Origin: Aeromicrobium tamlense
Lineage (GTDB): Bacteria > Actinomycetota > Actinomycetes > Propionibacteriales > Nocardioidaceae
Direction: 5' to 3'
Length of the DNA stretch: 64,000 nt
NCBI RefSeq assembly: GCF_013408555.1
Contig: NZ_JACBZN010000001.1
Span: 1,426,001-1,490,000 of the forward strand
The notes beneath the pieces were generated by a model that was given only the letters and a program-made list of their open reading frames with translations, did not search any database and was not told where the DNA came from. This document shows, piece by piece, positions 1 through 64,000 of this stretch (position 1 is the stretch's first letter; each line of letters starts with the position of its first letter). Position numbers and translations under genes: made by a program.

Positions 1-1
1 G

Positions 2-193
2 GACGCCGACGTTCCTGGGCGGAACCGCATTCACGTGGTCGTCGACGACCTCGCCGCAGAGGTCGAGCGGCTCGACGCCGGCCGCGTCACCCTGCTGACC
101 GACGTCGTCAGCGGCCCCGGCGGCCAGCAGGTCCTGGTTGCCGACCCGGACGGGAACCTCGTCGAGCTCTTCCAGCCGGCTTCGCGGTCCTAG
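2..193 (+). CDS. VOC (glyoxalase/bleomycin-resistance) family protein, C-terminal part
   Basis: Only the last 63 codons are inside the window; the gene starts upstream. The frame reads RIHVVVDDL, then GGQQVLVADPDGNLVELFQP before TAG. The ADPDGN-x-VELFQP ending is typical of the last beta-alpha-beta module of vicinal-oxygen-chelate proteins, where the Glu of VELF is usually a metal ligand. The substrate cannot be told from this fragment. The stop overlaps the stop of the convergent minus-strand gene by four bases. Confidence 0.75.
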   Translation, partial: DADVPGRNRIHVVVDDLAAEVERLDAGRVTLLTDVVSGPGGQQVLVADPDGNLVELFQPASRS

Positions 194-774
194 TGGTACA
201 TCGCCGGGATCACCCGACGATCGTCGCGGACCACGGGGTGCTTCGACTCCGCCACGACACGCTCGATGGCATCGACCGTCCCCGCAACACCGGCGAAGTG
301 CGAGTCGACGTCGTACGCCACGCACCATGAGCGGTCCGTCGGCCAGACGAACGCCGGTGGGAAGTGACGTTCGCGGCCGGAGGTCGTCCAGGTGCGAAAG
401 TCCGCGAGCGACCCGGTCGCCATTGCGCAGCTGCGCAGACGCATGAGGTCGATGCGGTCGACCGCCGGGAGGGCCGGGTCGTACGGGTAGCCGTCCCACA
501 TCAGGAAGCGCAGGTCGTCGAGTCCGGACCCCGCGGCCAGGAGCTCCACGGTCTCGACAACGACATCCGACTCGACGGGGGCGGCGTCGAAGACCTCGTC
601 GGCGACGTCGGCCTCCTCCTGACCGTCGTGTGCCGGGTCCGGAAGCGTCAGGACACGCGCGTAGGCCTCGAACCCGGGCGGTCCGACCGTGAGGGTCCTG
701 CCGAACGAGCGCGGGTCCTGGCTCGCCTCGAGCCACGCGGTCGCTGCGCGTACCAGGTCGAAGTGCAGGGTCAT
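190..774 (-). CDS. conserved hypothetical protein, 194 aa
   Basis: Not recognised. The chosen start (MTLHFDLVRAA) overlaps the stop of the upstream gene in an ATGA junction, so it is translationally coupled to the two small membrane-protein genes before it. The protein is acidic and soluble, without signal peptide or membrane segments, with an aromatic-rich middle (FLMWDGYPYDP) and C-terminal half (FPPAFVWPTDRSWCVAYDVD). A longer in-frame extension to about 1119 exists, but its composition looks like noncoding readthrough and it would cover the neighbouring genes. Confidence 0.7.
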   Translation of the reverse strand: MTLHFDLVRAATAWLEASQDPRSFGRTLTVGPPGFEAYARVLTLPDPAHDGQEEADVADEVFDAAPVESDVVVETVELLAAGSGLDDLRFLMWDGYPYDPALPAVDRIDLMRLRSCAMATGSLADFRTWTTSGRERHFPPAFVWPTDRSWCVAYDVDSHFAGVAGTVDAIERVVAESKHPVVRDDRRVIPAMYH

Positions 775-1061
775 CGAGCGTCCTCGTGGTCTGTCGGGGA
801 GCGGAAGTGGGGACTGGTCGCCTGCCAGCGCCGTCGGGCGGCATCGCGCGCGAGCGCCTCTCGCCGGAGGCGCAGGGAGCGCCACAGGAACCAAGTGGCG
901 TAGATAGTCCATGCCGCAGGGATGACCCACCGACCGACACCGGTCCGCGTCGGGCTGACGAGGAAGGTGACGGCGAGCGTCAGTGCGCCGAGAGCGAGGA
1001 GCAGTTGACTGATCCAGCCGGGCCTGTCGTACTCCGCATGGGAAAGGTCGTCCGTGATCAT
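771..1061 (-). CDS. small membrane protein, 96 aa
   Basis: No named family recognised. Two hydrophobic segments are visible (about residues 20-36 and 43-60), followed by an Arg-rich stretch (LRLRREALARDAARRR), suggesting two transmembrane helices with a basic cytoplasmic tail. ATG at 1061 is preceded by a strong GAGGAGG Shine-Dalgarno. It overlaps the gene before and the gene after by ATGA junctions, so it is the middle member of a three-gene operon. Confidence 0.7.
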   Translation of the reverse strand: MITDDLSHAEYDRPGWISQLLLALGALTLAVTFLVSPTRTGVGRWVIPAAWTIYATWFLWRSLRLRREALARDAARRRWQATSPHFRSPTDHEDAR

Positions 1062-1258
1062 GGTGACTCCTCCTCGCTCTCGTCGTGCTTGGGCCACGCG
1101 CGGTCCGTCGCCATCTCAAGCAGTCCGAACTCGATCGCGAGCCACGTCACGAGGAAGATGACGGCCGCGACCACCAGTCCGGTGCGGGCCTCGACGACGA
1201 ACGCCACCAGCATCGTCGGGATCGTGAGTACGCAGAGCGCCTTGAGCACGAACCCCAT
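1058..1258 (-). CDS. very small membrane protein, 66 aa
   Basis: Two hydrophobic stretches (LKALCVLTIPTMLVAFVV and TGLVVAAVIFLVTWLAIEF) and a charged acidic tail (KHDESEEESP) suggest a two-helix membrane protein. It is first in a three-gene ATGA-coupled operon with the genes ending at 771 and 190. No homologous family is recognised; it may work with the second small membrane protein. Confidence 0.6.
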   Translation of the reverse strand: MGFVLKALCVLTIPTMLVAFVVEARTGLVVAAVIFLVTWLAIEFGLLEMATDRAWPKHDESEEESP

Positions 1259-1342
1259 GCCTCGAGTTTCCCAGCGAACGCCTGCGCCGTCCGCGGTTAC
1301 TCCAGATCGCGACCGCTCGGCTCGATAGATCCCGATTGTCGC

Positions 1343-1852
1343 TCAGTTGTGCCTGGGCGTCCCGATGGGGCTTGCATGCATCCGTGCCGCCGCCTGCGAG
1401 GTCTGACGAATGACGGCGTCGGGTGTGATCGGCGCTGGCCAGAGCTGTAGCAGGTACCGGTCAGGGCCCAACTCCGCCGACGGGAGCTCTCGTGCCTCGT
1501 CGAGTCCGGAAGCGTGGAGGCGCGCCCGATGAGGACCACTGGCTGGCAGTGGAACGTCCCGCCAGTCGTCGAAGGTCGCTAGAACGATGTCCCCGGCTGG
1601 AACGTCGATCGACACCTCGACCACGTCCTCCCACGACTCGTCGAGGGACGGCTCGCTGTCGAGCCAGTCGATCGCGAACCGGATGCCGCCCGTGTGGAGG
1701 CCGATGAGAAAGACGAGCTGCCCGGCGGTCTTCGCGCCACAGAGTCCGTTCCGCTGACCTGCCATGTCGAGCTCAGCAGGGTCGTCGCCACGCTCCTGAA
1801 GATGGCCAAAACCGTAGTGAACCTCAATAGTCCCGTCGAACACCAGCGTCAT
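1343..1852 (-). CDS. conserved hypothetical protein, 169 aa
   Basis: Resembles a family of unknown function I recall in actinobacteria: IEVHYGFGHL near the N-terminus, GQRNGLCGA, LDESWEDVVEV in the middle, and LDRYLLQLWPAP-like text (GPDRYLLQLWPAP) followed by PDAVIRQTS near the C-terminus. Soluble, no signal peptide. The 84 bases between its stop and the 1058-1258 gene hold nothing recognisable. No role is proposed. Confidence 0.65.
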   Translation of the reverse strand: MTLVFDGTIEVHYGFGHLQERGDDPAELDMAGQRNGLCGAKTAGQLVFLIGLHTGGIRFAIDWLDSEPSLDESWEDVVEVSIDVPAGDIVLATFDDWRDVPLPASGPHRARLHASGLDEARELPSAELGPDRYLLQLWPAPITPDAVIRQTSQAAARMHASPIGTPRHN

Positions 1853-1976
1853 GGCTGAATGGTCGCACGGACGTCAGTGTCGCGGGGATGACGCGGAGTT
1901 GGAGGCCCGCTGCCCTCGGATTCCAGTGCGATCGACCCTCGTGCAGCCGCCCCGGACCGGTGTCCGAGGGTCTCAC

Positions 1977-1982
1977 TAGGTT
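1977..1982 (+). promoter_or_regulatory. -10 box of a leaderless DUF222 gene
   Basis: TAGGTT lies six bases before the ATG at 1989, the arrangement of a leaderless actinobacterial transcript. The 20 bases running into the start codon are identical at 19 positions to those before the intact paralogue at 62715. No clear -35 box is seen. Confidence 0.6.
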
Positions 1983-1988
1983 CGGTGC

Positions 1989-3135
1989 ATGACCTCGGAA
2001 CTCCCGGCTCGCGCCTTCGACGCGGCGCGTCGTGCCCGCGCTCGGGCGGAGTTCGCGGAGTGGGAGCTGATCGCCCAGCACCACACCCGGCGCGTAGCCG
2101 AGATCGACCGTTCCGACGAGATCGCCCTGAGCAAGGATCTGGCCCGCCGCGAGGTCACGCTCGAGATCGCGCAGGCGCTGAAGGTCACCGAACGCCGCGT
2201 CTGGGCCGTGGTGTTCGAGGCCGAGACCCTGCAGGAGCGCACGCCACTGGTCTGGGAGGCGTTCCGCGGCGGCGACCTCGACGCCGGCCGGGCGAGCGCG
2301 ATCGCCGACACCGCCGAGCGTCTCGTCGAGCGCGAGAGCTGGGCCCGGCTCGAGCGCTCCGTGATCGGCTACGCGGCCACGCACACGCTCGGCGAGCTCC
2401 GCACGTGGCTGCGCCGATTCCGCGCCCGGCTCGAGCCCGAGGAGACCGCGGTGGAGACGGCGAAGGCCCTCGAGGAGCGTCGCGTCTCAGTCACCCACAA
2501 CACCGACGGCACCAGCTGGCTCAGCGCCCTGCTGCCCACCGGACTCGCGATCGCCGCGGCCGAACGACTCCGCCGGGCGGCGAAGGCCGAGCCCGGGATC
2601 CATCCCGAGACCGGCGTGCGGGACACGCGCACGCGCGACCAGAAGCAGGCCGACATCCTCGTCCGGTGGCTCACGTCCTGCACCGGCACCACCACCGACA
2701 TCCACGCCGAGATCGCGATCAGCATCGCCGCCACCGACCTCGTCGGGTACACCGAGGGGCCCGGCCTCACCCGCGACGGAGAGCCGCTCGACGCGGCGTG
2801 GGTCCGCGAGCTCGCCGCAAGCGAGCACACGGTGTTCCGCCGACTCGTACTCGACCCCGTCGGCCGGGTCATGGACACGACGGTCCTGGCCTACCGACCC
2901 TCCGAGTCCCTGCGGCAGGCACTCCACTGGAGGGACGGCACCTGTCGGGTCGCGGGCTGTCGGGCCGGTGTTCGAGACCGATCTCGACCACGCCAAGGAC
3001 TACGACTCAGGCGGCGAGACCTCCGCGCGGAATCTCAGGTGCCTCTGCCGGAAGCACCACAACATGAAGTCCCACGGTCACCTCGACGACCGCTTCCTCG
3101 GCGAGCCCGCAACCTACGGCAGCGCGACCCCGTGA
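1989..3135 (+). pseudogene. DUF222/HNH endonuclease-like (13E12 repeat family) gene, frameshifted
   Basis: The first 327 codons encode a DUF222-type helical domain closely matching the intact copy at 62715-63917 (shared RRVAEIDRSDEI, SKDLARREV, TRDQKQAD, IAISIAATDL). After RDGTCRVAGCR, near base 2964, two bases are missing relative to the paralogue. The HNH tail (VFETDLDHAKDYDSGGET, then NLRCLCRKHHNMKSHG) continues only in the +1 frame and ends at TGA 3133-3135, overlapping the 3' end of cimA. Without the frameshift the long frame runs on as out-of-frame noise. Probably a decaying member of this multicopy actinobacterial family; a sequencing error cannot be excluded. Confidence 0.75.
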
Positions 3136-4715
3136 GACCGCAGGCCGAACGTCAGCGCGTCCACGAGGGCCTCGAACGACGCCTCGATCATGTTCGGGCC
3201 CACGCCCACGGTCACCCACGAGCTCTTGCCGTCGGTCGTCTCGATCAGCACGCGCGTCACCGCGTCGGTGCCGTGCCCCTGATCGAGGATCCGCACGCGG
3301 AAGTCGATGAGGTGGAACTGCGCCACGTCCGGGTAGATCCGCTCGATCGCCTGGCGCAGCGCGTGGTCGAGGGCGTTGACCGGACCGTTGCCCTCCCCCA
3401 CCACCGCGTGGCGCACGCCGCCCGCCACGACCTTGACGATCGCCTCGGCACCGCCGTCGCCCGCCGAGCCGGCGATGACCCGCCACGACTCCACGTCGAA
3501 GTACGCCGGGCGCACGCCCGTGACCGCCTCGGTCAGCAGCAGCTCGAAGGACGCGTCGGCCGCCTCGAACGTGTAGCCCTCCTGCTCCATCTGCTTCACC
3601 TGATCGGTGATGCGAGTCAGCAGGTCGTGGTCGCCCGACAGGTCGAAGCCCAGCTCGCGACCCTTCAGCTCGATCGTCGCGCGGCCCGCCATCTCCGAGA
3701 CCAGCAGGCGCATGTCGTTGCCCACCAGCGCGGGATCCATGTGCTGGTACAGGTCGGGATCCACACGGATCGCGCTCGCGTGCAGGCCGGCCTTGTGCGC
3801 GAACGCCGAGACGCCCGTGTACGGCTGGCGCGCCACCGGCGGGTAGTTCGTGATCTCGCTGATCGCGTGCGAGATGCGCGTCGCGTCGGCCAGCACGCCC
3901 TCGGGCATCACGCTCATGCCGAGCTTGAACTCGAGGTTCGCCACGCACGTGACGAGGTCGGCGTTGCCCGTGCGCTCGCCGTAGCCGTTGATGCAGCCCT
4001 GCACGTGGGTCGCGCCTGCCCGCACCGCCTCGATCGAGTTGGCCACCGCACAGCCGGTGTCGTTGTGCGCGTGGATGCCCAGGCGCGCGCCCGTGCTGTC
4101 GCGCACGTCGGCCACGATCTCGCCGACTTGGTGGGGCAGCATGCCGCCGTTCGTGTCGCACAGCACCGCCACCTCCGCACCGGCCTCGGCGGCCACCCGC
4201 ACGACCTCCAGCGCGTAGTCGCGGTTGTCGAGGTAGCCGTTGAAGAAGTGCTCGAGGTCGAGGAACACGCGCTGGCCCTCACCACGCAGGTGCGTCACGG
4301 TGTCACGCACCATCGCGAGGTTCTCCTCCAGCGTGGTCCGCAGCGCGCGGAGCACGTGCTGGTCGTGGCTCTTGGCCACCACCGTCACCACCGAGGCGCC
4401 CGAGTCGCGCAGCGCACCCACGAGCGCGTCGTCGGCCGCGGCGCCGCCGGCGCGACGCGTCGAGCCGAACGCCGCGAGCGTCGCGTGGCGCAGGTCCAGC
4501 TCCTTGGCGGCCAGGGCGAAGAACTCGGTGTCCTTCGGGTTCGAGCCCGGCCAGCCGCCCTCGATGTAGCCCACGCCGAGGTCGTCCAGGTGCTGGGCGA
4601 TGGCGAGCTTGTCCTGCACCGAGAGGTTGAGACCCTCCTGCTGGGCGCCGTCGCGCATCGTCGTGTCGTAGACGTGGAAGTCCGCGGGGTCGTGCTTCCC
4701 GAAGGTGGTGCTCAT
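3114..4715 (-). CDS. cimA: (R)-citramalate synthase
   Basis: Condenses pyruvate with acetyl-CoA to give (R)-citramalate, the first step of the threonine-independent route to 2-oxobutanoate and isoleucine. The 533 aa length fits the family. The N-terminal HMG-CoA-lyase-like TIM barrel has YDTTMRDGAQQEG, the catalytic RDG motif, and the metal site HAHNDTGCAVAN; GYGERTGNADLV follows. The C-terminal ~150 residues form a LeuA-type regulatory domain (GNGPVNALDHALR, TDGKSSWVTVGVG). It sits alone behind an attenuator with a Val-Ile-rich leader peptide, which supports a branched-chain amino acid role. Isopropylmalate or homocitrate synthase are less likely given the YDTTMRDG start and overall similarity to CimA. 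Confidence 0.92.
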   Translation of the reverse strand: MSTTFGKHDPADFHVYDTTMRDGAQQEGLNLSVQDKLAIAQHLDDLGVGYIEGGWPGSNPKDTEFFALAAKELDLRHATLAAFGSTRRAGGAAADDALVGALRDSGASVVTVVAKSHDQHVLRALRTTLEENLAMVRDTVTHLRGEGQRVFLDLEHFFNGYLDNRDYALEVVRVAAEAGAEVAVLCDTNGGMLPHQVGEIVADVRDSTGARLGIHAHNDTGCAVANSIEAVRAGATHVQGCINGYGERTGNADLVTCVANLEFKLGMSVMPEGVLADATRISHAISEITNYPPVARQPYTGVSAFAHKAGLHASAIRVDPDLYQHMDPALVGNDMRLLVSEMAGRATIELKGRELGFDLSGDHDLLTRITDQVKQMEQEGYTFEAADASFELLLTEAVTGVRPAYFDVESWRVIAGSAGDGGAEAIVKVVAGGVRHAVVGEGNGPVNALDHALRQAIERIYPDVAQFHLIDFRVRILDQGHGTDAVTRVLIETTDGKSSWVTVGVGPNMIEASFEALVDALTFGLRSHGVALP

Positions 4716-4744
4716 GGATCGTCCTGGTGTCTGGGTGTGGCCAC

Positions 4745-4769
4745 AAAAAAACCTCCCGGGTACGGGAGG
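4745..4769 (-). terminator. intrinsic terminator of the cimA attenuator
   Basis: On the minus strand CCTCCCG-TACC-CGGGAGG forms a seven-pair stem followed at once by seven T residues. It stands between the leader peptide and cimA, so it ends transcription before the gene unless prevented. An AACCTC segment in the loop of the preceding hairpin can pair with GAGGTT of the terminator's 3' arm, a possible antiterminator. Confidence 0.85.
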
Positions 4770-4771
4770 CG

Positions 4772-4800
4772 GCGCGTCTGAGGTTCTGCTTCAGACGCGC
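4772..4800 (-). promoter_or_regulatory. leader hairpin upstream of the cimA terminator
   Basis: A perfect ten-base-pair stem (GCGCGTCTGA with TCAGACGCGC) and nine-base loop. Its 5' arm contains the last sense codons and stop of the leader peptide, so a ribosome on the leader would decide whether it can form. This is the layout of ribosome-mediated attenuation. Confidence 0.75.
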
Positions 4801-4829
4801 TGTTGAATGATGATCACGAACGTGCTCAT
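4791..4829 (-). CDS. cimA leader peptide (12 aa, branched-chain amino acid sensing)
   Basis: A 12-codon reading frame, MSTFVIIIQQRV, ending in TGA inside the attenuator hairpin. One valine codon and three isoleucine codons in a row (GTG ATC ATC ATT) are the expected control codons for an isoleucine-pathway enzyme: shortage of charged tRNA-Ile would stall the ribosome and favour read-through into cimA. No Shine-Dalgarno is needed if the transcript is leaderless: TACCCT lies six bases before the ATG. It is separate from and upstream of cimA on the same strand. Confidence 0.8.
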   Translation of the reverse strand: MSTFVIIIQQRV

Positions 4830-4835
4830 GGCAGC

Positions 4836-4841
4836 AGGGTA
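4836..4841 (-). promoter_or_regulatory. -10 box of the cimA leader transcript
   Basis: TACCCT on the minus strand, six bases before the leader-peptide ATG, so transcription would begin at or near that A. It lies just after the aspA stop codon and makes cimA an independent unit. No convincing -35 hexamer. Confidence 0.55.
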
Positions 4842-4870
4842 CACCCCTGCCGCCACGAGCCCGTCGCGGC

Positions 4871-6304
4871 TCAGACGCCGCCGGACCGGTCGGCCGGCTT
4901 CGGCCCGAGGTGCGCCAGCGTCTCGGGTCGCAGGATGCGCTCCAGCTCGTCCTTCGGCAGCAGGCCCTTCTCCAGCACCAGCTCGGCCACGCCCCGGCCC
5001 GACGCCAGCGCCTCCTTGGCCAACTCGGTCGCAGTCTGGTAGCCGAGGTAGGGGTTCAGCGCGGTCACCAGCCCGATCGAGTTGGCCACCTCGATCGCGA
5101 GGTGCTCACGGTTCGCGGTGATGCCCTTGACGCAGTTCTCGGTGAGCGACGTGATCGCCGTCCGCAGGCGGTAGAGACCGGCCGACAGCGAGTAGCAGAT
5201 CACCGGCTCGAACGCGTTGAGCTGCAGCTGGCCCGACTCCGCGGCCATCGAGACGGTGACGTCGTGGCCGATGATCTGGAACGCCACCTGGTTGACGACC
5301 TCGGGAATCACCGGATTCACCTTGCCGGGCATGATGCTCGAACCCGCTTGACGCGCCGGCAGGTTGATCTCGCCGAGTCCGGCGCGCGGGCCGGACGACA
5401 GCAGCCTCAGGTCATTGCAGATCTTCGAGAGCTTCACCGCGACGCGCTTGAGCACGCCCGACATCTGCACGAACGAGCCGCAGTCCTGCGTGGCCTCGAT
5501 GAGGTCGACGGCGGTGACGAGCGGGAGCCCCGTGATCCGCGAGAGGTGCTGGCGCGCGAGTGGCACGTAGCCGTCGGGGGCGTTCAGCTGGGTGCCGATC
5601 GCCGTCGCGCCGAGGTTGATCTCGTGCAACAGCATGACTGCCTCGCGCAGTCGGGTGCGGTCCTCGGCGATCATCAGCGCGTAGGTGCCGAACTCCTGGC
5701 CGAGCGTCATCGGCACGGCGTCCTGCAGCTGGGTGCGGCCCATCTTCAGCACGTCGTGGAACTCGACGGCCTTCTCCGCGAACGCGGACTCGAGCTCGCC
5801 CATCGCCGCGATCAGGTCGTGCGTCGCGTTGATGACCGCGATCTTCACGGCGGTAGGATAGACGTCGTTCGTCGACTGGCTGAGGTTGACCTGCTCGTTC
5901 GGGTGCAGGCGGTCGTAGCCGCCGAGCGGGTGACCGAGGATCTCCAGCGCCCGGTTGGCGATCACCTCGTTGGCGTTCATGTTCGTCGAGGTGCCCGCGC
6001 CGCCCTGGATGACGTCGACGACGAACTGGTCGTGCAGGGCGCCGTGCCGAATCTCCTGACAGGCCTGGACGATGGCCGCGTGCCGCTCGTCGTCGAGCAG
6101 GCCGAGGTCGTGGTTCGCCTCGGCGGCGGCCTCCTTCACGGCGGCCAGGGCCTGGGGCAGGTAGGGACTGATGGCGATGGGGACACCGGTGATCGGGAAG
6201 TTCTCCATGGCGCGCAGGGTGTGCACGCCCCAGTAGACGTCCGCCGGTACCTCACGTTCTCCGAGCAGGTCGTGCTCGATCCGAACGTTCGTGAGATCGG
6301 TCAT
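4871..6304 (-). CDS. aspA: aspartate ammonia-lyase
   Basis: Deaminates L-aspartate to fumarate and ammonia. The 477 aa protein shows the fumarase/aspartase superfamily signature GSSIMPGKVNP in the C-terminal half, the GGAGTSTNMNANEV and QVNLSQSTNDVYPTA substrate-binding segments, and KMGRTQLQDAVPMTLGQEF. Overall resemblance is to aspartase rather than class II fumarase, which shares these motifs. MTDLTNVR is preferred as start over an in-frame ATG four codons earlier because aspartases begin close to here (IEHDLLGEREVP). It follows pheT on the same strand after about 40 bases. Confidence 0.9.
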   Translation of the reverse strand: MTDLTNVRIEHDLLGEREVPADVYWGVHTLRAMENFPITGVPIAISPYLPQALAAVKEAAAEANHDLGLLDDERHAAIVQACQEIRHGALHDQFVVDVIQGGAGTSTNMNANEVIANRALEILGHPLGGYDRLHPNEQVNLSQSTNDVYPTAVKIAVINATHDLIAAMGELESAFAEKAVEFHDVLKMGRTQLQDAVPMTLGQEFGTYALMIAEDRTRLREAVMLLHEINLGATAIGTQLNAPDGYVPLARQHLSRITGLPLVTAVDLIEATQDCGSFVQMSGVLKRVAVKLSKICNDLRLLSSGPRAGLGEINLPARQAGSSIMPGKVNPVIPEVVNQVAFQIIGHDVTVSMAAESGQLQLNAFEPVICYSLSAGLYRLRTAITSLTENCVKGITANREHLAIEVANSIGLVTALNPYLGYQTATELAKEALASGRGVAELVLEKGLLPKDELERILRPETLAHLGPKPADRSGGV

Positions 6305-6342
6305 ACGACCATCCAAGCACTCGAGAGCGCCCCGCGCCCCGG

Positions 6343-8853
6343 TCAGCGCAGCTCGGCTCCGAGTGTCGCGGCGGCCGCGACGATCTGCTCGCGGGCGGCC
6401 TTGATGTCGGCGTCCGTGAGCGTGCGGTCCTCGGCGCGCAGGCGCACCTTGAAGGCGAGGGACTTGCGGCCCTCGCCGACCTGGTCGCCCGTGTACACGT
6501 CGAACAGCCGCACTGACTCCAGCAGGGGGCTGGCGCCGGCGATCACCGACTCCAGCTCGCCGGCGGGGAGGTCGCTCGCGACCGTGAACGCGAAGTCCTC
6601 CTTCGCCACCGGGAAGGCCGAGAAGTGGGGCTTCGGACCGATGGCCGGAGCCGCGGCGATGAGCGCGTCGAGGTCGAGCTCGGCCGCAGCGACGCGACCG
6701 GGCAGTCCGTGGGCCTCGGCGACCTTCGGGTGCAGCTCGCCGGCGTGACCGACGACCGTGCCGTCGATGCTCAGGCTCGCGCAGCGACCGGGGTGGAACG
6801 GCGCGAGCGTCGCGGCCTCGACGGTGAGCTCGACGTGCAGGTTCGCCGCGACGAGCTGGGCGATCGCGAGCGCGTCGGTCCAGGCGACGGCGCGACCCGG
6901 CCCGGCCCAGCCGGAGCGCGTGCGCTCCCCCACCAGCACGAAGCCGGCGTGGCGGGGCTGCTCGGGCAGCGCCGCGTCGAGGGCGGCGAGCTCCTCGTCG
7001 GTGGGGCGACGGTCGACGCCCAGGATCGGCGCCGCGGGGCTGCCGGGCTTCGGGCTGAAGACGCGACCGATCTCGCTCAGCGCGACCGACTCGTGTCCGC
7101 GTCCGATGTTCAGCGATGCGGCGCGCAGCAGGCCGATGAGGACCGTGGGCGTGAGCCCGGGCTCCTCCGCCGACAGCGGGTTCGCGAGCCGGACGAGGTC
7201 GCGGCGCGAGTCGTCGGCGGGCAGGCCCAGCCTGTCGAGGTCGGCAGGACCGACGAACGGCAGCGTGGTGACCTCGACCAGACCGGCCCCGGCCAGCACG
7301 TGGCCGACGCGGCGGCGCAGCTCCTGCTCGCGCGACAGGCCGCGACCGCCCGTGGGCGTGGGCAGCACCGACGGCACGTTCTCGTAGCCGGCGGTGCGCA
7401 GCGCCTCCTCGACGAAGTCGTAGGGGTCGTTGAGGTCGAAGCGCCAGGACGGAGGCGTGACCGAGAACCGGTCGGCCTCGCGCGTGACCGTGCAGCCGTT
7501 GCGCTCGTACGTGTCGTGCGCCTGCTCGGGTGTGATCGGCAGGCCGCTGATCCGCGCGGGCAGGTCGACGGGGAACGAGACGGGCTCGCGGCCCGGAGCC
7601 GTGCCGACGACCGTGGCGCCGGGCGCCAGGGTGCCGCCGGCCAGCTCGACGAGGAGCTCGGCGACGCGCGTGGCGCCCACGAGCGGCAGCTGCGGGTCGA
7701 CGCCGCGCTCGTAGCGCTTCGCGGCCTCGGACGGCAGCTTGTGCCGCTTGACGGCGCGGAAGATCGTGACCGGGTCCCAGTACGCGGCCTCGACCACGAC
7801 GTCGGTGGTGCTGGCGTCGATCTCGGTGTGGGCGCCGCCCATCACGCCGGCGATGCCGATCGGGCCGCTGGAGTCGGCGACGAGCAGGTCGTCCGGGGTG
7901 AGGGCGCGGTCGACGTCGTCCAGCGTCGTGATCCGCTCACCCGCCGCGGCGCGACGCACGACGATGTCCCCGTCGATCTTGGCGCGGTCGTAGCAGTGGT
8001 TGGGCTGGCCGAGCTCGAGCATCACGTAGTTGCTCACGTCGACCGTGAGCGAGATCGGGCGCATCCCGGCGTCGGTGATCCGCTTGGCCATCCACGCGGG
8101 CGTGGTGGCGGCGGGATCGATGCCCTCGACGACGAGCGTCGTGAACACCGGGCAGCCCTCGGGGTCCTCGACCCGGACCGGATACGCGGGCGCGTCCGCG
8201 GACGGCACCTCACGGTCGGCGGGATCGGAGAACGGCACGTCGAACGCCAGGGCGGCGTCGCGGGCCACGCCGCGCAGGCTCAGCGCGTAGGCACGGTCGG
8301 GGTTGACCTCGAGGTCGAGGGTCTGCTCCCCCAGGCCGAGCAGGGCGATCGCGTCGTCGCCGGGCTCGGCCGAGCCGGGGGGCAGCACGACGATGCCCTT
8401 CGCGGTGGTCTCGTCCTCGGCCAGCCCCAGCTCGGAGGTGGAGCAGATCATGCCGTCGGAGACGTGACCATAGGTCTTGCGCGAGCCGATCTCGAAGCCG
8501 AGCGCGGGCAGGTAGGTGCCCGGCAGCGACACGACGACGAGGTCGCCGACGCCGAAGTTGTGCGCACCGCAGACGATGCCGCGCGAGGGCACGTCCTCAC
8601 CCGGGGCGTCGGGCACCGACGGGTCGTTGTGCGCGCCGACGTCGACCCGGCACCAGTTGATGGTCTTGCCGTTCTTCTGCTCCTCGGGCGAGATCGCCAG
8701 CACGCGACCGACTGTCAGCGGTCCTGACAGGCCGCCGCCGACGATCTCCTCGAGCTTGAGGTCGTACATCGTCAGCCGGTCGGCCAGCTGCTCGGTGGTG
8801 ACATCGGCAGGAAGTTCGACGAGCGACCGCAGCCACTCCACGGGAACACGCAT
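6343..8853 (-). CDS. pheT: phenylalanine-tRNA ligase beta subunit
   Basis: Beta chain of the cytoplasmic alpha2-beta2 PheRS that charges tRNA-Phe. About 836 aa, normal for the bacterial subunit. In order: the N-terminal MRVPVEWLRSLVELP, an EMAP/tRNA-binding-like OB fold around residues 40-160 (GIVCGAHNFGVGD), the B3/B4 editing region (PNHCYDRAKIDGDIVVRRA), B5 domain, catalytic-like fold, and the C-terminal anticodon-binding ferredoxin fold (FPVAKEDFAFTV to the end). The start at MRVPVEW is one base after the pheS stop; an upstream in-frame start would overlap pheS. Confidence 0.96.
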   Translation of the reverse strand: MRVPVEWLRSLVELPADVTTEQLADRLTMYDLKLEEIVGGGLSGPLTVGRVLAISPEEQKNGKTINWCRVDVGAHNDPSVPDAPGEDVPSRGIVCGAHNFGVGDLVVVSLPGTYLPALGFEIGSRKTYGHVSDGMICSTSELGLAEDETTAKGIVVLPPGSAEPGDDAIALLGLGEQTLDLEVNPDRAYALSLRGVARDAALAFDVPFSDPADREVPSADAPAYPVRVEDPEGCPVFTTLVVEGIDPAATTPAWMAKRITDAGMRPISLTVDVSNYVMLELGQPNHCYDRAKIDGDIVVRRAAAGERITTLDDVDRALTPDDLLVADSSGPIGIAGVMGGAHTEIDASTTDVVVEAAYWDPVTIFRAVKRHKLPSEAAKRYERGVDPQLPLVGATRVAELLVELAGGTLAPGATVVGTAPGREPVSFPVDLPARISGLPITPEQAHDTYERNGCTVTREADRFSVTPPSWRFDLNDPYDFVEEALRTAGYENVPSVLPTPTGGRGLSREQELRRRVGHVLAGAGLVEVTTLPFVGPADLDRLGLPADDSRRDLVRLANPLSAEEPGLTPTVLIGLLRAASLNIGRGHESVALSEIGRVFSPKPGSPAAPILGVDRRPTDEELAALDAALPEQPRHAGFVLVGERTRSGWAGPGRAVAWTDALAIAQLVAANLHVELTVEAATLAPFHPGRCASLSIDGTVVGHAGELHPKVAEAHGLPGRVAAAELDLDALIAAAPAIGPKPHFSAFPVAKEDFAFTVASDLPAGELESVIAGASPLLESVRLFDVYTGDQVGEGRKSLAFKVRLRAEDRTLTDADIKAAREQIVAAAATLGAELR

Positions 8854-8854
8854 G

Positions 8855-9958
8855 TCAGAGACCAACTCCGAAGGGCTCGGTGAAGCGGACGTCGCCGTCC
8901 CACAGGTCGCGCAGGTCGGCGATGTCGTAACGGCTGGTGACGGTGCGGTCGAGGCCCATGCCGAACGCGAAGCCCGAGTACTCCTCGGGATCGACCCCGC
9001 AGGCGACCAGGACGCGCGGGTTCACGACGCCGCAGCCGCCCCACTCGACCCAGCCCTCGCCGCCACACGTACGGCACGAGGCGACCTCGGCCGGATCGTT
9101 GTGGCACACGTAGCAGAGCAGGTCGACCTCGGCGCTGGGCTCGGTGAACGGGAAGTACGAGGGACGGAACCGGGTGGTGATCTCGGTGCCGTAGACGGCG
9201 CGCGCGAAGTGGTCGAGCGTGCCCTTGAGGTGCGCCATCGACAGGCCCTTGTCGATCGCCAGGCCCTCGACCTGGTGGAAGACCGGCATGTGCGTCGCGT
9301 CGGCCTCGTCGGTGCGGTAGACCCGCCCGGGGCACACGACGTAGATCGGCGGCTTGCGCGTGAGCATCGTGCGCGCCTGCACCGGAGAGGTGTGGGTGCG
9401 CAGCACCATCGCGGCCGACTCCGGGTCGAGCCAGAACGTGTCCTGCATCGTGCGCGCGGGGTGGTCGGGACCCAGGTTGAGCGCGTCGAAGTTGAGCCAC
9501 TCGGCCTCGACCTCGGGACCCTCGGCGACCTCCCAGCCCATCGCGACGAAGATGTCGGCGACGTGCTCCTGGATCGTGGTGATGGGGTGGCGCGCGCCGA
9601 CGGGCTCGACGTCCACCGGGAGGGTCACGTCGACGGTCTCGGCGGCGAGCCGGCGCTCGAACTCGACGGCCTCCACCTCGGCAGTGCGGGCGGCGAGCGC
9701 CTGGTTCACGGCACCGCGGGCCTGGCCCACGCGCTGGCCGGCGTCCTTGCGCGCGGCCGGGGGCAGCGCACCGATCTCGCGGTTCGCCAGCGCGAGGGGC
9801 GAGCGGTCGCCCGTGTGGTCGATCCGCACCTGCTTGAGCGCGTCGAGGGAATCGGCGGCGGCGATGGCCGCGAGGGCCTCGTCACGCATGCGTTCGACCG
9901 CGTCGGCGCGCAGGGGCGTCACCTCGACGGGGTCGTAGTCGGAGTTGGGCGCAGACAC
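8855..9958 (-). CDS. pheS: phenylalanine-tRNA ligase alpha subunit
   Basis: Catalytic alpha chain of PheRS, 367 aa. The N-terminal coiled coil (residues ~20-100) is followed by the class II core with motif 2 (PGRVYRTDEADATHMPVFHQVEG) and motif 3 near the end (GFAFGMGLDRTVTSRYDI). Four cysteines in CYVCHNDPAEVASCRTCGG suggest a zinc-binding insertion; I recall similar insertions in some actinobacterial PheS proteins but cannot verify this. The GTG start is seven bases after a TAGACT box, so pheST is probably made from a leaderless mRNA. pheT follows with a one-base gap. Confidence 0.96.
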   Translation of the reverse strand: MSAPNSDYDPVEVTPLRADAVERMRDEALAAIAAADSLDALKQVRIDHTGDRSPLALANREIGALPPAARKDAGQRVGQARGAVNQALAARTAEVEAVEFERRLAAETVDVTLPVDVEPVGARHPITTIQEHVADIFVAMGWEVAEGPEVEAEWLNFDALNLGPDHPARTMQDTFWLDPESAAMVLRTHTSPVQARTMLTRKPPIYVVCPGRVYRTDEADATHMPVFHQVEGLAIDKGLSMAHLKGTLDHFARAVYGTEITTRFRPSYFPFTEPSAEVDLLCYVCHNDPAEVASCRTCGGEGWVEWGGCGVVNPRVLVACGVDPEEYSGFAFGMGLDRTVTSRYDIADLRDLWDGDVRFTEPFGVGL

Positions 9959-9965
9959 GCCCTCC

Positions 9966-9971
9966 AGTCTA
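9966..9971 (-). promoter_or_regulatory. -10 box of pheST
   Basis: TAGACT on the minus strand, seven bases before the pheS GTG start. The distance predicts that the mRNA begins at the start codon. A GGAGGG in the spacer is too close to the GTG to act as a normal ribosome-binding site. Confidence 0.55.
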
Positions 9972-9979
9972 TCGGCGCG

Positions 9980-11017
9980 TCAGGAGGTGAGGGTGTCCGG
10001 CTCGTTGATGGGGAACCACACGCAGATCGACGCTCCCCCGCCCTCGGCGTCCTCGATGACGATGGAGCCACCGTGCTGGTCGACGACGCCGCGCACGATG
10101 AACATGCCCAGGCCGCTGCCGGCGCCCGGCCCCGACCGCCAGAAGCGGCTGAAGATGCGGACGCGGGACTCCTCGGGGATGCCCTGGCCGTTGTCCACGA
10201 TGCGCACGGCGACGCCCTCGAGCTCGCCACGCTTCTCGCTCGACACGACGACCTCGCGCAGGCCCTCGCCGTGCCGGATCGCGTTCTCGATGAGGTTCGT
10301 CAGCACCTGCGTGACACGGTCGGCGTCGCCCCAGACCACCGGCGCCTCGCCGTCGACGCGCGCCGTCGGCGCGGTCTCGGAGGCGCTGAAGACCGAGCCG
10401 AGCACCCGGTCCGCCAGCTCGTCGAGCCGCACGGGCTCGGTGCGCAGCGACAGGCGCCCGGCGTCGATGCGGGCGGCGTCGAGCAGCTCGGTGATGAGGC
10501 GGCTCAGCCGGTCGGCGTCCGCATCGATCGTCTGCAGCATGAAGAGGCGCTGCTCCTCGGTGAAGGCGTCCCAGCGGCTCAGCAGCGTGGCGGAGAAGCC
10601 CTTGATGCCCGTCAGCGGCGACCGCAGCTCGTGCGCCACCGTGGCGACCATGTCGGACTTCTCGCGGTCGCGCTGCAGGCGCACGCGGGCGTTGCGCATG
10701 CTGACGATGACCTTAACGACCTTGCCTGCCGGGCGCTCGCGCACGAGCGAGGCCGTGATCAGGTACTCGCTGCCTCGCGGGGAGTACCAGGACGACTCGC
10801 TGATCCGGCTGCGGATGGCGAGCCCGTCGTAGGGCTGCACCGAGTCGAACCAGCTGTTGCCGGCGAGGTCGTCGAACGGCACGGCGTCGCGCAGATGCAT
10901 GCCCAGCATCTCGTCGCCGACCGCACGGGCCCAGTAGCGGACCCACCGGTTCGCCAGGGTGACCCGGGCGTCGGCGTCCGCGACGATGATCCCGTCGGGG
11001 AACTCTTCGAACGGCAC
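9980..11017 (-). CDS. PAS-domain sensor histidine kinase
   Basis: 345 aa, no membrane segment, so a soluble sensor. An N-terminal PAS domain (about residues 3-110, beginning with FPDGIIVADADARVTLANRW) leads into a HisKA dimerisation domain with phospho-acceptor His129 in VAHELRSPLTGIKGF. The HATPase_c domain has an N box (LTNLIENAIRHGEG), G1 box (DNGQGIPEE) and G2 box (GSGLGMFIV). No response regulator is adjacent, so it is an orphan kinase by context. It lies between pheS and an RNA methyltransferase. TAGGCT six bases before the GTG start indicates its own leaderless promoter. Confidence 0.88.
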   Translation of the reverse strand: MPFEEFPDGIIVADADARVTLANRWVRYWARAVGDEMLGMHLRDAVPFDDLAGNSWFDSVQPYDGLAIRSRISESSWYSPRGSEYLITASLVRERPAGKVVKVIVSMRNARVRLQRDREKSDMVATVAHELRSPLTGIKGFSATLLSRWDAFTEEQRLFMLQTIDADADRLSRLITELLDAARIDAGRLSLRTEPVRLDELADRVLGSVFSASETAPTARVDGEAPVVWGDADRVTQVLTNLIENAIRHGEGLREVVVSSEKRGELEGVAVRIVDNGQGIPEESRVRIFSRFWRSGPGAGSGLGMFIVRGVVDQHGGSIVIEDAEGGGASICVWFPINEPDTLTS

Positions 11018-11026
11018 GGCAGGAGC

Positions 11027-11815
11027 CTAGCCCTGCTCACGCGCCGAGGTGTACAGACAGACCGCAGCGGCCGTGGCGAGATTGAGGCTCTCGGCCCGGC
11101 CCAGGATCGGCACGTGCACCACGCGGTCGGCTGCCGCGGACCACTCCGCGGGCAGGCCGTGCGCCTCGTTGCCCATCAGCCACGCGGTGGGTGCGGTCAG
11201 GTCGAGGTCGTCGTCGAACAGTCCGGTGTCCCCCGCGCCGTCGGCGGCCAGCACCTGGCTGCCGCGTCGCTGGAGCTCGGCGATCGTCGCCTCGACGTCG
11301 CGCTCCACGGCGATCGGGAGGTGGAAGAGCGAGCCGGCGGTGGACCGCACGACCTTCGGGTTGAGCGGGTCGACGCTGTCGCCGGCGACGACGACCGCCG
11401 CGGCACCCGCGGCATCGGCACAGCGGATGACGGCCCCGAGGTTGCCGGGGTCGCGGATCTGCGCACACACCACGACGAGTCGGGGGTCCTCGGGGAAGTC
11501 GTCGAGGGTGGTGAGCATCGAGCGGCAGCGGGCCACGAGGCCCTGCGGGGTGACGGAGTCGGCGATCTCCTCGACCACGTCGTCGGTGACGACGTGCCAG
11601 GTCTCGGCGAGCCCGACCAGCTCGGGGTATCGCTCCGTGGCGTCGACGGTGGCGAACACCTCGATCACCACGCCGCCCTCGGCGAGCGCTTCTCGCACTG
11701 CCTGGGGGCCTTCGGCGAGGAACTCGCCGGTCTTGGCCCGGAACGCACGCGTGGCGAGCCGCCGAGCGGTCTTGACCCGTCCTGAGCGGACGGTCAGATC
11801 GCCGGGGCTCGCCAC
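11027..11815 (-). CDS. TrmH/SpoU-family RNA 2'-O-methyltransferase
   Basis: Predicted SAM-dependent 2'-O-ribose methyltransferase, 262 aa. The N-terminal ~95 residues form the substrate-binding domain (EFLAEGPQAVREAL), followed by the SPOUT knot: VCAQIRDPGNLGAVIRCADA (motif 1), WLMGNEAHGLP (motif 2, Gly-Asn-Glu) and VHVPILGRAESLNLATAAAV (motif 3). The position just after rplT is typical for this gene in actinobacteria, where it is annotated as a 23S rRNA methyltransferase of the TsnR/RlmB kind. The target nucleotide cannot be deduced. Confidence 0.9.
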   Translation of the reverse strand: MASPGDLTVRSGRVKTARRLATRAFRAKTGEFLAEGPQAVREALAEGGVVIEVFATVDATERYPELVGLAETWHVVTDDVVEEIADSVTPQGLVARCRSMLTTLDDFPEDPRLVVVCAQIRDPGNLGAVIRCADAAGAAAVVVAGDSVDPLNPKVVRSTAGSLFHLPIAVERDVEATIAELQRRGSQVLAADGAGDTGLFDDDLDLTAPTAWLMGNEAHGLPAEWSAAADRVVHVPILGRAESLNLATAAAVCLYTSAREQG

Positions 11816-11835
11816 GTGTGCTGCTGAGCCGGAGC

Positions 11836-12228
11836 TCAGACGGCCGAGTCGGCCTTGGGAGCGTTGACGTCCTCGGGGAGGTTCGCCTTGGCGACCTCGA
11901 CGAGGGCGTTGAACGCCGCGATGTCGTTGACGGCGAGATCAGCGAGGATCTTGCGGTCGACCTCGACCTCGGCGGCCTTCAGGCCCTGGATGAAGCGGTT
12001 GTACGTGATGCCCTGCGCGCGGGCAGCGGCGTTGATGCGCTGGATCCACAGACGACGGAAGTCGCCCTTCTTGGCCTTGCGGTCGTTGTACGAGTAGACC
12101 AGCGAGTGGGTGACCTGCTCCTTGGCCTTGCGGTACAGGCGCGAGCGCTGGCCCCGGTAGCCGGAGGCCCGCTCGAGGACTTCGCGGCGCTTCTTCTGCG
12201 CGTTCACCGAACGCTTGACGCGTGCCAC
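11836..12228 (-). CDS. rplT: 50S ribosomal protein L20
   Basis: Binds 23S rRNA early in large-subunit assembly. 130 aa with the diagnostic [19 protein letters not shown] start, [17 protein letters not shown] and [14 protein letters not shown]. It has a roughly ten-residue actinobacterial acidic C-terminal tail. Third gene of infC-rpmI-rplT; in some bacteria L20 represses this operon, but no L20-mimic site is recognised here. Confidence 0.98.
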
Positions 12229-12267
12229 AGTGTTACTCCTTCAAAATCTACGAAAAGTTCGGGGCGC

Positions 12268-12462
12268 TCAGAGACCGAGCAGCTTCTTGACCTGCTTGGT
12301 GTCAGCCTTCGACACCTCGGTCGTGCCGGCGAGGCGGCGCTTCCGGGTCGAGGACTTGACCTCCAAGAGGTGGCGGCGGTTGGTCTGCTCGCGGCGGAGC
12401 TTGCCCTTGCCGGTGATCTTGACGCGCTTCTTCATGCCCGAGTGGGGCTTGAACTTCGGCAC
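12268..12462 (-). CDS. rpmI: 50S ribosomal protein L35
   Basis: 64 aa, the standard length, with MPKFKPHSGMKKRVKITGKG at the N-terminus and a highly basic middle (RREQTNRRHLLEVKSS). It lies two bases after infC and 39 bases before rplT in the conserved IF3-L35-L20 operon. Confidence 0.98.
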   Translation of the reverse strand: MPKFKPHSGMKKRVKITGKGKLRREQTNRRHLLEVKSSTRKRRLAGTTEVSKADTKQVKKLLGL

Positions 12463-12464
12463 GG

Positions 12465-13154
12465 TTATGCCTCCATGTCTGGGTCGAGGTTCTCGGAGCG
12501 ACGGCGCGGCTTCTTCTCCGTCGCGTTCTTCTGGTGTTCTTCGCGGTGCGCCTTCTCGGCCTCGGCCTCGGCGACACGCTCTGCCTCGCGCGCGGCGGTG
12601 GTCTCGGCCTTCTCGGCCTTGACCTCGGCCTGCGCCTCGGACTTCTTCTTGTGAGGGCCGAGCACCATCGTCATGTTGCGACCGTCCTGGCGGGCGTTCG
12701 ACTCGATGAAGCCGAGATCCTCGACGTCGGCGGCCAGCTTCTGCAGCAGGCGGAACCCGAGCTCGGGTCGGTGCTGCTCGCGGCCACGGAACATGATCGT
12801 GATCTTGACCTTGTCTCCGGCCTTCAGGAACCGCACGACGTGACCCTTCTTGGTGTCGTAGTCGTGCTGGTCGATCTTCGGGCGGAGCTTCATCTCCTTG
12901 ATGACCGTGTTCGTCTGGTTGCGTCGCGACTCGCGCGCCTTCTGGGCGGCTTCGTACTTGAACTTTCCGAAGTCCATGAGGCGGCAGACCGGGGGCCGGG
13001 CCTGAGGGGCGACCTCGACGAGATCGAGATCGGCCTCGGCGGCCAGGCGCAGGGCATCCTCGATGCGGACGATGCCGACCTGTTCACCGCTCGGTCCGAC
13101 GAGACGGACCTCCGGTACGCGAATGCGCTCGTTGACGCGCAGATCTGTGCTGAT
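12465..13154 (-). CDS. infC: translation initiation factor IF-3, AUC start
   Basis: Binds the 30S subunit and proofreads start-codon choice. From the proposed start the protein is 229 aa: N-domain ([18 protein letters not shown] through PPVCRL), linker with [10 protein letters not shown]-domain ([28 protein letters not shown]) and a 40-residue Ala/Glu/Lys tail common in actinobacteria. No ATG, GTG or TTG exists at the right place; AGGAGG lies four bases before an in-frame ATC at 13154, exactly where IF3 proteins begin. Rare start codons in infC are known (AUU in E. coli) and allow IF3 to repress itself. A start at the internal ATG (12977) would delete the whole N-domain. Confidence 0.93.
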
Positions 13155-13185
13155 GGATCCTCCTGAGATCGGGTTTGGAGGACAC

Positions 13186-13219
13186 GAAAAAGGTGGCCTC
13201 CGTCGAAGCGAAAGCCACC
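13186..13219 (-). terminator. attenuator-like hairpin in the infC leader
   Basis: On the minus strand GGTGGC (13219-13214) can pair with GCCACC (13197-13192), followed directly by TTTTT (13191-13187) about 30 bases before the infC start. A terminator-like structure inside the leader suggests premature termination control of infC-rpmI-rplT. A TATGGT box lies just upstream. The stem is short with a 16-base loop, so a fortuitous structure is possible. Confidence 0.5.
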
Positions 13220-13388
13220 ACTCGCACCATACGGTGCCGCGCGCGGTGAATCGTTCGAGAACGACTCACTGCGGGTGACCCCCGGATCCGTGAACCCGGC
13301 AGGTGGGAGTGACCTCCACTTCGATCAACAAGCATAGCAGCCGAAACCTTCCCCGACGAACTCGACCCGGTGCGTCGTGGATCACGAC

Positions 13389-13394
13389 TACCGT
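13389..13394 (+). promoter_or_regulatory. -10 box of the AIM24-family gene
   Basis: TACCGT, seven bases before the ATG at 13402, again predicting a leaderless mRNA. The 247 bases between infC and this divergent gene hold the two promoters and the infC leader hairpin; nothing else was seen. Confidence 0.45.
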
Positions 13395-13401
13395 GTCGGC
13401 C

Positions 13402-14118
13402 ATGCAGAGTGAGCTCTTCGCCCAGTCCAACCTCGAGAAGCAGACGACCGAGCGCTTCGTCGTCCAGAACCCGCAGATGCTGCGTGTCTCGCTGGGCGAG
13501 GACGTTCTTGCGGTCAAGGGCGCGATGGTCGCCTTCCAGGGTGCGGTGGCCTTTCACCACGAGAGCGCGGGCTCGATGGGCCGGCTGCTGAAGAAGGCCG
13601 TCAGCGGCGACGACGTCCCGCTGATGCGCGTCTCCGGGCAGGGCGAGGTCTTCTTCGCCGACACGGCTGGCTTCGTCTTCCTCGTGCACCTCGACGGTGA
13701 CGCGCTCAGCGTGAGCGGCCACAACCTGCTCGCGTTCGACGCTTCGCTGCGCTGGGACATCAAGCGGCTGAAGGGCGCGAACATGATGACGGGCGGTCTG
13801 TTCAACATGGAGCTCTCGGGCACGGGCACCGTCGCGCTGCACGCCGTCGGACAGCCCGTCGTGCTCGACTGCGCGCAGCAGCCCACGCACGTCGACGTGA
13901 ACGCCGCCGTCGCGTGGTCGTCGTCGCTGCAGCCCCAGGTGGTGAACTCGATGAACATGAAGTCGATGCTCAGGGGCGGGTCCGGCGAGGCCTTCCAGTA
14001 CCGCTACCACGGGCCGGGCTTCGTCGTCGTCCAGCCGAGCGAGTGGGACAGCGGCGTGAGCGGCTCCTCCGGCGGCTCCTCGGGCGGCAGCGGCATCCTG
14101 GGCGACCTGTTCAACTGA
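13402..14118 (+). CDS. AIM24 family protein
   Basis: 238 aa protein of the AIM24/DUF124 family, a beta-helix-like fold of unclear bacterial function. Visible features are ENPQMLRVSL-like text near the N-terminus (QNPQMLRVSLGED), GSMGRLLKKAVSGDDVPLM, FVFLVHLDGDALSVSGHNLLAFD and SMKSMLR-like NMKSMLRGGSGEAF. A Gly/Ser-rich C-terminal tail (GSSGGSSGGSG) ends in ILGDLFN. ATG at 13402 is preferred over an upstream in-frame start because the family starts here and a TACCGT box lies seven bases before it. Monocistronic. Confidence 0.85.
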   Translation: MQSELFAQSNLEKQTTERFVVQNPQMLRVSLGEDVLAVKGAMVAFQGAVAFHHESAGSMGRLLKKAVSGDDVPLMRVSGQGEVFFADTAGFVFLVHLDGDALSVSGHNLLAFDASLRWDIKRLKGANMMTGGLFNMELSGTGTVALHAVGQPVVLDCAQQPTHVDVNAAVAWSSSLQPQVVNSMNMKSMLRGGSGEAFQYRYHGPGFVVVQPSEWDSGVSGSSGGSSGGSGILGDLFN

Positions 14119-14176
14119 CTCGACAGGTCAATCGGCACGAAACACCGCCGTCATCCGACGCGCGCACACTCGATCC

Positions 14177-15178
14177 ATGATGTGGCGCGTGCGGACGACC
14201 CTGGAGGACAGGCCGGGCATCCTGGCCGAGATCGCCCTGGCGTGCGGCCGGGCCGAGGTGAACATCGCGAGCATGCAGGTCTTCCCCGGGGATCCCACGG
14301 TCACGGACGAGTTCGTGGTGACCGCGCCCGAGGGCATGACCGACCTGCAGCTCGCCGAGGTCTTCGAGAAGGCCGGCGGCGGTCGCGTGGCGGTGACGCG
14401 CACCGGGCCGGACGCGCTCGACGACGAGGCCACGCGCTACCTGCGGGGCGTGCACGAGGTGCTCGAGGCCGGACGCGACGTCGAGAGCGTCCTGCGCGAT
14501 CTGCTGGGCACGACTCCCCCGGACGTCCTGGACTACCGCGGGCACGACGTGCTCGACCTCCAGCGGCGCAACGGCACGAGCCTGCGGATCAGCCGAGCCG
14601 TGCCGTTCACCCCCACGGAGCGGTCGCGCGCGCAGGCGCTGCTGTCGCTCGTCAGCGACGCCGGGATGGACGTGCCGCTGCTCCAGCCCGCCGAGCGCCA
14701 TCCCCTCCCTCTCGTCCGGCCGGCCACCCTGGCCGACATCGACGCGGTCGCCGCGCTCCACCAGCGCTGCAGCGCCGAGACGCTCTACCACCGCTACCAG
14801 GTGCCGCTGCGGATGCCGATGACCACGCGGATGGCCCGCCGGCTCGTCATGCCCGACAGCGGGGTGGCGATCGTCGTGCAGTCGGGCCTCGACCTCGTGG
14901 GGCACGGCCTGATCGAGCGGGTCGAGCACCGCTGGACGTTCCACCTGCTCGTCGAGGACGCGTGGCAGGGGCGCGGCGTCGGCACGATGCTCGTCAAGCA
15001 GGGCGCAGGACGGGCGCGGGCCCTCGGTGCCGAGCGACTGACCTTCGTCACGGCCACCTCGAACGACACCCTGCTGCGCACCGTGGGACGCGCGGGCTTC
15101 GTCGCGCGGGTGGAGCGGCACGACGGGAACATCCACGTCACGGTGCCGCTCGCGGGGGTGTCACCCCTCGTCGACTGA
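14177..15178 (+). CDS. ACT domain - GNAT acetyltransferase fusion protein
   Basis: 333 aa. Residues ~1-70 form an ACT domain (WRVRTTLEDRPGILAEIAL), a small-ligand, often amino-acid, sensor. The C-terminal ~150 residues are a GNAT fold: LVRPATLADIDAVAALHQRCS, a YHRYQVPLRM segment, acetyl-CoA loop WQGRGVGTMLVKQ and GFVARVERHDGNIHVTVPL. The architecture suggests an acetyltransferase, perhaps a protein lysine acetylase, controlled by an amino acid; that is inference. It ends overlapping the convergent SseB-like gene by 18 bases. Confidence 0.85.
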   Translation: MMWRVRTTLEDRPGILAEIALACGRAEVNIASMQVFPGDPTVTDEFVVTAPEGMTDLQLAEVFEKAGGGRVAVTRTGPDALDDEATRYLRGVHEVLEAGRDVESVLRDLLGTTPPDVLDYRGHDVLDLQRRNGTSLRISRAVPFTPTERSRAQALLSLVSDAGMDVPLLQPAERHPLPLVRPATLADIDAVAALHQRCSAETLYHRYQVPLRMPMTTRMARRLVMPDSGVAIVVQSGLDLVGHGLIERVEHRWTFHLLVEDAWQGRGVGTMLVKQGAGRARALGAERLTFVTATSNDTLLRTVGRAGFVARVERHDGNIHVTVPLAGVSPLVD

Positions 15179-15661
15179 TCCGCCGACCGGCTCGATCCAC
15201 GCGGTGCCCGCGGGGGTGCGCACGAGGACGTGCTCGGCGGCCACGTGCTCGAGGTCCTCGGTCTCGATGACGCCGAACGTCGGCTGGCCGAGGTCGAGCA
15301 GCATGGCCGAGGCGCCATCAGCCAGCGCCGCGCGCGCGGCATCGCGACCGTGGACGGGAACGGGCCGCGACTCGGGGTTCCAGCGGCTCATCGTCTCCAG
15401 CGACGTGAACGCGAGCAGGGCCGTGCGGCCGTCGGCACCCGTCATCAGCACGGCGGCCATGTCGGAGTTCTTGTCGCTCCCATCGGTGGCCAGCTCGCCC
15501 AGCACCGCCACCACCGGGACGAACACGCGCGCCGTCCCGATCGTGGCGAGCACCGTGGTGTCGTCGGTGAGGTCGAGCGAGGGGTCGAGCCCGCCGTCGT
15601 CGTCGGGGAACGCCGGCTCGGCCAGCGAGCGACCTCCGCCGAAGCTGTCGCCGTGGCTCAT
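15161..15661 (-). CDS. SseB family protein
   Basis: 166 aa. Pattern typical of actinobacterial SseB-domain proteins: VFVPVVAVLGELATDGSDKNSDMAAVLMTG, then TALLAFTSLETMSRW and RPVPVHGRDAARAAL, then a C-terminal EHVLVRTPAG. Function in actinobacteria is unknown. Its ATG overlaps the stop of the upstream PH-like gene (ATGA), so the two are coupled and lie directly downstream of hisG. Confidence 0.8.
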   Translation of the reverse strand: MSHGDSFGGGRSLAEPAFPDDDGGLDPSLDLTDDTTVLATIGTARVFVPVVAVLGELATDGSDKNSDMAAVLMTGADGRTALLAFTSLETMSRWNPESRPVPVHGRDAARAALADGASAMLLDLGQPTFGVIETEDLEHVAAEHVLVRTPAGTAWIEPVGGSVDEG

Positions 15662-16077
15662 CGCACGTGGCCGGAGAGCCAGCTCACGGCCGCACGGGCC
15701 GGGTCGCCCTCGCTGCCCTGGATCGCGAAGAGCGCGAAGCGCTGGCCGTCCTTCGTCTCGAGCGTGGGCCAGGGGGCGCCGGGGCGCATCGACACGAGGG
15801 CGATCTCGTCCCACGCGAGCGAGCGGCGGCGCCAGCCGTTGACGAAGGTCAGCCCTTGCTCGTCGGCGGTGACGCGGCTGAGCGTGACGAACAGCGCGAA
15901 CAGCGCGACGAAGCCGATCAGCACCCAGATCGTCACGGTCTGCGACGTGGTGAACTTGTAGTCCTCGGGCAGCCGCAGGCCGATCACGAGCGCCAGGATC
16001 GCGAGCACGACCGCCGCCGCCCACATGACGAGGATGACGCCGGTGGGCCGGAACGTGCGGCGGGTGGACTCGCTCAT
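15658..16077 (-). CDS. PH-domain-like membrane protein
   Basis: 139 aa. Two transmembrane helices near the N-terminus (ILVMWAAAVVLAILALVIG and TIWVLIGFVALFALFVTL) precede a bacterial PH-like domain with TADEQGLTFVNGWRRRSLAWDEI and WPTLETKDGQRFALFAIQ. Family known from actinobacterial his/rib neighbourhoods as hypothetical membrane proteins. ATG chosen two bases after the hisG stop; a longer frame would run into hisG. Confidence 0.8.
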   Translation of the reverse strand: MSESTRRTFRPTGVILVMWAAAVVLAILALVIGLRLPEDYKFTTSQTVTIWVLIGFVALFALFVTLSRVTADEQGLTFVNGWRRRSLAWDEIALVSMRPGAPWPTLETKDGQRFALFAIQGSEGDPARAAVSWLSGHVR

Positions 16078-16079
16078 CG

Positions 16080-16925
16080 TCAGATCCGGCACGACAGGAT
16101 GTCCGTGACGAGGATGCCGCGGCCGCCGAGGGCGTACAGCTCGTCCATGATCTTCTGGGTGGCGTCGCGCGGGACCATCGCCCGGACCGCGACCCACCCC
16201 TCGCGATGAAGGGGCGAGACCGTGGGCGACTCGATGCCGGGCGTGAGGCGCACGGCCTCGTCGACGTTCTGGACGCGGATGTCGTAGTCCATCATCACGT
16301 AGGTGCGGGCGACGATGACGCTCTGCAGGCGGCGCTGGAAGACCGCGAAGCCCTCGGGCTGCTCGGAGGCCGACCGCGAGACCAGCAGGGCCTCGGACGT
16401 GAGGATCGGGTCGCCGAAGACCTCCAGACCTGCCTGGCGCAGCGTGGTGCCGGTCTCGACGACGTCGGCGATCGCGTCGGCGACGCCGAGCCTGATCGAC
16501 GTCTCGACGGCGCCGTCGAGGCGCACCACCTGGGCGTCGATGCCCAGCCGCTCGAGGTGCGCGCGGACGATGCCGGGGTACGACGTGGCGATCCGGCGGC
16601 CCTGCAGCTCGGACTCGCTGGTCATCTGGCCCTCGGGGGCGGCGAAGCGGAAGGTGGACCCGGCGAAGCCGAGCTCCATCACCTCGTCGGCCTTCGCGCC
16701 GGAGTCGAGCAGCAGGTCGCGACCGGTGATGCCGACGTCGAGGGTGCCCTCGCCGACGTAGATCGCGATGTCTCGGGGACGGAGGTAGAAGAACTCGACG
16801 TCGTTGTCGGTGTCGACGCTGACGAGGTCCTTGGCGTGGCGGCGCTGGCGGTACCCGGCTTCGGTGAGCATCGCGGCAGCGGCCTCGGCGAGGGCGCCCT
16901 TGTTGGGGACGGCGACCTTGAGCAT
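16080..16925 (-). CDS. hisG: ATP phosphoribosyltransferase (long form)
   Basis: First committed step of histidine synthesis: ATP + PRPP to phosphoribosyl-ATP. 281 aa, long HisG with a C-terminal regulatory ACT-like domain. Seen: LKVAVPNKGALAEAAAAML at the N-terminus, DNDVEFFYLRPRDIAIYVG, GITGRDLL, and the PRPP-binding region DAIADVVETGTTLRQAGL. The C-terminal domain ends GGRGILVTDILSCRI. MLKVAVPN is chosen as start. hisE lies ten bases upstream, so hisE-hisG are cotranscribed. Confidence 0.96.
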   Translation of the reverse strand: MLKVAVPNKGALAEAAAAMLTEAGYRQRRHAKDLVSVDTDNDVEFFYLRPRDIAIYVGEGTLDVGITGRDLLLDSGAKADEVMELGFAGSTFRFAAPEGQMTSESELQGRRIATSYPGIVRAHLERLGIDAQVVRLDGAVETSIRLGVADAIADVVETGTTLRQAGLEVFGDPILTSEALLVSRSASEQPEGFAVFQRRLQSVIVARTYVMMDYDIRVQNVDEAVRLTPGIESPTVSPLHREGWVAVRAMVPRDATQKIMDELYALGGRGILVTDILSCRI

Positions 16926-16935
16926 GTGGGGATTC

Positions 16936-17199
16936 CTAGAGGTGGGAGTAGACGTCATCGAGGGAGATGCCAGCGGCGATCATCATCACCTGCGCGTGGT
17001 ACAGCAGCTGGCTGAGCTCCTCGGCCGCACGCGCAGGTCCCTCATGCTCGGCGGCCATCCACGACTCGGCGGCCTCCTCCACGAGCTTCTTGCCGATCGC
17101 GTGCACGCCCGCGTCGAGCTCGGCGACGGTGCGCGAGCCCTCGGGGCGGGAGGCGGCCTTCTCGGACAGTTCCGCGAACAGGCCATCGAACGTCTTCAT
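16936..17199 (-). CDS. hisE: phosphoribosyl-ATP pyrophosphatase
   Basis: Second histidine step, hydrolysing phosphoribosyl-ATP to phosphoribosyl-AMP. 87 aa all-helical MazG-like protein: [38 protein letters not shown] (metal-binding EE..E pattern) and [13 protein letters not shown]. Of two in-frame ATGs the second (17199) is chosen because TAGGAT lies exactly seven bases before it and overlaps the first ATG, so the first would not be in the transcript. Confidence 0.94.
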
Positions 17200-17206
17200 C
17201 GTGGCC

Positions 17207-17212
17207 ATCCTA
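17207..17212 (-). promoter_or_regulatory. -10 box of hisEG
   Basis: TAGGAT on the minus strand, seven bases before the chosen hisE ATG and inside the short gap after ribH. It makes hisEG a leaderless transcript separate from the riboflavin genes and decides the hisE start. Confidence 0.55.
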
Positions 17213-17222
17213 TCGGCGGGGC

Positions 17223-17702
17223 CTATCGGCGGGGCGTCAGGCCCCGGACGGTCACCCATGCGGACAGCGCGGCCTCGGCGGCCTCGCGGCCCTTGTCCTC
17301 GGGCGAGCCGGGCAGTCCGGCGCGGTCGAGCGCCTGCTGCTCGGTGTCGCACGTGAGCAGGCCGAACCCGACCGGCACGCCGGTGTCGAGCGCGACGCGG
17401 GACAGACCGTCGGTGGTGGCGGCGGAGACGTACTCGAAGTGCGGCGTGCCACCGCGGATGATGACGCCGAGCGCCACCACCACGTCGTATCCGGCCTTCG
17501 CGCAGGCCTGGGCGATGATCGGCAGCTCGAACGAGCCGGGCGCGCGCAGGACGGTGACGTCGGTGACGCCCGCCTCCTCGAGCGCACGCTCGGTGCCGCC
17601 GAGGAGGCCGTCCATGACCTCGGTGTGCCAGCTCGAGGCGACGACGGCGACCTTGGCGCCGCTGCCGTCGACCTTCAGCTCGGGTGCTCCGTGTCCGGCC
17701 AT
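17223..17702 (-). CDS. ribH: 6,7-dimethyl-8-ribityllumazine synthase
   Basis: Condenses 5-amino-6-ribitylaminouracil with dihydroxybutanone phosphate. 159 aa. The family pattern is present: [48 protein letters not shown] with the catalytic-site His, and [26 protein letters not shown] is taken as start; a longer frame overlaps ribBA. Last gene of the ribD-ribE-ribBA-ribH operon. Confidence 0.97.
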
Positions 17703-17703
17703 C

Positions 17704-18948
17704 TCAGTTCTCCTCGTCCAGCTGCAGGTCCGGCAGGTCATGACCCATGCGGGCGGCCTTCGTCTGCAGGTACCGCAGGTTGTCGGGGGTGGGCGCGATG
17801 ACCACGGGGAGCCGCTGGGCGACCTTGACCCCGTACTGCTCCAGCTGCGTGGACTTGTCGGGGTTGTTCGTCAGCAGCCGCACCGACGTGACGCCGAGGT
17901 CGCGCAGGATCTGGGCGCCGGCGGCGTAGTCGCGCTCGTCCTCGCCGAAGCCGAGCGAGAGGTTCGCGTCGACCGTGTCCTGGCCCTGGTCCTGGAGCTC
18001 GTAGGCGCGCAGCTTGTGCAGCAGGCCGATCCCCCGGCCCTCGTGGCCGCGCAGGTAGACGACCACGCCGGCGCCCTCGGCCACGACCTGCGCCATGGCG
18101 GCCTCCAGCTGGGGACCGCAGTCGCAGCGACGCGAGCCGAAGACGTCGCCCGTCAGGCACTCGGAGTGCAGGCGCACCAGCACGTCCTCGGTGCCGGGCT
18201 CGCCGTGGACGAGCGCGATGTGCTCGGCGCCGTCGATGCGGTCGCGGAAGCCGAGCGCGCGGAACGTGCCGAACTCGGTGGGCAGGTGGGAGTCGGCGAG
18301 GCGCGAGACCTGGGACTCGTGCAGGCGCAGGTACACCTGCAGGTCGGCGATCGACACGAGCGCGAGGTCGTGCTCGTCGGCGAACGCGCGCAGCTCGGGG
18401 GCGCGCTTGAGGGTGCCGTCGTCGTTCATGACCTCGCCGATGACGCCGGCGGGCGTCAGGCCGGCCAGGCGGGCGAAGTCGACCGCGGCCTCGGTGTGGC
18501 CGGCACGCTCCAGCACGCCGCCCGGCTTCGCGCGCAGCGGCACGATGTGCCCGGGCTGGACGAGCTCGAACGGCTCGGTGGCCGAGTCGGCCAGCACGCG
18601 GCACGTGCGGGCGCGGTCGCTGGCCGAGATGCCGGTCGTGACACCGTCGCGTGCGTCGATCGAGACCGTGTAGGCCGTGCGGAGGCGGTCGCGGTTGTGC
18701 GGGGTCATCAGCGGGATCGCCAGGCGGTCGAGGATCTCGCCGACGACCGGCGCGCAGATGAGGCCGCTGGAGTGACGGACCAGGAAGGCCATCAGCTCGG
18801 GCGTCGCCTTCGACGCGGCGAAGATGATGTCGCCCTCGTTCTCACGGTCCTCGTCGTCGACGACCACGATCGCCTTGCCGTCGCGAATGTCGGCGATCGC
18901 GCGCTCGATGCTGTCGAGGCGGACCCCGGTGTACTGCTCCTCGCTCAT
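17704..18948 (-). CDS. ribBA: bifunctional 3,4-dihydroxy-2-butanone-4-phosphate synthase / GTP cyclohydrolase II
   Basis: Makes both precursors of riboflavin. 414 aa. The N-terminal RibB half (about 1-205) has [18 protein letters not shown] and the Mg site, then [10 protein letters not shown] and [13 protein letters not shown]. The C-terminal RibA half has zinc-binding [15 protein letters not shown], with the first Cys in the preceding [12 protein letters not shown]-binding [17 protein letters not shown] and the closing LLTNNPDK. Its ATG overlaps the ribE stop by four bases and ribH begins two bases after its stop. Confidence 0.97.
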
Positions 18949-19544
18949 GAGTGAGCTCCCTTCTCGAGCAGGCGCTCGACGTACTTGGCGATGACGTCCA
19001 CCTCGAGGTTGACGCGGTCGCCGGGCTTGCGGGTGCCGAGCACGGTGTCGGCGAGAGTGGTGGGGATCAGCGAGACGCTGAACCAGTCGTCGCCGGCCTC
19101 GACGACCGTGAGCGACGTGCCGTCGACGGTGATCGAGCCCTTGTCGACGACGTAGCGGGCCAGCTCGGCCGGCAGGCTGAACCGCACGACCTCCCAGTGC
19201 TCGCTGGGCGTGCGGTCGAGGAGGGTGGCGGTGCCGTCGACGTGGCCCTGCACGATGTGGCCGCCCATGCGGGCGCCGGCCTGCATCGCGCGCTCGAGGT
19301 TGACCTCGGCGCCGGGCGCCAGGTCGCCCAGGCTCGTGCGGACGAGCGACTCGCGCATGACGTCGGCGCTGAACGTGTCCTCGGTGGGTTCGATCACGGT
19401 CAGGCAGCAGCCGTTGACGGCGATCGAGTCGCCGTGGCCCGCGTCCGACGTGACGACCGGGCCGCGGATCGTGATCCGCACGGAGTCGCCGAGGTCCTCG
19501 AGGGCCACGACGGTGCCCTTCTCCTCCACCAGTCCGGTGAACAT
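18945..19544 (-). CDS. ribE: riboflavin synthase, alpha chain
   Basis: Dismutates two 6,7-dimethyl-8-ribityllumazine molecules to riboflavin. 199 aa made of two related lumazine-binding barrels: [12 protein letters not shown] with [14 protein letters not shown] in the first, [14 protein letters not shown] and [17 protein letters not shown] in the second. The ATG shares one base with the ribD stop (TGATG), indicating coupling. Confidence 0.97.
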
Positions 19545-20578
19545 CAGTCCATGTCCTCTCTGGGCATCCGGCCGGGAGTGCCGATGATGCGGATGTCGGG
19601 GCCGACCATCGTCAGGTCGGTGATGTCGATGGGGCGGATGTCCGCCAGCGTGGTGGCCTCGCCCTCGAGGGCGGCGCGGCCGGAGCCGAGCATGGCCGGG
19701 GCCATGTAGCCGATGACACGGTCGATGAGGCCCTCGCCCCAGAACGCGCCCGCCAGGCGGGGTCCGCCCTCGAGCCACACGTGGTGGATGCCCTCGGCCT
19801 GCAGCTCGGCGAGCACCTCGTGGGGGTCGCGCGAGGCGATCTGGCGCGTGGGCGCGACGCGGTCGAACACGCGGTAGTAGGCCGGGATCTTGGACTCGCC
19901 GACGATGACGCGCAGCGGCTGCTGGTCGTACGGCAGCGGCTTGTCGTCCTCGTCGCGCACCGTGAGGCGCGGGTCGTCCGACAGCACCGAGTAGGTGCCG
20001 GCCATGATCGCGTCGCACTCGGCACGGAAGCGCTGCACGTCGCGGCGCGCGGTCTGGCTGGTGATCCACTTGCTGGTGCCGTCGGGAGCCGCGCTGAGCC
20101 CGTCGAGCGTGGCCGCGTACTTCCACGTGACGAACGGGCGGCCGTGCAGGTGGCGGTGCGCCCAGAAGCGAACGAGGTGGTCGGTCTCGTCGGCGAGGAC
20201 GCCGCCCTCCACCTCGACGCCCGCCTCGACGAGCGCCTTCGCTCCCCCGGCACCTTCGGCCGGGTCGGTGGTGCCGAACACGACGCGGGCGACACCGGCG
20301 CCGATGAGCGCCTGCGTACACGGGCCGGTGCGGCCCGTGTGGTCGCAGGGCTCGAGGGTGACGACGGCGGTGGCGCCGCGGGCGCGGTCGCCGGCCTGCG
20401 CGAGCGCGTCGACCTCGGCGTGCGGGGTGCCCGCGCCGCGGTGGACGCCCGTGGCGATCTCGGCGCCGTCCGCGTCGAGCAGGACACAGCCCACCTGCGG
20501 GTTGGGCAGCGTGCGGCCCACGGTGCGGGCCGCGTCGATCGCGCGACGCATCGCGTCGGTCTCGGTCTGACTGGCCAC
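19544..20578 (-). CDS. ribD: bifunctional diaminohydroxyphosphoribosylaminopyrimidine deaminase / 5-amino-6-(5-phosphoribosylamino)uracil reductase
   Basis: Second and third steps of riboflavin synthesis. 344 aa. The N-terminal cytidine-deaminase-like domain has zinc ligands in TPHAEVDAL and [12 protein letters not shown]. The C-terminal DHFR-like reductase starts at about residue 145 ([19 protein letters not shown]), with [10 protein letters not shown] and [15 protein letters not shown] at 20578 is chosen: it follows GGGAG by four bases and the protein starts as family members do ([14 protein letters not shown]). The longer ATG frame would include the riboswitch. Confidence 0.95.
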
Positions 20579-20642
20579 CGGTCTCCCTGCGGTCGGGCTC
20601 ACGACACACCGGGGACGGCTCGGACGCACGGGGCGGCCGAGC

Positions 20643-20775
20643 AGCGTGCGCCTTCCATCCGGACTTTCACCGTCGGTACCGGAATTCCACCGGTTCAACC
20701 TCGGCCCTGCGAGAGGACCTCGGGTCGCGGACTGTCACCGCCGGTTCGGACTTGCACCGACCCCGGAGCACGCGA
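20643..20775 (-). ncRNA. FMN riboswitch (RFN element)
   Basis: The minus strand carries the consensus blocks in order: GGGGTCGGTGCAAGTCCG, AACCGGCGGTGACAGTCCG, then CCGACGGTGAAAGTCCGGAT ending in GGAAGGCGCACG. Terminal CGTGC/GCACG sequences close helix P1. The 3' P1 segment CGCACG (20650-20645) could instead pair with CGTGCG at 20630-20625, a possible switch just before the ribD start. FMN binding would lower ribDE-BA-H expression. No U-tract terminator follows, so translational or Rho-dependent control seems more likely; that part is inference. Confidence 0.95.
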
Positions 20776-20796
20776 GCGAATTGCTCGTACGGGGGA

Positions 20797-20802
20797 AGTC
20801 TA
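20797..20802 (-). promoter_or_regulatory. -10 box of the riboflavin operon
   Basis: TAGACT on the minus strand between the rpe stop and the FMN riboswitch, placing the transcript start near 20790, shortly before riboswitch helix P1. This separates the rib operon from rpe. Confidence 0.5.
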
Positions 20803-20807
20803 GCGGC

Positions 20808-21464
20808 TCAGTGACAGGCGCCGACGGCCGTCTCACGCAGGCGCTCCACCATGGCGCCTGGATCGTCGGCGCCGTAGACCGCCGAGCCCGCCACGAAGGT
20901 GTCCGCGCCGGCCTCGGCGCAGCGCTCGATCGTCTCCAGCGAGACCCCGCCGTCGACCTGCAGCCAGATGTCGCCGCCGACCTTGTCGAGCAGGGCGCGG
21001 GTGCGGCGGATCTTCGGCAGGCACAGGTCCAGGAACCGCTGGCCACCGAAGCCCGGCTCCACGGTCATGATCAGCACCATGTCGAGCTCGGGCAGCAGGT
21101 CCTCGTAGGGCTCGATGGGCGTCGCGGGCTTGAGCGCCATCGAGGCACGAGCGCCCTGGGCGCGCAGCTCGCGGGCCAGCCGCACCGGGGCCTTCGCGGC
21201 CTCGACGTGGAACGTGACGCTGGAGGCGCCGGCCTCGACGAACTGCGGGGCCCAGCGGTCGGGGTCCTCGATCATCAGGTGCGCGTCGATGGGCTGGGTC
21301 GCGGCCTTCGCGAGGGCCTCGATCACGGGGGCGCCGAGCGTCAGGTTCGGCACGAAGTGGTTGTCCATGACGTCCATGTGCAGGAAGTCGGCCGTGGGGA
21401 TCCGGGCCGCCTCCCCCGCCAGGTTCGCGAAGTCGGCGTTGAGCAGGCTCGGCGTGATGCGCAT
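20808..21464 (-). CDS. rpe: ribulose-phosphate 3-epimerase
   Basis: Interconverts ribulose 5-phosphate and xylulose 5-phosphate in the pentose phosphate pathway. 218 aa TIM barrel with [18 protein letters not shown], the metal site [44 protein letters not shown] and [15 protein letters not shown] lies seven bases before the ATG, suggesting a leaderless transcript. It supplies the ribulose 5-phosphate used by RibBA next door. Confidence 0.96.
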
Positions 21465-21481
21465 GGGGCCGAGCGTATCGG

Positions 21482-22750
21482 TCAGGATCGGCGCAGCAGG
21501 GCCAGGTACATGGCGTCGGTGCCGTCGGTGTGCGGCCACCAGTGGTGCTCGGACTCGACGGTGACGTCGGAGCGCTCGGCGGTGACGGCCTCGACGACCT
21601 CGCGGGTCTCGGCGGGCAGCGGCGAGCACGTCGCGTAGCCCACCACTCCCCCGGGCCGGACGAGGTCGAGCGCGCGCGTCAACAGCTGGCGCTGGAGCTC
21701 GACGAGCTCGGGCACGTCCTCGGGACGGCGGCGCCAGCGGGCCTCCGGCCGACGACGGAGCGCACCGAGTCCGGTGCACGGCGCGTCGAGGAGCACGCGG
21801 TCGAAGGACTCCTCCTCCCACGGGCCCTCGCGGCCGTCGTGGACGACGACCTGGACGTTGCTGAGCGCGCGCACGGACTGCCGGACGAGCTCGGCCCGGT
21901 GCGGCTGGACCTCGTTGGCCACGAGGCTCGCGCCACGCTCGGCGGCCAGCGCACCGAGCAGCGCGGCCTTGCCGCCGGGGCCGGCGGCGAGGTCGAGCCA
22001 GTGCGTGTCGTAGCCCTCGACGGGCGCCTCGGCCGTGGTGATGGCGACCATCTGCGAGCCCTCGTCCTGGACCCCGGCGCGGCCGTCGCGCACGGCAGGC
22101 ACGAAGCCCGGGTCGCCGCCGCCGGTCATGATCCGGGCGTACGGGCTCATCCGTCCCGTCTCGCCGGGCAGTGACCTCGGGTCGATCAGGCCGGGACGGG
22201 CGACGAGCGTGACGTGCGGCGGCACGTTGTCGGCGGCGAGCAGCCCCTCCAGCTGGTCGGGGCCCACCGCGTCCTCGAGCGCCGCGACGACCCACGTCGG
22301 GTGCGAGTACCGGATCGCCAGCGCCGCGTGCCGGTCGAGACCGGCGGTCAGCTCGGTGATCCAGGTGTCGAGGTCCTTCTGGCCGATCTTGCGCAGCACC
22401 GCGTTCGTGAAGCCGACGGGCCGGTGCCCGATCCGCCGGCGGACCAGGTTGACCGTGGTGTCGACCGCCGCGTGCGGGGGCACCCGCATCGCCAGCAGCT
22501 GGTGCACGCCGAGCCGCAGGGCGTCGCGGACCGCGGGGTGGACGGTGCCGGTGGCGACCCTGTCGATGATCGCGTCGTACGTGCCCTGGTGGCGGATCGT
22601 GTTGCTGGTCAGCTCGGTCGCCAACGCGGCGTCCCGGTCGGAGAGGTCCTTCAGCAGCGTCGGCAGCAGCAGGTTGACGTAGACCTCGCGCGTGCGGACG
22701 GCCGACATGACCTCGAAGGCCACCTCGCGGGGATCGGTGATGGCGCTCAT
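21482..22750 (-). CDS. rsmB: 16S rRNA m5C967 methyltransferase
   Basis: SAM-dependent cytosine-C5 methyltransferase. 422 aa. N-terminal NusB-like helical RNA-binding domain (about 1-135: [21 protein letters not shown]) then a Rossmann methyltransferase domain with [14 protein letters not shown] (SAM loop), [20 protein letters not shown] (motif IV Cys) and [13 protein letters not shown] (catalytic Cys). Start MSAITDPRE overlaps the fmt stop in ATGA, so it is translationally coupled to fmt. Confidence 0.95.
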
Positions 22751-23670
22751 CCGAACACCACCTCGGTCGCTCCGCCGAGGCCGCGGCCCCAGTCCGCTGC
22801 GCGCATCGCCTTCTTGCCGTGCGGCTGGACCTCGCCCAGGACGACGTCGGTCGTGGTCGTGCCCACCCGGACCTCGCGCTTGCCGATCGCGGCGACGCCG
22901 GGCTCGAGCGTGGACTCCTCGGAGATCGTCAGCGGACCGACCTTGACGCGGGCCCCGTCGAGCTCGGTCCACGCGCCGGGCGCGGGCGTGCAGCCGCGGA
23001 TGTGCCGGTCGACGGCGAAGGCGGGGCGCTTCCAGTCGATGCGGGCGTCCTCGGTGGTCAGCTTGTGGGCGTACGAGACGTTGTCCTCGGGCTGGCGCAC
23101 CGCGCCGATGTCGCCGCCCTCGATGTGATCGACGACGTCGACGGTCAGCACGGCGCCCTGGTCGGAGAGGCGGTCGAGCAGCGTGCCCGTGGTGTCGTCC
23201 TCGCGGATCCGCTCGGTGATCGTGCCGAGCACGGGGCCGGCGTCGAGCGCCTCGACGAGGCTGAAGACCGTGGCGCCGGTGATCTCGTCGCCGGCCATGA
23301 TCGAGCGCTGGACCGGTGCGGCACCGCGCCAGGCCGGCAGCACCGAGTAGTGCAGGTTGATCCAGCCGAGCTCGAGCGCGTCCAGCACGTCGCGACGCAG
23401 CAGGGCGCCGTACGCGACGATCACGCCCAGCCGCGCCTGCGTGGCTGCGAGCGCCTCGAGGAACTCCGGATCGGAGGTCGAGGCGGGCTTGAGGACGTCG
23501 ATGCCGTGCGCCTCGGCGGCGACCGCGACGGGCGACGGCTGCAGCGAGCGGCCCCGGCCGACGCGGGCGTCGGGACGCGTGATCACCGCCGCCACCTCGT
23601 GGCGGCTGGCGACGAGCGCCTCGAGCGTCGGCACGGCGGTGGCCGGGGTCCCGGCGAAGACGATTCTCAC
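22747..23670 (-). CDS. fmt: methionyl-tRNA formyltransferase
   Basis: Formylates initiator Met-tRNA using 10-formyl-THF. 307 aa. N-terminal formyl-transferase domain with [30 protein letters not shown], the catalytic region [18 protein letters not shown] and [18 protein letters not shown]; the C-terminal OB domain follows after ~205. TAGACT lies six bases before the GTG start, implying a leaderless transcript for fmt-rsmB. Confidence 0.96.
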
Positions 23671-23701
23671 CCGGCGAGTCTAGGTCGTCGGTCGGGAGCG
23701 C

Positions 23702-25597
23702 TCAGAACGCGACGGGGTCGATCTGGATCCGCACCGGCGGCTCCTTGGCCGCGCTGCGCTCGGCCGCGAGCTGCTTGAGCACGGTGGCGAGGGCGAGACC
23801 TTCGCGGCGGGGCACGCGCAGGATGAGTCGCTCGCGGCCGGGCTCGACCGGCACGGGGCCGAGCACGTCGACGAACGCGGGCCAGTCCCGCTTCGCGAGG
23901 ACGCCGATGACGTCCTCGGGTCCGTCGACGGTGGCGAGCCGGCCCACGGGCGGGAGGTGTGTCTCGGCACGGTCGGTGAGCTCGCGCGCCGCGACCGTGA
24001 CCGGATCGGCGCGCACGAGCGCCTGCAGGACCGTGGAGTCCCCCACCGCGACGGCTCGCGCGCCGAACGCCGCCAGGGCGAGCGCGTTGAACCAGCGGCG
24101 GTGCGACTCCTCGACGACGCGGACGTCGTCGCGGCCGAGCATGAGCCACGTGTCGAGCAGCACGACCACCGCGTAGCCACCGGAGACCGTGGGCTCGGCG
24201 CCGGGCGTGGCGAGGACGAGCGGTGAGCCGTCGCCCTCGACGTGGTCGAGCACGGCGCTGCCGCCGGAGGTCAGCACCGTGCGGTCGGGGAACGCTGCCC
24301 CGAACTCCTCGGCGGTGCGCAGCTGCCCGACCACGGGGGCGCGCAGGCGGGTGCCGCCGCACTCGCCGCAGCGCCAGGCCGGGACCTCGGTGGCGCACCA
24401 GCGGCACACGAGTGGGGCGTCGGCGCGGTGCTGCAGGAGCGGGCCGTGGCACTGCGGGCACGTGGCCGGCGTGCGGCAGTCCTGGCATGCCAGCGACGTG
24501 CGGTAGCCACGACGAGGCACCTGGACCAGCACCGGGCCCTCGGCGTTGCGGACGGCCTGGAACACGGCCGCGGGCAGCCGGGCCGCGGCCGCACCGTGCT
24601 CGGTGCCGTCGGTGACCTCGACGAGCGGCCACTCGCGGCGCCGTGAGGACTGGTCGGCGACGATCTCGGCGCACCAGCCCTGCTGGACGAGTGACTGCGC
24701 CTCGGCGGTGCGGGCGTGCCCCGCGATGAGGACGCCCGCACCGGCCTCGATGGCGCGGGTGAGCAGCACCTCGCGGGTGTGCGGGTACGGCGCTCGCGGC
24801 TCGGCGTGCAGATCGTCGCCGTCGTCCCAGATCACGACGAGGCCCAGGTCCTTCACCGGTGCGTAGGCGGCGCCCCGGGTGCCCAGCACGACCCGGACCT
24901 CGCCGCGCGTGACGCGCAGGAAGCTGCGGTAGCGCGCGGCCGGCTTGTCGGCCGCGGTGAGCACGACGTGGGCGTCCGGTCCGAGCGCCTCGGCGAAGAC
25001 CTCGTGCCAGCGGGTGGCGTCGCGGACGTCGGGGACGCAGACCACCGCTCCACGACCCGATCGGACGACGGCGGAGACCGCCTCCGCGACGGCGCGCTCG
25101 GGCTCGTGGCGCGGCAGCACGTTGAGCACCGCACGCGGCGACTCCCCCTTCGCGAGGGCCTCGACGAACGTCGCACCGTGCAGGTAGGCGTGCCACGAGG
25201 CGCTGCCGATGTCGGGCGGCGTGGGCGCGGGGTCGGACGGCGGGTGCGCCTCGGCCCGCGCATGGCGCGGCGGGATCGCGAGCCTCAGGACGTCGGCGAC
25301 GGTGCCGGCGTAGCGGTCGGCCAGCGTGCGGGCCAGGTGGGCCGTCTGGGGCGCGAGGACGGGCTCGGAGGAGACGACCTTGGCGACCTGGGCGAGCTTG
25401 CCCTCGTGCTCGGAGCCGTCGGCCAGCTCGAGGACGAAGCCGTCGACCAGCCGTCCCGCGAAGCGCACCTTGACCCGGCAGCCGGGGACGACGCCGTCGG
25501 CCAGCTCGTCGGGAACCGCGTAGTCGAACGGGCGGTCGAGATGCGACAGCGGCGTGTCGACGAGGATCCTCGCGACACGCCGCTGTGCTTCACTCAC
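23702..25597 (-). CDS. priA: PriA-like primosomal protein without helicase motifs
   Basis: 631 aa homologue of the replication-restart protein PriA. The N-terminal DNA-binding domain (VARILVDTPLSHLDRPFDYAVP) and the zinc region are intact: LACQDCRTPATCPQCHGPL and VCRWCATEVPAWRCGECGG supply eight cysteines. The ATPase motifs are lost: where GxTGSGKT is expected the protein reads YLHGATFVEALAKGESPR, and the DEEH box is replaced by VIWDDGDDLHAEP. Actinobacterial PriA is known to lack these motifs, so it probably acts as a structural primosome factor. TAGAAC is six bases before the GTG start. Confidence 0.9.
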   Translation of the reverse strand: MSEAQRRVARILVDTPLSHLDRPFDYAVPDELADGVVPGCRVKVRFAGRLVDGFVLELADGSEHEGKLAQVAKVVSSEPVLAPQTAHLARTLADRYAGTVADVLRLAIPPRHARAEAHPPSDPAPTPPDIGSASWHAYLHGATFVEALAKGESPRAVLNVLPRHEPERAVAEAVSAVVRSGRGAVVCVPDVRDATRWHEVFAEALGPDAHVVLTAADKPAARYRSFLRVTRGEVRVVLGTRGAAYAPVKDLGLVVIWDDGDDLHAEPRAPYPHTREVLLTRAIEAGAGVLIAGHARTAEAQSLVQQGWCAEIVADQSSRRREWPLVEVTDGTEHGAAAARLPAAVFQAVRNAEGPVLVQVPRRGYRTSLACQDCRTPATCPQCHGPLLQHRADAPLVCRWCATEVPAWRCGECGGTRLRAPVVGQLRTAEEFGAAFPDRTVLTSGGSAVLDHVEGDGSPLVLATPGAEPTVSGGYAVVVLLDTWLMLGRDDVRVVEESHRRWFNALALAAFGARAVAVGDSTVLQALVRADPVTVAARELTDRAETHLPPVGRLATVDGPEDVIGVLAKRDWPAFVDVLGPVPVEPGRERLILRVPRREGLALATVLKQLAAERSAAKEPPVRIQIDPVAF

Positions 25598-25629
25598 TCG
25601 GCTGTTCTACCAGCCGGAGCTGACATCGC

Positions 25630-26817
25630 TCACACCCCGGCGGCGGCGCGCAGGGCGTCGGCGCGGTCGGTGCTCTCCCACGGCAGGCCGGGGCGGCCGA
25701 AGTGACCGTAGGCGGCCGTCTCGGCGTAGATCGGGCGCAGCAGGTCGAGGTCGCGGACGATCGCGGCGGGGCGCAGGTCGAAGACCTCGAGGACCGCCTG
25801 ACGGATCGTGTCCACGGGGACGACCTCGGTGCCGAACGTGTCGACGTAGAAGCCGACCGGGTGGGCCACGCCGATCGCGTACGCGACCTGGACCTCGGCC
25901 TTGGTGGCCAGACCCGAGGCGACGATGTTCTTGGCGACCCAGCGCATCGCGTAGGCGGCCGAGCGGTCGACCTTGCTCGGATCCTTGCCGCTGAAGGCGC
26001 CGCCGCCGTGACGGGCGTAGCCACCGTAGGTGTCGACGATGATCTTGCGGCCGGTCAGGCCCGCGTCGCCCATGGGGCCGCCGATGACGAACTTGCCCGT
26101 GGGGTTGATGTGCGACTTGTAGCTCGACGCGTCGATGTCGTACTGGCTCAGCACCTCGTCGATGACGTGCTTCTTCAGGTCGGACGGGAGCTGGTGCTCG
26201 AGGTCGACGCCCTCCTCGTGCTGCGTGGAGATGACGATCGCCTCGACGCGGACGGGCTTGTCGTCGTCGTCGTACTCGATGGTGACCTGGGTCTTGCCGT
26301 CGGGACGCAGGTACGGGAGCGTGCCGTCCTTGCGGACCTTGGTGAGCTGCTCGGAGAGGCGGTGCGCGATCGTGATCGGCAGCGGCATCAGCTCGGGGGT
26401 CTCGTCGCAGGCGAAGCCGAACATGAGGCCCTGGTCGCCGGCGCCCTGGAGGTCGAGCGGGTCGGTGGCGCCGCCGAGGCGGGCCTCCTCGGCCTTGTCG
26501 ACGCCCTGCGCGATGTCGGGCGACTGCGCGTCGAGGGTGACCTGCACCGCGCAGGACTCGCCGTCGAAGCCCTTCGTGGAGGAGTCGTAGCCGATCTCGA
26601 GCACCCGGTCGCGCGCGATCCGCGCGATGTCGGCGTACGCCTCGGTGGTGACCTCGCCGCCGACGAGCACGAGGCCCGTGGTCACGAACGTCTCCGCGGC
26701 GACGCGGCTCTTCGGGTCCTGCGCGAGGAGGGCGTCGAGGATGCTGTCGCTGATCTGGTCGGCGATCTTGTCCGGGTGACCCTCGGTCACGGACTCCGAG
26801 GTGAAAAGACGGCTCAC
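25630..26817 (-). CDS. metK: S-adenosylmethionine synthetase
   Basis: Makes SAM from methionine and ATP. 395 aa. Seen: [20 protein letters not shown] at the N-terminus (ATP/metal binding), [20 protein letters not shown], the signature region [18 protein letters not shown], and [19 protein letters not shown] with catalytic Lys and Asp residues. GTG start after GAGAGG. No SAM riboswitch is present in the 78 bases before it. Confidence 0.98.
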
Positions 26818-26895
26818 GGTTACCTCTCTGGCTGATGGACTACGACGTGCTGGACGTCGTGACGACTGTAGTGGGCGGGTGGTGACGGGGCCCGT

Positions 26896-28098
26896 TCATT
26901 CCACGCGTTGGACGACCGCGTCCCAGATCGCGTGGGCGATCTCGGCCTTCGCTGCGCGGGGCACCGGGTGCTCGGCACCCTCGGCCGTGAGGATCGTGAC
27001 CTCGTTGTCGGGCTGGCCGAACGTGCGCTCGGAGCCGACGTCGTTGACGACCAGCAGGTCGCAGCCCTTGCGCGCCATCTTGGCGCGGGCGTGGTCGAGG
27101 ACCGACCCGTTGGCGTCGCCGGTCTCGGCAGCGAACCCGACGATCACGGGCGAGCGACCGGAACGGGTGCGCACGAGCTCGACGAGGATGTCGGGGTTCT
27201 CGGTGAGCTCGATCGTGGGGGCGACGCCGTCGGCCTGCTTCTTGATCTTGGCGTCGGCGAAGGCGGTGGGCCGGAAGTCGGCCGGGGCGGCGGCCATGAC
27301 GACGGCGTCGGCGGACTCGGCGGCCTTGAGCACGGCCTCGCGGAGCTCGGCAGTGGTGACGACGCGGACGACGTCGACGCCCGCGGGCACGGGGACCGAG
27401 ACGTTGGCGGCGACCAGGGTGACGGTGGCGCCGCGGGCGAGCGCCGCCTCGGCGAGGGCGATGCCCTGGCGGCCGGACGAGCGGTTGCCGAGGAACCGGA
27501 CCGGATCGAGGAACTCGCGGGTGCCGCCGGCCGAGACGACCACGTGCTGGCCGGCGAGATCGTGCGGGCGACCCTGGAGGACCTGCTGGCAGATCGCGAA
27601 GATCGCGTCGGGCTCGGGCAGCCGGCCCGGGCCGGTGTCGGCGCCGGTGAGACGGCCCGAGTCGGGCTCGATCACCAGGACGCCGCGATCGCGCAGCGTG
27701 GCGACGTTGGCGACCGTGGCGGGGTGCTCCCACATCTCGGTGTGCATGGCCGGGGCCATGACCACCGGACAGCGGGCGGTGAGCAGCGTGTTCGTGAGCA
27801 GGTCGTCGGCCAGGCCGTGCGCGGCGCGCGCCAGCGTGTTGGCCGTGGCCGGGACGACCACCACGAGGTCGGCCGTCTGGCCGAGCTTGACGTGGGGCAC
27901 CTCGGGGACGTTCTCGAAGACCCCCGTCTGCACGGGGTTCCCGGAGAGGGCCTCCCACGTGGGGGCGCCGACGAACTCCAGCGCCGACTCGGTGGGCACG
28001 ACGCGGACGTCGTGCCCCGCCTCGGTGAAGAGTCGCAGCAGCAGCGCCGCCTTGTAGGCGGCGACGCCGCCGGTGACCCCGAGGACGATGCGACTCAT
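26896..28098 (-). CDS. coaBC: bifunctional phosphopantothenoylcysteine decarboxylase / phosphopantothenate-cysteine ligase
   Basis: Steps two and three of coenzyme A synthesis from phosphopantothenate. 400 aa. The N-terminal CoaC flavoprotein has VLGVTGGVAAYKAALLLR, the active-site APAMHTEMWEHPA and VVVPATANTLARAAHGLADD. The C-terminal CoaB half begins near residue 185 (VVVSAGGTREFLDPVRFL) with GNRSSGRQGIALAE and KKQADGVAPTIEL. It lies between rpoZ and metK as in most actinobacteria. Confidence 0.96.
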   Translation of the reverse strand: MSRIVLGVTGGVAAYKAALLLRLFTEAGHDVRVVPTESALEFVGAPTWEALSGNPVQTGVFENVPEVPHVKLGQTADLVVVVPATANTLARAAHGLADDLLTNTLLTARCPVVMAPAMHTEMWEHPATVANVATLRDRGVLVIEPDSGRLTGADTGPGRLPEPDAIFAICQQVLQGRPHDLAGQHVVVSAGGTREFLDPVRFLGNRSSGRQGIALAEAALARGATVTLVAANVSVPVPAGVDVVRVVTTAELREAVLKAAESADAVVMAAAPADFRPTAFADAKIKKQADGVAPTIELTENPDILVELVRTRSGRSPVIVGFAAETGDANGSVLDHARAKMARKGCDLLVVNDVGSERTFGQPDNEVTILTAEGAEHPVPRAAKAEIAHAIWDAVVQRVE

Positions 28099-28109
28099 CG
28101 CCGGAAGGC

Positions 28110-28406
28110 TCAGGCCTCGGTGGGGGTCTCGGTCGCGACGGCGTCGGCCGGCACGTCCTCGACGGTCAGCAGGCCGGCGTTGATCTCGCGCAGCGCGATC
28201 GACAGCGGCTTCTCCTGGACCTCGGTCTCCAGCAGGGGGCCGACGTACTCGAGCAGGCCCTCGCCCAGCTGGGAGTAGTAGGCGTTGATCTGGCGGGCGC
28301 GCTTGGCGCTGTAGAGGACCAGCTTGTACTTGGAGTCCGCCTTCTCGAGCAGGTCGTCGATCGGCGGGTTGGTGATGCCTTCGGCGGCAGAACGTGTCGT
28401 GGACAC
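28110..28406 (-). CDS. rpoZ: RNA polymerase omega subunit
   Basis: 98 aa. [34 protein letters not shown] is the conserved core (residues ~11-44) that clasps the beta' C-terminus. The C-terminal tail ([15 protein letters not shown]) is variable. It stands between gmk and coaBC. Confidence 0.97.
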
Positions 28407-28431
28407 TCAGAATCTCCAGAAGTTTCGAGGT

Positions 28432-29013
28432 TCACCCGGCAGGGTCGGCTGGCGGGCGTGATCTGAACAAGTCTACCAACTCGCGCCCCGCTTCCTCGAC
28501 TTCGGTGTTGACGATGGTGGTGTCGAACTCCGACACCGCCGCCAGCTCCTCGCGTGCGGTGGCCAGGCGGCGCTCGCGCTCGGCCTCGGTCTCGGTGCCG
28601 CGTCCGACGAGGCGGCTGACCAGCTCGTCCCAGCTGGGCGGGGCCAGGAAGACGAGGTAGGCCTCGGGCAGGGCCTCGCGCACCTGACGGGCGCCCTGCA
28701 GGTCGATCTCGAGCAGCACCGACTCCCCCTGCGCCAGCTTCCTCTCCACGGGCGCGCGCGGGGTGCCGTAGCGGTTGACGCCGTGGACGGTGGCCCACTC
28801 GAGCAGGCCGTCGTTGTCGACGAGCCGGTCGAACTCCTCGGGCGAGACGAAGTGGTAGTGCGTGCCGTCGACCTCGCCGGGGCGCGGCGGGCGCGTGGTC
28901 GCCGACACCGACATGGCGATCTCGGGGTGGTGCTCGCGGATCCAGGCCGCGACGGTGCCCTTGCCGACCGCGGTGGGTCCGGCGAGGACGATGAGCCGGC
29001 CGCGCTCAGCCAC
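28432..29013 (-). CDS. gmk: guanylate kinase
   Basis: Phosphorylates GMP to GDP. 193 aa. P-loop [10 protein letters not shown] at residues 12-21, GMP-binding region [20 protein letters not shown], and [18 protein letters not shown]. The start overlaps the mihF 3' end by eight bases, so gmk is coupled to mihF. Confidence 0.97.
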
Positions 29014-29326
29014 GGCGACTGATCTCGGCCACGAGCCCCTTGGCCTGGTTGGTACCCAGGCCGCGCAGGCGCCGGCTCTCGGCGATGTTCAGCTCGGCCA
29101 TGATCTGCTGCGCGGTGAGCTTGCCGATGCCGGGGATGCTCTGGAGCAGGTCGAGGACCTTGATCTTGGCGACGGCCTCGTTGCGCTTGGCCTCGGCCAG
29201 CACGTCGGCGATGCTGGCGCCGGAGTGCCGCAGGCGGTTCTTCACCTCGGCGCGCACCTGGCGCGCGGCGGCGGCCTTGGCCAGCGCCGCTCGGCGCTGC
29301 TCGTCGGTCAGTTCGGGAAGTGCCAT
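29006..29326 (-). CDS. mihF: actinobacterial integration host factor
   Basis: Small nucleoid-associated DNA-binding protein (mIHF/sIHF), unrelated in sequence to proteobacterial IHF. 106 aa. [24 protein letters not shown] leads into the core HTLS-type region here [14 protein letters not shown], then [17 protein letters not shown], a helix-hairpin-helix-like motif with PGIGK, and [15 protein letters not shown]. The position next to gmk is conserved. A lipoprotein gene lies seven bases upstream on the same strand and its promoter probably drives mihF too. Confidence 0.95.
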
Positions 29327-29333
29327 GGTCTCC

Positions 29334-29765
29334 TCACTTCTTCGACAGGTCGATGCCGCACTCGTCGTGCACGTGCTCGACCACGTCCTCGCGTTCGGCC
29401 TTGGTGTCGTTGAAGGCCTCGTGGGCGGCGGTGATCTGGTCGATGTCCTGCTTGGACAGCGCGTTCACCTTCACCTCGTCCTTCATGTCCTCCAGCGCCA
29501 GGCCGGACGTGCGGTGCGCGATGACGACCTTCTTGGTCGACACGGCGATCGACTTCCACTCCTTCTTCACGTCGGCCGGCGCGACGCGCGAGATCTTCGT
29601 CGTGACGTCGGCGTAGGTGGAGAAGGCGGCGTCGCTCTGCTCGCCGAAGGTGGCCAGCGGCTCGCGCCCCGCGTCGACCGCGTCGCAGTACGGTCCCCCG
29701 CCCGAGCAGCCCGCCAGGGTCGCGAGACCGAGGACCACGGACAGCAGCAGGGAGGGTCGTCGCAC
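29334..29765 (-). CDS. putative lipoprotein, 143 aa
   Basis: An Arg-containing N-terminus, hydrophobic stretch (LLLSVVLGLATL) and lipobox LAGC at residues 17-20 mark it for lipid modification at Cys20. The mature part is charged and helical (DVKKEWKSIAVSTKKVV, AEREDVVEHVHDECGIDLSKK) with a further cysteine near each end (YCDAV and DECGID) that could form a disulfide. Family not recognised. TAACCT lies six bases before the GTG start. It is seven bases before mihF and separates it from the divergent sigma factor gene. Confidence 0.75.
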   Translation of the reverse strand: MRRPSLLLSVVLGLATLAGCSGGGPYCDAVDAGREPLATFGEQSDAAFSTYADVTTKISRVAPADVKKEWKSIAVSTKKVVIAHRTSGLALEDMKDEVKVNALSKQDIDQITAAHEAFNDTKAEREDVVEHVHDECGIDLSKK

Positions 29766-29860
29766 CCCGACAGGTTACTAGCGCGAGCCCTCGCTCCAGC
29801 GGTCCGTGCGCCGCGTGTATCAGCGCGTCCTCTTCCTGCCTCGTCTCGGATGTGCGCACA

Positions 29861-30469
29861 ATGAACTTCGTGACCAGTGAGAAGTCACCCGAACCAGCAG
29901 CTCCCGACGAGGGCCCGTGGATTCGCTCCGGCGAGGCCTTCGCCCGCTGGCGTGACGGGGACCGTGGAGCGATCGACGACCTCGTCCGGGAGATGACCCC
30001 CGTGCTGTGGCACGTCGTGCGGGCGTACCGCCTCGACGAGGACGTCTGCGAGGACGTCATCCAGTTCACCTGGCTGACCCTCGTGCGCAAGGCCGACGCC
30101 GTGGAGAACCCCCGCGCGGTGTCGTCCTGGCTCATCATCACGGCCCGGCGCCAGGCGTGGCGGGTCGCCTCACGGAACCGGCGCGAGGACCCGGCCGACG
30201 ACGAGCTGCTCGCTCCCGTCCTGCCCAGCTCCCCCGCCGCCGAGTCCGAGGCGGTCGAGGCCGACGAGAGCCACCGGCTGTGGTCGGCGGTCGCCCAGCT
30301 CAACGAGCGCTGTCAGCGCCTGCTGCGGGTGATCGCCTTCGACGACCGTCCCGACTACCAGCACATCTCCGAGGACCTGGGCATGCCCGTGGGCAGCATC
30401 GGACCGACGCGTCGGCGCTGCCTCGAGAAGCTCAAGGCCGTCATCTCCGGCGAGGGGGCCACGTCATGA
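29861..30469 (+). CDS. ECF-like sigma-70 family RNA polymerase sigma factor
   Basis: About 202 aa. A sigma2-like region (RDGDRGAIDDLVREMTPVLW, then CEDVIQFTWLTLVRKAD and AVSSWLIITARRQAWRVASR) and a sigma4-like region (LNERCQRLLRVIAFDD, then ISEDLGMPVGSIGPTRRRCLEKL) joined by an acidic linker. First gene of a four-gene operon with a small protein, an S8 protease and a TPR-CHAT protease; its stop overlaps the next start (ATGA). No clear promoter is seen, so autoregulation is untested. Two other in-frame starts (29852 GTG, 29870 GTG) are possible. Confidence 0.88.
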   Translation: MNFVTSEKSPEPAAPDEGPWIRSGEAFARWRDGDRGAIDDLVREMTPVLWHVVRAYRLDEDVCEDVIQFTWLTLVRKADAVENPRAVSSWLIITARRQAWRVASRNRREDPADDELLAPVLPSSPAAESEAVEADESHRLWSAVAQLNERCQRLLRVIAFDDRPDYQHISEDLGMPVGSIGPTRRRCLEKLKAVISGEGATS

Positions 30470-30903
30470 CCGAGCGCGATCCGATCTTCACCGATCTGCG
30501 AGCGATGTACGAGGACCTCGATCCGCCGCCGGCCCACCTGGCCGACGCCATGATCGCGGCCATCGCCGCCGAGAACCTCGACGCCGACTACGAGCTGCTG
30601 AGCCTGTTGGGTCGCAGCACCGAGCTGGTGGGCACCCGGGGCTCGGGCGTCATCACCATCGAGTTCTCCCACGACGAGACGTCCATCCTGCTGCGCGTGG
30701 CCGAGGTCGACGAGACCACCCGCCGCGTGGACGGCTGGGTCACCGGCGCCGGCGCCAGCCACGCCCGCCTCACCGCAGGCGACCAGACCTGGACCGCCGA
30801 CGTCACCGACGGCCGGTTCGAGTTCGAGTCGCTGCCCGCCGGGCTGATCCGCATCTACTTCTCGGGTGACACCGAGCTCGCCACCCCCACCTTCGAGATC
30901 TGA
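30466..30903 (+). CDS. sigma-linked small protein, possible anti-sigma or adaptor, 145 aa
   Basis: No membrane segment or signal peptide. Residues ~1-50 look helical and acidic (PIFTDLRAMYEDLDPPPAHLADAMIAAIAAE), a layout like a short anti-sigma domain. The C-terminal ~90 residues appear to be a beta-sandwich resembling carboxypeptidase-regulatory/Ig-like folds (VDGWVTGAGASHARLTAG, WTADVTDGRFEFESLPAGLIRIYF). Coupled to the sigma gene by ATGA and eight bases before the protease gene. Anti-sigma function is inferred only from position and shape; it could instead be a sensor or adaptor. Confidence 0.7.
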   Translation: MTERDPIFTDLRAMYEDLDPPPAHLADAMIAAIAAENLDADYELLSLLGRSTELVGTRGSGVITIEFSHDETSILLRVAEVDETTRRVDGWVTGAGASHARLTAGDQTWTADVTDGRFEFESLPAGLIRIYFSGDTELATPTFEI

Positions 30904-30911
30904 GGACCCAC

Positions 30912-32561
30912 ATGGCCCCCGAGAACAACGACGAGCGTCGCGTCCCGAGGCTGGAGCAGTTCGACGAGTGGACCCGTCACCGCTCCGTCGCCGAGGAGCA
31001 GGGGAGACTGCTCGCCGCGGAGTCCGGCGCGCAGGTCGACGGCGTCCGCGCCAACGCCACCGCCTACCTCAGCACCCGCCTGCTGATCTCCACCCTGATC
31101 GACGTCGAGGCCGCGATCGAGGTGCTGCGCGAGGCGGCTCGGCCCTTCGACTGGACCGTCGAGGAGGATCCCGACTACCCCCGCATCACGCTGGAGGAGT
31201 CCGAGGAGGAGCGTCGCAGCCGGGTCGAGCGCTACCCGTGGGCCACCGGCTCTCTCGGTCTGGCCCGGGTGATCATCGCCGCGACGCAGAACTCCCCCAC
31301 CCGTCCGCCGGACGCGTGGACCCTGCTTCAGGCGGCGCGTGCCAGCAACCCCGAGGGTGACCTCCTGCGGGGCATCGGTCTCGACCACGTCCTCACGACC
31401 TCCCCGTTGACCCGGGGCAACCCCCTGACGCGGGGCAATCCGCTCACCCGGGGGAACCCGCTCACGCGCGGCAATCCGCTCACGCGCGGCAATCCGCTCA
31501 CGCGGGGGAACTCCTTCGCGATCGAGTCCTACGCCGACCAGGGCAGCGGTGGTCGTCAGCCGGTGGCCTTCGTGGGGCCTGCTCCGGTGCGCAGTCCCGA
31601 CGACCCCGACGCTCCGCGCCGGCCGCGGATCGGCGTGGTCGACACCGGCTGCGGCGAGCACACCTGGTTCACGTCCGCGGTCCACGACGGCTCCGGCCTG
31701 CTGGAGGGCGCGACGATCGGCCGGACCGACGCCGAGAGCGACCCCGAGCGGGTCGGCGACGTATCCGGGCCGCTCGACGGCTCACTCGACGAGGCGTCGG
31801 GACACGGCACCTTCATCGTGGGACTGCTTCACCAGGGCGCTCCCGACGCCGACATCCACTGGTGGCGGCTGCTCGACTCCGACGGCACGACGCCCGAGTC
31901 CGACCTGGCCACGGTGCTCATGCAGATCGCGAAGCTCGTGCGGCTGGGCGACGAGAAGGGACTGGCGCTCGACGTCCTGAATCTCTCGTTCGGCTACTAC
32001 CACGAGACGCCGGTGGACCACCTCTTCGATCCCACGCTCTACGAGATCCTCGCGGCGATCGGCCGCACGGGCACCGTGGTCGTGTGCTCGGCGGGCAACG
32101 ACGCCACCACGCGCCCGATGTTCCCGGCCGCCTTCGCGCCCTGGGACGGTGCGGAGCAGATCGTGAAGCACGATCCGCGCAGCACGCCGATCGTCGCGGT
32201 GGGGGCGCTGAACCCGAACCTCGTGACCGACGCGCTGTACTCGAACGCCGGCCCCTGGATCAGCGTGCACCGGCCGGGATCCTCGCTCGTCAGCACCATG
32301 CCGGCGTTCCAGGGTGGGCTGGAGCCGGTGGCCCGCATCCGCCACGGTCAACGCGACCGCGAGGCGATCGATCCGGACGACTTCCGCGGGGGCTTCGCGG
32401 TGTGGAGCGGCACCTCGTTCGCGGCTCCCGTGTACGCCGCCGAGCTGGCTCGAAGGATCGGTCGACACCTTCCGGCGCCCGACGCCCCGGCCCTGTCGTC
32501 GGAGAAGATCGTGGAGCAGAACACCGCAATCGTGGCCAAGCTGGCAGACGCTCGACCATGA
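30912..32561 (+). CDS. cytoplasmic subtilisin-like (S8) serine protease with PLTRGN repeat linker
   Basis: 549 aa, no signal peptide. Residues 1-160 are a charged region of unknown fold. Residues 165-200 are six perfect PLTRGN repeats. The catalytic domain (about 238-520) has Asp244 (IGVVDTGCG), His298 (ASGHGTFIVG), oxyanion Asn396 (CSAGNDATT) and Ser502 (WSGTSFAAPVY), so the triad is complete. Most S8 enzymes are secreted; this one is not. It is third in the sigma - small protein - S8 - CHAT operon, eight bases before the CHAT start. The repeat linker between the two halves could be an activation or cleavage region; that is inference. Substrate unknown. Confidence 0.92.
   Translation: MAPENNDERRVPRLEQFDEWTRHRSVAEEQGRLLAAESGAQVDGVRANATAYLSTRLLISTLIDVEAAIEVLREAARPFDWTVEEDPDYPRITLEESEEERRSRVERYPWATGSLGLARVIIAATQNSPTRPPDAWTLLQAARASNPEGDLLRGIGLDHVLTTSPLTRGNPLTRGNPLTRGNPLTRGNPLTRGNPLTRGNSFAIESYADQGSGGRQPVAFVGPAPVRSPDDPDAPRRPRIGVVDTGCGEHTWFTSAVHDGSGLLEGATIGRTDAESDPERVGDVSGPLDGSLDEASGHGTFIVGLLHQGAPDADIHWWRLLDSDGTTPESDLATVLMQIAKLVRLGDEKGLALDVLNLSFGYYHETPVDHLFDPTLYEILAAIGRTGTVVVCSAGNDATTRPMFPAAFAPWDGAEQIVKHDPRSTPIVAVGALNPNLVTDALYSNAGPWISVHRPGSSLVSTMPAFQGGLEPVARIRHGQRDREAIDPDDFRGGFAVWSGTSFAAPVYAAELARRIGRHLPAPDAPALSSEKIVEQNTAIVAKLADARP
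31404..31511 (+). repeat. six in-frame 18-bp repeats encoding PLTRGN
   Basis: Six head-to-tail 18-base units, each encoding Pro-Leu-Thr-Arg-Gly-Asn with no amino-acid change, inside the S8 protease gene. The DNA units differ at synonymous positions (Leu TTG/CTG/CTC, Thr ACC/ACG, Arg CGG/CGC, Asn AAC/AAT); only units four and five are identical. The peptide therefore appears to be under selection while copies arise by duplication. Confidence 0.97.
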
Positions 32562-32568
32562 TGAAGGC

Positions 32569-35019
32569 ATGCTCGCCGCGCAGGAACTCCATCGCCGGGG
32601 CCTCGAGCACCTTCATCAGTGGCGCTTCGCATCGGCCCGCCGGGAGTTCCGCCGTGCGCTGACGCGCGATCCCTCGGACGAGCTCCGCGCGCGGATCCTC
32701 GTCAGTCTGGCCCTGGTCGTCGCCGAGCTGGGTGAGCCGGACGCGGGCCTGGAGCTCTGCGCGGAGGCGCACGCGATCGGGGTCGACTCCCCCGAGATCA
32801 CCGCCCTGATCACGAGCCAGGAGGCGGCGCTGCACCAGCGGCGCGGTGAGTACGAGCGGTCGCTCGCGCTGTACGAGCAGTCGATCGACGACCTCCCCGA
32901 CGGCTCGCTCGAGCTCGCGAACAGCCTGAACGACCTCGGGGTGGTGCGCCTGAGGGTGGGTGACTTCGCCGCCGCGGAGGCCGACTTCGCCCGCACCGCC
33001 GCGGCCTTCGAGGAGCTCGGGGACGCGATCGGGCACGCCACGGCGCTGCACAACCGCGGATATGCCGCGATGCGGCGCTGGGACCTCGCGGCGGCCCTGC
33101 GCCTCATGGAGGAGGCGCGACCGGTGCTGGCGGAGGGCTCGCAGGTCGGGCTCGCTCTCGTCGACCAGGACCGTGCGGAGGCGCTGATCCACGCGGGCAT
33201 GTCGAGTGAGGCCGTCCCGCTGCTCACCTCGAGCGCCGCGATCCTCGGTCGACACCGCCACCACCAGATGCGGGCGGAGTGCGAGTTCGTCGCGGCCAGG
33301 GCGATGCTCGCCACCGACCCGCAGCGGGCGCTGCGTCTGGCCCGGCGCACCGCCCAGCGCCTGCGCCGGATCGGCAGCGAGTCCTGGGCCCTGCGCACCG
33401 AGGTGGTCGTCGCCGTCGCCGAGGCACGTCTGGCTCCGGTGTCGTCGGCGTGGCTCGAGCGCACGGACCGGCTTGCGGGCGACCTGCGGGGCCACCACCT
33501 GGACCACGAGGCTCAGCTCCTCGACCTGAACGCGGCCCGCGCGGCCACGGGCATCGGCGAGGTCGACGTCGCTCTCGCGCGGCTCGAGCGCGGCCGCACG
33601 AGCGAGACCGACTCGCTCACGGAGCGGCTCCTCGAACGCGCGGCACTGTGCGATCTCGAGCTCGCGGCGGACAGGAGCTCCGAGGCGCTCGTACACCTGC
33701 GCACCGGCCTCGACCTCCTGCACGACTGGCAGTCGTCGTTCGGCAGTCTCGACATGATGAGCTCGGTCGTCGGCCACGGCCGTGGCCTCGCGACGACCGG
33801 GATCCGCATCGCGCTGGCGGACGGCGATCCCGAGGTCGTGTTCGAGTGGTCGGAGAGGGCGCGAGCCCTCACGTCGCGGGTCGTGCCGGTACGGCCGCCC
33901 CGCGACGACCGAGCGGCGGCCGACCTCATGGAGATCCGCACCCTCACCGTCACCGAGCCCGAGCCCGGCACCGCGGAAGCCCGTCGGCTCGCCGAGCTGC
34001 GCGAGCGGGTTCGTCGGCGGGCCTGGCTCGACGCGGGGTCCGGTGAGGTGCACCAGATCAGCGATCTCGAGGACGTCGAACGCGCGCTCGGTGCCGATAC
34101 CGCCCTCGTCAGCTACCTCTGGGACGGCGACGCCCGCCTGCTCGCGCTCGTCGTGACCGACGCCGTGCGCCAGCTCGTGGACCTCGGTCCGTCCGCACCA
34201 CTCGTCCGCGTGCTCGCGGGTCTGCGTGCCGACCTGGACGTCAACGCCAGCGTGCTCGGCGACGCGATGGCTCGGGTCGTGCGCCTCGGCCTCGAACGGC
34301 GCCTGGCCGACGTTGCTGCCGCGCTCGTGCAGCCGGTGCTCGACCTGATCGGTGACCGGCGGGTCGTCCTGGCGCAAGCCGGCATCCTCGCCGGTGTCCC
34401 GTGGTCGATGCTGCCCGGGCTGGTCGGACGTCCCGTCACCGTCGCCTCGGGCGCCACACGCTGGCTCGCCGTCCGCGGGCTGCCCCAGCCTCGCTCCGCC
34501 GGCCTCGTGGCAGGACCGGGCGTGCCGCGCGCGATCGAGGAGGTCAAGCAGTCGGCAGCGCGCTGGCCGGGCGCGGTCGCTCTCACCGACGGCGACGCGA
34601 CCGTCGCGGGAACCCTCGAGCTCGCCGGACGGGTGGACCTCCTGCACGTGTCGGCTCACGGCCGTCACGCCGTGGAGAACCCGCTCTTCTCCGGGCTGCT
34701 CCTCGCCGACGGCCCCCTGTTCGGGTACGACCTCGACCAGCTGGCCGAGGTGCCCGAGGTCGTCGTCCTCTCGGCGTGCGAGGTGGGTCGCTCGACGCAG
34801 CGCTGGGCCGAGGAGTCGCTCGGCATGGTCAACGCGTGGCTGCACGCCGGCGCACGATGCGTGATCGCCTCGCCCGCGGCGGTGGCGGACGACGAGGCCT
34901 GTGAGGTCCTGCAGGACGTGCACCGTCTCATGGCCGCCGGCACTCCCCCGGCCGTGGCCCTCGCCGAGGCCACCGCCGACCGGCCGACCTCGTTCGTCAG
35001 CTTCGGCGCCGGCTGGTGA
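32569..35019 (+). CDS. TPR-CHAT domain cysteine protease
   Basis: 816 aa, cytoplasmic. Residues ~1-430 are helical repeats of TPR type (RRGEYERSLALYEQSIDDLP, then LANSLNDLGVVRLRVGDFAAAEADF). The C-terminal CHAT domain (about 500-816, caspase/separase clan CD) has the catalytic dyad in LLHVSAHGRH (His697) and VVLSACEVGRS (Cys737); both residues are present. ATG at 32569 follows GAAGG and is eight bases after the S8 stop. CHAT-TPR proteases are known to be activated by a bound partner and to cleave a dedicated substrate; the S8 protease or the small protein upstream are the obvious candidates. It ends nine bases from the convergent pyrF stop. Confidence 0.93.
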   Translation: MLAAQELHRRGLEHLHQWRFASARREFRRALTRDPSDELRARILVSLALVVAELGEPDAGLELCAEAHAIGVDSPEITALITSQEAALHQRRGEYERSLALYEQSIDDLPDGSLELANSLNDLGVVRLRVGDFAAAEADFARTAAAFEELGDAIGHATALHNRGYAAMRRWDLAAALRLMEEARPVLAEGSQVGLALVDQDRAEALIHAGMSSEAVPLLTSSAAILGRHRHHQMRAECEFVAARAMLATDPQRALRLARRTAQRLRRIGSESWALRTEVVVAVAEARLAPVSSAWLERTDRLAGDLRGHHLDHEAQLLDLNAARAATGIGEVDVALARLERGRTSETDSLTERLLERAALCDLELAADRSSEALVHLRTGLDLLHDWQSSFGSLDMMSSVVGHGRGLATTGIRIALADGDPEVVFEWSERARALTSRVVPVRPPRDDRAAADLMEIRTLTVTEPEPGTAEARRLAELRERVRRRAWLDAGSGEVHQISDLEDVERALGADTALVSYLWDGDARLLALVVTDAVRQLVDLGPSAPLVRVLAGLRADLDVNASVLGDAMARVVRLGLERRLADVAAALVQPVLDLIGDRRVVLAQAGILAGVPWSMLPGLVGRPVTVASGATRWLAVRGLPQPRSAGLVAGPGVPRAIEEVKQSAARWPGAVALTDGDATVAGTLELAGRVDLLHVSAHGRHAVENPLFSGLLLADGPLFGYDLDQLAEVPEVVVLSACEVGRSTQRWAEESLGMVNAWLHAGARCVIASPAAVADDEACEVLQDVHRLMAAGTPPAVALAEATADRPTSFVSFGAGW

Positions 35020-35028
35020 CGGCTGGCG

Positions 35029-35846
35029 TCAGAGCAGGGACAGGGCGTCGTTGGTGGCGGCGGCCGCGGCGCGCAGGGCGGTGACGTCGGGTCCCTTGGA
35101 CAGGACGTCGCGCGAGGTGCTCGGGACGATCTGGTCGGTGACGGTGCCGAAGAGGCGGCGCAGGTCGTCGACCGTGCCGCCCTGGGCGCCGTAGCCCGGG
35201 ACCAGGATCGGTCCGTTGAACTCGAGGCGCTGGGTGTCCAGGTGCGCCACGGTGGCGCCGATGACGGCGCCGAACGACCCCATCGGGTCGGCGCCCTCGT
35301 TGGCGTGGCCCAGCTCGACCAGGACCTCGTCGCCCACCGACATGCCGGAGGACGTCGTGGCGGCCTGGTAGCGGATCGCCTCCGGGTTGGAGGTGAACGC
35401 GAGCACGAACACGCCCGCGTCGTTCTTCTCCGCGGCGGCGAAGAACGGCGTCAGCGAGCCGAAGCCCAGGTACGGGCTCACGGTGATCGCGTCGGCCGCC
35501 ATCGGGGCGTCGTCGTCGAGGTAGGCGTCGGCGTAGGCGCCGGCGGTGGAGCCGATGTCGCCGCGCTTCACGTCGAGGATCGTCAGCGTGCCGGTGTGCC
35601 GCAGGTCCTGGAGCGTGCGCTCCAGGATCGCGACGCCGGCCGCGCCGAACCGCTCGAAGAACGCCGACTGCGGCTTCACGAACGCCACCTTGCCGGCGAA
35701 CGCCTCGACGCACGTGGCGGCGAAGCGGTCGAGCCCGTCGACCGAGTCCTCCAGCCCCCACTCCTCCAGGAGGTGGGCGTGGGGGTCGATGCCGACGCAC
35801 AGCGGACCGTACGCCTGCATCGCCACGTGGGCGCGGCTGCCGAAGC

Positions 35847-35850
<4 letters not shown>
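35029..35850 (-). CDS. pyrF: orotidine 5'-phosphate decarboxylase
   Basis: Last step of UMP synthesis. 273 aa, the long type-2 form usual in actinobacteria. [17 protein letters not shown], the [14 protein letters not shown] segment, catalytic [20 protein letters not shown] and [11 protein letters not shown] near the C-terminus. Its ATG overlaps the carB stop by four bases; last gene of the pyr operon. Confidence 0.97.
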
Positions 35851-39144
<3,294 letters not shown>

Positions 39145-39161
<17 letters not shown>

Positions 39162-40266
39162 GGGCTGCCTCCATGAGGTCGGTGAAGCGGTCGAAGAGGT
39201 AGCCGGCGTCGTGCGGACCCGCGGCGGCCTCGGGGTGGTACTGGACGCTGAACCCGGGGCGGTCCAGCAGGGCGATGCCCTCGACGACGTCGTCGTTCAG
39301 GCACACGTGGGTGACCCGGGCCGGGCCGTAGGGCGTCTCGAAGTCCTCGTCGAGGGGCGCGTCGACGGCGAAGCCGTGGTTGTGCGCCGTGATCTCGACC
39401 TTGCCGGTGGTGCGGTCCTGCACGGGCTGGTTGACGCCGCGGTGGCCGTACTTGAGCTTGTAGGTCCCACGGCCCAGCGCACGGCCGAAGATCTGGTTGC
39501 CCAGGCAGATGCCGAAGTAAGGTGTGCCGCGCTCGAGGACGCCCTGCACGAGCTCGACCTGGTGGTCGGCGGTGGCGGGGTCGCCGGGGCCGTTCGACAT
39601 GAACACGCCGTCGGGGTTCAGCTCGAGCACCTCGTCGAGCGTGGAGGTCGCGGGCAGCACGTGCACCTCGATGCCGCGCTGCGCCATCAGCCTGGGGGTC
39701 ATGCCCTTGATGCCGAGGTCGAGCGCGACGACCGTGTACTTCTTGTCGCCCTCGGCCGGCACGACGTGCGCCTCGGGGACGGTGACGTCGGCGAGGTAGT
39801 TCGACCCGGTCATCTCGGGAGCGGCCGTGACCTGCGCCAGCAGCTCCTCGGCGTCGAGCTCGGTACTGATGCCGGCCCGCATCGAGCCGCGCTCGCGCAG
39901 GTGACGCGTGAGGGCGCGGGTGTCGATGCCGCTGATGCCGACGACGCCGCTGTCGGTGAGCAGGTCGTCGAGGCTGCGGTCGGCGCGCCAGTTCGAGCGC
40001 TGGCGGGCGGGGTCGCGCACGACGTATCCGTCGACCCACACCTGCCGGGACTCGAAGTCCTCGGCGTTCGCGCCGGTGTTGCCGACGTGCGGGGCCGTCA
40101 TCACGACGATCTGGCCGCGATACGAGGGGTCGGTGAGCGTCTCCTGGTAGCCGGTCATGCCGGTGTTGAAGACGATCTCGGCCACGGTGGTGCCGGTGGC
40201 GCCGTAGGAGCGGCCGCGGAACGTGCGACCGTCCTCGAGGACCAGGATGGCGGGGGGATGCGTCAC
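39145..40266 (-). CDS. carA: carbamoyl-phosphate synthase small (glutaminase) subunit
   Basis: Hydrolyses glutamine and channels ammonia to CarB. 373 aa. N-terminal half [41 protein letters not shown]-terminal class I amidotransferase with nucleophile Cys in [17 protein letters not shown], then [10 protein letters not shown] and the His-Glu in [11 protein letters not shown]. Start is GTG at 40266, overlapping the pyrC stop (GTGA). Confidence 0.97.
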
Positions 40267-41555
40267 TGACCGATTCCTTCCACGAGATGTCCGCCCAAGA
40301 CGGTGGCCTTCCCGGCGAGGAACGTCGCGACCACGCGGCCCGGCAGCTCCCGTCCGGCATAGGGGGTGTTGCGCGACAGGCTGGCCGTGTCGGCGGGTTC
40401 GATCGTACGCGTGGCCGCCGGGTCGTAGAGCACCACGTGGGCCGGTTCGCCGACCGCCAGCGGGCGGCCGTGATGTGCGACACGCCCGATGCGCGCCGGG
40501 GTGGCGCTCATGACCTCGGCGACGCGCTCCCAGCTGAGGGCGCCGGTGTCGACCATCGTCTGCTGGACGATCGACAGGGCGGTCTCGAGACCGATCATCC
40601 CGAAGGCGGCGGCACCCCACTCGCACTCCTTGTCCTCCATGGGGTGCGGGGCGTGGTCGGTGGCGACGATGTCGATCGTGCCGTCGGCCAGACCCTCCCG
40701 GACGGCGAGGACGTCGTCCTTGCTGCGCAGCGGCGGGTTGACCTTGTAGATCGGGTCGTAGCTGCGGACGAGCTCGTCGTCGAGCAGCAGGTGGTGGGGC
40801 GTGACCTCGGCGGTGACGTCGATGCCGCGGCTCTTGGCCCAGCGCACGATCTCGACCGAGCCGCGCGTGGACAGGTGGCACACGTGCAGGCGGCTGCCGA
40901 CGTGCTCGGCGAGCAGGACGTCGCGGGCGATGATCGCCTCCTCGGCGACCGCGGGCCATCCGGTGAGGCCGAGCTCGCCCGACAGCGGGCCCTCGTTCAT
41001 CTGCGCGCCCTCGGTGAGGCGCGGCTCCTGGGCGTGCTGGGCGATGACGCCGTCGAACGCCTTGACGTACTCCAGCGCGCGGCGCATGAGGACCGCGTCG
41101 CTCACGCACTTGCCGTCGTCGCTGAAGACGCGGACCTGGGCGGCCGAGTCGGCCATCGCGCCGAGCTCGGAGAGCCGCTCCCCCTCCAGTCCGACGGTGA
41201 CGGCGCCGATGGGCTGCACGTCGGCGTAGCCGTGCTCGCGGCCGAGGCGCCAGACCTGCTCGACGACGCCGGCCGTGTCGGCGACGGGCTCGGTGTTGGC
41301 CATCGCGAACACGCACGTGAAGCCGCCGCGCGCGGCGGCCTGGGTGCCGGTGCGGACGGTCTCGGCGTCCTCGCGGCCGGGCTCGCGCAGGTGGGTGTGC
41401 AGGTCGACGAGGCCGGGCAGCGCGATCAGGCCGGTGGCGTCGACCGTCTCGTCACCGGACAGGTCGGCTCCGATCGCGGTGATGACCCCGTCCTCGATGA
41501 GGATGTCGGCGGTCTCCGCGCCCAGGATCCGGGCGCCCTTGATGACCGTGCTCAT
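40263..41555 (-). CDS. pyrC: dihydroorotase
   Basis: Cyclises carbamoyl aspartate to dihydroorotate. 430 aa class I enzyme. Metal-binding [30 protein letters not shown], the HLSTRGSVE and [12 protein letters not shown] histidines and catalytic [15 protein letters not shown] are present. Overlaps pyrB and carA by four bases each. Confidence 0.97.
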
Positions 41556-42484
41556 GCGTTCTCTCCTTCAGTGGCTCCACCGAGGAGCAGGTACAGGACT
41601 GCCATCCGCACGGCCACGCCGTTGGTGACCTGCTCGACGATGACGGAGCGGTCGCTGTCGGCGACGTCGGCGTTGATCTCCATGCCCCGGTTCATGGGTC
41701 CGGGGTGCAGGACGATCGCGTGGTCGGGCAGCCGGTTCATGCGGGCGACGTCGAGCCCGTAGCGACGGCTGTACTCGCGGGCGCTGGGGAAGAACGAGGC
41801 GTTCATCCGCTCGCGCTGGACGCGCAGCATCATGACGGCGTCGGCCTTCTCCAGGCTCGCGTCGAGGTCGTAGGAGGTCTCGACCGGCCAGGACTCGACG
41901 CCGACCGGAAGCAGCGTGGGCGGGGCCACGAGCGTGACGTTCGCGCCGAGCGTGTCGAGCAGCAGCGCGTTCGAGCGGGCGACGCGGCTGTGCAGGACGT
42001 CGCCGACGATCGTGACGTTCTTGCCCGCGAGGTCGCCCAGGCGCGAGCGCATCGTGAACGCGTCGAGGAGGGCCTGCGTGGGGTGCTCGTGCGTGCCGTC
42101 GCCGGCGTTGACGACCGCGCCGCGCGTCCACTCGGAGGTGGCGAGGCGGTGCGGGGCGCCGGACGCGTGATGGCGGATGACCACCGCGTCGGCGCCCATG
42201 GCCTGCAGCGTCAGCGCCGTGTCCTTCAGGCTCTCGCCCTTGCTGACGCTCGAGCCCTTGGCGCTGAAGTTGATGACGTCGGCCGAGAGGCGCTTCGCGG
42301 CGGCCTCGAAGCTGATGCGCGTGCGGGTGGAGTCCTCGAAGAAGAGGTTGACGATCGTGCGGCCGCGCAGGGTGGGCAGCTTCTTGATGGGGCGCTGGGC
42401 GACGCTGAGCAGCTCCTCGGCGGTGTCGAGGATGCGCACCGCCTCGTCGCGGGTCAAGTCGCCGGCGCTGAGGAGGTGCTTCAC
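41552..42484 (-). CDS. pyrB: aspartate carbamoyltransferase catalytic subunit
   Basis: Joins carbamoyl phosphate and aspartate. 310 aa. Carbamoyl-phosphate site [13 protein letters not shown], the [12 protein letters not shown] loop, [13 protein letters not shown] and [11 protein letters not shown]. No pyrI regulatory subunit gene is near, as expected for PyrR-controlled operons. ATGA overlap with pyrR upstream and pyrC downstream. Confidence 0.97.
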
Positions 42485-43014
42485 GCGTCGCTCCCCTCGA
42501 TCGTGACCGAGTCGTCGGTGCCGTCCGTGTCACCGAGCCGCACGCGGACCTTCTCGGTCTTGGAGGTCGGGAGGTTCTTGCCGACGAAGTCGGCGCGGAT
42601 CGGCAGCTCGCGGTGGCCGCGGTCGACCAGGACGGCCAGCTGCACGGCCTTCGGGCGACCGAGGTCGCTGAGCGCGTCGAGTGCGGCCCGGATCGTGCGG
42701 CCGCTCATGAGTACGTCGTCGACCAGGACGACGACGCGCCCGTCGATGTCCTCGGGGACGTTGGTGTGCTCCAGCGCGCGCGGGGCCTTCAGGCGCAGGT
42801 CGTCGCGGTACATCGTGACGTCGAGCGCGCCCGGCTTGATGGTGGTCCCCTCGACCTCGGCCATCTTCGCGGCGATCCGCTCGGCGAGCTCGACTCCGCG
42901 GGTGGGGATCCCGAGGATGACGACACCTTCGGCGTCGCGATTCTTCTCGAGGATCTCGTGGGTGATGCGTGTCAGCGCACGCGAGACATCGGTGGCATCC
43001 ATGACGGTGCTCAA
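42481..43014 (-). CDS. pyrR: PyrR: pyr operon RNA-binding regulator / uracil phosphoribosyltransferase
   Basis: UMP-dependent RNA-binding attenuation/translation regulator with UPRT activity. 177 aa. PRPP-binding [34 protein letters not shown] and [21 protein letters not shown] at 43014 is chosen because AAGGAGG ends five bases before it; the in-frame ATG four codons later would be too far from any ribosome-binding site. First gene of pyrRBC-carAB-pyrF. Confidence 0.96.
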
Positions 43015-43016
43015 GC

Positions 43017-43050
43017 CGACCTCCTTCTCCGCCTCACGGGACGGTGGTTA
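43017..43050 (-). promoter_or_regulatory. PyrR-binding RNA element overlapping the pyrR ribosome-binding site
   Basis: The pyrR leader contains TCCCGTGAGGCGGAGAAGGA, close to the PyrR-recognition loop (UCC-N-GNGAGG and purine-rich 3' side). The pyrR Shine-Dalgarno AAGGAGG lies on the 3' side of the same element. PyrR with UMP would therefore block translation of its own operon, as described in mycobacteria. No terminator hairpin follows. Confidence 0.75.
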
Positions 43051-43067
43051 AAGGATGGTTCGGGGCG

Positions 43068-43073
43068 ACTTTA
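43068..43073 (-). promoter_or_regulatory. probable -10 box of the pyr operon
   Basis: TAAAGT on the minus strand, giving a predicted leader of about 45 bases that contains the PyrR site. It is the only A/T-rich hexamer in this gap. No good -35 box. Confidence 0.45.
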
Positions 43074-43139
43074 TCAGTGGGCGTCGTTCGGCTCTGCGCA
43101 CGGTGCGCGCGCCGGACGGGGCCCGGGGGACGAGTCTTT

Positions 43140-43586
43140 CTACCTCTCGGTCGCTGGGGCGACATCTTGGTACCAAGATGTCGGCGCGAGCGCGACGACG
43201 CCTGCCGCCAGGCCGGTGGCCAACAGCAGGTAGACGGTCAAGAAGGTCGCTCCACCGTCCACGACCGATGCGAAGGCCCACGCGAGGGACGCCAGCGACG
43301 TCACCGCCCACACCCACCGCGTACGCCCCAGCCGTCCGACCCGCAGCCCGGACAGACCGAGCAGAGCCGCCAAGAGACCAAGTCCTGATCCGAGGGCGGT
43401 CACCAGCACGAACGCGGCGTTGACCTCCGACTCGAAGACCACGCCCCCGAGGACCTGCCGGTCGCTCGACGCGTAGGCGACGGCACAGAGGATCATCCAG
43501 ACGGCGAGGACGAAGCCCGAGAGCGCCGCGACGACCATGGCTGCTCTCGCGCCCCACGAAGGGGGTGTCGGGCCTGTTGCGTGCAT
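43140..43586 (-). CDS. membrane protein, 148 aa
   Basis: Four predicted transmembrane helices: MVVAALSGFVLAVWMILCAV, NAAFVLVTALGSGLGLLAAL, VWAVTSLASLAWAFA and TFLTVYLLLATGLAAGVVA. No family recognised. ATG at 43586 chosen by position; the codons before it look noncoding. The last codons (LAPTSWYQDVAP) overlap a 24-base perfect palindrome, so the true C-terminus may have been altered there. Confidence 0.65.
   Translation of the reverse strand: MHATGPTPPSWGARAAMVVAALSGFVLAVWMILCAVAYASSDRQVLGGVVFESEVNAAFVLVTALGSGLGLLAALLGLSGLRVGRLGRTRWVWAVTSLASLAWAFASVVDGGATFLTVYLLLATGLAAGVVALAPTSWYQDVAPATER
43160..43183. repeat. 24-bp perfect palindrome (operator-like)
   Basis: The half-site CGACATCTTGGT is followed immediately by its exact reverse complement. 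It lies in the last codons of the membrane-protein gene and about 90 bases upstream of the predicted pyr promoter. No T-run follows, so it is not a normal terminator; a dimeric-regulator binding site is possible. No second copy was noticed in the window. Confidence 0.7.
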
Positions 43587-43651
43587 CCGTCGAGGGTGGC
43601 AGGCCGGAAGCGCGCACCGCAAGTGAACGCCGAGGTGCGCTAGAACGAGAC

Positions 43652-44119
43652 ATGCGCACCTTCGAGATCCGACCGATCGGTGTCGTCCGGAACCACCGGA
43701 CGGACGTGCAGCACTCCGATCAGTGGGGCGCGGTCCACAGCACGATCACCGTCGACGAGCGGTTCGGGGAGGCCTGCCTCCAAGGGCTCGAGAGCTTCTC
43801 CCACGTGGAGGTGCTGTTCGTGTTCGACCAGTTCGACGAGCCCAGCGAGCCCGGTGAGCCGCAGCCGTACCGCGGGCGCGCCGACCTCCCGACCATGGGG
43901 ATCTTCGCGGGGCGCGGGCCACGACGGCCGAACCGGATCGGCGTGACCTGCTGCCGCATCGATGCGGTCGACGGACGCGAGCTCACCGTGGTCGGCCTGG
44001 ACGCCGTGGACGGCACGCCCGTGATCGACCTCAAGCCGACGATGGTCGAGTTCGTGCCGACCGACGCGCGTCAGCCGGCGTGGGTCAGCGCGTTCATGTC
44101 CGAGTACTTCGACGACTGA
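43652..44119 (+). CDS. trmO: tRNA (N6-threonylcarbamoyladenosine37-N6)-methyltransferase, TrmO/TsaA family
   Basis: 155 aa beta-barrel methyltransferase family (formerly UPF0066). FEIRPIGVVRNHRTDVQHSD at the N-terminus, LESFSHVEVLFVFDQF, GIFAGRGPRRPNRIGVTCC and GTPVIDLKPTM match the family. It methylates t6A37 of threonine tRNA in characterised members. ATG at 43652 is chosen because the family starts here; TAGAAC lies five bases before it. Confidence 0.88.
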   Translation: MRTFEIRPIGVVRNHRTDVQHSDQWGAVHSTITVDERFGEACLQGLESFSHVEVLFVFDQFDEPSEPGEPQPYRGRADLPTMGIFAGRGPRRPNRIGVTCCRIDAVDGRELTVVGLDAVDGTPVIDLKPTMVEFVPTDARQPAWVSAFMSEYFDD

Positions 44120-44122
44120 GCG

Positions 44123-44677
44123 TCAGAGCTCGGCGAGCAGCTTCTTCCAGAACGGCCGCCACCGCTCACGATCCTCGGCGGAGCCGAGGGCTGCGTGCTG
44201 CACGGCGACACGGTCCGCGGAGATGTCGACGTTCACCGACGATCCGTCGGCGAGCTTGGCGCGCCAGTAGCGCCACTTCTCGGTGGACCTCACCTGCGGC
44301 TCGGCCGCGAGGGCCACGCCGTCGAACTCCTCGCGGCCCGAGACGACCGCGCACCACCGCTCGAGCAGCTCGTCGAGCGACCCGACCACCTTCTTCGAGG
44401 CCGTCACGGCGTGGTCTCCCGCCGCCAGCTGGCCCTTCTCCCGCAGGCCGTGCTGGTGCCCGTACTCGATCGCGATGGTCTGGGACCACCAGCCGTCGTT
44501 AAACGGCTTGCCGTTGCCGGCGTGCGTCGTGATGCCGAGATCGTGCACCCGCTGCAGCGCGAGCCGCGCGATCTCGGCATGAGGCGCGGTCAGCGCTCCC
44601 TGCGCGGTCAGCCACGCGTCCCAGTCGGTCCAGTCGGTTCCGGTCGCCGTGGAGATGCTCGCCGCCTTCGATGCCAT
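44123..44677 (-). CDS. hypothetical protein, 184 aa
   Basis: Not recognised with certainty. Soluble, with two likely modules: residues ~15-100 (WDAWLTAQGALTAPHAEIA, THAGNGKPFNDGWWSQTIAI, YGHQHGLREKGQ) and a C-terminal part (VRSTEKWRYWRAKLADGSSV, ERWRPFWKKLLAEL) rich in Trp. Convergent with trmO, their stops three bases apart. The Trp-rich segments vaguely recall DUF4287/SRPBCC-type actinobacterial proteins, but I do not assign it. Confidence 0.65.
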   Translation of the reverse strand: MASKAASISTATGTDWTDWDAWLTAQGALTAPHAEIARLALQRVHDLGITTHAGNGKPFNDGWWSQTIAIEYGHQHGLREKGQLAAGDHAVTASKKVVGSLDELLERWCAVVSGREEFDGVALAAEPQVRSTEKWRYWRAKLADGSSVNVDISADRVAVQHAALGSAEDRERWRPFWKKLLAEL

Positions 44678-44693
44678 GGGGACGAGCCTGCCA

Positions 44694-45323
44694 TCAACCG
44701 CGGCCGATGATGCCCGCTTCTCGAGCGGCGGCCACCGCGGCGGTGCGCGAGCTGACGCCGAGCTTCGGGTAGATGTGCGCGAGGTGGGACTTCACGGTGG
44801 TCTCGCTCAGGTGCAGCCGCTGGGCGATGTCGGTGTTGCTGTGGCCGGCGGCGACGAGGCTCAGCACCTCGAGCTCGCGCGCGCTCAGCGACGTGTGGGG
44901 CCGCTGCATGCGGGCGAGCAGTCGAGTCGCCACCGAGGGCGACAGCGCGGTCTGGCCCGCGGCGGCGGCGTGGATCGCGGCGGTGATCTCCTCGGGCGCG
45001 GCGTCCTTCAGCAGGTAGCCGGCAGCGCCCGCCTCGATCGCCTCGATGATGTCGGCGTCGGTGTCGAAGTTCGTCAGCACGAGCACCGCGGGCGGGTCGG
45101 GCAGCGCGCGGATCTCGCGGGTCGCGGCCGCGCCCTCGAACACGCGCTGGAACTGCAGGTCCATCAGCACCACGTCGGACCGCGCGCGCCGGGCCTCGAC
45201 GAGAGCCTCGGCGGTGGTTCCCACCGCGCCGATGACCTCGATCTGCGGATCGGTCTCGAACAGGGCGGACAGGCCCGTCCGCATGAGCGGATGGTCGTCG
45301 ACGATCAGGACGCGCACGCTCAT
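44694..45323 (-). CDS. NarL/LuxR-family response regulator
   Basis: 209 aa. Receiver domain with acidic pocket VDDH, phospho-acceptor Asp55 (VVLMDLQF), and KDAAPEEI; C-terminal LuxR helix-turn-helix (SARELEVLSLVAAGHSNTDI, LSETTVKSHLAHIYPKLGV). Its start overlaps the stop of the histidine kinase gene (ATGA). The pair probably controls the divergent ABC transporter genes. Confidence 0.92.
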   Translation of the reverse strand: MSVRVLIVDDHPLMRTGLSALFETDPQIEVIGAVGTTAEALVEARRARSDVVLMDLQFQRVFEGAAATREIRALPDPPAVLVLTNFDTDADIIEAIEAGAAGYLLKDAAPEEITAAIHAAAAGQTALSPSVATRLLARMQRPHTSLSARELEVLSLVAAGHSNTDIAQRLHLSETTVKSHLAHIYPKLGVSSRTAAVAAAREAGIIGRG

Positions 45324-46519
45324 GGGCTCACCCCGAAGCTCGCCACGACGCTCGTGCCCCGGCCGGGCTGGGACTCCACGACCACCCGTCCGCCGAGGTC
45401 GGCCGCGCGCTCCTGCATCGCGGCCAGCCCGAACGACCGGGACGCTCCGTCGCGCGTGGTCAGGGTCTCCGCGTCGAAGCCCACCCCGTCGTCGACCACG
45501 TCGAGGATGATCTCGTCGTCGAGCCGCGTGAGCGTCAGGTCGACGCGCTCGGCCTGCGCGTGCTGGATGACGTTGGCCATCGCGCCCTGGGCGATCCGCA
45601 GCAACGCGGTCTCCACCGGCGTCGGCACGGCCCGCCCGTCGGAGGGCACGTCGACCTCGACACGCAGGCCGGTCGTCTCGCGGGTCTGCTCCCCCAGCCG
45701 CTCCAGCGCGTCGCCGATGCCGCCGTCGCGCAGGGCCGGGGGCGCGAGGGCATGGATGAACTCGCGGGTCTCGGCCAGCGCCTCCGCGGCCGCCTCGCGT
45801 GCCTGCTCGAGCCGCTCGCGCCCCTTCGGCGTTCCGGGATCGCTGCGCTGGGCGGCGTGCAGCAGCATGATGACGCTCGACAGCGACTGCGAGACGGTGT
45901 CGTGGATCTCGCGCGCGAGCCGCTCCCGCTCGGCCACCACCCCGGCGGCGTGCTCCGCGATCGCCAGCTGGTCGCGGGTGCGTGTCAACTCCTCGATGAG
46001 ACGCTGCCGACGGGTCACCTCGCGGTTCAGTGCCTCGTAGCCCAGTCCGATGACGATGGCGACGCCTGCGCCGAGGGCAGGGCCGATGATGCCCGCGACG
46101 TCGAACCCGCGGTGCAGCCCGAACGCGCCGACGGCGACGACCGTGGCGACCACCACCGCCACGATGCCGCGCACCGTGCCGAGCAGTCGCAGGTAGAGGA
46201 AGAACAGCGCGAACGCCAGGTAGGTGGCCTCCACGCTCCACGCCAGCAGCACGATCCACTCGACGGTCAGGGCGCCGACCCACCACCAGCCCCACCGGCC
46301 GGACTCGGGCAGCGCGCCGTCGGGCCACACCCCCACGACGTAGGTGGCGGCGAACAGGATCGCCAGGGCGATCACCGCGATGCTCTCGGCTCGCGTGCCG
46401 TCGGCGGAGGTCAGCACCAGCACCGTGAGCAGGGCGCCCACCAGCAGGTGCAGGGACAGCGAGAGCCACGCCGAGATCGAGCCGATCCCCCGGCGTCCGT
46501 CGTGCGATCTCACGCCCAC
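45320..46519 (-). CDS. NarL-system sensor histidine kinase (HisKA_3 type)
   Basis: About 399 aa. Five or six hydrophobic segments in residues 15-160 form a membrane sensor (LSLSLHLLVGALLTVLVL, AVIALAILFAATYVVGVW, WIVLLAWSVEATYLAFALFF, GIVAVVVATVVAVGAF). The DHp domain carries the phospho-acceptor His206 in LAREIHDTVSQSLSSV, and the C-terminal ATPase has GFDAETLTTR and SFGLAAMQERAADLGG. Start is GTG (46519 or two codons later); a TAGACT box lies upstream. Divergent from the ABC transporter. Confidence 0.9.
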   Translation of the reverse strand: MGVRSHDGRRGIGSISAWLSLSLHLLVGALLTVLVLTSADGTRAESIAVIALAILFAATYVVGVWPDGALPESGRWGWWWVGALTVEWIVLLAWSVEATYLAFALFFLYLRLLGTVRGIVAVVVATVVAVGAFGLHRGFDVAGIIGPALGAGVAIVIGLGYEALNREVTRRQRLIEELTRTRDQLAIAEHAAGVVAERERLAREIHDTVSQSLSSVIMLLHAAQRSDPGTPKGRERLEQAREAAAEALAETREFIHALAPPALRDGGIGDALERLGEQTRETTGLRVEVDVPSDGRAVPTPVETALLRIAQGAMANVIQHAQAERVDLTLTRLDDEIILDVVDDGVGFDAETLTTRDGASRSFGLAAMQERAADLGGRVVVESQPGRGTSVVASFGVSP

Positions 46520-46705
46520 ATCACGGCTCCAGTCTAGGCGTCGCGGGCCGCGCGGGCGTCGTACGAAAGGTGGAGTTCCCGTCCATCCTTCGGGTCCGGC
46601 AAAGCGTTCCCGCGCACGATGGCTCGGCCCCGAAACCGAGACACCGTGGAGACAGTGCACGAGGTCATCAGGACCCATGCCCGACCCAGCCCGGAGGACC
46701 CGCCC

Positions 46706-47773
46706 ATGTTCGTCGCCTGGCGCGATCTGAGAGTGGCCAAGGGGCGCTTCGCCCTCATCGCCACCGTCGTCACGCTCATCACGATTCTCGTCACCTTCCT
46801 GGCCGGCCTCACCGGAGGACTGGCCCAGCAGAACGTCTCGGCCATCACCTCGCTCCAGGCCGACCGGATCGTGTTCTCGGCGGAGGATGCGCAGTCGCCG
46901 TCCTACGCCGACTCCGCGATCACGCGCGACCAGGCCGACGCGTGGGAGCGCCGCGACGGCGTGACCGCCGTCGACCCGTCGGGCATCAGCACGACACGGG
47001 TGTCCGCGGGCGATCGGCACGAGACGGTCACCGCGTTCGGCGTCGCGCAGGGCGCGTCGGCCGTGCAGGCTCCCGCCCCCGGTCACGTGACGATGAGCAC
47101 CGAGACCGCGCAGGAGCTCGAGGTCGAGAAGGGCGACCACGTGCGCATCGGCGCGAAGTCGTTCGTCGTCACCACCGAGCCGGACATCACCTGGTACTCC
47201 CACCTGCCGGTCGTGCGACTCGACCTGAGCGACTGGCAGGACGTCGGCGCCCGACCCGGCGAGCCCGCGCCCTTCGCCACCGTGCTGGCCGTGTCCGCGT
47301 CGGACACCGACTTCGCGGCAGCCGACGCGGTGGCCGGCACCACCTCCGAGGGCGTGCTGTCCTCGCTGACCGCGCTCGGGTCGTTCCGGTCCGAGATCGG
47401 CTCGCTGCTGCTCATGGTGGGGATGCTGTTCGGGATCTCGGCGCTGGTCGTCGGCGCGTTCTTCACCGTGTGGAGCATCCAGCGTCAGCCCGACGTGGCC
47501 GTGCTCAAGGCGCTCGGCGCGACGAACCGCATGCTCACCCGAGACGCCCTCGGGCAGGCGGCGGTGGTGCTGCTCCTCGGCGTGAGCGCCGGCATCGCGG
47601 TGACCGCCGCGCTCGGCGCCGTGGCCGGCAGTGCGTTGCCCTTCGTCCTCAGCCCGCTGACGACCCTGCTGCCCGGCCTGATCATGACCGCGCTCGGACT
47701 CGCCGGCGCCGGACTCGCCACCCGCTCCATCACCCGCACCGACCCCCTCAACGCCCTGGGGAGCAACCGATGA
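46706..47773 (+). CDS. FtsX-like ABC transporter permease
   Basis: 355 aa MacB/FtsX-type permease: an N-terminal helix (FALIATVVTLITILVTFLAG), a ~200-residue extracytoplasmic domain, then three C-terminal helices (LLLMVGMLFGISALVVGAFF, AAVVLLLGVSAGIAVTAAL, LLPGLIMTALGLAGAGLA). LKALGATNRMLTRDALGQA is the cytoplasmic coupling loop. ATG after GGAGG. Overlaps the ATPase gene by ATGA. Likely exports a lipid or peptide and is controlled by the neighbouring two-component system. Confidence 0.88.
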   Translation: MFVAWRDLRVAKGRFALIATVVTLITILVTFLAGLTGGLAQQNVSAITSLQADRIVFSAEDAQSPSYADSAITRDQADAWERRDGVTAVDPSGISTTRVSAGDRHETVTAFGVAQGASAVQAPAPGHVTMSTETAQELEVEKGDHVRIGAKSFVVTTEPDITWYSHLPVVRLDLSDWQDVGARPGEPAPFATVLAVSASDTDFAAADAVAGTTSEGVLSSLTALGSFRSEIGSLLLMVGMLFGISALVVGAFFTVWSIQRQPDVAVLKALGATNRMLTRDALGQAAVVLLLGVSAGIAVTAALGAVAGSALPFVLSPLTTLLPGLIMTALGLAGAGLATRSITRTDPLNALGSNR

Positions 47774-48468
47774 TCGACCTGTCCCACGTCACCCTGACCT
47801 TCCCCGACGGCGCCTCGCGCGTGACCGCGATCGACGACGCGAGCCTGCGCGTCGAGGCCGGAAGCACGGCCGGTGTCACCGGTCCCTCCGGCTCCGGGAA
47901 GTCCAGCCTGCTGGCCGTCGCGTCCACCCTGATCACCCCCGACCGGGGCACCGTGACCATCGACGGCGTCGAGACCACCGACCTCAGCCTGACCGAGAAG
48001 GCCGAGCTGCGGCGCACGAAGATCGGCCTGGTCTTCCAGCAGTCGAACCTGCTCGGCTCGCTGACGGCCTACGAGCAGCTGCTCGTGATGAACGAGCTGA
48101 CGACCGATCCGAAGCGACGCGCCGAGCGACACGCCACCCGCGAGCGCGCCGCCGAGCTGCTGGACGCGGTCGGCCTCGCGGGCGACCGGGACAAGCGGCC
48201 CGCCCAGCTCTCCGGCGGGCAGCGCCAGCGCGTGAACATCGCCCGCGCGCTGATGCACCGTCCGTCGGTCCTCATCGTCGACGAGCCGACCAGCGCCCTG
48301 GACCAGGAGCGCGGCGGCCAGATCGTCGACCTGCTGCTTCGGCTGACCGAGGAGAACCACACCGCGACGATCCTGGTGACGCACGACCAGCGGATCCTGC
48401 CGCGCCTGACCAGCGCCCACCGCATGGTCGACGGGCGGCTGCGGGCCCTCAGCGCGTCGGATCGATGA
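47770..48468 (+). CDS. ABC transporter ATP-binding protein (MacB/LolD type)
   Basis: 232 aa. Walker A GPSGSGKSS, Q-loop LVFQQSNLLGSLTAYEQLL, signature LSGGQRQRVNIARAL, Walker B VLIVDEPTSALD and switch His in LVTHDQR. It pairs with the FtsX permease directly upstream. Its last 20 bases overlap the convergent alcohol dehydrogenase gene. Confidence 0.95.
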   Translation: MIDLSHVTLTFPDGASRVTAIDDASLRVEAGSTAGVTGPSGSGKSSLLAVASTLITPDRGTVTIDGVETTDLSLTEKAELRRTKIGLVFQQSNLLGSLTAYEQLLVMNELTTDPKRRAERHATRERAAELLDAVGLAGDRDKRPAQLSGGQRQRVNIARALMHRPSVLIVDEPTSALDQERGGQIVDLLLRLTEENHTATILVTHDQRILPRLTSAHRMVDGRLRALSASDR

Positions 48469-49489
48469 TCGTCATCCCGGCGAGCGTCGCGCGGTCGAAG
48501 ACCGGCAGCAGCTCGGCGGCCTCCTCGAGGCCGATGGTGCGCTCGATGAGTCGCTGGGGCTGGAGGGCGCCCTGCTCGATGAGGGCCATCATCCCCGGAT
48601 AGTCGGCAGCGGCCATGCCGTGGCTGCCGAGGAGGTCGAGCTCCCAGCCGATGACGCGCTCCATCGGCACGCGCGGGTGCCCCTCGATGGCGGGTAGGAG
48701 TCCCACCTGGGCGAGACGACCACGTCGGCGCAGGCTGAGGATCGCATCGGCGCAGGTCTGCTCGCTGCCGACGGCGTCGACCGCGACGTGGCTGCCGTCT
48801 CCGGTCAGCTCGGCGACCGCGGAGGGAATGTCGCGGCCGTCGGCCAAGAGGGTGTGCTCGGCGCCGAGGTCGGTCGCGACGGCGAGCGCCTCGGAGTTCC
48901 GGTCGACCGCGATGACCCGGGCGCCGAGCGCGCGGGCGATCATGACCGAGCTCAGGCCGACTCCCCCGGCGCCGACCACGGTGACCCACTCGCCCTCGGC
49001 GACGCGGGACCGGCCGACGAGTGCCCGGTACGCGGTGGCGAACCGGCAACCCAGACTTGCCGCGGTGGCGAAGTCGACCGAGTCGGGGATGCGCACGAGG
49101 TTCGTGTCGGCGGCGTGGACGACCACCCGCTCGGCGAACGAGCCCCCATAGGTGAAGCCGGGCTGCTCCTGGTCGGGGCACACCTGCGCGTCGCCTGCGA
49201 GGCACCATTCGCACGTGCCGCAGCCCGCGACGAACGGGACGGTGACGCGGTCGCCGACCTGCCAGTCGCGCACGTCGGGGCCGAGCTCGACGATCTCCCC
49301 GGCCAGCTCGTGGCCCGGCACATGCGGGAAGGCGACGCCGTCGTCGTGCCCCGCCCACGCGTGCCAGTCGCTGCGGCACAGGCCGGTCGCGACGACCCGC
49401 ACCACGACCCCGCCGTCGGGCGCCGAGGGCTCGGGGACGTCGCGGACCTCGGGACGGGACCGGGCGGAATCGAGGACGAGCGCGCGCAT
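48449..49489 (-). CDS. zinc-dependent alcohol dehydrogenase family protein
   Basis: 346 aa medium-chain dehydrogenase. Catalytic zinc ligands in ATGLCRSDWHAW and PHVPGHELAGEIVELG; structural zinc cysteines in GCGTCEWCLAGDAQVC; NAD(P)-binding VVGAGGVGLSSVMIARALGA. Substrate is likely an alcohol or polyol but cannot be read from sequence. Monocistronic. Confidence 0.9.
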   Translation of the reverse strand: MRALVLDSARSRPEVRDVPEPSAPDGGVVVRVVATGLCRSDWHAWAGHDDGVAFPHVPGHELAGEIVELGPDVRDWQVGDRVTVPFVAGCGTCEWCLAGDAQVCPDQEQPGFTYGGSFAERVVVHAADTNLVRIPDSVDFATAASLGCRFATAYRALVGRSRVAEGEWVTVVGAGGVGLSSVMIARALGARVIAVDRNSEALAVATDLGAEHTLLADGRDIPSAVAELTGDGSHVAVDAVGSEQTCADAILSLRRRGRLAQVGLLPAIEGHPRVPMERVIGWELDLLGSHGMAAADYPGMMALIEQGALQPQRLIERTIGLEEAAELLPVFDRATLAGMTIIDPTR

Positions 49490-49528
49490 CCGGCCATCTT
49501 CGCAGGATGCGCGCGCTGTCCGCGGGAT

Positions 49529-50383
49529 TCAGCCCTGGGCGCCCACGAGGTCGGCCAACGGCGTGGGCGTGCTGCCGCCGACGCGCTCGACGACGTCGGT
49601 CACCCGGGCCAGCTTGCCCAGGCGGATCGACGTGCCGAAGGAGACGAGCAACGGCGCGAACTCCTCGGGGACGCCTGCGGCGACGAGTCCGCCCCGGTAG
49701 GCCTCGTCGTCGACGTTGAGCACCTCGATCGGCCGGCCGGCGAGCTGCTCGGCGAGCGCGGCGAAGTCGTCCGCGGTGATCGCGGCGGGACCGGTCACGT
49801 CGTAGACCTCGCCCTCGTGGCCGTCGCCAGTCAGCACGGCCGCGGCCACCGCGGCACAGTCGGCGCGCGTGACGTAGGCGGCGCCGCCGTCGCCCGTGTT
49901 CACGAACAGCTGGCCGCTGGCGGCCGCCTGGCGGATCGTGTCGACCTGCATCTCGGCGTAGAGGTTGTTGCGCAGCATCGTCCACGCGAGGCCGCTGGCG
50001 CGCAGCGCGTCCTCGGTGGCGGCGTGGTCGGGCACGACGCCGGACGGGTTGTCGGGCGTCGGCTCCGGGATCGACGTGTAGGCGACGTGGCTGACACCCG
50101 CACGGGAGGCGGCGTCGATCGCGGCCAGGTGGCCGTCGAGGCGGGCGCCCACGATGTCGGTCGAGATCAGCAGCATCCGGTCGACGCCGGCGAGCGCCTC
50201 GACGAGGGCGTCGGGCAGGCCGAAGTCGGCCTCGCGGACGATCGCGCCGCGCTCGGCGTAGGTGGCGAGCTTGGAGGGGTCGCGCGTGAGCAGCACGACC
50301 TCGGAGGGATCGACGGTGGCGAGGAGCTGGTCGGCGACGAGGCGGCCGAGCTGGCCGGAGGCACCGGTGACGGCGATGGTCAT
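49529..50383 (-). CDS. NmrA-like NAD(P)H-binding SDR (quinone oxidoreductase-like)
   Basis: 284 aa atypical short-chain dehydrogenase. N-terminal Rossmann GASGQLGRLVADQLL, then VDRMLLISTD, HVAYTSIPEPTPDNPSGV, LAWTMLRNNLYAEM and TGPAAITADDFAALAEQ match the NmrA/QorB group, which reduce quinones or sense NADP. The second ATG is preferred (AGGA six bases before). Divergent from an Rrf2 regulator with a tandem operator between them, so it is probably that regulator's target. Confidence 0.85.
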   Translation of the reverse strand: MTIAVTGASGQLGRLVADQLLATVDPSEVVLLTRDPSKLATYAERGAIVREADFGLPDALVEALAGVDRMLLISTDIVGARLDGHLAAIDAASRAGVSHVAYTSIPEPTPDNPSGVVPDHAATEDALRASGLAWTMLRNNLYAEMQVDTIRQAAASGQLFVNTGDGGAAYVTRADCAAVAAAVLTGDGHEGEVYDVTGPAAITADDFAALAEQLAGRPIEVLNVDDEAYRGGLVAAGVPEEFAPLLVSFGTSIRLGKLARVTDVVERVGGSTPTPLADLVGAQG

Positions 50384-50396
50384 GAGCATTCCTGAT

Positions 50397-50450
50397 CTGT
50401 AGTCACGATGATGGCGATTCGTTCGCAACTGTAGTCATCATGGTGGCGAT
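50397..50450. promoter_or_regulatory. tandem Rrf2 operator between the SDR and Rrf2 genes
   Basis: Two 22-base direct repeats, 50397-50418 and 50429-50450, each CTGTAGTCA - six variable bases - TGGCGAT, 32 bases apart (three helical turns). They fill the gap between the divergent starts. The best candidate ligand is the adjacent Rrf2 protein, repressing its own gene and the reductase. Confidence 0.65.
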
Positions 50451-50466
50451 ATGGCAAGATGGGGTC

Positions 50467-50940
50467 GTGGCCCGTTCGACCAACACCCAGTTCGCGGTGG
50501 CAGTGCACGTCCTCACGTACCTCGCCGCCAGTGCTGCGGCGGGTCGCACCACCCCCGTCGGCTCCGAGGAGCTCGCCGGCAGCACGGCGGTGAACCCCGT
50601 CCACGTGCGCAAGGTGCTCGGCCCCCTGCGCGAGGCCGGTCTCACGGCGTCGCGGCCCGGCGCGCACGGCGGCTGGGAGCTGGCCGTCGACCCCGCCGCG
50701 GTCACGCTGGCCCAGGTCTGGAGCGCCCTGCAGGGCGAGGACCCGGTGCTCGGCATCCACGGTCCCAACCCGGCCTGCCCCGTCGGGAGCAGCATCCAGG
50801 GCGTGCTCGTCGCGCTGGAGCGACGCGTGGCCGACGCGATCGTCGCCGAGCTCGACTCGATCTCGCTGAGCGACGTCCTCGACGAGGGCGGGTTCGACGC
50901 TGCCGACTTCGCGGCGCTGGACGACATCGCCTCGGCCTAG
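50467..50940 (+). CDS. Rrf2 family transcriptional regulator
   Basis: 157 aa. Winged-helix N-terminus (TQFAVAVHVLTYLAAS, then NPVHVRKVLGPLREAGL and HGGWELAVDPAAVTLAQVW). Only one cysteine is seen (PNPACPVGSS), so it does not have the three-cysteine Fe-S site of IscR/NsrR; a redox-sensing thiol of the HypR/YwnA type is possible. GTG at 50467 is chosen over an upstream ATG that lies within the operator. Confidence 0.85.
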   Translation: MARSTNTQFAVAVHVLTYLAASAAAGRTTPVGSEELAGSTAVNPVHVRKVLGPLREAGLTASRPGAHGGWELAVDPAAVTLAQVWSALQGEDPVLGIHGPNPACPVGSSIQGVLVALERRVADAIVAELDSISLSDVLDEGGFDAADFAALDDIASA

Positions 50941-50943
50941 TCT
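50938..50943 (+). promoter_or_regulatory. -10 box of the 50950 hydrolase gene
   Basis: TAGTCT, six bases before the GTG start and including the stop codon of the Rrf2 gene. Suggests a separate leaderless transcript. Confidence 0.5.
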
Positions 50944-50949
50944 GGCCAC

Positions 50950-51642
50950 GTGCCCGAGGGAATCTGGTGGACGTCGTCCGGTGAGGGACCCGCCGTGGTC
51001 GTGCCGCGGCTCAACGTCGACTGGACCGCCGTCGACCTCTCTCCCCTGACCGACCGCTTCCGCGTAGTGATCGTGTCGCCGCGAGGCTTCGGTCCCAGCG
51101 AGCGGCCCGGCGGCTACGCGATGAGCGGCTTCGTCGCCGACATCGAGCAGGTCCTCGACCATCTGGACGTCGACTCGTACACCGCGTTCGGCTACTCGAT
51201 GAACGGGGTCATGGCCGTGCGACTGGCGCTGAGCAGCCCGCGCGTCGTCGCCGTGGCGTGCGGTGGCTTCCCTCTCACCGCCGACCTCGCCGGCATGGGT
51301 GACCGGGCGCGCGCCCGCAACGAGGCGGCACGGCACGATCCCGATGCCTGGGCCGAGGTCCTCGCGACCTACGACCCCGTGGCGGCCGAGGCCTTCTGGG
51401 ACGACGTCGCCGCGCTTCCGCGGAACGCGCTGGCCGACCTCGACCGCCCCCTCCGCACGTGGTGGGGAGAGGAGGACGCCCTGGTGGCGTCGTTCCTCTC
51501 CCCTGCCGAGCTCCGCAGCGATCTGGACGCACGCGGCATCCCGTACGAGGCCGTGCCGGGACTCGACCACGACGGTATGCTGCGGCGCCTGGACCTCGTC
51601 CTGCCGTCCGTCGTGGACTGGCTGGCCGTGCACCTCGACTAG
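50950..51642 (+). CDS. alpha/beta hydrolase, 230 aa
   Basis: Alpha/beta-hydrolase fold: FRVVIVSPRGFGPSERPGG, nucleophile elbow GYSMNG (Ser), and a C-terminal catalytic His in GLDHDGMLRRL. The oxyanion region VVVPRLNVDWTAV is unusual (no HG dipeptide). Substrate unknown. Convergent with the DUF6069-like gene, overlapping it by four bases. Confidence 0.8.
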   Translation: MPEGIWWTSSGEGPAVVVPRLNVDWTAVDLSPLTDRFRVVIVSPRGFGPSERPGGYAMSGFVADIEQVLDHLDVDSYTAFGYSMNGVMAVRLALSSPRVVAVACGGFPLTADLAGMGDRARARNEAARHDPDAWAEVLATYDPVAAEAFWDDVAALPRNALADLDRPLRTWWGEEDALVASFLSPAELRSDLDARGIPYEAVPGLDHDGMLRRLDLVLPSVVDWLAVHLD

Positions 51643-52052
51643 CGCAGTGCCCTCGCCAGCGCGGGGATCATCACGGCCGCCGCGACGAGGTGGAGCGCGA
51701 TCAGCGCCAGCGCCGTCGCAGCGCTCGCGCCCACCACCAGCGGCGGCACCAGCGAGACCGCCGTGAGCGTCACCGCGACCCGTACGAACCACGCCGCCGG
51801 CCGAGGGCTCCAGCGAGCCAGCCCGAGCGCCATCGCGACTCCGGCCAGCGAGAGCATGGTCGTCACCGACGTGAACCCGGCGACCGGGATGGACTCGCCA
51901 CCGTCGGGGATCTCGAAGTCGACGCCCGCCGCCTTCGCGAGCGCGCCGCCGGCCGTGGTGACGGCCGCCGCCACGACCGTCGCGACGATCCCGGTGAGGG
52001 CGACCCGGCCCAGCCGCGGGCGCACGGCCTGCGCCACCGCCGCGCGGCTCAC
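51639..52052 (-). CDS. DUF6069-like membrane protein, 137 aa
   Basis: Four hydrophobic segments (VALTGIVATVVAAAVTTAGG, TTMLSLAGVAMALGLA, VAVTLTAVSLVPPLVVGA, ALALIALHLVAAAVMIPAL). The layout fits the DUF6069 family of actinobacterial membrane proteins, recalled from memory. Its ATG overlaps the sigma factor stop (ATGA), so the two are coexpressed and may be functionally linked. Confidence 0.65.
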   Translation of the reverse strand: MSRAAVAQAVRPRLGRVALTGIVATVVAAAVTTAGGALAKAAGVDFEIPDGGESIPVAGFTSVTTMLSLAGVAMALGLARWSPRPAAWFVRVAVTLTAVSLVPPLVVGASAATALALIALHLVAAAVMIPALARALR

Positions 52053-53032
52053 GACTCCTCCAGGCGCTCGGGCAGCCCCAGCCGCGGGAACTGGTCGTCA
52101 TGGAAGGTGACGATCTCGGCGATCTGCCCGTCCTCGACACGCAGCACGTCGACGGTCAGCGGCAGGTACGCCTTGTCGGCCTCGCGCCAGAGGTAGGCGC
52201 CGATGGCGGGCTGCCGGTTGACCGAGGTCGGCACGATCCGCAGGCCTCGCATCTCCGGGAACCCGCCCGCGGTCCAGTCGGCGACGACCGCGTCGCGACC
52301 GATCTGCACACCGGGCGTCGGCGGCATGGAGCACCGCACGTCGTCGCGCAGCATCTTGGCGATCGCGTCGATGTCGGTGGCGAGGCAGGCCTCGCTGTAG
52401 CGGCGCACGACCTCGCGTGTCTGCGCGTCGTCGGCGCCGCCGGTCCAGTCCTGCCGCTCGGCGGGGAGGTGCTCGCGCATCCCCGCGCGAGCCCGCTGGA
52501 GCGCGCTGTTCACGGAGTTCACCGAGTCGCCCAGCAGCTCGGCGACGTCCTTCGCCGGCCAGCCGATCACGTCGCGCAGGACCAGCGCGGCTCGCGGGCG
52601 CGGCGCCAGGTGCTGGAGCGCGACGATGTACGCGAGCTCGATCGTCTCGCGGGCGACCGCGGCCGTCTCGGGCTCCTCGGACTCGTCCGCGCGCAGCTCG
52701 TCGAGCAGCCGGTCCGGGTACGGCTGCAGCCACAGCACCTCACCACCGGTCGCGGGCTCGGGGCGCCGCTTCGCGATCAGGTCGAGCGCCGCGTTCGTCG
52801 CGATCCGGTACAGCCACGCGCGGAACGTGGAGCGCCCCTCGTAGGTCTCACGCCGTCGCCACGCCCGCAGGAACGTCTCCTGCACGGCGTCCTCGGCGTC
52901 CTCGAACGAGCCGAGCATCCGGTAGCAGTGCACGTGCAGCTCTCGCCGGTGCCGTTCGACCATCGCGGAGAACGTCGGCTCGTCGACCTCGGTCATGTCG
53001 CTCCGCTCCCCCACTCGCGTGTCCACACTCAT
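52049..53032 (-). CDS. ECF sigma factor with C-terminal SnoaL-like domain
   Basis: 327 aa. Sigma2 (ELHVHCYRMLGSFEDAEDAVQ, RAWLYRIATNAALDLI), sigma4 (LAPRPRAALVLRDVIGWPA, LGDSVNSVNSALQRAR) and a SnoaL/NTF2-like tail from ~205 (RYSEACLATDIDAIAKML to the end). This matches SigG/SigJ-type ECFs, where the tail regulates activity in place of an anti-sigma factor. ATG at 53032 is preferred since GAAGAGG precedes it at a normal distance. Coupled with the DUF6069-like gene. Confidence 0.88.
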   Translation of the reverse strand: MSVDTRVGERSDMTEVDEPTFSAMVERHRRELHVHCYRMLGSFEDAEDAVQETFLRAWRRRETYEGRSTFRAWLYRIATNAALDLIAKRRPEPATGGEVLWLQPYPDRLLDELRADESEEPETAAVARETIELAYIVALQHLAPRPRAALVLRDVIGWPAKDVAELLGDSVNSVNSALQRARAGMREHLPAERQDWTGGADDAQTREVVRRYSEACLATDIDAIAKMLRDDVRCSMPPTPGVQIGRDAVVADWTAGGFPEMRGLRIVPTSVNRQPAIGAYLWREADKAYLPLTVDVLRVEDGQIAEIVTFHDDQFPRLGLPERLEES

Positions 53033-53123
53033 GGTCATCCTCTTCCGTCTCGTCATGTCCTGTCACAGGTATGACGGGAGGGAGCGCCGGAACTCATCAC
53101 CGGCGCGTGAGACCGGCGCCGTC

Positions 53124-53651
53124 CTAGGCGCCGCGGTCGGCGGTGCCTCGGCTGAGCGCGAGGTGGCCGCCGAGGAACCCGGCCCCCGCCGCCACGAGGT
53201 TCCCCGCGAGGGCGAACCGTGCTCCGGCCCCGTCATGCCCACGCAGCCGCGCGACGAGGGAGCCGAGGAAGAGGAAGGTGGCCACGTCCGTGGCGGCCGA
53301 GTGCGCCGCGCCGATGCGGCGCTCCGGGCCGGCCAGCTCGGTCCAGTCCCCCGCGCCCGCGAGGGCGGTCGGCACCGAGGCCGCCAGGCCCGCAGCGGTG
53401 AGCACCGTGGCGCTGCGACGTGCGCTCTCGCCCCCGACGACGTCGAGGATCGTGGCGCTGAGCCAGCAGCCGAGGGTGACGTCGGTCAGCGGCGGGTGCA
53501 CCGAGTGCCCGAACGCGTCGGTGTGGAGCGGACTGCGTCGTGCCCAGTCGAGCAACGGCCCGTAGACCCGCTGCTGGGCGTTCCCGATCGCCTCCGCCAC
53601 CGGGCTCTCGCCCACCCTGCGGATCACACGCTCTGCCAGCGACGCGGACAC
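53124..53651 (-). CDS. DUF2231-like membrane protein, 175 aa
   Basis: HPPLTDVTLGCWLSATILDVVGG is typical of DUF2231 proteins (HP-[LI]-TD motif at a membrane helix). Further helices SATVLTAAGLAASVPTALAG and ATDVATFLFLGSLVARL, and a final GFLGGHLALSRG. Some relatives lie near cytochrome or Rieske genes; here there is no such context. Function unknown. Confidence 0.75.
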   Translation of the reverse strand: MSASLAERVIRRVGESPVAEAIGNAQQRVYGPLLDWARRSPLHTDAFGHSVHPPLTDVTLGCWLSATILDVVGGESARRSATVLTAAGLAASVPTALAGAGDWTELAGPERRIGAAHSAATDVATFLFLGSLVARLRGHDGAGARFALAGNLVAAGAGFLGGHLALSRGTADRGA

Positions 53652-53690
53652 GCTCTCACGGTACGCCCGCCGCGCGCCCGGGAACAGGCC

Positions 53691-54149
53691 TCAGGAACGC
53701 GGGCGCCGCAGCACGACCTCGTCGTCCTCCTGCTCCCCGGTCTCGACGAAGCCGAGCGAGCGGTAGAGCCCCAGCGCGCCCTCGTTATCCGGAGCGACCG
53801 AGAGCGCGGCTTCGCGGTACGCCGTGCCCGACAGCGACGGCTCCTCGCGCTCCCACAGGTCGAGCAGCGCCCGCACGGTGGCGCGACCGAGACCCTGCCC
53901 CTGGCGCTCGGCGTCGATGACGAGGCCGCCGATCCAGTGACTGCCGTCGTCGGTGTCCACGGCCCACATCACGTGGCCGACCACGGCGCCGTCGTCGTCC
54001 TGGACCGCGTACGAGCGCCAGAGCCCGTCGTACGCCGAGAGGCACAGGTAGTACGCGGCGTCGGCGACCCACTCGCGCTGGGTCTCCGCGGCCTTCACTC
54101 GGGTGATGTCGCGCCAATTGCCGGCGGCGGCCGGAGCCAGGGTCACCAT
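53691..54149 (-). CDS. GNAT family N-acetyltransferase
   Basis: 152 aa. GNAT features: AVVGHVMWAVDTDD (beta4), acetyl-CoA loop ERQGQGLGRATVRALLDL and SVAPDNEGALGLYRSLGFVETGEQ. Substrate not predictable. ATG at 54149; the 391 bases from here to 54541 are the leader region of the NlpC/P60 gene. Confidence 0.88.
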   Translation of the reverse strand: MVTLAPAAAGNWRDITRVKAAETQREWVADAAYYLCLSAYDGLWRSYAVQDDDGAVVGHVMWAVDTDDGSHWIGGLVIDAERQGQGLGRATVRALLDLWEREEPSLSGTAYREAALSVAPDNEGALGLYRSLGFVETGEQEDDEVVLRRPRS

Positions 54150-54326
54150 GTCTGCATCCTTCGTTCGGTGTGACTGGTGAGCCTAGCGAGGCGAGGCCCG
54201 CGTGAGATGCGTCACGTCGGTCAATCTTCGTCTCTCGCGCTTTTCCCTGGAACGGCAGGTCGCACGTCGAGTAACTCCGCGTTCCGTCCGAAACCCTCCG
54301 GTTGGGGTTCGCGCCAGAAGCCTGCC

Positions 54327-54332
54327 TAGTCT
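54327..54332 (+). promoter_or_regulatory. probable -10 box of the NlpC/P60 gene
   Basis: TAGTCT with TTGGGG 19 bases upstream (54302-54307). Transcription from here would start near 54339 and include the whole predicted riboswitch. The spacing is long, so the -35 assignment is weak. Confidence 0.4.
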
Positions 54333-54395
54333 CCCTGAGGCCCCAACGGGCCAGGTCGTGAGCGCGCTGAACTCGCCGAGGCTCACGGGACCAGT

Positions 54396-54525
54396 CAACG
54401 CATCTCAATCGGCGAGCCGGGGAAACCAGCACGGCGTCGCGCCCAGCGCGCGACTTGGGGCTCACCACCGCACGGTGGGGCACACCTTCACTGCCAGCCC
54501 GACAGGTCTCTCCTCGAAGGCGTTG
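54396..54525 (+). ncRNA. c-di-AMP riboswitch (ydaO/yuaA class), predicted
   Basis: CAACGC (54396-54401) and GCGTTG (54520-54525) close a terminal helix. Inside are GAGCCGGGGAAACCAG, CTTGGGGCTCACC, a GCACGGTGGGGCACACCTTCA segment and GCCCGACAGGTCT-CTCCTCGAAGGCG, matching the order of ydaO consensus blocks (CCGGGGAACCA, UUGGGGUGA, CCGACAG...CCUCG-AGGC). The AAGGAG ribosome-binding site starts at 54526, directly after the closing helix, so ligand folding can affect translation. NlpC/P60 cell-wall hydrolases are known targets of this class in actinobacteria. Confidence 0.85.
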
Positions 54526-54540
54526 AAGGAGATCCCCCAT

Positions 54541-55137
54541 ATGCGACACGTCGCACGAGTGCTCGCTGCCACCATGGCCGCGTCCGTCCTGTCCATCGCC
54601 GCTCCCGCCGCCCAGGCGGCCCCGGTGACCACCTCCGCCGCCGCGACCTCCGCGGTCGCCTCCTCCACCAGCTCGCCCACCGCGGCCGAGCTCCGCAAGC
54701 AGCGCATCCTCAAGAAGAAGAAAGCGCTCAAGCGCAAGAAGTACGTCATCGCGCGCAAGAAGGCGATCAAGCGCAAGCGCGCGATCATCCGCGGCAAGAA
54801 GATCATGAACGCCGCCGCGAAGCAGAAGGGCACCCCGTACCGCTGGGGCGGCTCGAGCCCGTCCGGCTTCGACTGCTCCGGCCTCGTCAAGTACGCCGTG
54901 AAGAAGTCCGTCAAGAAGAGCATGCCGCGCGTCGCTGGTGCCCAGATGAAGAAGGGCAAGAAGGTCTCCAAGGGCGACAAGCGCAAGGGCGACCTGATCG
55001 GCTTCTACAACGGGTCGGGCGTCTACCACATCGGCATCTACGCCGGTGACGGCAAGATCTGGCACTCCCCCCGTCCGGGCAAGAGCGTCGAGAAGGTCAA
55101 GATCTGGACCGGCTCCTACAAGGTCCGCCGGGTCTGA
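54541..55137 (+). CDS. secreted NlpC/P60 family peptidoglycan hydrolase
   Basis: 198 aa. Signal peptide with Ala-rich cleavage site (AAPAAQA, about residue 27), then a Ser/Thr/Ala linker, a very Lys/Arg-rich stretch (residues 51-88, about half basic), and the NlpC/P60 domain with Cys112 (SGFDCSGLV), His163 (VYHIGIYAG) and His175. It probably cleaves peptide stems in peptidoglycan; the basic segment may bind teichoic acids or wall. SD AAGGAG nine bases before ATG, downstream of a c-di-AMP riboswitch. Confidence 0.92.
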   Translation: MRHVARVLAATMAASVLSIAAPAAQAAPVTTSAAATSAVASSTSSPTAAELRKQRILKKKKALKRKKYVIARKKAIKRKRAIIRGKKIMNAAAKQKGTPYRWGGSSPSGFDCSGLVKYAVKKSVKKSMPRVAGAQMKKGKKVSKGDKRKGDLIGFYNGSGVYHIGIYAGDGKIWHSPRPGKSVEKVKIWTGSYKVRRV

Positions 55138-55154
55138 TCCCGCAGCACCCCGTC

Positions 55155-55187
55155 GAAGGGCGAGTCACCGATGGTGACTCGCCCTTC
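55155..55187. terminator. bidirectional hairpin between nlpC-like gene and quinone oxidoreductase
   Basis: A perfect 15-base-pair stem (GAAGGGCGAGTCACC and its reverse complement) with a three-base loop, 18 bases after the NlpC/P60 stop and 17 before the stop of the convergent gene. It lacks a long T-run but is the strongest hairpin at any gene end here. Confidence 0.8.
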
Positions 55188-55203
55188 GTGCGTTCACCCC
55201 GCC

Positions 55204-56154
55204 CTACGGCGTGACGACGACCTTGCCGAGGGCGCGACCCGCGCCGACGTGCGCGAGCGCCTCGGGCACCTCGTCGAGCGTGAACGTGCGGTCCACGTGC
55301 ACCCGCACGTCGCCGGCGGTGACGAGGTCCGCGAGCGGCAGGAAGTGCTCCGGGCCCTCCTTCACGACGAGCACGCCGAGGGAGCGACCCGTCGCAAGAC
55401 CGAGGACCGATCCCGCCGTGAGCACCCGCAGCAGGGTGCCGACCGAGCCGCCGACGCAGCGGTAGGTGCCTCCGCGCGTGACCGAACGGCGGTACGCGAA
55501 GACGGAGCGGTGCGCGAAGAGGTCGAGCACGAGGTCGTTCGGCTGCCCGCGGGTGAAGTCCTCGCGCTCGTAGTCGATCACCTCGTCGGCGCCGAGCGAG
55601 CGCATGTGGTCGAGCTTCGAGGCATGGTCGACGGCGGTGACGTGGGCGCCTCGCTGCTTCGCCAACTGGATCGCGAAGGTGCCCGAGCCGCCACCTGCTC
55701 CGTTGATCAGGACGCGGGCGCCCGGCCGCACCCTCGCCATCCCCTGGAGCGCGATCGCGCCGGCCTGCGGGATCGTCGAGGCCTCCACGAAGCCGAGTCC
55801 CTGCGGCAGCGGCGCCAGCGCGGACTCCGGTGCGAGTGCGAGCTCGGCGAACCCGCCCTTGAGCGCGAGGTTGTCGCCGAACACCCGATCTCCCGGGCGG
55901 AAGCGGGTGACACCCTCTCCCACGCTCTCCACGACCCCCGCGATGTCCGAGCCGAGCGTCGGTCGCGCGGGCGCGCGCAGACCGCCGATCCGCGCATAGA
56001 GCGGTGACCCGGTCAGGCACTCCCAGTCGCTGAGGTTCAGCGCCGTCGCCGCTACCCGGACCAGGACCTGCCCCGCGGCCGGCGACGGCACGGGCACGTC
56101 CTCGACGCGCAGCACCTCAGGCCCGCCGTAGCGGTCCTGGACCACGGCTCTCAT
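55204..56154 (-). CDS. zinc-type/quinone oxidoreductase-like MDR protein
   Basis: 316 aa medium-chain reductase without the zinc ligands of alcohol dehydrogenases. MRAVVQDRYGGPEVLRVEDV start, LGSDIAGVVESVGEGVTRF, DRVFGDN, NADPH-binding INGAGGGSGTFAIQLAKQ, and DEVPEALAHVGAGRALGKVV ending. This is the QOR/alcohol dehydrogenase-like NADPH:quinone reductase group. ATG overlaps the upstream gene's stop (ATGA). Confidence 0.9.
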   Translation of the reverse strand: MRAVVQDRYGGPEVLRVEDVPVPSPAAGQVLVRVAATALNLSDWECLTGSPLYARIGGLRAPARPTLGSDIAGVVESVGEGVTRFRPGDRVFGDNLALKGGFAELALAPESALAPLPQGLGFVEASTIPQAGAIALQGMARVRPGARVLINGAGGGSGTFAIQLAKQRGAHVTAVDHASKLDHMRSLGADEVIDYEREDFTRGQPNDLVLDLFAHRSVFAYRRSVTRGGTYRCVGGSVGTLLRVLTAGSVLGLATGRSLGVLVVKEGPEHFLPLADLVTAGDVRVHVDRTFTLDEVPEALAHVGAGRALGKVVVTP

Positions 56155-57092
56155 GGGGTCTGACGCTCCCGCCATCGGGTGATCCGCTCGCGGACGGTGC
56201 TCTCGAGGCCGGGGTCGTCGACCCCCTCGGCGTGGATCGTCCACGTCCAGCCATCCGCGGTCATCCAGGTCGTCCCCTCGAAGTCGAGGTCGTCCGGGGA
56301 CGCGGCGCCCTGTACGGAGACGCGAGCGCGCGGCGCGAGGCCGATCCAGATCGTGTCTGCCACGACGTCGACGTCCTCGAATTCGAACGACACCTCCGCC
56401 ACAAGGCCGTTCACGGCGAGCGAGTCCCGAACCTCCGACCCACGGCGAGCGCTCTCGCGCAGGTGACGCCGCAGCGAATCGGGGACGGGCCCGTCGGACA
56501 CCACCTCCCCGTCGGGCCCGACAGCCACGCCGACGTAGGCGAACCACCCGCTCTCCGTGACCTCGCCGTCCCACCTCAGGAGCTGCGGATCGATCGCGTC
56601 GACCACCTCGAGCTCGTGCCAGCGCAGGATCTCCTCGCCGTCCTCGACGATCTCGAGCGGCATGCCGGTCGTGACGTCGAGGACGTACGTGAGACCGAGC
56701 TCCTCGTCCTCCGGGTCCGGGAGCGTGAAGGTCGCGGTCTCCCGGCCGAAGCGCTGACCCCGGACCACGGTTCCGTCGAGCCGTCGTTCGCGCAGGTCCA
56801 GCTCGCCCAGCTCCGGCCGGCGGATCAGCACCCACGGCTCGTCCTCCTCGTCGTGGTCGAACACGCCGGGACCGCTCTCCACCGGAACGCCTCCGCCCAC
56901 GGGGAAGTCCAGGCTCCGCTCCGGCTCACGGATCGAGCGCAGCTCGCCGTCGGCCGACTCCACCCGACGACGCTCCCCGTGCTTCCAGACCCGGAAGCGC
57001 TCGCCATGGAGCGCGACCGTTCCGCGCACCGGCGGCTCCGCGGCCTCCCCACACGTCAGACGCACCAGCAGCTCGACGATCTCCTCGTTCAC
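56151..57092 (-). CDS. conserved hypothetical protein, 313 aa
   Basis: Not recognised. Acidic and beta-rich: GTVALHGERFRVWKHGERR, DFPVGGGVPVESG, FTLPDPEDEELGLTYVLDVTTGMPLEIVEDG, ILRWHELEVVDAIDP, then VSFEFEDVDVVADTIWIGLAP and GTTWMTADGWTWTIH. It resembles LolA/LppX-like or YfeY-type cone folds only loosely. No signal peptide or membrane segment. Coupled to the quinone oxidoreductase gene by ATGA. Confidence 0.7.
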   Translation of the reverse strand: MNEEIVELLVRLTCGEAAEPPVRGTVALHGERFRVWKHGERRRVESADGELRSIREPERSLDFPVGGGVPVESGPGVFDHDEEDEPWVLIRRPELGELDLRERRLDGTVVRGQRFGRETATFTLPDPEDEELGLTYVLDVTTGMPLEIVEDGEEILRWHELEVVDAIDPQLLRWDGEVTESGWFAYVGVAVGPDGEVVSDGPVPDSLRRHLRESARRGSEVRDSLAVNGLVAEVSFEFEDVDVVADTIWIGLAPRARVSVQGAASPDDLDFEGTTWMTADGWTWTIHAEGVDDPGLESTVRERITRWRERQTP

Positions 57093-57132
57093 ACCGCGAC
57101 GCTAGCGCTCGGCGGTGCCGCGATGGGACGGT

Positions 57133-58302
57133 TCAGCCCAGCGGACCGCCCGGCGCCAGCGCGAGCCTCGCGAAGCGCTCGCCCATGAGCCGGTGAGTCT
57201 CGGCGCTCGGGTGCAGCGCGTCGGGCAGCGGGTGCGCCTCGGCGTCAGCCTCGCCGTAGAGGCTGGGCCCGTCGAGCAGGTACAGGTGCGGGTCGTCCAC
57301 GCGGCGGGCCTCGACGATCTGGCGCAGCTGCTCGCGGATGACCCGAAGCGTCAGCCTCCCTATCGCGACGTCGGCCGGGTCCCCCGTGGCCATGAAGCGC
57401 ACGGCGTCCGTGCCCAACGTGGACGGGTCAGGGAGGCCCGGACCGGGCGTGTCCTCGTGGATCGGACAGAGGATCGGCGAGACCACCAGCAGCGGGGTGT
57501 GCGGGTGGCCCTCGCGGATCGTGTCGAGGAACCCGTGCACCGCCGCGACGAATCCCCGGACGCGCATCAGGTCGGCATTCACGAGATTGATCCCGATCTT
57601 CACGCTGATCACGTCGGCCGGCAGGTCGCGCATCGTGCGCGCGGTGGCCGGATCGAGCAGGGCGCTGCCGCTGAAGCCGAGGTTCACCAGGTCCACGCCT
57701 ACCGACGCCGCGGCGATCGCCGGCCACGTGCCGGTCGGCGTCAGCGCGTTGGAGCCGTGGCTGATCGAGCTCCCGTGGTGCAGCCAGACGCGACGGCCGG
57801 ACGCGCCGACGGGCTCCACCGCGGCGTCCGCGCGCAGCGAGACCAGCTCGGTGAGCTCGTTGTGGGGCAGCCAGAGCTCGAGCGTCTTGGATCGCGCCGG
57901 GAGGTCGCCGAACGTGATCGTGCCCGGCTCGCCGCGCGTGACCTCGCGACCACCGGTGGTCATGTCGATCATGAGCAGGTCTCCGCCGTCGACCGAGGCA
58001 CGCCCGAACGGCTCGCCGTCGACGACGAGCTCGTACACCCCCGCGGGGCGTGCGGGCGCTCCGACGTAGCCGACGCGCGTCGGACGGGCGGTCAGCTCGA
58101 TCGTCGACGCGGTCGTCCGCATGACGAGGCGGACACCGGACGGCTGGGCCTCGGCCATGAGCAGCTGTGGGTCGGGCAGCTGACGCCGTGCCCACGCCGG
58201 CAGCCGGTGTGGCTGGACGCCGGTCGCGGTGTGCTCGAGCTCGACCACCCCGCGGAACAGCTCGCCGGTCAGGGGGACGTCGTGCAGGTCGGGGTCGGTC
58301 AT
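57133..58302 (-). CDS. SGNH/GDSL hydrolase family protein
   Basis: 389 aa, no signal peptide. N-terminal ~170 residues are a beta-sandwich accessory domain (AWARRQLPDPQLLMAEAQPS, then VYELVVDGEPFGRASVDG). The C-terminal SGNH hydrolase has block I VWLHHGSSISHGSNAL (catalytic Ser), block III SVKIGINLVNADLM (Asn) and block V DALHPSAETH (Asp-x-x-His). Domain order resembles carbohydrate esterase-like CE2 proteins. ATG overlaps the stop of the TetR gene (ATGA). Confidence 0.85.
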   Translation of the reverse strand: MTDPDLHDVPLTGELFRGVVELEHTATGVQPHRLPAWARRQLPDPQLLMAEAQPSGVRLVMRTTASTIELTARPTRVGYVGAPARPAGVYELVVDGEPFGRASVDGGDLLMIDMTTGGREVTRGEPGTITFGDLPARSKTLELWLPHNELTELVSLRADAAVEPVGASGRRVWLHHGSSISHGSNALTPTGTWPAIAAASVGVDLVNLGFSGSALLDPATARTMRDLPADVISVKIGINLVNADLMRVRGFVAAVHGFLDTIREGHPHTPLLVVSPILCPIHEDTPGPGLPDPSTLGTDAVRFMATGDPADVAIGRLTLRVIREQLRQIVEARRVDDPHLYLLDGPSLYGEADAEAHPLPDALHPSAETHRLMGERFARLALAPGGPLG

Positions 58303-58883
58303 CGGGTGGTGTCCTCGTCGGTGGGCCAGTGGGTCAGGGCGCTGTCGAGCGCCTGGGTCATGCGGAGCCACGACGCCTCCGGGTCGGGCTCGGAGCGGTC
58401 GAAGCCGCCGTTCACGTGCAGGCGGACGAAGCCGTTGATCGTGCTGCCGATCAGGCGGACGGCATGGGTCAGCTCCGCCTCGGGGAGGTCGTAGCCGCGC
58501 ACGACCGCCAGCATCAGCGCGGCCACGCGACCACCCGGGGCCTCGGCGTCCGGGGCGGTGATGCGGACCTGCGTGGCCTCCCATCGGCCCGGGTGCTCGT
58601 TCGCGTACGTGCGGATCGTGTCGACGAGGGCGCCCAGCGCGTCACGATCGGCGCGACCGGCGAGAGCGAGCCCGAGCCGGTCCGCGAGCTCGGCCAGGGC
58701 GAGCGTGCTGACCCGACCTCGCAGGTCGTCGGTGCCGCGGAGGTGGAAGTACACGCTGGCCGGCTTCACACCGACGCGCCGGGCGACCTCCGAGACGGTG
58801 ACCTGGTCGAGGCCGAGCTCGTCGGCGAGGCCGGCAGCCGTCGCGGTGAGCGACTCGGCCGTGAGCGGGGTGCGGGCGTCCAT
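58299..58883 (-). CDS. TetR family transcriptional regulator
   Basis: 194 aa. Helix-turn-helix LTATAAGLADELGLDQVTVSEVARRVGVKPA at residues ~12-42 (VTVSEVARRVGVKPASVYFH), followed by a TetR_C-like effector domain. An inverted repeat lies just before its start. It overlaps the esterase gene, so it probably controls itself and that gene. Confidence 0.9.
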   Translation of the reverse strand: MDARTPLTAESLTATAAGLADELGLDQVTVSEVARRVGVKPASVYFHLRGTDDLRGRVSTLALAELADRLGLALAGRADRDALGALVDTIRTYANEHPGRWEATQVRITAPDAEAPGGRVAALMLAVVRGYDLPEAELTHAVRLIGSTINGFVRLHVNGGFDRSEPDPEASWLRMTQALDSALTHWPTDEDTTR

Positions 58884-58893
58884 CCATCTACTT

Positions 58894-58915
58894 CCTGTAG
58901 TTCGTCACCTACAGG
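58894..58915. promoter_or_regulatory. inverted repeat, probable TetR operator
   Basis: CCTGTAG and CTACAGG, seven-base arms separated by eight bases, 11 bases upstream of the TetR start codon. Position and symmetry are typical of TetR autoregulation. Confidence 0.65.
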
Positions 58916-58962
58916 GTATAGGTGCACACAACGCGGCACCCCGCCGGTGCGACGATGTGGCG

Positions 58963-59404
58963 ATGGACGTGCTGGAGTTCGCCGACGGGCAGGCGTGGGA
59001 CACGTGGCGCGAGGAGCATCACGACACCGCGACGGAGGCCTGGCTGCGCATCCGACGCAAGCACGCCGACCTGCCGCTCATCACGATCGGCGACGCCCTC
59101 GACGGCGCACTGTGCCACGGCTGGATCGACGGGCTCCGGCGAGATGCGGCCAGGCGGGCTCGCGTCGCTCGAGGCAGCCCGCGCTGATGGCCGGTGGGCC
59201 TCCGCCTACGCGCCCCAGTCCGCGGGCGAGGTCCCGCCCGACCTCCGAGCGGCACTCGCCGAGGTCCCCGGGGCCGCGACCGTCTTCGACCGGCTCGGTC
59301 GCACCGAGCAGTACGACCTGGTGCTGCCACTGCTCAAGGCACGCAGCGCCGAAGCCCGGTCGCGTCACGTGGCGGCCGCGGTCGACCGACTCCGTCCCGA
59401 CTAG
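58963..59404 (+). pseudogene. YdeI/OmpD-associated family gene, internal deletion and frameshift
   Basis: The first ~57 codons are normal for the family (VLEFADGQAWDTWREEHHDT, ALCHGWIDGLRR) and the last ~90 also (MRPGGLASLEAARADGRW, LPLLKARSAEARSRHV), but they are in different frames and meet near 59135. The family's central block, usually about 30-40 residues with a QRF-x-PR motif between WIDGQ and the GRM region, is missing. The first frame stops at 59187. Non-functional as it stands. Confidence 0.75.
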
Positions 59405-59407
59405 GGC

Positions 59408-60178
59408 TCAGCCCGACACCCTTGCGCGCTCCACCCGGACCAGCCACTGCCGGATCAGGGCGCCCAGCACCTCGGGCTCCTCGTGCGGCAGCGCGTGACC
59501 GGCCTCGTCCACCACCGCGACCGTCGCGCGCGGGTGGACGTGCAGCAGGTCGGCCGCCGCGGCGTATCCCACGGTCGAGTCGCGCCGCCCCGCGACGACG
59601 AGCGTCGGCCCCGGGTAGGGCTTGGCCGCGAGGGAGAGACCCCAGTTCTCGCCCATGCGCTCCATCGCCTCCTCGTCCACGAGGTCGGCGGCCGGTGCCA
59701 CGTACCGCTCGTAGCGCTCGTACATCTCGGGCGTCTGCACCACGAAGTAGCCCCGGAACACGTGGTCGCCGATCCCGTTCGACCTCACGACGGGCCGGTG
59801 CTCGGGGACGTCCTGCTCGTCGGGGAGCACCGGGCAGACGAGGGCGAGCCCGGCCACCTGCTCCCACAGCCGGGCCGCCATCGCCTGGGCCAGGTAGGCG
59901 CCCCACGAGTGACCGACCAGGAGGAACGGCTCGGGTCCGACCTCGGCCAGGACGAACCGGATCATGAGGTGCAGGACGTCGTCGGACGAGTGCAGCTCAT
60001 CCGCAGCCGGCGACCGACCCATCCCCGGCAGGTCCGGGTAGATCCGGCGCAGGCCCGCAGCCTCGAGGATCGGGTCGAAGCAGGCCTCGGCCTCGCGGTG
60101 GTCGACTCCCGCACCGTGCAGCACCACCGCCGGGCGGCCCTCCCCGTGCCGGACGACGTGGAGTTCCCCGGGCTCCAT
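59408..60178 (-). CDS. alpha/beta hydrolase, 256 aa
   Basis: Classical fold: oxyanion VLHGAGVDHREAE, nucleophile GHSWGAYLAQ (Ser), acid in VVAGRRDSTVGYAA and catalytic His in EAGHALPHEE. Resembles small proline iminopeptidase/haloalkanase-like hydrolases; substrate unknown. ATG at 60178. Confidence 0.85.
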   Translation of the reverse strand: MEPGELHVVRHGEGRPAVVLHGAGVDHREAEACFDPILEAAGLRRIYPDLPGMGRSPAADELHSSDDVLHLMIRFVLAEVGPEPFLLVGHSWGAYLAQAMAARLWEQVAGLALVCPVLPDEQDVPEHRPVVRSNGIGDHVFRGYFVVQTPEMYERYERYVAPAADLVDEEAMERMGENWGLSLAAKPYPGPTLVVAGRRDSTVGYAAAADLLHVHPRATVAVVDEAGHALPHEEPEVLGALIRQWLVRVERARVSG

Positions 60179-60210
60179 GTCTCGCAAGATAGTCCTCGTC
60201 GCCGAGGAAG

Positions 60211-60450
60211 TCAGCCCATCTTGTCGACCCACCGCGTGAGCAGGCCGCGCTCGTCGACGTCGTGGTAAGCCGGCGGACCGGGCACGGGGTCGCCGCGCAG
60301 GCACGCGATGACCTCGGCCGGGCCGTAGAGGTGCTCCTCGACCGCGGTGGTCCAGTGCACCTCGGGCGAGAGGCTCCGCTCCAGCCGCGTCCAGTCCCTC
60401 CGCTCGATGAGGCTCAGGATGTTGCCGACGGCGGGCACGAACTCAGCCAC
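60211..60450 (-). CDS. small NTF2/SnoaL-like protein, 79 aa
   Basis: Short frame FVPAVGNILSLIERRDWTRL, HWTTAVEEHLYGPAEVIACL resembles the beginning of SnoaL-like NTF2 folds; at 79 aa it is shorter than a full domain, so it may be truncated. GTG start overlaps the end of the HxlR gene by eight bases, indicating coupling. Confidence 0.6.
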   Translation of the reverse strand: MAEFVPAVGNILSLIERRDWTRLERSLSPEVHWTTAVEEHLYGPAEVIACLRGDPVPGPPAYHDVDERGLLTRWVDKMG

Positions 60451-60967
60451 GGGTCCTCCGGGACGGGTCGGGGTCACGCGGGTCGCCGAGGCCGAACGGG
60501 CCGGCCGCCGTGACGCGGAGGTCGTCGACACCGACCGCGTGCCCGGCCGCGCACCTCACGGCGATCTCGACGGGCTCGCCGCAGCCGTCGTGGCTGAGCT
60601 CGGGCGGGTAGGGCGGCGGGTCGTGCCGGTTGCCCCACTGCAGCAACGCGAACACGGCGGGGAGCAGGTCGGCGCCCGCCTCGGTCAGCACGTAGGCGTG
60701 ACGCAGACGGCTGCCGGGCTCACGGTACGGATGCTTCTCGAGGATCCCGACAGCTGTCAGCTCACGCAGCTGCGCGGCCGTGGTGGCGTCGGTCAGTCCG
60801 GCACGCGCGGCGAACTGGTCGAACCGCGTGGCGCCGTAGAACGCCTCGCGCAGGACGAGCATCGCCGAGCGCGTGCGCAGCGCCGCCATCGCGCGCTCGA
60901 TCGGGCAGTAGGCGCCGATGGGCTCCTCGCCGCGCGACGCCAGTGCACCCCCGAGCTTGATGGGCAT
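60443..60967 (-). CDS. HxlR family transcriptional regulator
   Basis: 174 aa winged helix: CPIERAMAALRTRSAMLVLREAFYG, RFDQFAARAGLTDATTAAQL, LEKHPYREPGSRLRHAYVLTEAG, ALLQWGNRHDPP. The conserved N-terminal Cys (AYCPIERA) is where HxlR/HypR proteins sense oxidants. A C-terminal ~40-residue extension with two cysteines (DGCGEPV and AVRCAAGH) may bind a metal. TACTGT lies six bases before the ATG. Confidence 0.88.
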   Translation of the reverse strand: MPIKLGGALASRGEEPIGAYCPIERAMAALRTRSAMLVLREAFYGATRFDQFAARAGLTDATTAAQLRELTAVGILEKHPYREPGSRLRHAYVLTEAGADLLPAVFALLQWGNRHDPPPYPPELSHDGCGEPVEIAVRCAAGHAVGVDDLRVTAAGPFGLGDPRDPDPSRRTRG

Positions 60968-61002
60968 ACCCGCACAGTACGCCTGACTCGCGTGCCGTGA
61001 AG

Positions 61003-61839
61003 TCAGGTTCCGGCACTCGGATCCTCGCTCCCCGGGCGGGCGACGGCGTGCGCCCTCGCCCACTCCAGGGCGCGGTCCGCGACCTCCTCCCACCCGGGTG
61101 CGGCGCACGTCCAGTGGTCGCGTCCGGGCAGCTCCACGTACTCGGTGAGGGCCGGCGACTTCCGGTAGTGCTTGGCGTTGGAGCGGTTCACCGAGGGAGG
61201 CATGATGTGGTCGCGCTGCCCCGCGATGAACAGCAGCGGCGCACGGTCGGCCGCGTAGTCCACCCACGTCTCCTGGTGGCCGGGCTTGAAGTTCGCGAAC
61301 AGGCCGTACTCCCAGATCCACCGCCCCGGCGCCGGGATGTGGAACCGGTCCCACACCGCGCGCGACTCCTCGGCCGTGAGCGTGTTCGTGAACGCGTAGT
61401 GGAACTCCTTGGGCGTGAAGCTTACGGCCCGGCGGATGTTCGCGGGGCTCTTCAGCGCGGGCAGCAACGACCGCGCCTGCGAGATCGGGCTCACGCGGAC
61501 CCCCTCGGTCGGCGCGGAGTCGATGACGACGCCGGCGGCGCCGAGGCCCCGCGCCAGCAGGAGCTGCGTGAGCGTCCCGCCGAAGGAGTGACCCATGATG
61601 ATCGGCGGCTCGTCGAGTGCCTCGATCACCGAGGCCAGATGGTCCACAGTCTCCGGCACGGTCAGGTCGGCGATGACCTGCGGTTTCTCGCGGAGCGCCT
61701 CCACCTCGATCTCGAAGCCGGGATAGGCGGGCGTCAGGACGGTCAGGCCCTGCGACTCGTAGTAGGTCTTCCAGTGACTCCAGCTGCGCGGCGTCATCCA
61801 GAGTCCGTGGACGAGGACGACGGTGGGGGGTTCGGACAT
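61003..61839 (-). CDS. alpha/beta hydrolase, 278 aa
   Basis: VVLVHGLWMTPRSWSHW oxyanion region, PPIIMGHSFGGTLTQLLL nucleophile elbow, acid in LLFIAGQRDHIMPPSV and His in LPGRDHWTCAAPGWEE. Resembles a widespread actinobacterial esterase group with an insertion RRAVSFTPKEFHYAFTNTL. ATG at 61839 follows GAGAGG. The ~230 bases to the next gene hold only probable promoter elements. Confidence 0.87.
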   Translation of the reverse strand: MSEPPTVVLVHGLWMTPRSWSHWKTYYESQGLTVLTPAYPGFEIEVEALREKPQVIADLTVPETVDHLASVIEALDEPPIIMGHSFGGTLTQLLLARGLGAAGVVIDSAPTEGVRVSPISQARSLLPALKSPANIRRAVSFTPKEFHYAFTNTLTAEESRAVWDRFHIPAPGRWIWEYGLFANFKPGHQETWVDYAADRAPLLFIAGQRDHIMPPSVNRSNAKHYRKSPALTEYVELPGRDHWTCAAPGWEEVADRALEWARAHAVARPGSEDPSAGT

Positions 61840-62071
61840 GGGGATGCCTCTCGACGGCATGGGTTCGTGCTGCCCTGGCGGGCGGTGGGAGGGCCGTTCC
61901 CCGTGAGCTCGGGCCTGGTCCCGCGCGTGGTGTCGCGCTGCGCTCTCGTCGCTGACTCTAGTGCGCTGTAGTCAGATCGCACGAGACCACGCTTCGGGTG
62001 AATTCCCGGGTTTCCATCCAGTGACGGCACGGGCGTGACAGCCTTCGCTGGTGAGCTTCAGGGGTCTCGGG

Positions 62072-62671
62072 ATGCGGCGTCTGCTCGGACTGTCGGCAGC
62101 TCTTGCGACGGTCGCGGCCTTGCTGATCGCGCTCGAGCGCAGGTCGCCGGATCTCGATCCCGTCTCGTTCGGGAGTGGCCCCAGCGCCTTCGGCGTGTAC
62201 GCGCCGAAGGGAACCGGGGCCTGGACCGCCCACTCGGGTGGCTTCACGACGTGCCTCACCCGTCCGGGCCAGGCCGTCATCACCGGGGCCGAGCTGATCG
62301 ATGCGCAGGGAGTCCTCGACTCCCGCTTCGTCGTCCGCCGCGTGACGGGCGCCGCGCACGAGGGCGGCGCGGTCCCGATCTACAGCGCGACCGGCGTTCC
62401 CGAGAAGGAGGCCGGTCACGCCACGGGCGTCCGGGTCGAGCCGGCGGTCGGGGCCGCCGTGGCACGCGAGTGCCCCTCGAGCTCCGAGCCGGACGCGCCG
62501 TTCACCGAGCTCATGGTCGTTCTCACGACCGGTGAAGGCGGTGCCACCGTCCGCAAGGCGCGGGTGGAGTACACCTTCGACGGCGAGGCCTTCGAGACAG
62601 AGCTCGACTGGACCTTCCGCCTCTGCGGCCGCAGCGAGAGCGACGAGGAATGCGGCGAGGGCGTCCCCTGA
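62072..62671 (+). CDS. hypothetical membrane-anchored or secreted protein, 199 aa
   Basis: RRLLGLSAALATVAALLIALERR is a signal peptide or membrane anchor without lipobox. The exported part (SGPSAFGVYAPKGTGAWTAH, TCLTRPGQAVITGAELIDAQ, VEYTFDGEAFETELDWTFRL) is probably a beta-sandwich; four cysteines suggest disulfides. Not recognised. ATG at 62072 follows AGGGG; a GTG at 62051 is an alternative. Confidence 0.65.
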   Translation: MRRLLGLSAALATVAALLIALERRSPDLDPVSFGSGPSAFGVYAPKGTGAWTAHSGGFTTCLTRPGQAVITGAELIDAQGVLDSRFVVRRVTGAAHEGGAVPIYSATGVPEKEAGHATGVRVEPAVGAAVARECPSSSEPDAPFTELMVVLTTGEGGATVRKARVEYTFDGEAFETELDWTFRLCGRSESDEECGEGVP

Positions 62672-62702
62672 CGAGTCGCGCGTTTCTGTCAGTGCCGCCC
62701 AC

Positions 62703-62708
62703 TAGGTT
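62703..62708 (+). promoter_or_regulatory. -10 box of the second DUF222 gene
   Basis: TAGGTT six bases before ATG 62715, in a 20-base context (CACTAGGTT through ATGAC) matching that of the 1989 copy at 19 positions. Confidence 0.6.
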
Positions 62709-62714
62709 GGGTGC

Positions 62715-63917
62715 ATGACTTCGGGGAGCGTGGCTGACGTGTGCGACCTCGTGCGTCGCGCCCGCGCCGTGGCCGAGCACGAGGAGTGGGACTGGGTCGT
62801 CGCGCACCACGCGCGCCGGGTCGCCGAGATCGACCGCTCCGACGAGATCCCGCTGTCGAAGGACCTCGCCCGCCGCGAGGTCGTCCTCGAGATCGCCCAG
62901 GGCCTGCACGTCACCGAGCAGACGGTGTGGGCGATGGTCCACGAGGCCGCCACCCTCAAGGAGAGGGCCCCTCGCGTGTGGAGCTCCTTCCGCGTCGGCG
63001 ACATCGACGGGGTGCGAGTGTCCGCGATCGCCGACACCGCCGAGCGGCTCCGCACGCCGGAGGCGCTGGCGATGCTCGAGCAGACCGCACCCGAGTACGC
63101 CGCCACCCACACGATCACCGAGCTGCGCGCCTGGCTGCGCCGCCTCCGCGCCCGGCTCGAGCCCGAGCAGGTCGCCACCGAGACGGCGGAGGCGCTCCAG
63201 CAGCGCCGGGTCTCCATCACCCACCAGAGTGACGGCACCAGCTGGCTCAACGCCCTGCTGCCGACCGGCCTGGCCATCGCGATCGGCGAGCGGCTCCGCA
63301 AGGCCGCCCGGGCGGTCCCGTCGGTCGATCCCGAGACCGGCGCTCGCGACGCGCGCACGCGCGACCAGAAGCAGGCCGACCTCGTCGCCGACTGGCTCAC
63401 CTCGTGCACCGGCACCACCAGCGACATCCGCGCCGAGATCGCCATCAGCATCGCCGCCACCGACCTCATCGGCCTCACCGAGGGGCCGGGCCTCACCCAC
63501 GACGGCGAGCCCGTCGGCGCCGAGTGGGTCCGCGAGCTCGCGCAGTCCGAGCACACGATCCTGAGGCGCCTCGTCCTCGACCCCGTCGGCGAGGTGCTCG
63601 ACACCACGGTCCTCAGCTATCGACCACCCGAGTCCCTGCGCCGGGCACTGCGGTGGAGGGACGGAACCTGCCGGGTCGCCGGCTGCCGGGCACCGGTGTT
63701 CGAGACCGATCTCGACCATGCCGAGGCCTACGACAGTGGCGGAGCGACGTCCGCGTCGAACCTGCGATGCCTCTGCCGCCGTCACCACAACATGAAGAGT
63801 CACGGTCACCTCGCCGACCGCTACCTCGACGCGCCCGTCCGACGGATCGAGCGCTATCTGCCCTGCCCTCCGATCATCATCGAGACCGACATCGTCGACC
63901 CCCGTCGCGCCGCGTGA
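62715..63917 (+). CDS. DUF222 / HNH endonuclease signature protein (13E12 repeat family)
   Basis: 400 aa. The helical DUF222 domain (residues ~5-300) is followed by an HNH module: CRVAGCRAP, FETDLDHAEAYDSGG (Asp-His) and NLRCLCRRHHNMKSHG. These multicopy actinobacterial proteins are presumed DNA endonucleases of unclear role, sometimes linked to mobile elements. Intact version of the frameshifted copy at 1989-3135; both have the same leaderless promoter. The tail (PCPPIIIETDIVDPRRAA) is missing from the broken copy. Confidence 0.88.
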   Translation: MTSGSVADVCDLVRRARAVAEHEEWDWVVAHHARRVAEIDRSDEIPLSKDLARREVVLEIAQGLHVTEQTVWAMVHEAATLKERAPRVWSSFRVGDIDGVRVSAIADTAERLRTPEALAMLEQTAPEYAATHTITELRAWLRRLRARLEPEQVATETAEALQQRRVSITHQSDGTSWLNALLPTGLAIAIGERLRKAARAVPSVDPETGARDARTRDQKQADLVADWLTSCTGTTSDIRAEIAISIAATDLIGLTEGPGLTHDGEPVGAEWVRELAQSEHTILRRLVLDPVGEVLDTTVLSYRPPESLRRALRWRDGTCRVAGCRAPVFETDLDHAEAYDSGGATSASNLRCLCRRHHNMKSHGHLADRYLDAPVRRIERYLPCPPIIIETDIVDPRRAA

Positions 63918-63966
63918 CCCACGTCCGACGGCAGACTGGCGATGTCCGGTCTTCGGGAAAGGCGCC

Positions 63967-64000
63967 ATGGATGTCAGCACGTTCCACCTGGCGTTCCTGC
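63967..64000 (+). CDS. start of a gene cut by the window edge
   Basis: ATG followed by DVSTFHLAFL, then the window ends. AAAGGCGCC lies just before the start. The first residues would suit a VOC-family protein (compare MD-x-STFHLAF-x-V), but eleven codons are too few for an assignment. Confidence 0.35.
   Translation, partial: MDVSTFHLAFL

What the first reader, a model, noticed from the sequence alone, without database searches (positions are those of the whole stretch)
29861..35019. Compact sigma - small protein - S8 protease - TPR-CHAT protease operon inserted between mihF and pyrF
Seen: four plus-strand genes with junctions of -4, 8 and 7 bases, inside a minus-strand housekeeping block. 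The operon brings together an ECF-like sigma factor, a small protein that may restrain it, a cytoplasmic subtilisin with a complete triad, and a TPR-CHAT protease with intact His697/Cys737. Known: TPR-CHAT proteases control ECF sigma factors by cleaving a partner in type III-E CRISPR (TPR-CHAT/Csx30/CASP-sigma), and CHAT/SAVED proteases do so in CalpL/CalpT/CalpS. Here there is no CRISPR machinery, and a second protease is added. Inference: a stand-alone stress or defence cascade in which the TPR part senses a signal, the CHAT protease activates or is activated by the S8 protease, and sigma release changes transcription.
Basis: partly seen in the sequence, partly recalled or inferred. Interest (0 to 1): 0.93.

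Follow-up and report, generated by a model that had tools for sequence, protein, structure and literature searches.

The report
Sigma–two-protease switch with hexapeptide array
Four neighbouring genes in a soil-type actinobacterium look like a self-controlled switch built from a transcription factor, a small partner and two proteases, one of which carries a string of identical six-residue motifs; the gene set was known, but how it works has not been tested.

Summary
In detail: the four genes, their junctions and the S8 and CHAT catalytic residues are as stated. The window is Aeromicrobium. All four genes occur in 112 of 120 distinct related loci. A 2022 review already describes this gene context as ECF54, with control by proteolysis proposed and untested, so the combination is not new. 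(2) A promoter-like element, GTATCA-N16/17-CTC[CG]T, precedes the operon, also in most loci where S8 comes first, and often recurs just after CHAT. (3) In Aeromicrobium it also precedes a 341-aa gene found in 6 of 7 operon-bearing and 0 of 42 other genomes. (4) The site is empty in 22 of 23 operon-negative relatives read. Best reading: an autoregulated ECF switch controlled by a zymogen protease cascade; the cascade is inferred, not shown. No evidence for defence was found, but neighbourhoods of the other loci were not scanned for it.

The parts
29817..29845 (+). predicted sigma-specific promoter: GTATCA (29817-29822), 17-nt spacer, CTCGTC (29840-29845)
   Evidence: GTATC[ATC]-N14-18-CTC[CGT] upstream of sigma in 95 of 118 distinct loci (controls on the same sequence: opposite strand 6, reversed 5); upstream of S8 in 8 of 13 S8-first or doubled loci
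29851..29860 (.). dyad TGTG-CG-CACA near the predicted transcription start; possible operator or extended promoter element
   Evidence: TGTGNNCACA in 43 of 96 promoter-bearing loci, at the same distance from the -10 box in 39 of the 43
29861..30469 (+). ECF-type sigma factor (ATG 29861; GTG 29870 possible)
   Evidence: homologue in 118 of 120 distinct loci
30466..30903 (+). 145-aa small protein: two helices plus beta strands (sandwich-like), carboxypeptidase-regulatory-like in some relatives; candidate sigma partner
   Evidence: no Pfam hit itself; relatives P0053 and P0044 match PF13620 below its cut-off, P0058 does not; AF2 pLDDT 82.5; in 117 of 120 distinct loci
30912..32561 (+). cytoplasmic pro-subtilisin (peptidase S8), 549 aa; triad D244/H298/S502
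   Evidence: no hydrophobic N-terminal stretch
31062..31397 (+). folded propeptide-like domain of the S8 protein (about residues 51-162)
31404..31511 (+). tandem hexapeptide array 6 x PLTRGN between propeptide and catalytic domain
   Evidence: a 6- or 7-residue array in 122 of 122 readable distinct S8 sequences
32569..35019 (+). TPR-CHAT protease, 816 aa; H697/C737

Best explanation
It is an autoregulated ECF (ECF54-like) signalling operon controlled by a protease cascade. Shown by sequence: the four genes are one conserved module; a dedicated promoter-like element precedes the operon and a few other genes; the S8 protein has the make-up of a cytoplasmic zymogen with a folded propeptide, a (predicted) disordered array of identical hexapeptides and a catalytic domain. 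Inferred: the small protein, whose gene overlaps the sigma gene, holds the sigma factor inactive. The TPR part of the TPR-CHAT protein receives a signal (or docks on the array). The array is where the S8 zymogen is cut, by CHAT or by S8 itself, freeing the protease from its propeptide. The freed protease (or CHAT) destroys the small protein, so the sigma factor is released, switches on the whole operon (positive feedback) and a small regulon: in Aeromicrobium the 341-aa heme-binding-like protein, in other genera a gene or non-coding RNA just downstream.
For: Quartet conserved. The element precedes sigma in 95 of 118 distinct loci and S8 in 8 of 13 loci where S8 is first or modules are doubled. 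Second copy after CHAT in 46 of 103 distinct loci (controls 1 and 1 of 104). 341-aa gene in 6 of 7 operon-positive and 0 of 42 negative Aeromicrobium genomes, with the box upstream in all six, one of them ending CTCGTG. S8 model matches pro-subtilisins including the propeptide. The array lies at the propeptide/catalytic junction and has low pLDDT. Its unit keeps Pro followed, in 64 of 73 distinct units, by F, Y, L, V or I, which resembles the classic subtilisin P2-P1 preference (recalled). Precedent: Csx29 TPR-CHAT cleaves the sigma inhibitor Csx30 and relieves CASP-sigma (PMC10028731, passages read).
Against: No interaction or cleavage was tested. The 2022 review says ECF54 lacks an anti-sigma factor and that proteolysis keeps such factors inactive, the opposite sign. 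The unit is not echoed in the sigma, small or CHAT proteins beyond swapped controls. Co-divergence of the unit with partner domains is not discriminating, and is lowest with the S8 catalytic domain, which speaks mildly against S8 specificity driving it. In the window's own genome the exact-box count (3) barely exceeds the reversed-pattern control (2). The seven operon-positive Aeromicrobium are close relatives, so shared descent explains part of the 341-aa link.
Confidence: 0.4

Rival explanations
1. Published ECF54 idea: there is no anti-sigma factor; the proteases keep the sigma factor low by degrading it, and a signal inhibits them, so the sigma factor accumulates. The proteases being in the sigma factor's own operon then gives negative feedback.
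For: Stated as a proposal in review PMC8999054 on the basis of gene context. Proteases lie in the same operon behind the same promoter-like element.
Against: It gives no role to the small protein, which is present in 117 of 120 distinct loci and whose gene overlaps the sigma gene here. It does not explain the zymogen with a conserved array.
Confidence: 0.25
2. The proteases are the output, not the regulators: the sigma factor and small partner are an ordinary sigma/regulator pair that turns on a two-protease effector (stress clearance, or suicide/defence), and the array is a CHAT-cut activation site as in caspase cascades.
For: The sigma-type promoter precedes the protease genes. Other genes behind box matches include a Tle1-like/DUF2235 hydrolase, an M23 peptidase-like and a trypsin-like protein, though chance hits are expected among these. 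S8-CHAT is doubled with a single sigma gene in L179 and L180.
Against: PADLOC finds nothing for three of four proteins and only a weak BovA match for CHAT. The window locus is a housekeeping block.
Confidence: 0.2
3. The array is a multicopy peptide precursor: S8 trims its own array into hexapeptides that act as signals read by the TPR domain, as RRNPP receptors (recalled) read short peptides.
For: Identical 6-7-residue units, 2-12 copies, lineage-specific sequence, near-strict amino-acid identity with synonymous divergence; TPR partner in the same operon; P-hydrophobic core suits a subtilisin (recalled).
Against: No signal peptide and no exporter or importer in the operon. Unit/TPR co-divergence is no stronger than unit/propeptide or unit/small once rates are matched. 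A Rap phosphatase appears among the TPR matches, but so do many unrelated TPRs.
Confidence: 0.12

Closest known systems
ECF54 sigma-factor group (Huang 2015, Casas-Pastor 2021; both known here only through passages of review PMC8999054)
   Same: ECF sigma factor with conserved carboxypeptidase-(like), subtilase and CHAT genes in its context; proteolytic control proposed
   Different: The passages read do not mention the hexapeptide array, the promoter, the regulon or a downstream RNA, and say there is no anti-sigma factor. The two primary papers were not available and may say more.
Type III-E CRISPR CASP/Craspase (Csx29 TPR-CHAT, Csx30, CASP-sigma)
   Same: TPR-CHAT protease, small protein and ECF-type sigma factor encoded together
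   Different: No Cas7-11 or CRISPR gene among the four or their neighbours; a second protease (pro-subtilisin) accompanies the quartet; the small protein has no PADLOC match
CalpL/CalpT/CalpS (recalled)
   Same: protease releases a sigma factor
   Different: SAVED-fused protease and cyclic-nucleotide signal there; TPR-CHAT plus S8 here; not compared by sequence
Pro-subtilisins and intracellular subtilisins (Tk-subtilisin, ISP; PCSK9 by fold)
   Same: triad, propeptide fold, no export signal (intracellular subtilisins are among the best PDB profile matches)
   Different: hexapeptide array at the propeptide/catalytic junction

Membership tests
ECF54 | ECF sigma factor with sigma2/sigma4 only | tested here: met
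   TIGR02937 1e-17, Pfam sigma70_r2 5.3e-07; region 4 weak, 0.08 and below cut-off
ECF54 | context of carboxypeptidase(-regulatory-like), subtilase and CHAT genes | tested here: met
   S8 and CHAT by Pfam; the 'carboxypeptidase' member only through two of three relatives scanned, sub-threshold PF13620; quartet in 112 of 120 distinct loci
ECF54 | assignment by the published ECF54 model or tree | not testable with these tools
   primary papers and model not held
CASP/Craspase (Csx29-Csx30-CASP-sigma) | TPR-CHAT protease with His/Cys dyad | tested here: met
CASP/Craspase (Csx29-Csx30-CASP-sigma) | Cas7-11 effector and CRISPR at the locus | tested here: not met
   immediate flanks are pyrF on one side, a 143-aa gene, mihF and gmk on the other; the rest of the window was not scanned for CRISPR
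CASP/Craspase (Csx29-Csx30-CASP-sigma) | sequence relationship to Csx29 or Csx30 | tested here: inconclusive
   PDB phmmer none; in the profile search the 60 rows shown of 158 are nearly all TPR or other helical proteins matched within profile positions 7-326, none named CHAT or Csx29; PADLOC none for the small protein
pro-subtilisin (S8 zymogen) | catalytic triad and oxyanion Asn | tested here: met
   D244, S502 invariant; H298, N396 nearly invariant in 94 sequences
pro-subtilisin (S8 zymogen) | folded N-terminal propeptide | tested here: met
RRNPP peptide-TPR signalling | short mature peptide bound by the TPR domain | not tested
   no binding test possible; co-divergence test not discriminating

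The most novel reading that the evidence does not exclude
The S8 proteins form a large family of self-processing zymogens whose linker is a multicopy peptide array. Each lineage has its own hexapeptide, cut out by the protease and read by the TPR-CHAT partner, so that the operon encodes its own private intracellular peptide signal upstream of an ECF sigma factor.
Probability: 0.12. Interest if true: 0.9.

Novelty: new variant of a known kind. Interest (0 to 1): 0.66.

Why it matters
A gene context known only from surveys (ECF54) becomes directly testable: there is now a predicted promoter, a predicted target gene, a candidate sigma partner and a zymogen with a defined, conserved cut-site candidate. 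An array of identical short motifs kept nearly exact at the protein level while its codons drift, and rewritten as a whole between lineages, is unusual in a protease and points to exact recognition by a partner. In Microbacterium the same box precedes what looks like a structured RNA without an Rfam match.

Tried and rejected
CsrB/RsmZ-like decoy for the Microbacterium RNA (GGGGA motifs): rejected; CsrA (PF02599) was not found in G404, G490 (the two Microbacterium-type genomes searched) or G000, and was found in G076 and G066, two of five searched.

Hexapeptide as a mimic of a site in the partner proteins: no excess over swapped-locus controls for sigma (118), small (117), CHAT (116) or the rest of S8 (120); five or more of six residues matched in 0, 1, 0 and 3 of them. 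PLTRGN is found nowhere else in the own genome: 6 hits, all in the array, against 1 for the reversed pattern.

Unit/partner co-evolution: with raw distances propeptide 0.20 and TPR 0.19 stood out (97 loci); with rate-matched columns pro 0.15, TPR 0.14, small 0.14, sigma 0.10, CHAT 0.04, S8 catalytic -0.09; kept as inconclusive.

Array selection: adjacent copies show 949 synonymous and 16 non-synonymous differences, but arrays were found by protein self-similarity, which lowers the second number. A between-species check (103 pairs with the same unit and copy number; 98 pairs with different units set aside) gave 711 and 0, against pN/pS 0.137 for the catalytic domain in the first 60 pairs; it is conditioned on the same unit, so it too leans towards zero. 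Null for the array finder: score of 6 or more in 0 of 121 (S8 after the array), 5 of 121 (before), 8 of 117 (CHAT), 0 of 119 (sigma), 2 of 118 (small), against 124 of 124 arrays, one of which is masked N. Seven arrays have only two full copies and rest on their position more than on their score.

Small protein fold: no Foldseek match at E <= 0.001; PDB profile search best E 0.026.

Nocardioides 100-aa protein: one of my two references (L147) was out of frame and tested nothing; repeated in frame with three others. None of five proteins (L035, L036, L040, L098, L147) reaches a Pfam cut-off; L147 has a weak ORF126-like match, E 0.016. A protease-inhibitor idea (chagasin-like) thus has no support.

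Rfam on four Microbacterium-side loci: none at gathering threshold. One-mismatch promoter search of the own genome: 10 further sites against 2 for the reversed control, not followed.
Full report
WHAT IS THERE. The window lies in a 3.37-Mb single-contig genome at G000:C1:1426001-1490000. The closest named relatives of the small protein are Aeromicrobium. Family searches give an ECF sigma factor, an unassigned 145-aa protein, a peptidase S8 and a TPR-CHAT protein. Catalytic residues are conserved in relatives. None of the four has a hydrophobic stretch suggesting export or membrane insertion (19-residue maximum 0.58 to 1.46).

WHERE IT SITS. In all 7 operon-bearing Aeromicrobium genomes of 49 searched, the sigma gene stands next to the 143-aa gene, mihF and gmk (families). 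Of 42 operon-negative genomes I read the mihF locus of 23 (the loci returned). None shows the sigma gene, and 22 show pyrF within the 1.5 kb held; 21 of these have the 143-aa gene between pyrF and mihF, and in L296 that gene is not detectable. L278 shows no pyrF, and in L276 the gap to pyrF is about 0.8 kb. So 'inserted' is right, but the neighbour of the sigma gene is the 143-aa gene rather than mihF.

HOW WIDESPREAD. S8 relatives (E <= 0.001) occur in 60 of 149 genomes of the family; the weaker ones cover only the catalytic part and are probably ordinary subtilases. With the S8 profile at E <= 1e-20, 31 of 396 genomes of the phylum match, again mostly with partial coverage. I collected 121 loci (window, 80 from named genomes, 40 from unnamed ones); one is a duplicate. 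Among 120 distinct loci, sigma is present in 118, small in 117, S8 in 120, CHAT in 116, and all four in 112. These loci were picked by S8 similarity (the named ones are the best 80 of a capped scan), so this is a conservation count, not a frequency. The order sigma-small-S8-CHAT dominates (86 of 121 by simple ORF order, in which overlapping open frames disturb some more). One group has S8 first, and L179 and L180 carry two S8-CHAT pairs with one sigma gene. Named genera include Nocardioides, Microbacterium, Cellulomonas, Klenkia and Micropruina.

KNOWN OR NOT. The review PMC8999054 (passages read) says that group ECF54 has a conserved context of carboxypeptidase, subtilase and CHAT domains and proposes control by proteolysis without an anti-sigma factor, with SFT86700.1 of Geodermatophilus amargosae as the model. 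Klenkia, in my set, belongs to the Geodermatophilaceae. The two primary papers are not held. Literature searches for the sigma/CHAT/S8 link, the array or a related RNA listed nothing more specific (listings only, apart from the review and PMC10028731). That is no proof of absence, since the library lacks most subscription journals.

THE ARRAY. Between an N-terminal domain and the catalytic domain, every readable S8 relative carries a tandem repeat: 122 of 122 distinct arrays, period 6 in 117 and 7 in 5, with 2 to 12 copies. In the window it is six copies of PLTRGN (31404-31511), whose codons differ while the residues do not. There are 73 distinct units of period 6 that contain a proline (two arrays, L156 and L178, have none). 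Aligned on it, the second position is F, Y, L, V or I in 64 of 73, the fifth S, G, P or T in 72, the sixth N or H in 59, and the fourth is the most variable. Copies within a protein are nearly always identical in amino acids although their codons are widely diverged (see the bias noted under Tried and rejected). The array is therefore old in each lineage, each copy is held constant, and the unit differs as a whole between lineages. Synonymous divergence argues against recent copying as the cause of identity. In the AlphaFold2 model (94 sequences, mean pLDDT 82.6) the domain before the array is well predicted and most of the array has pLDDT under 50. Fold comparison matches PCSK9 and pro-subtilisins including their propeptides. 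The best PDB sequences by profile include intracellular subtilisins. The array thus sits where subtilisins are cut from their propeptide. That Pro followed by a hydrophobic residue is the classic subtilisin preference is recalled knowledge; it fits cutting by S8 itself, but does not exclude CHAT.

THE PROMOTER AND REGULON. Upstream of sigma, 95 of 118 distinct loci have GTATC[ATC]-N14-18-CTC[CGT] (controls on the same sequence: opposite strand 6, reversed 5). The spacer is 16 in 65, 17 in 27 and 14 in 4 of 96. In 13 loci where S8 is the first gene or modules are doubled, a matching element lies within 400 nt upstream of S8 in 8, by eye; one search lists box matches somewhat further upstream in L166 and L172. 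In the own genome the exact pattern occurs 3 times, the reversed control 2 times, so number alone proves nothing. Conservation says more: one of the three sites lies 71 nt before a 341-aa gene, and the same gene has the box in G037, G056, G077 and G088, in G121 ending CTCGTG, and in the more distant family members G066 and G131 with GTATCT, although in the window's genome and in G121 the gene has a different upstream neighbour from the other four. The ninth family hit, G101 (36% identity, one TAG), has no box. The gene is in 6 of 7 operon-positive Aeromicrobium (missing in G543, 88% complete) and 0 of 42 operon-negative ones, and in 9 of 149 family genomes, all nine operon-positive. The positive Aeromicrobium form one closely related group, so shared ancestry explains part of this. 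Some sources call relatives 'heme-binding protein'; Pfam has no match. Over the genus the pattern gave 24 hits in 7 positive genomes (control 2) and 13 in 42 negative ones (control 11); seven of the 24 are one hairpin-like site that I do not explain. In 20 genomes of other genera a similar pattern gave 50 hits and 7 control hits.

DOWNSTREAM OF CHAT. A second copy of the box follows the CHAT stop codon within 1.2 kb in 46 of 103 distinct loci with enough sequence, within 90 nt in 44 (controls 1 and 1 of 104). In nine Nocardioides-type loci it precedes a protein of about 100 aa (by eye); five of them scanned reach no Pfam cut-off. In Microbacterium-type loci it precedes what looks like a structured non-coding RNA with TGGGGA motifs and a terminator-like hairpin (17 sequences aligned of 26 extracted; no Rfam match for four loci). 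RNAalifold predicts 31 pairs, 12 with a compensatory change, nine of these in the terminator-like stem; its first helix pairs with the promoter box, which was in the alignment, and so cannot be part of the RNA, and the covariation term is small. The window has no such second box; pyrF ends about 10 nt away.

MECHANISM. Shown: conserved operon, dedicated promoter-like element, zymogen-like S8 with array, catalytic residues. Inferred: anti-sigma role of the small protein, cut in the array, release of sigma, positive feedback. The precedent for a TPR-CHAT protease cutting a sigma inhibitor is Csx29/Csx30 (PMC10028731, passages read). I give the cascade 0.4, the published degradation idea 0.25, proteases as output 0.2 and the peptide-signal idea 0.12; the corrections made on re-checking did not change these odds.

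Noticed in passing
L061, L065, L067-L069 and other Microbacterium-type loci, just after CHAT (alignment A3): Probable small RNA of roughly 150-200 nt behind a second copy of the sigma box, with TGGGGA motifs and a terminator-like hairpin; no Rfam match in four loci scanned.
   Followed up: partly
L035, L036, L039, L040, L044, L063, L078, L098, L147, just after CHAT: About 100-aa protein of unknown family behind the second sigma box; no Pfam match above cut-off in the five scanned.
   Followed up: partly
G000:C1:51108-52130 (L187/L218): 341-aa 'heme-binding protein' gene with the sigma box 71 nt upstream; within Aeromicrobium found only in operon-positive genomes (6 of 7, 0 of 42).
   Followed up: yes
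G000:C1:557531-557558 (L188) and a site with the same sequence in all 7 operon-positive Aeromicrobium: GTATCA...CTCGTC inside a terminator-like hairpin upstream of an 86-88-aa gene (context read in four of the seven); probably a chance overlap with the box, not explained.
   Followed up: no
window 29851-29860 and relatives: TGTGNNCACA dyad at a nearly fixed distance after the -10 box in 43 of 96 promoters; may be an operator.
   Followed up: partly
L179, L180: Doubled S8-CHAT modules, each S8 with a different hexapeptide unit, sharing one sigma gene.
   Followed up: no
L177:8777-10258:+: Trypsin-like protein with repeated PVTRD-type motifs behind a sigma-box match next to the S8-first operon, on the other strand.
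   Followed up: no
L231 and L232: Tle1-like/DUF2235 hydrolase and an M23 peptidase-like protein close behind box matches; chance hits are possible.
   Followed up: no
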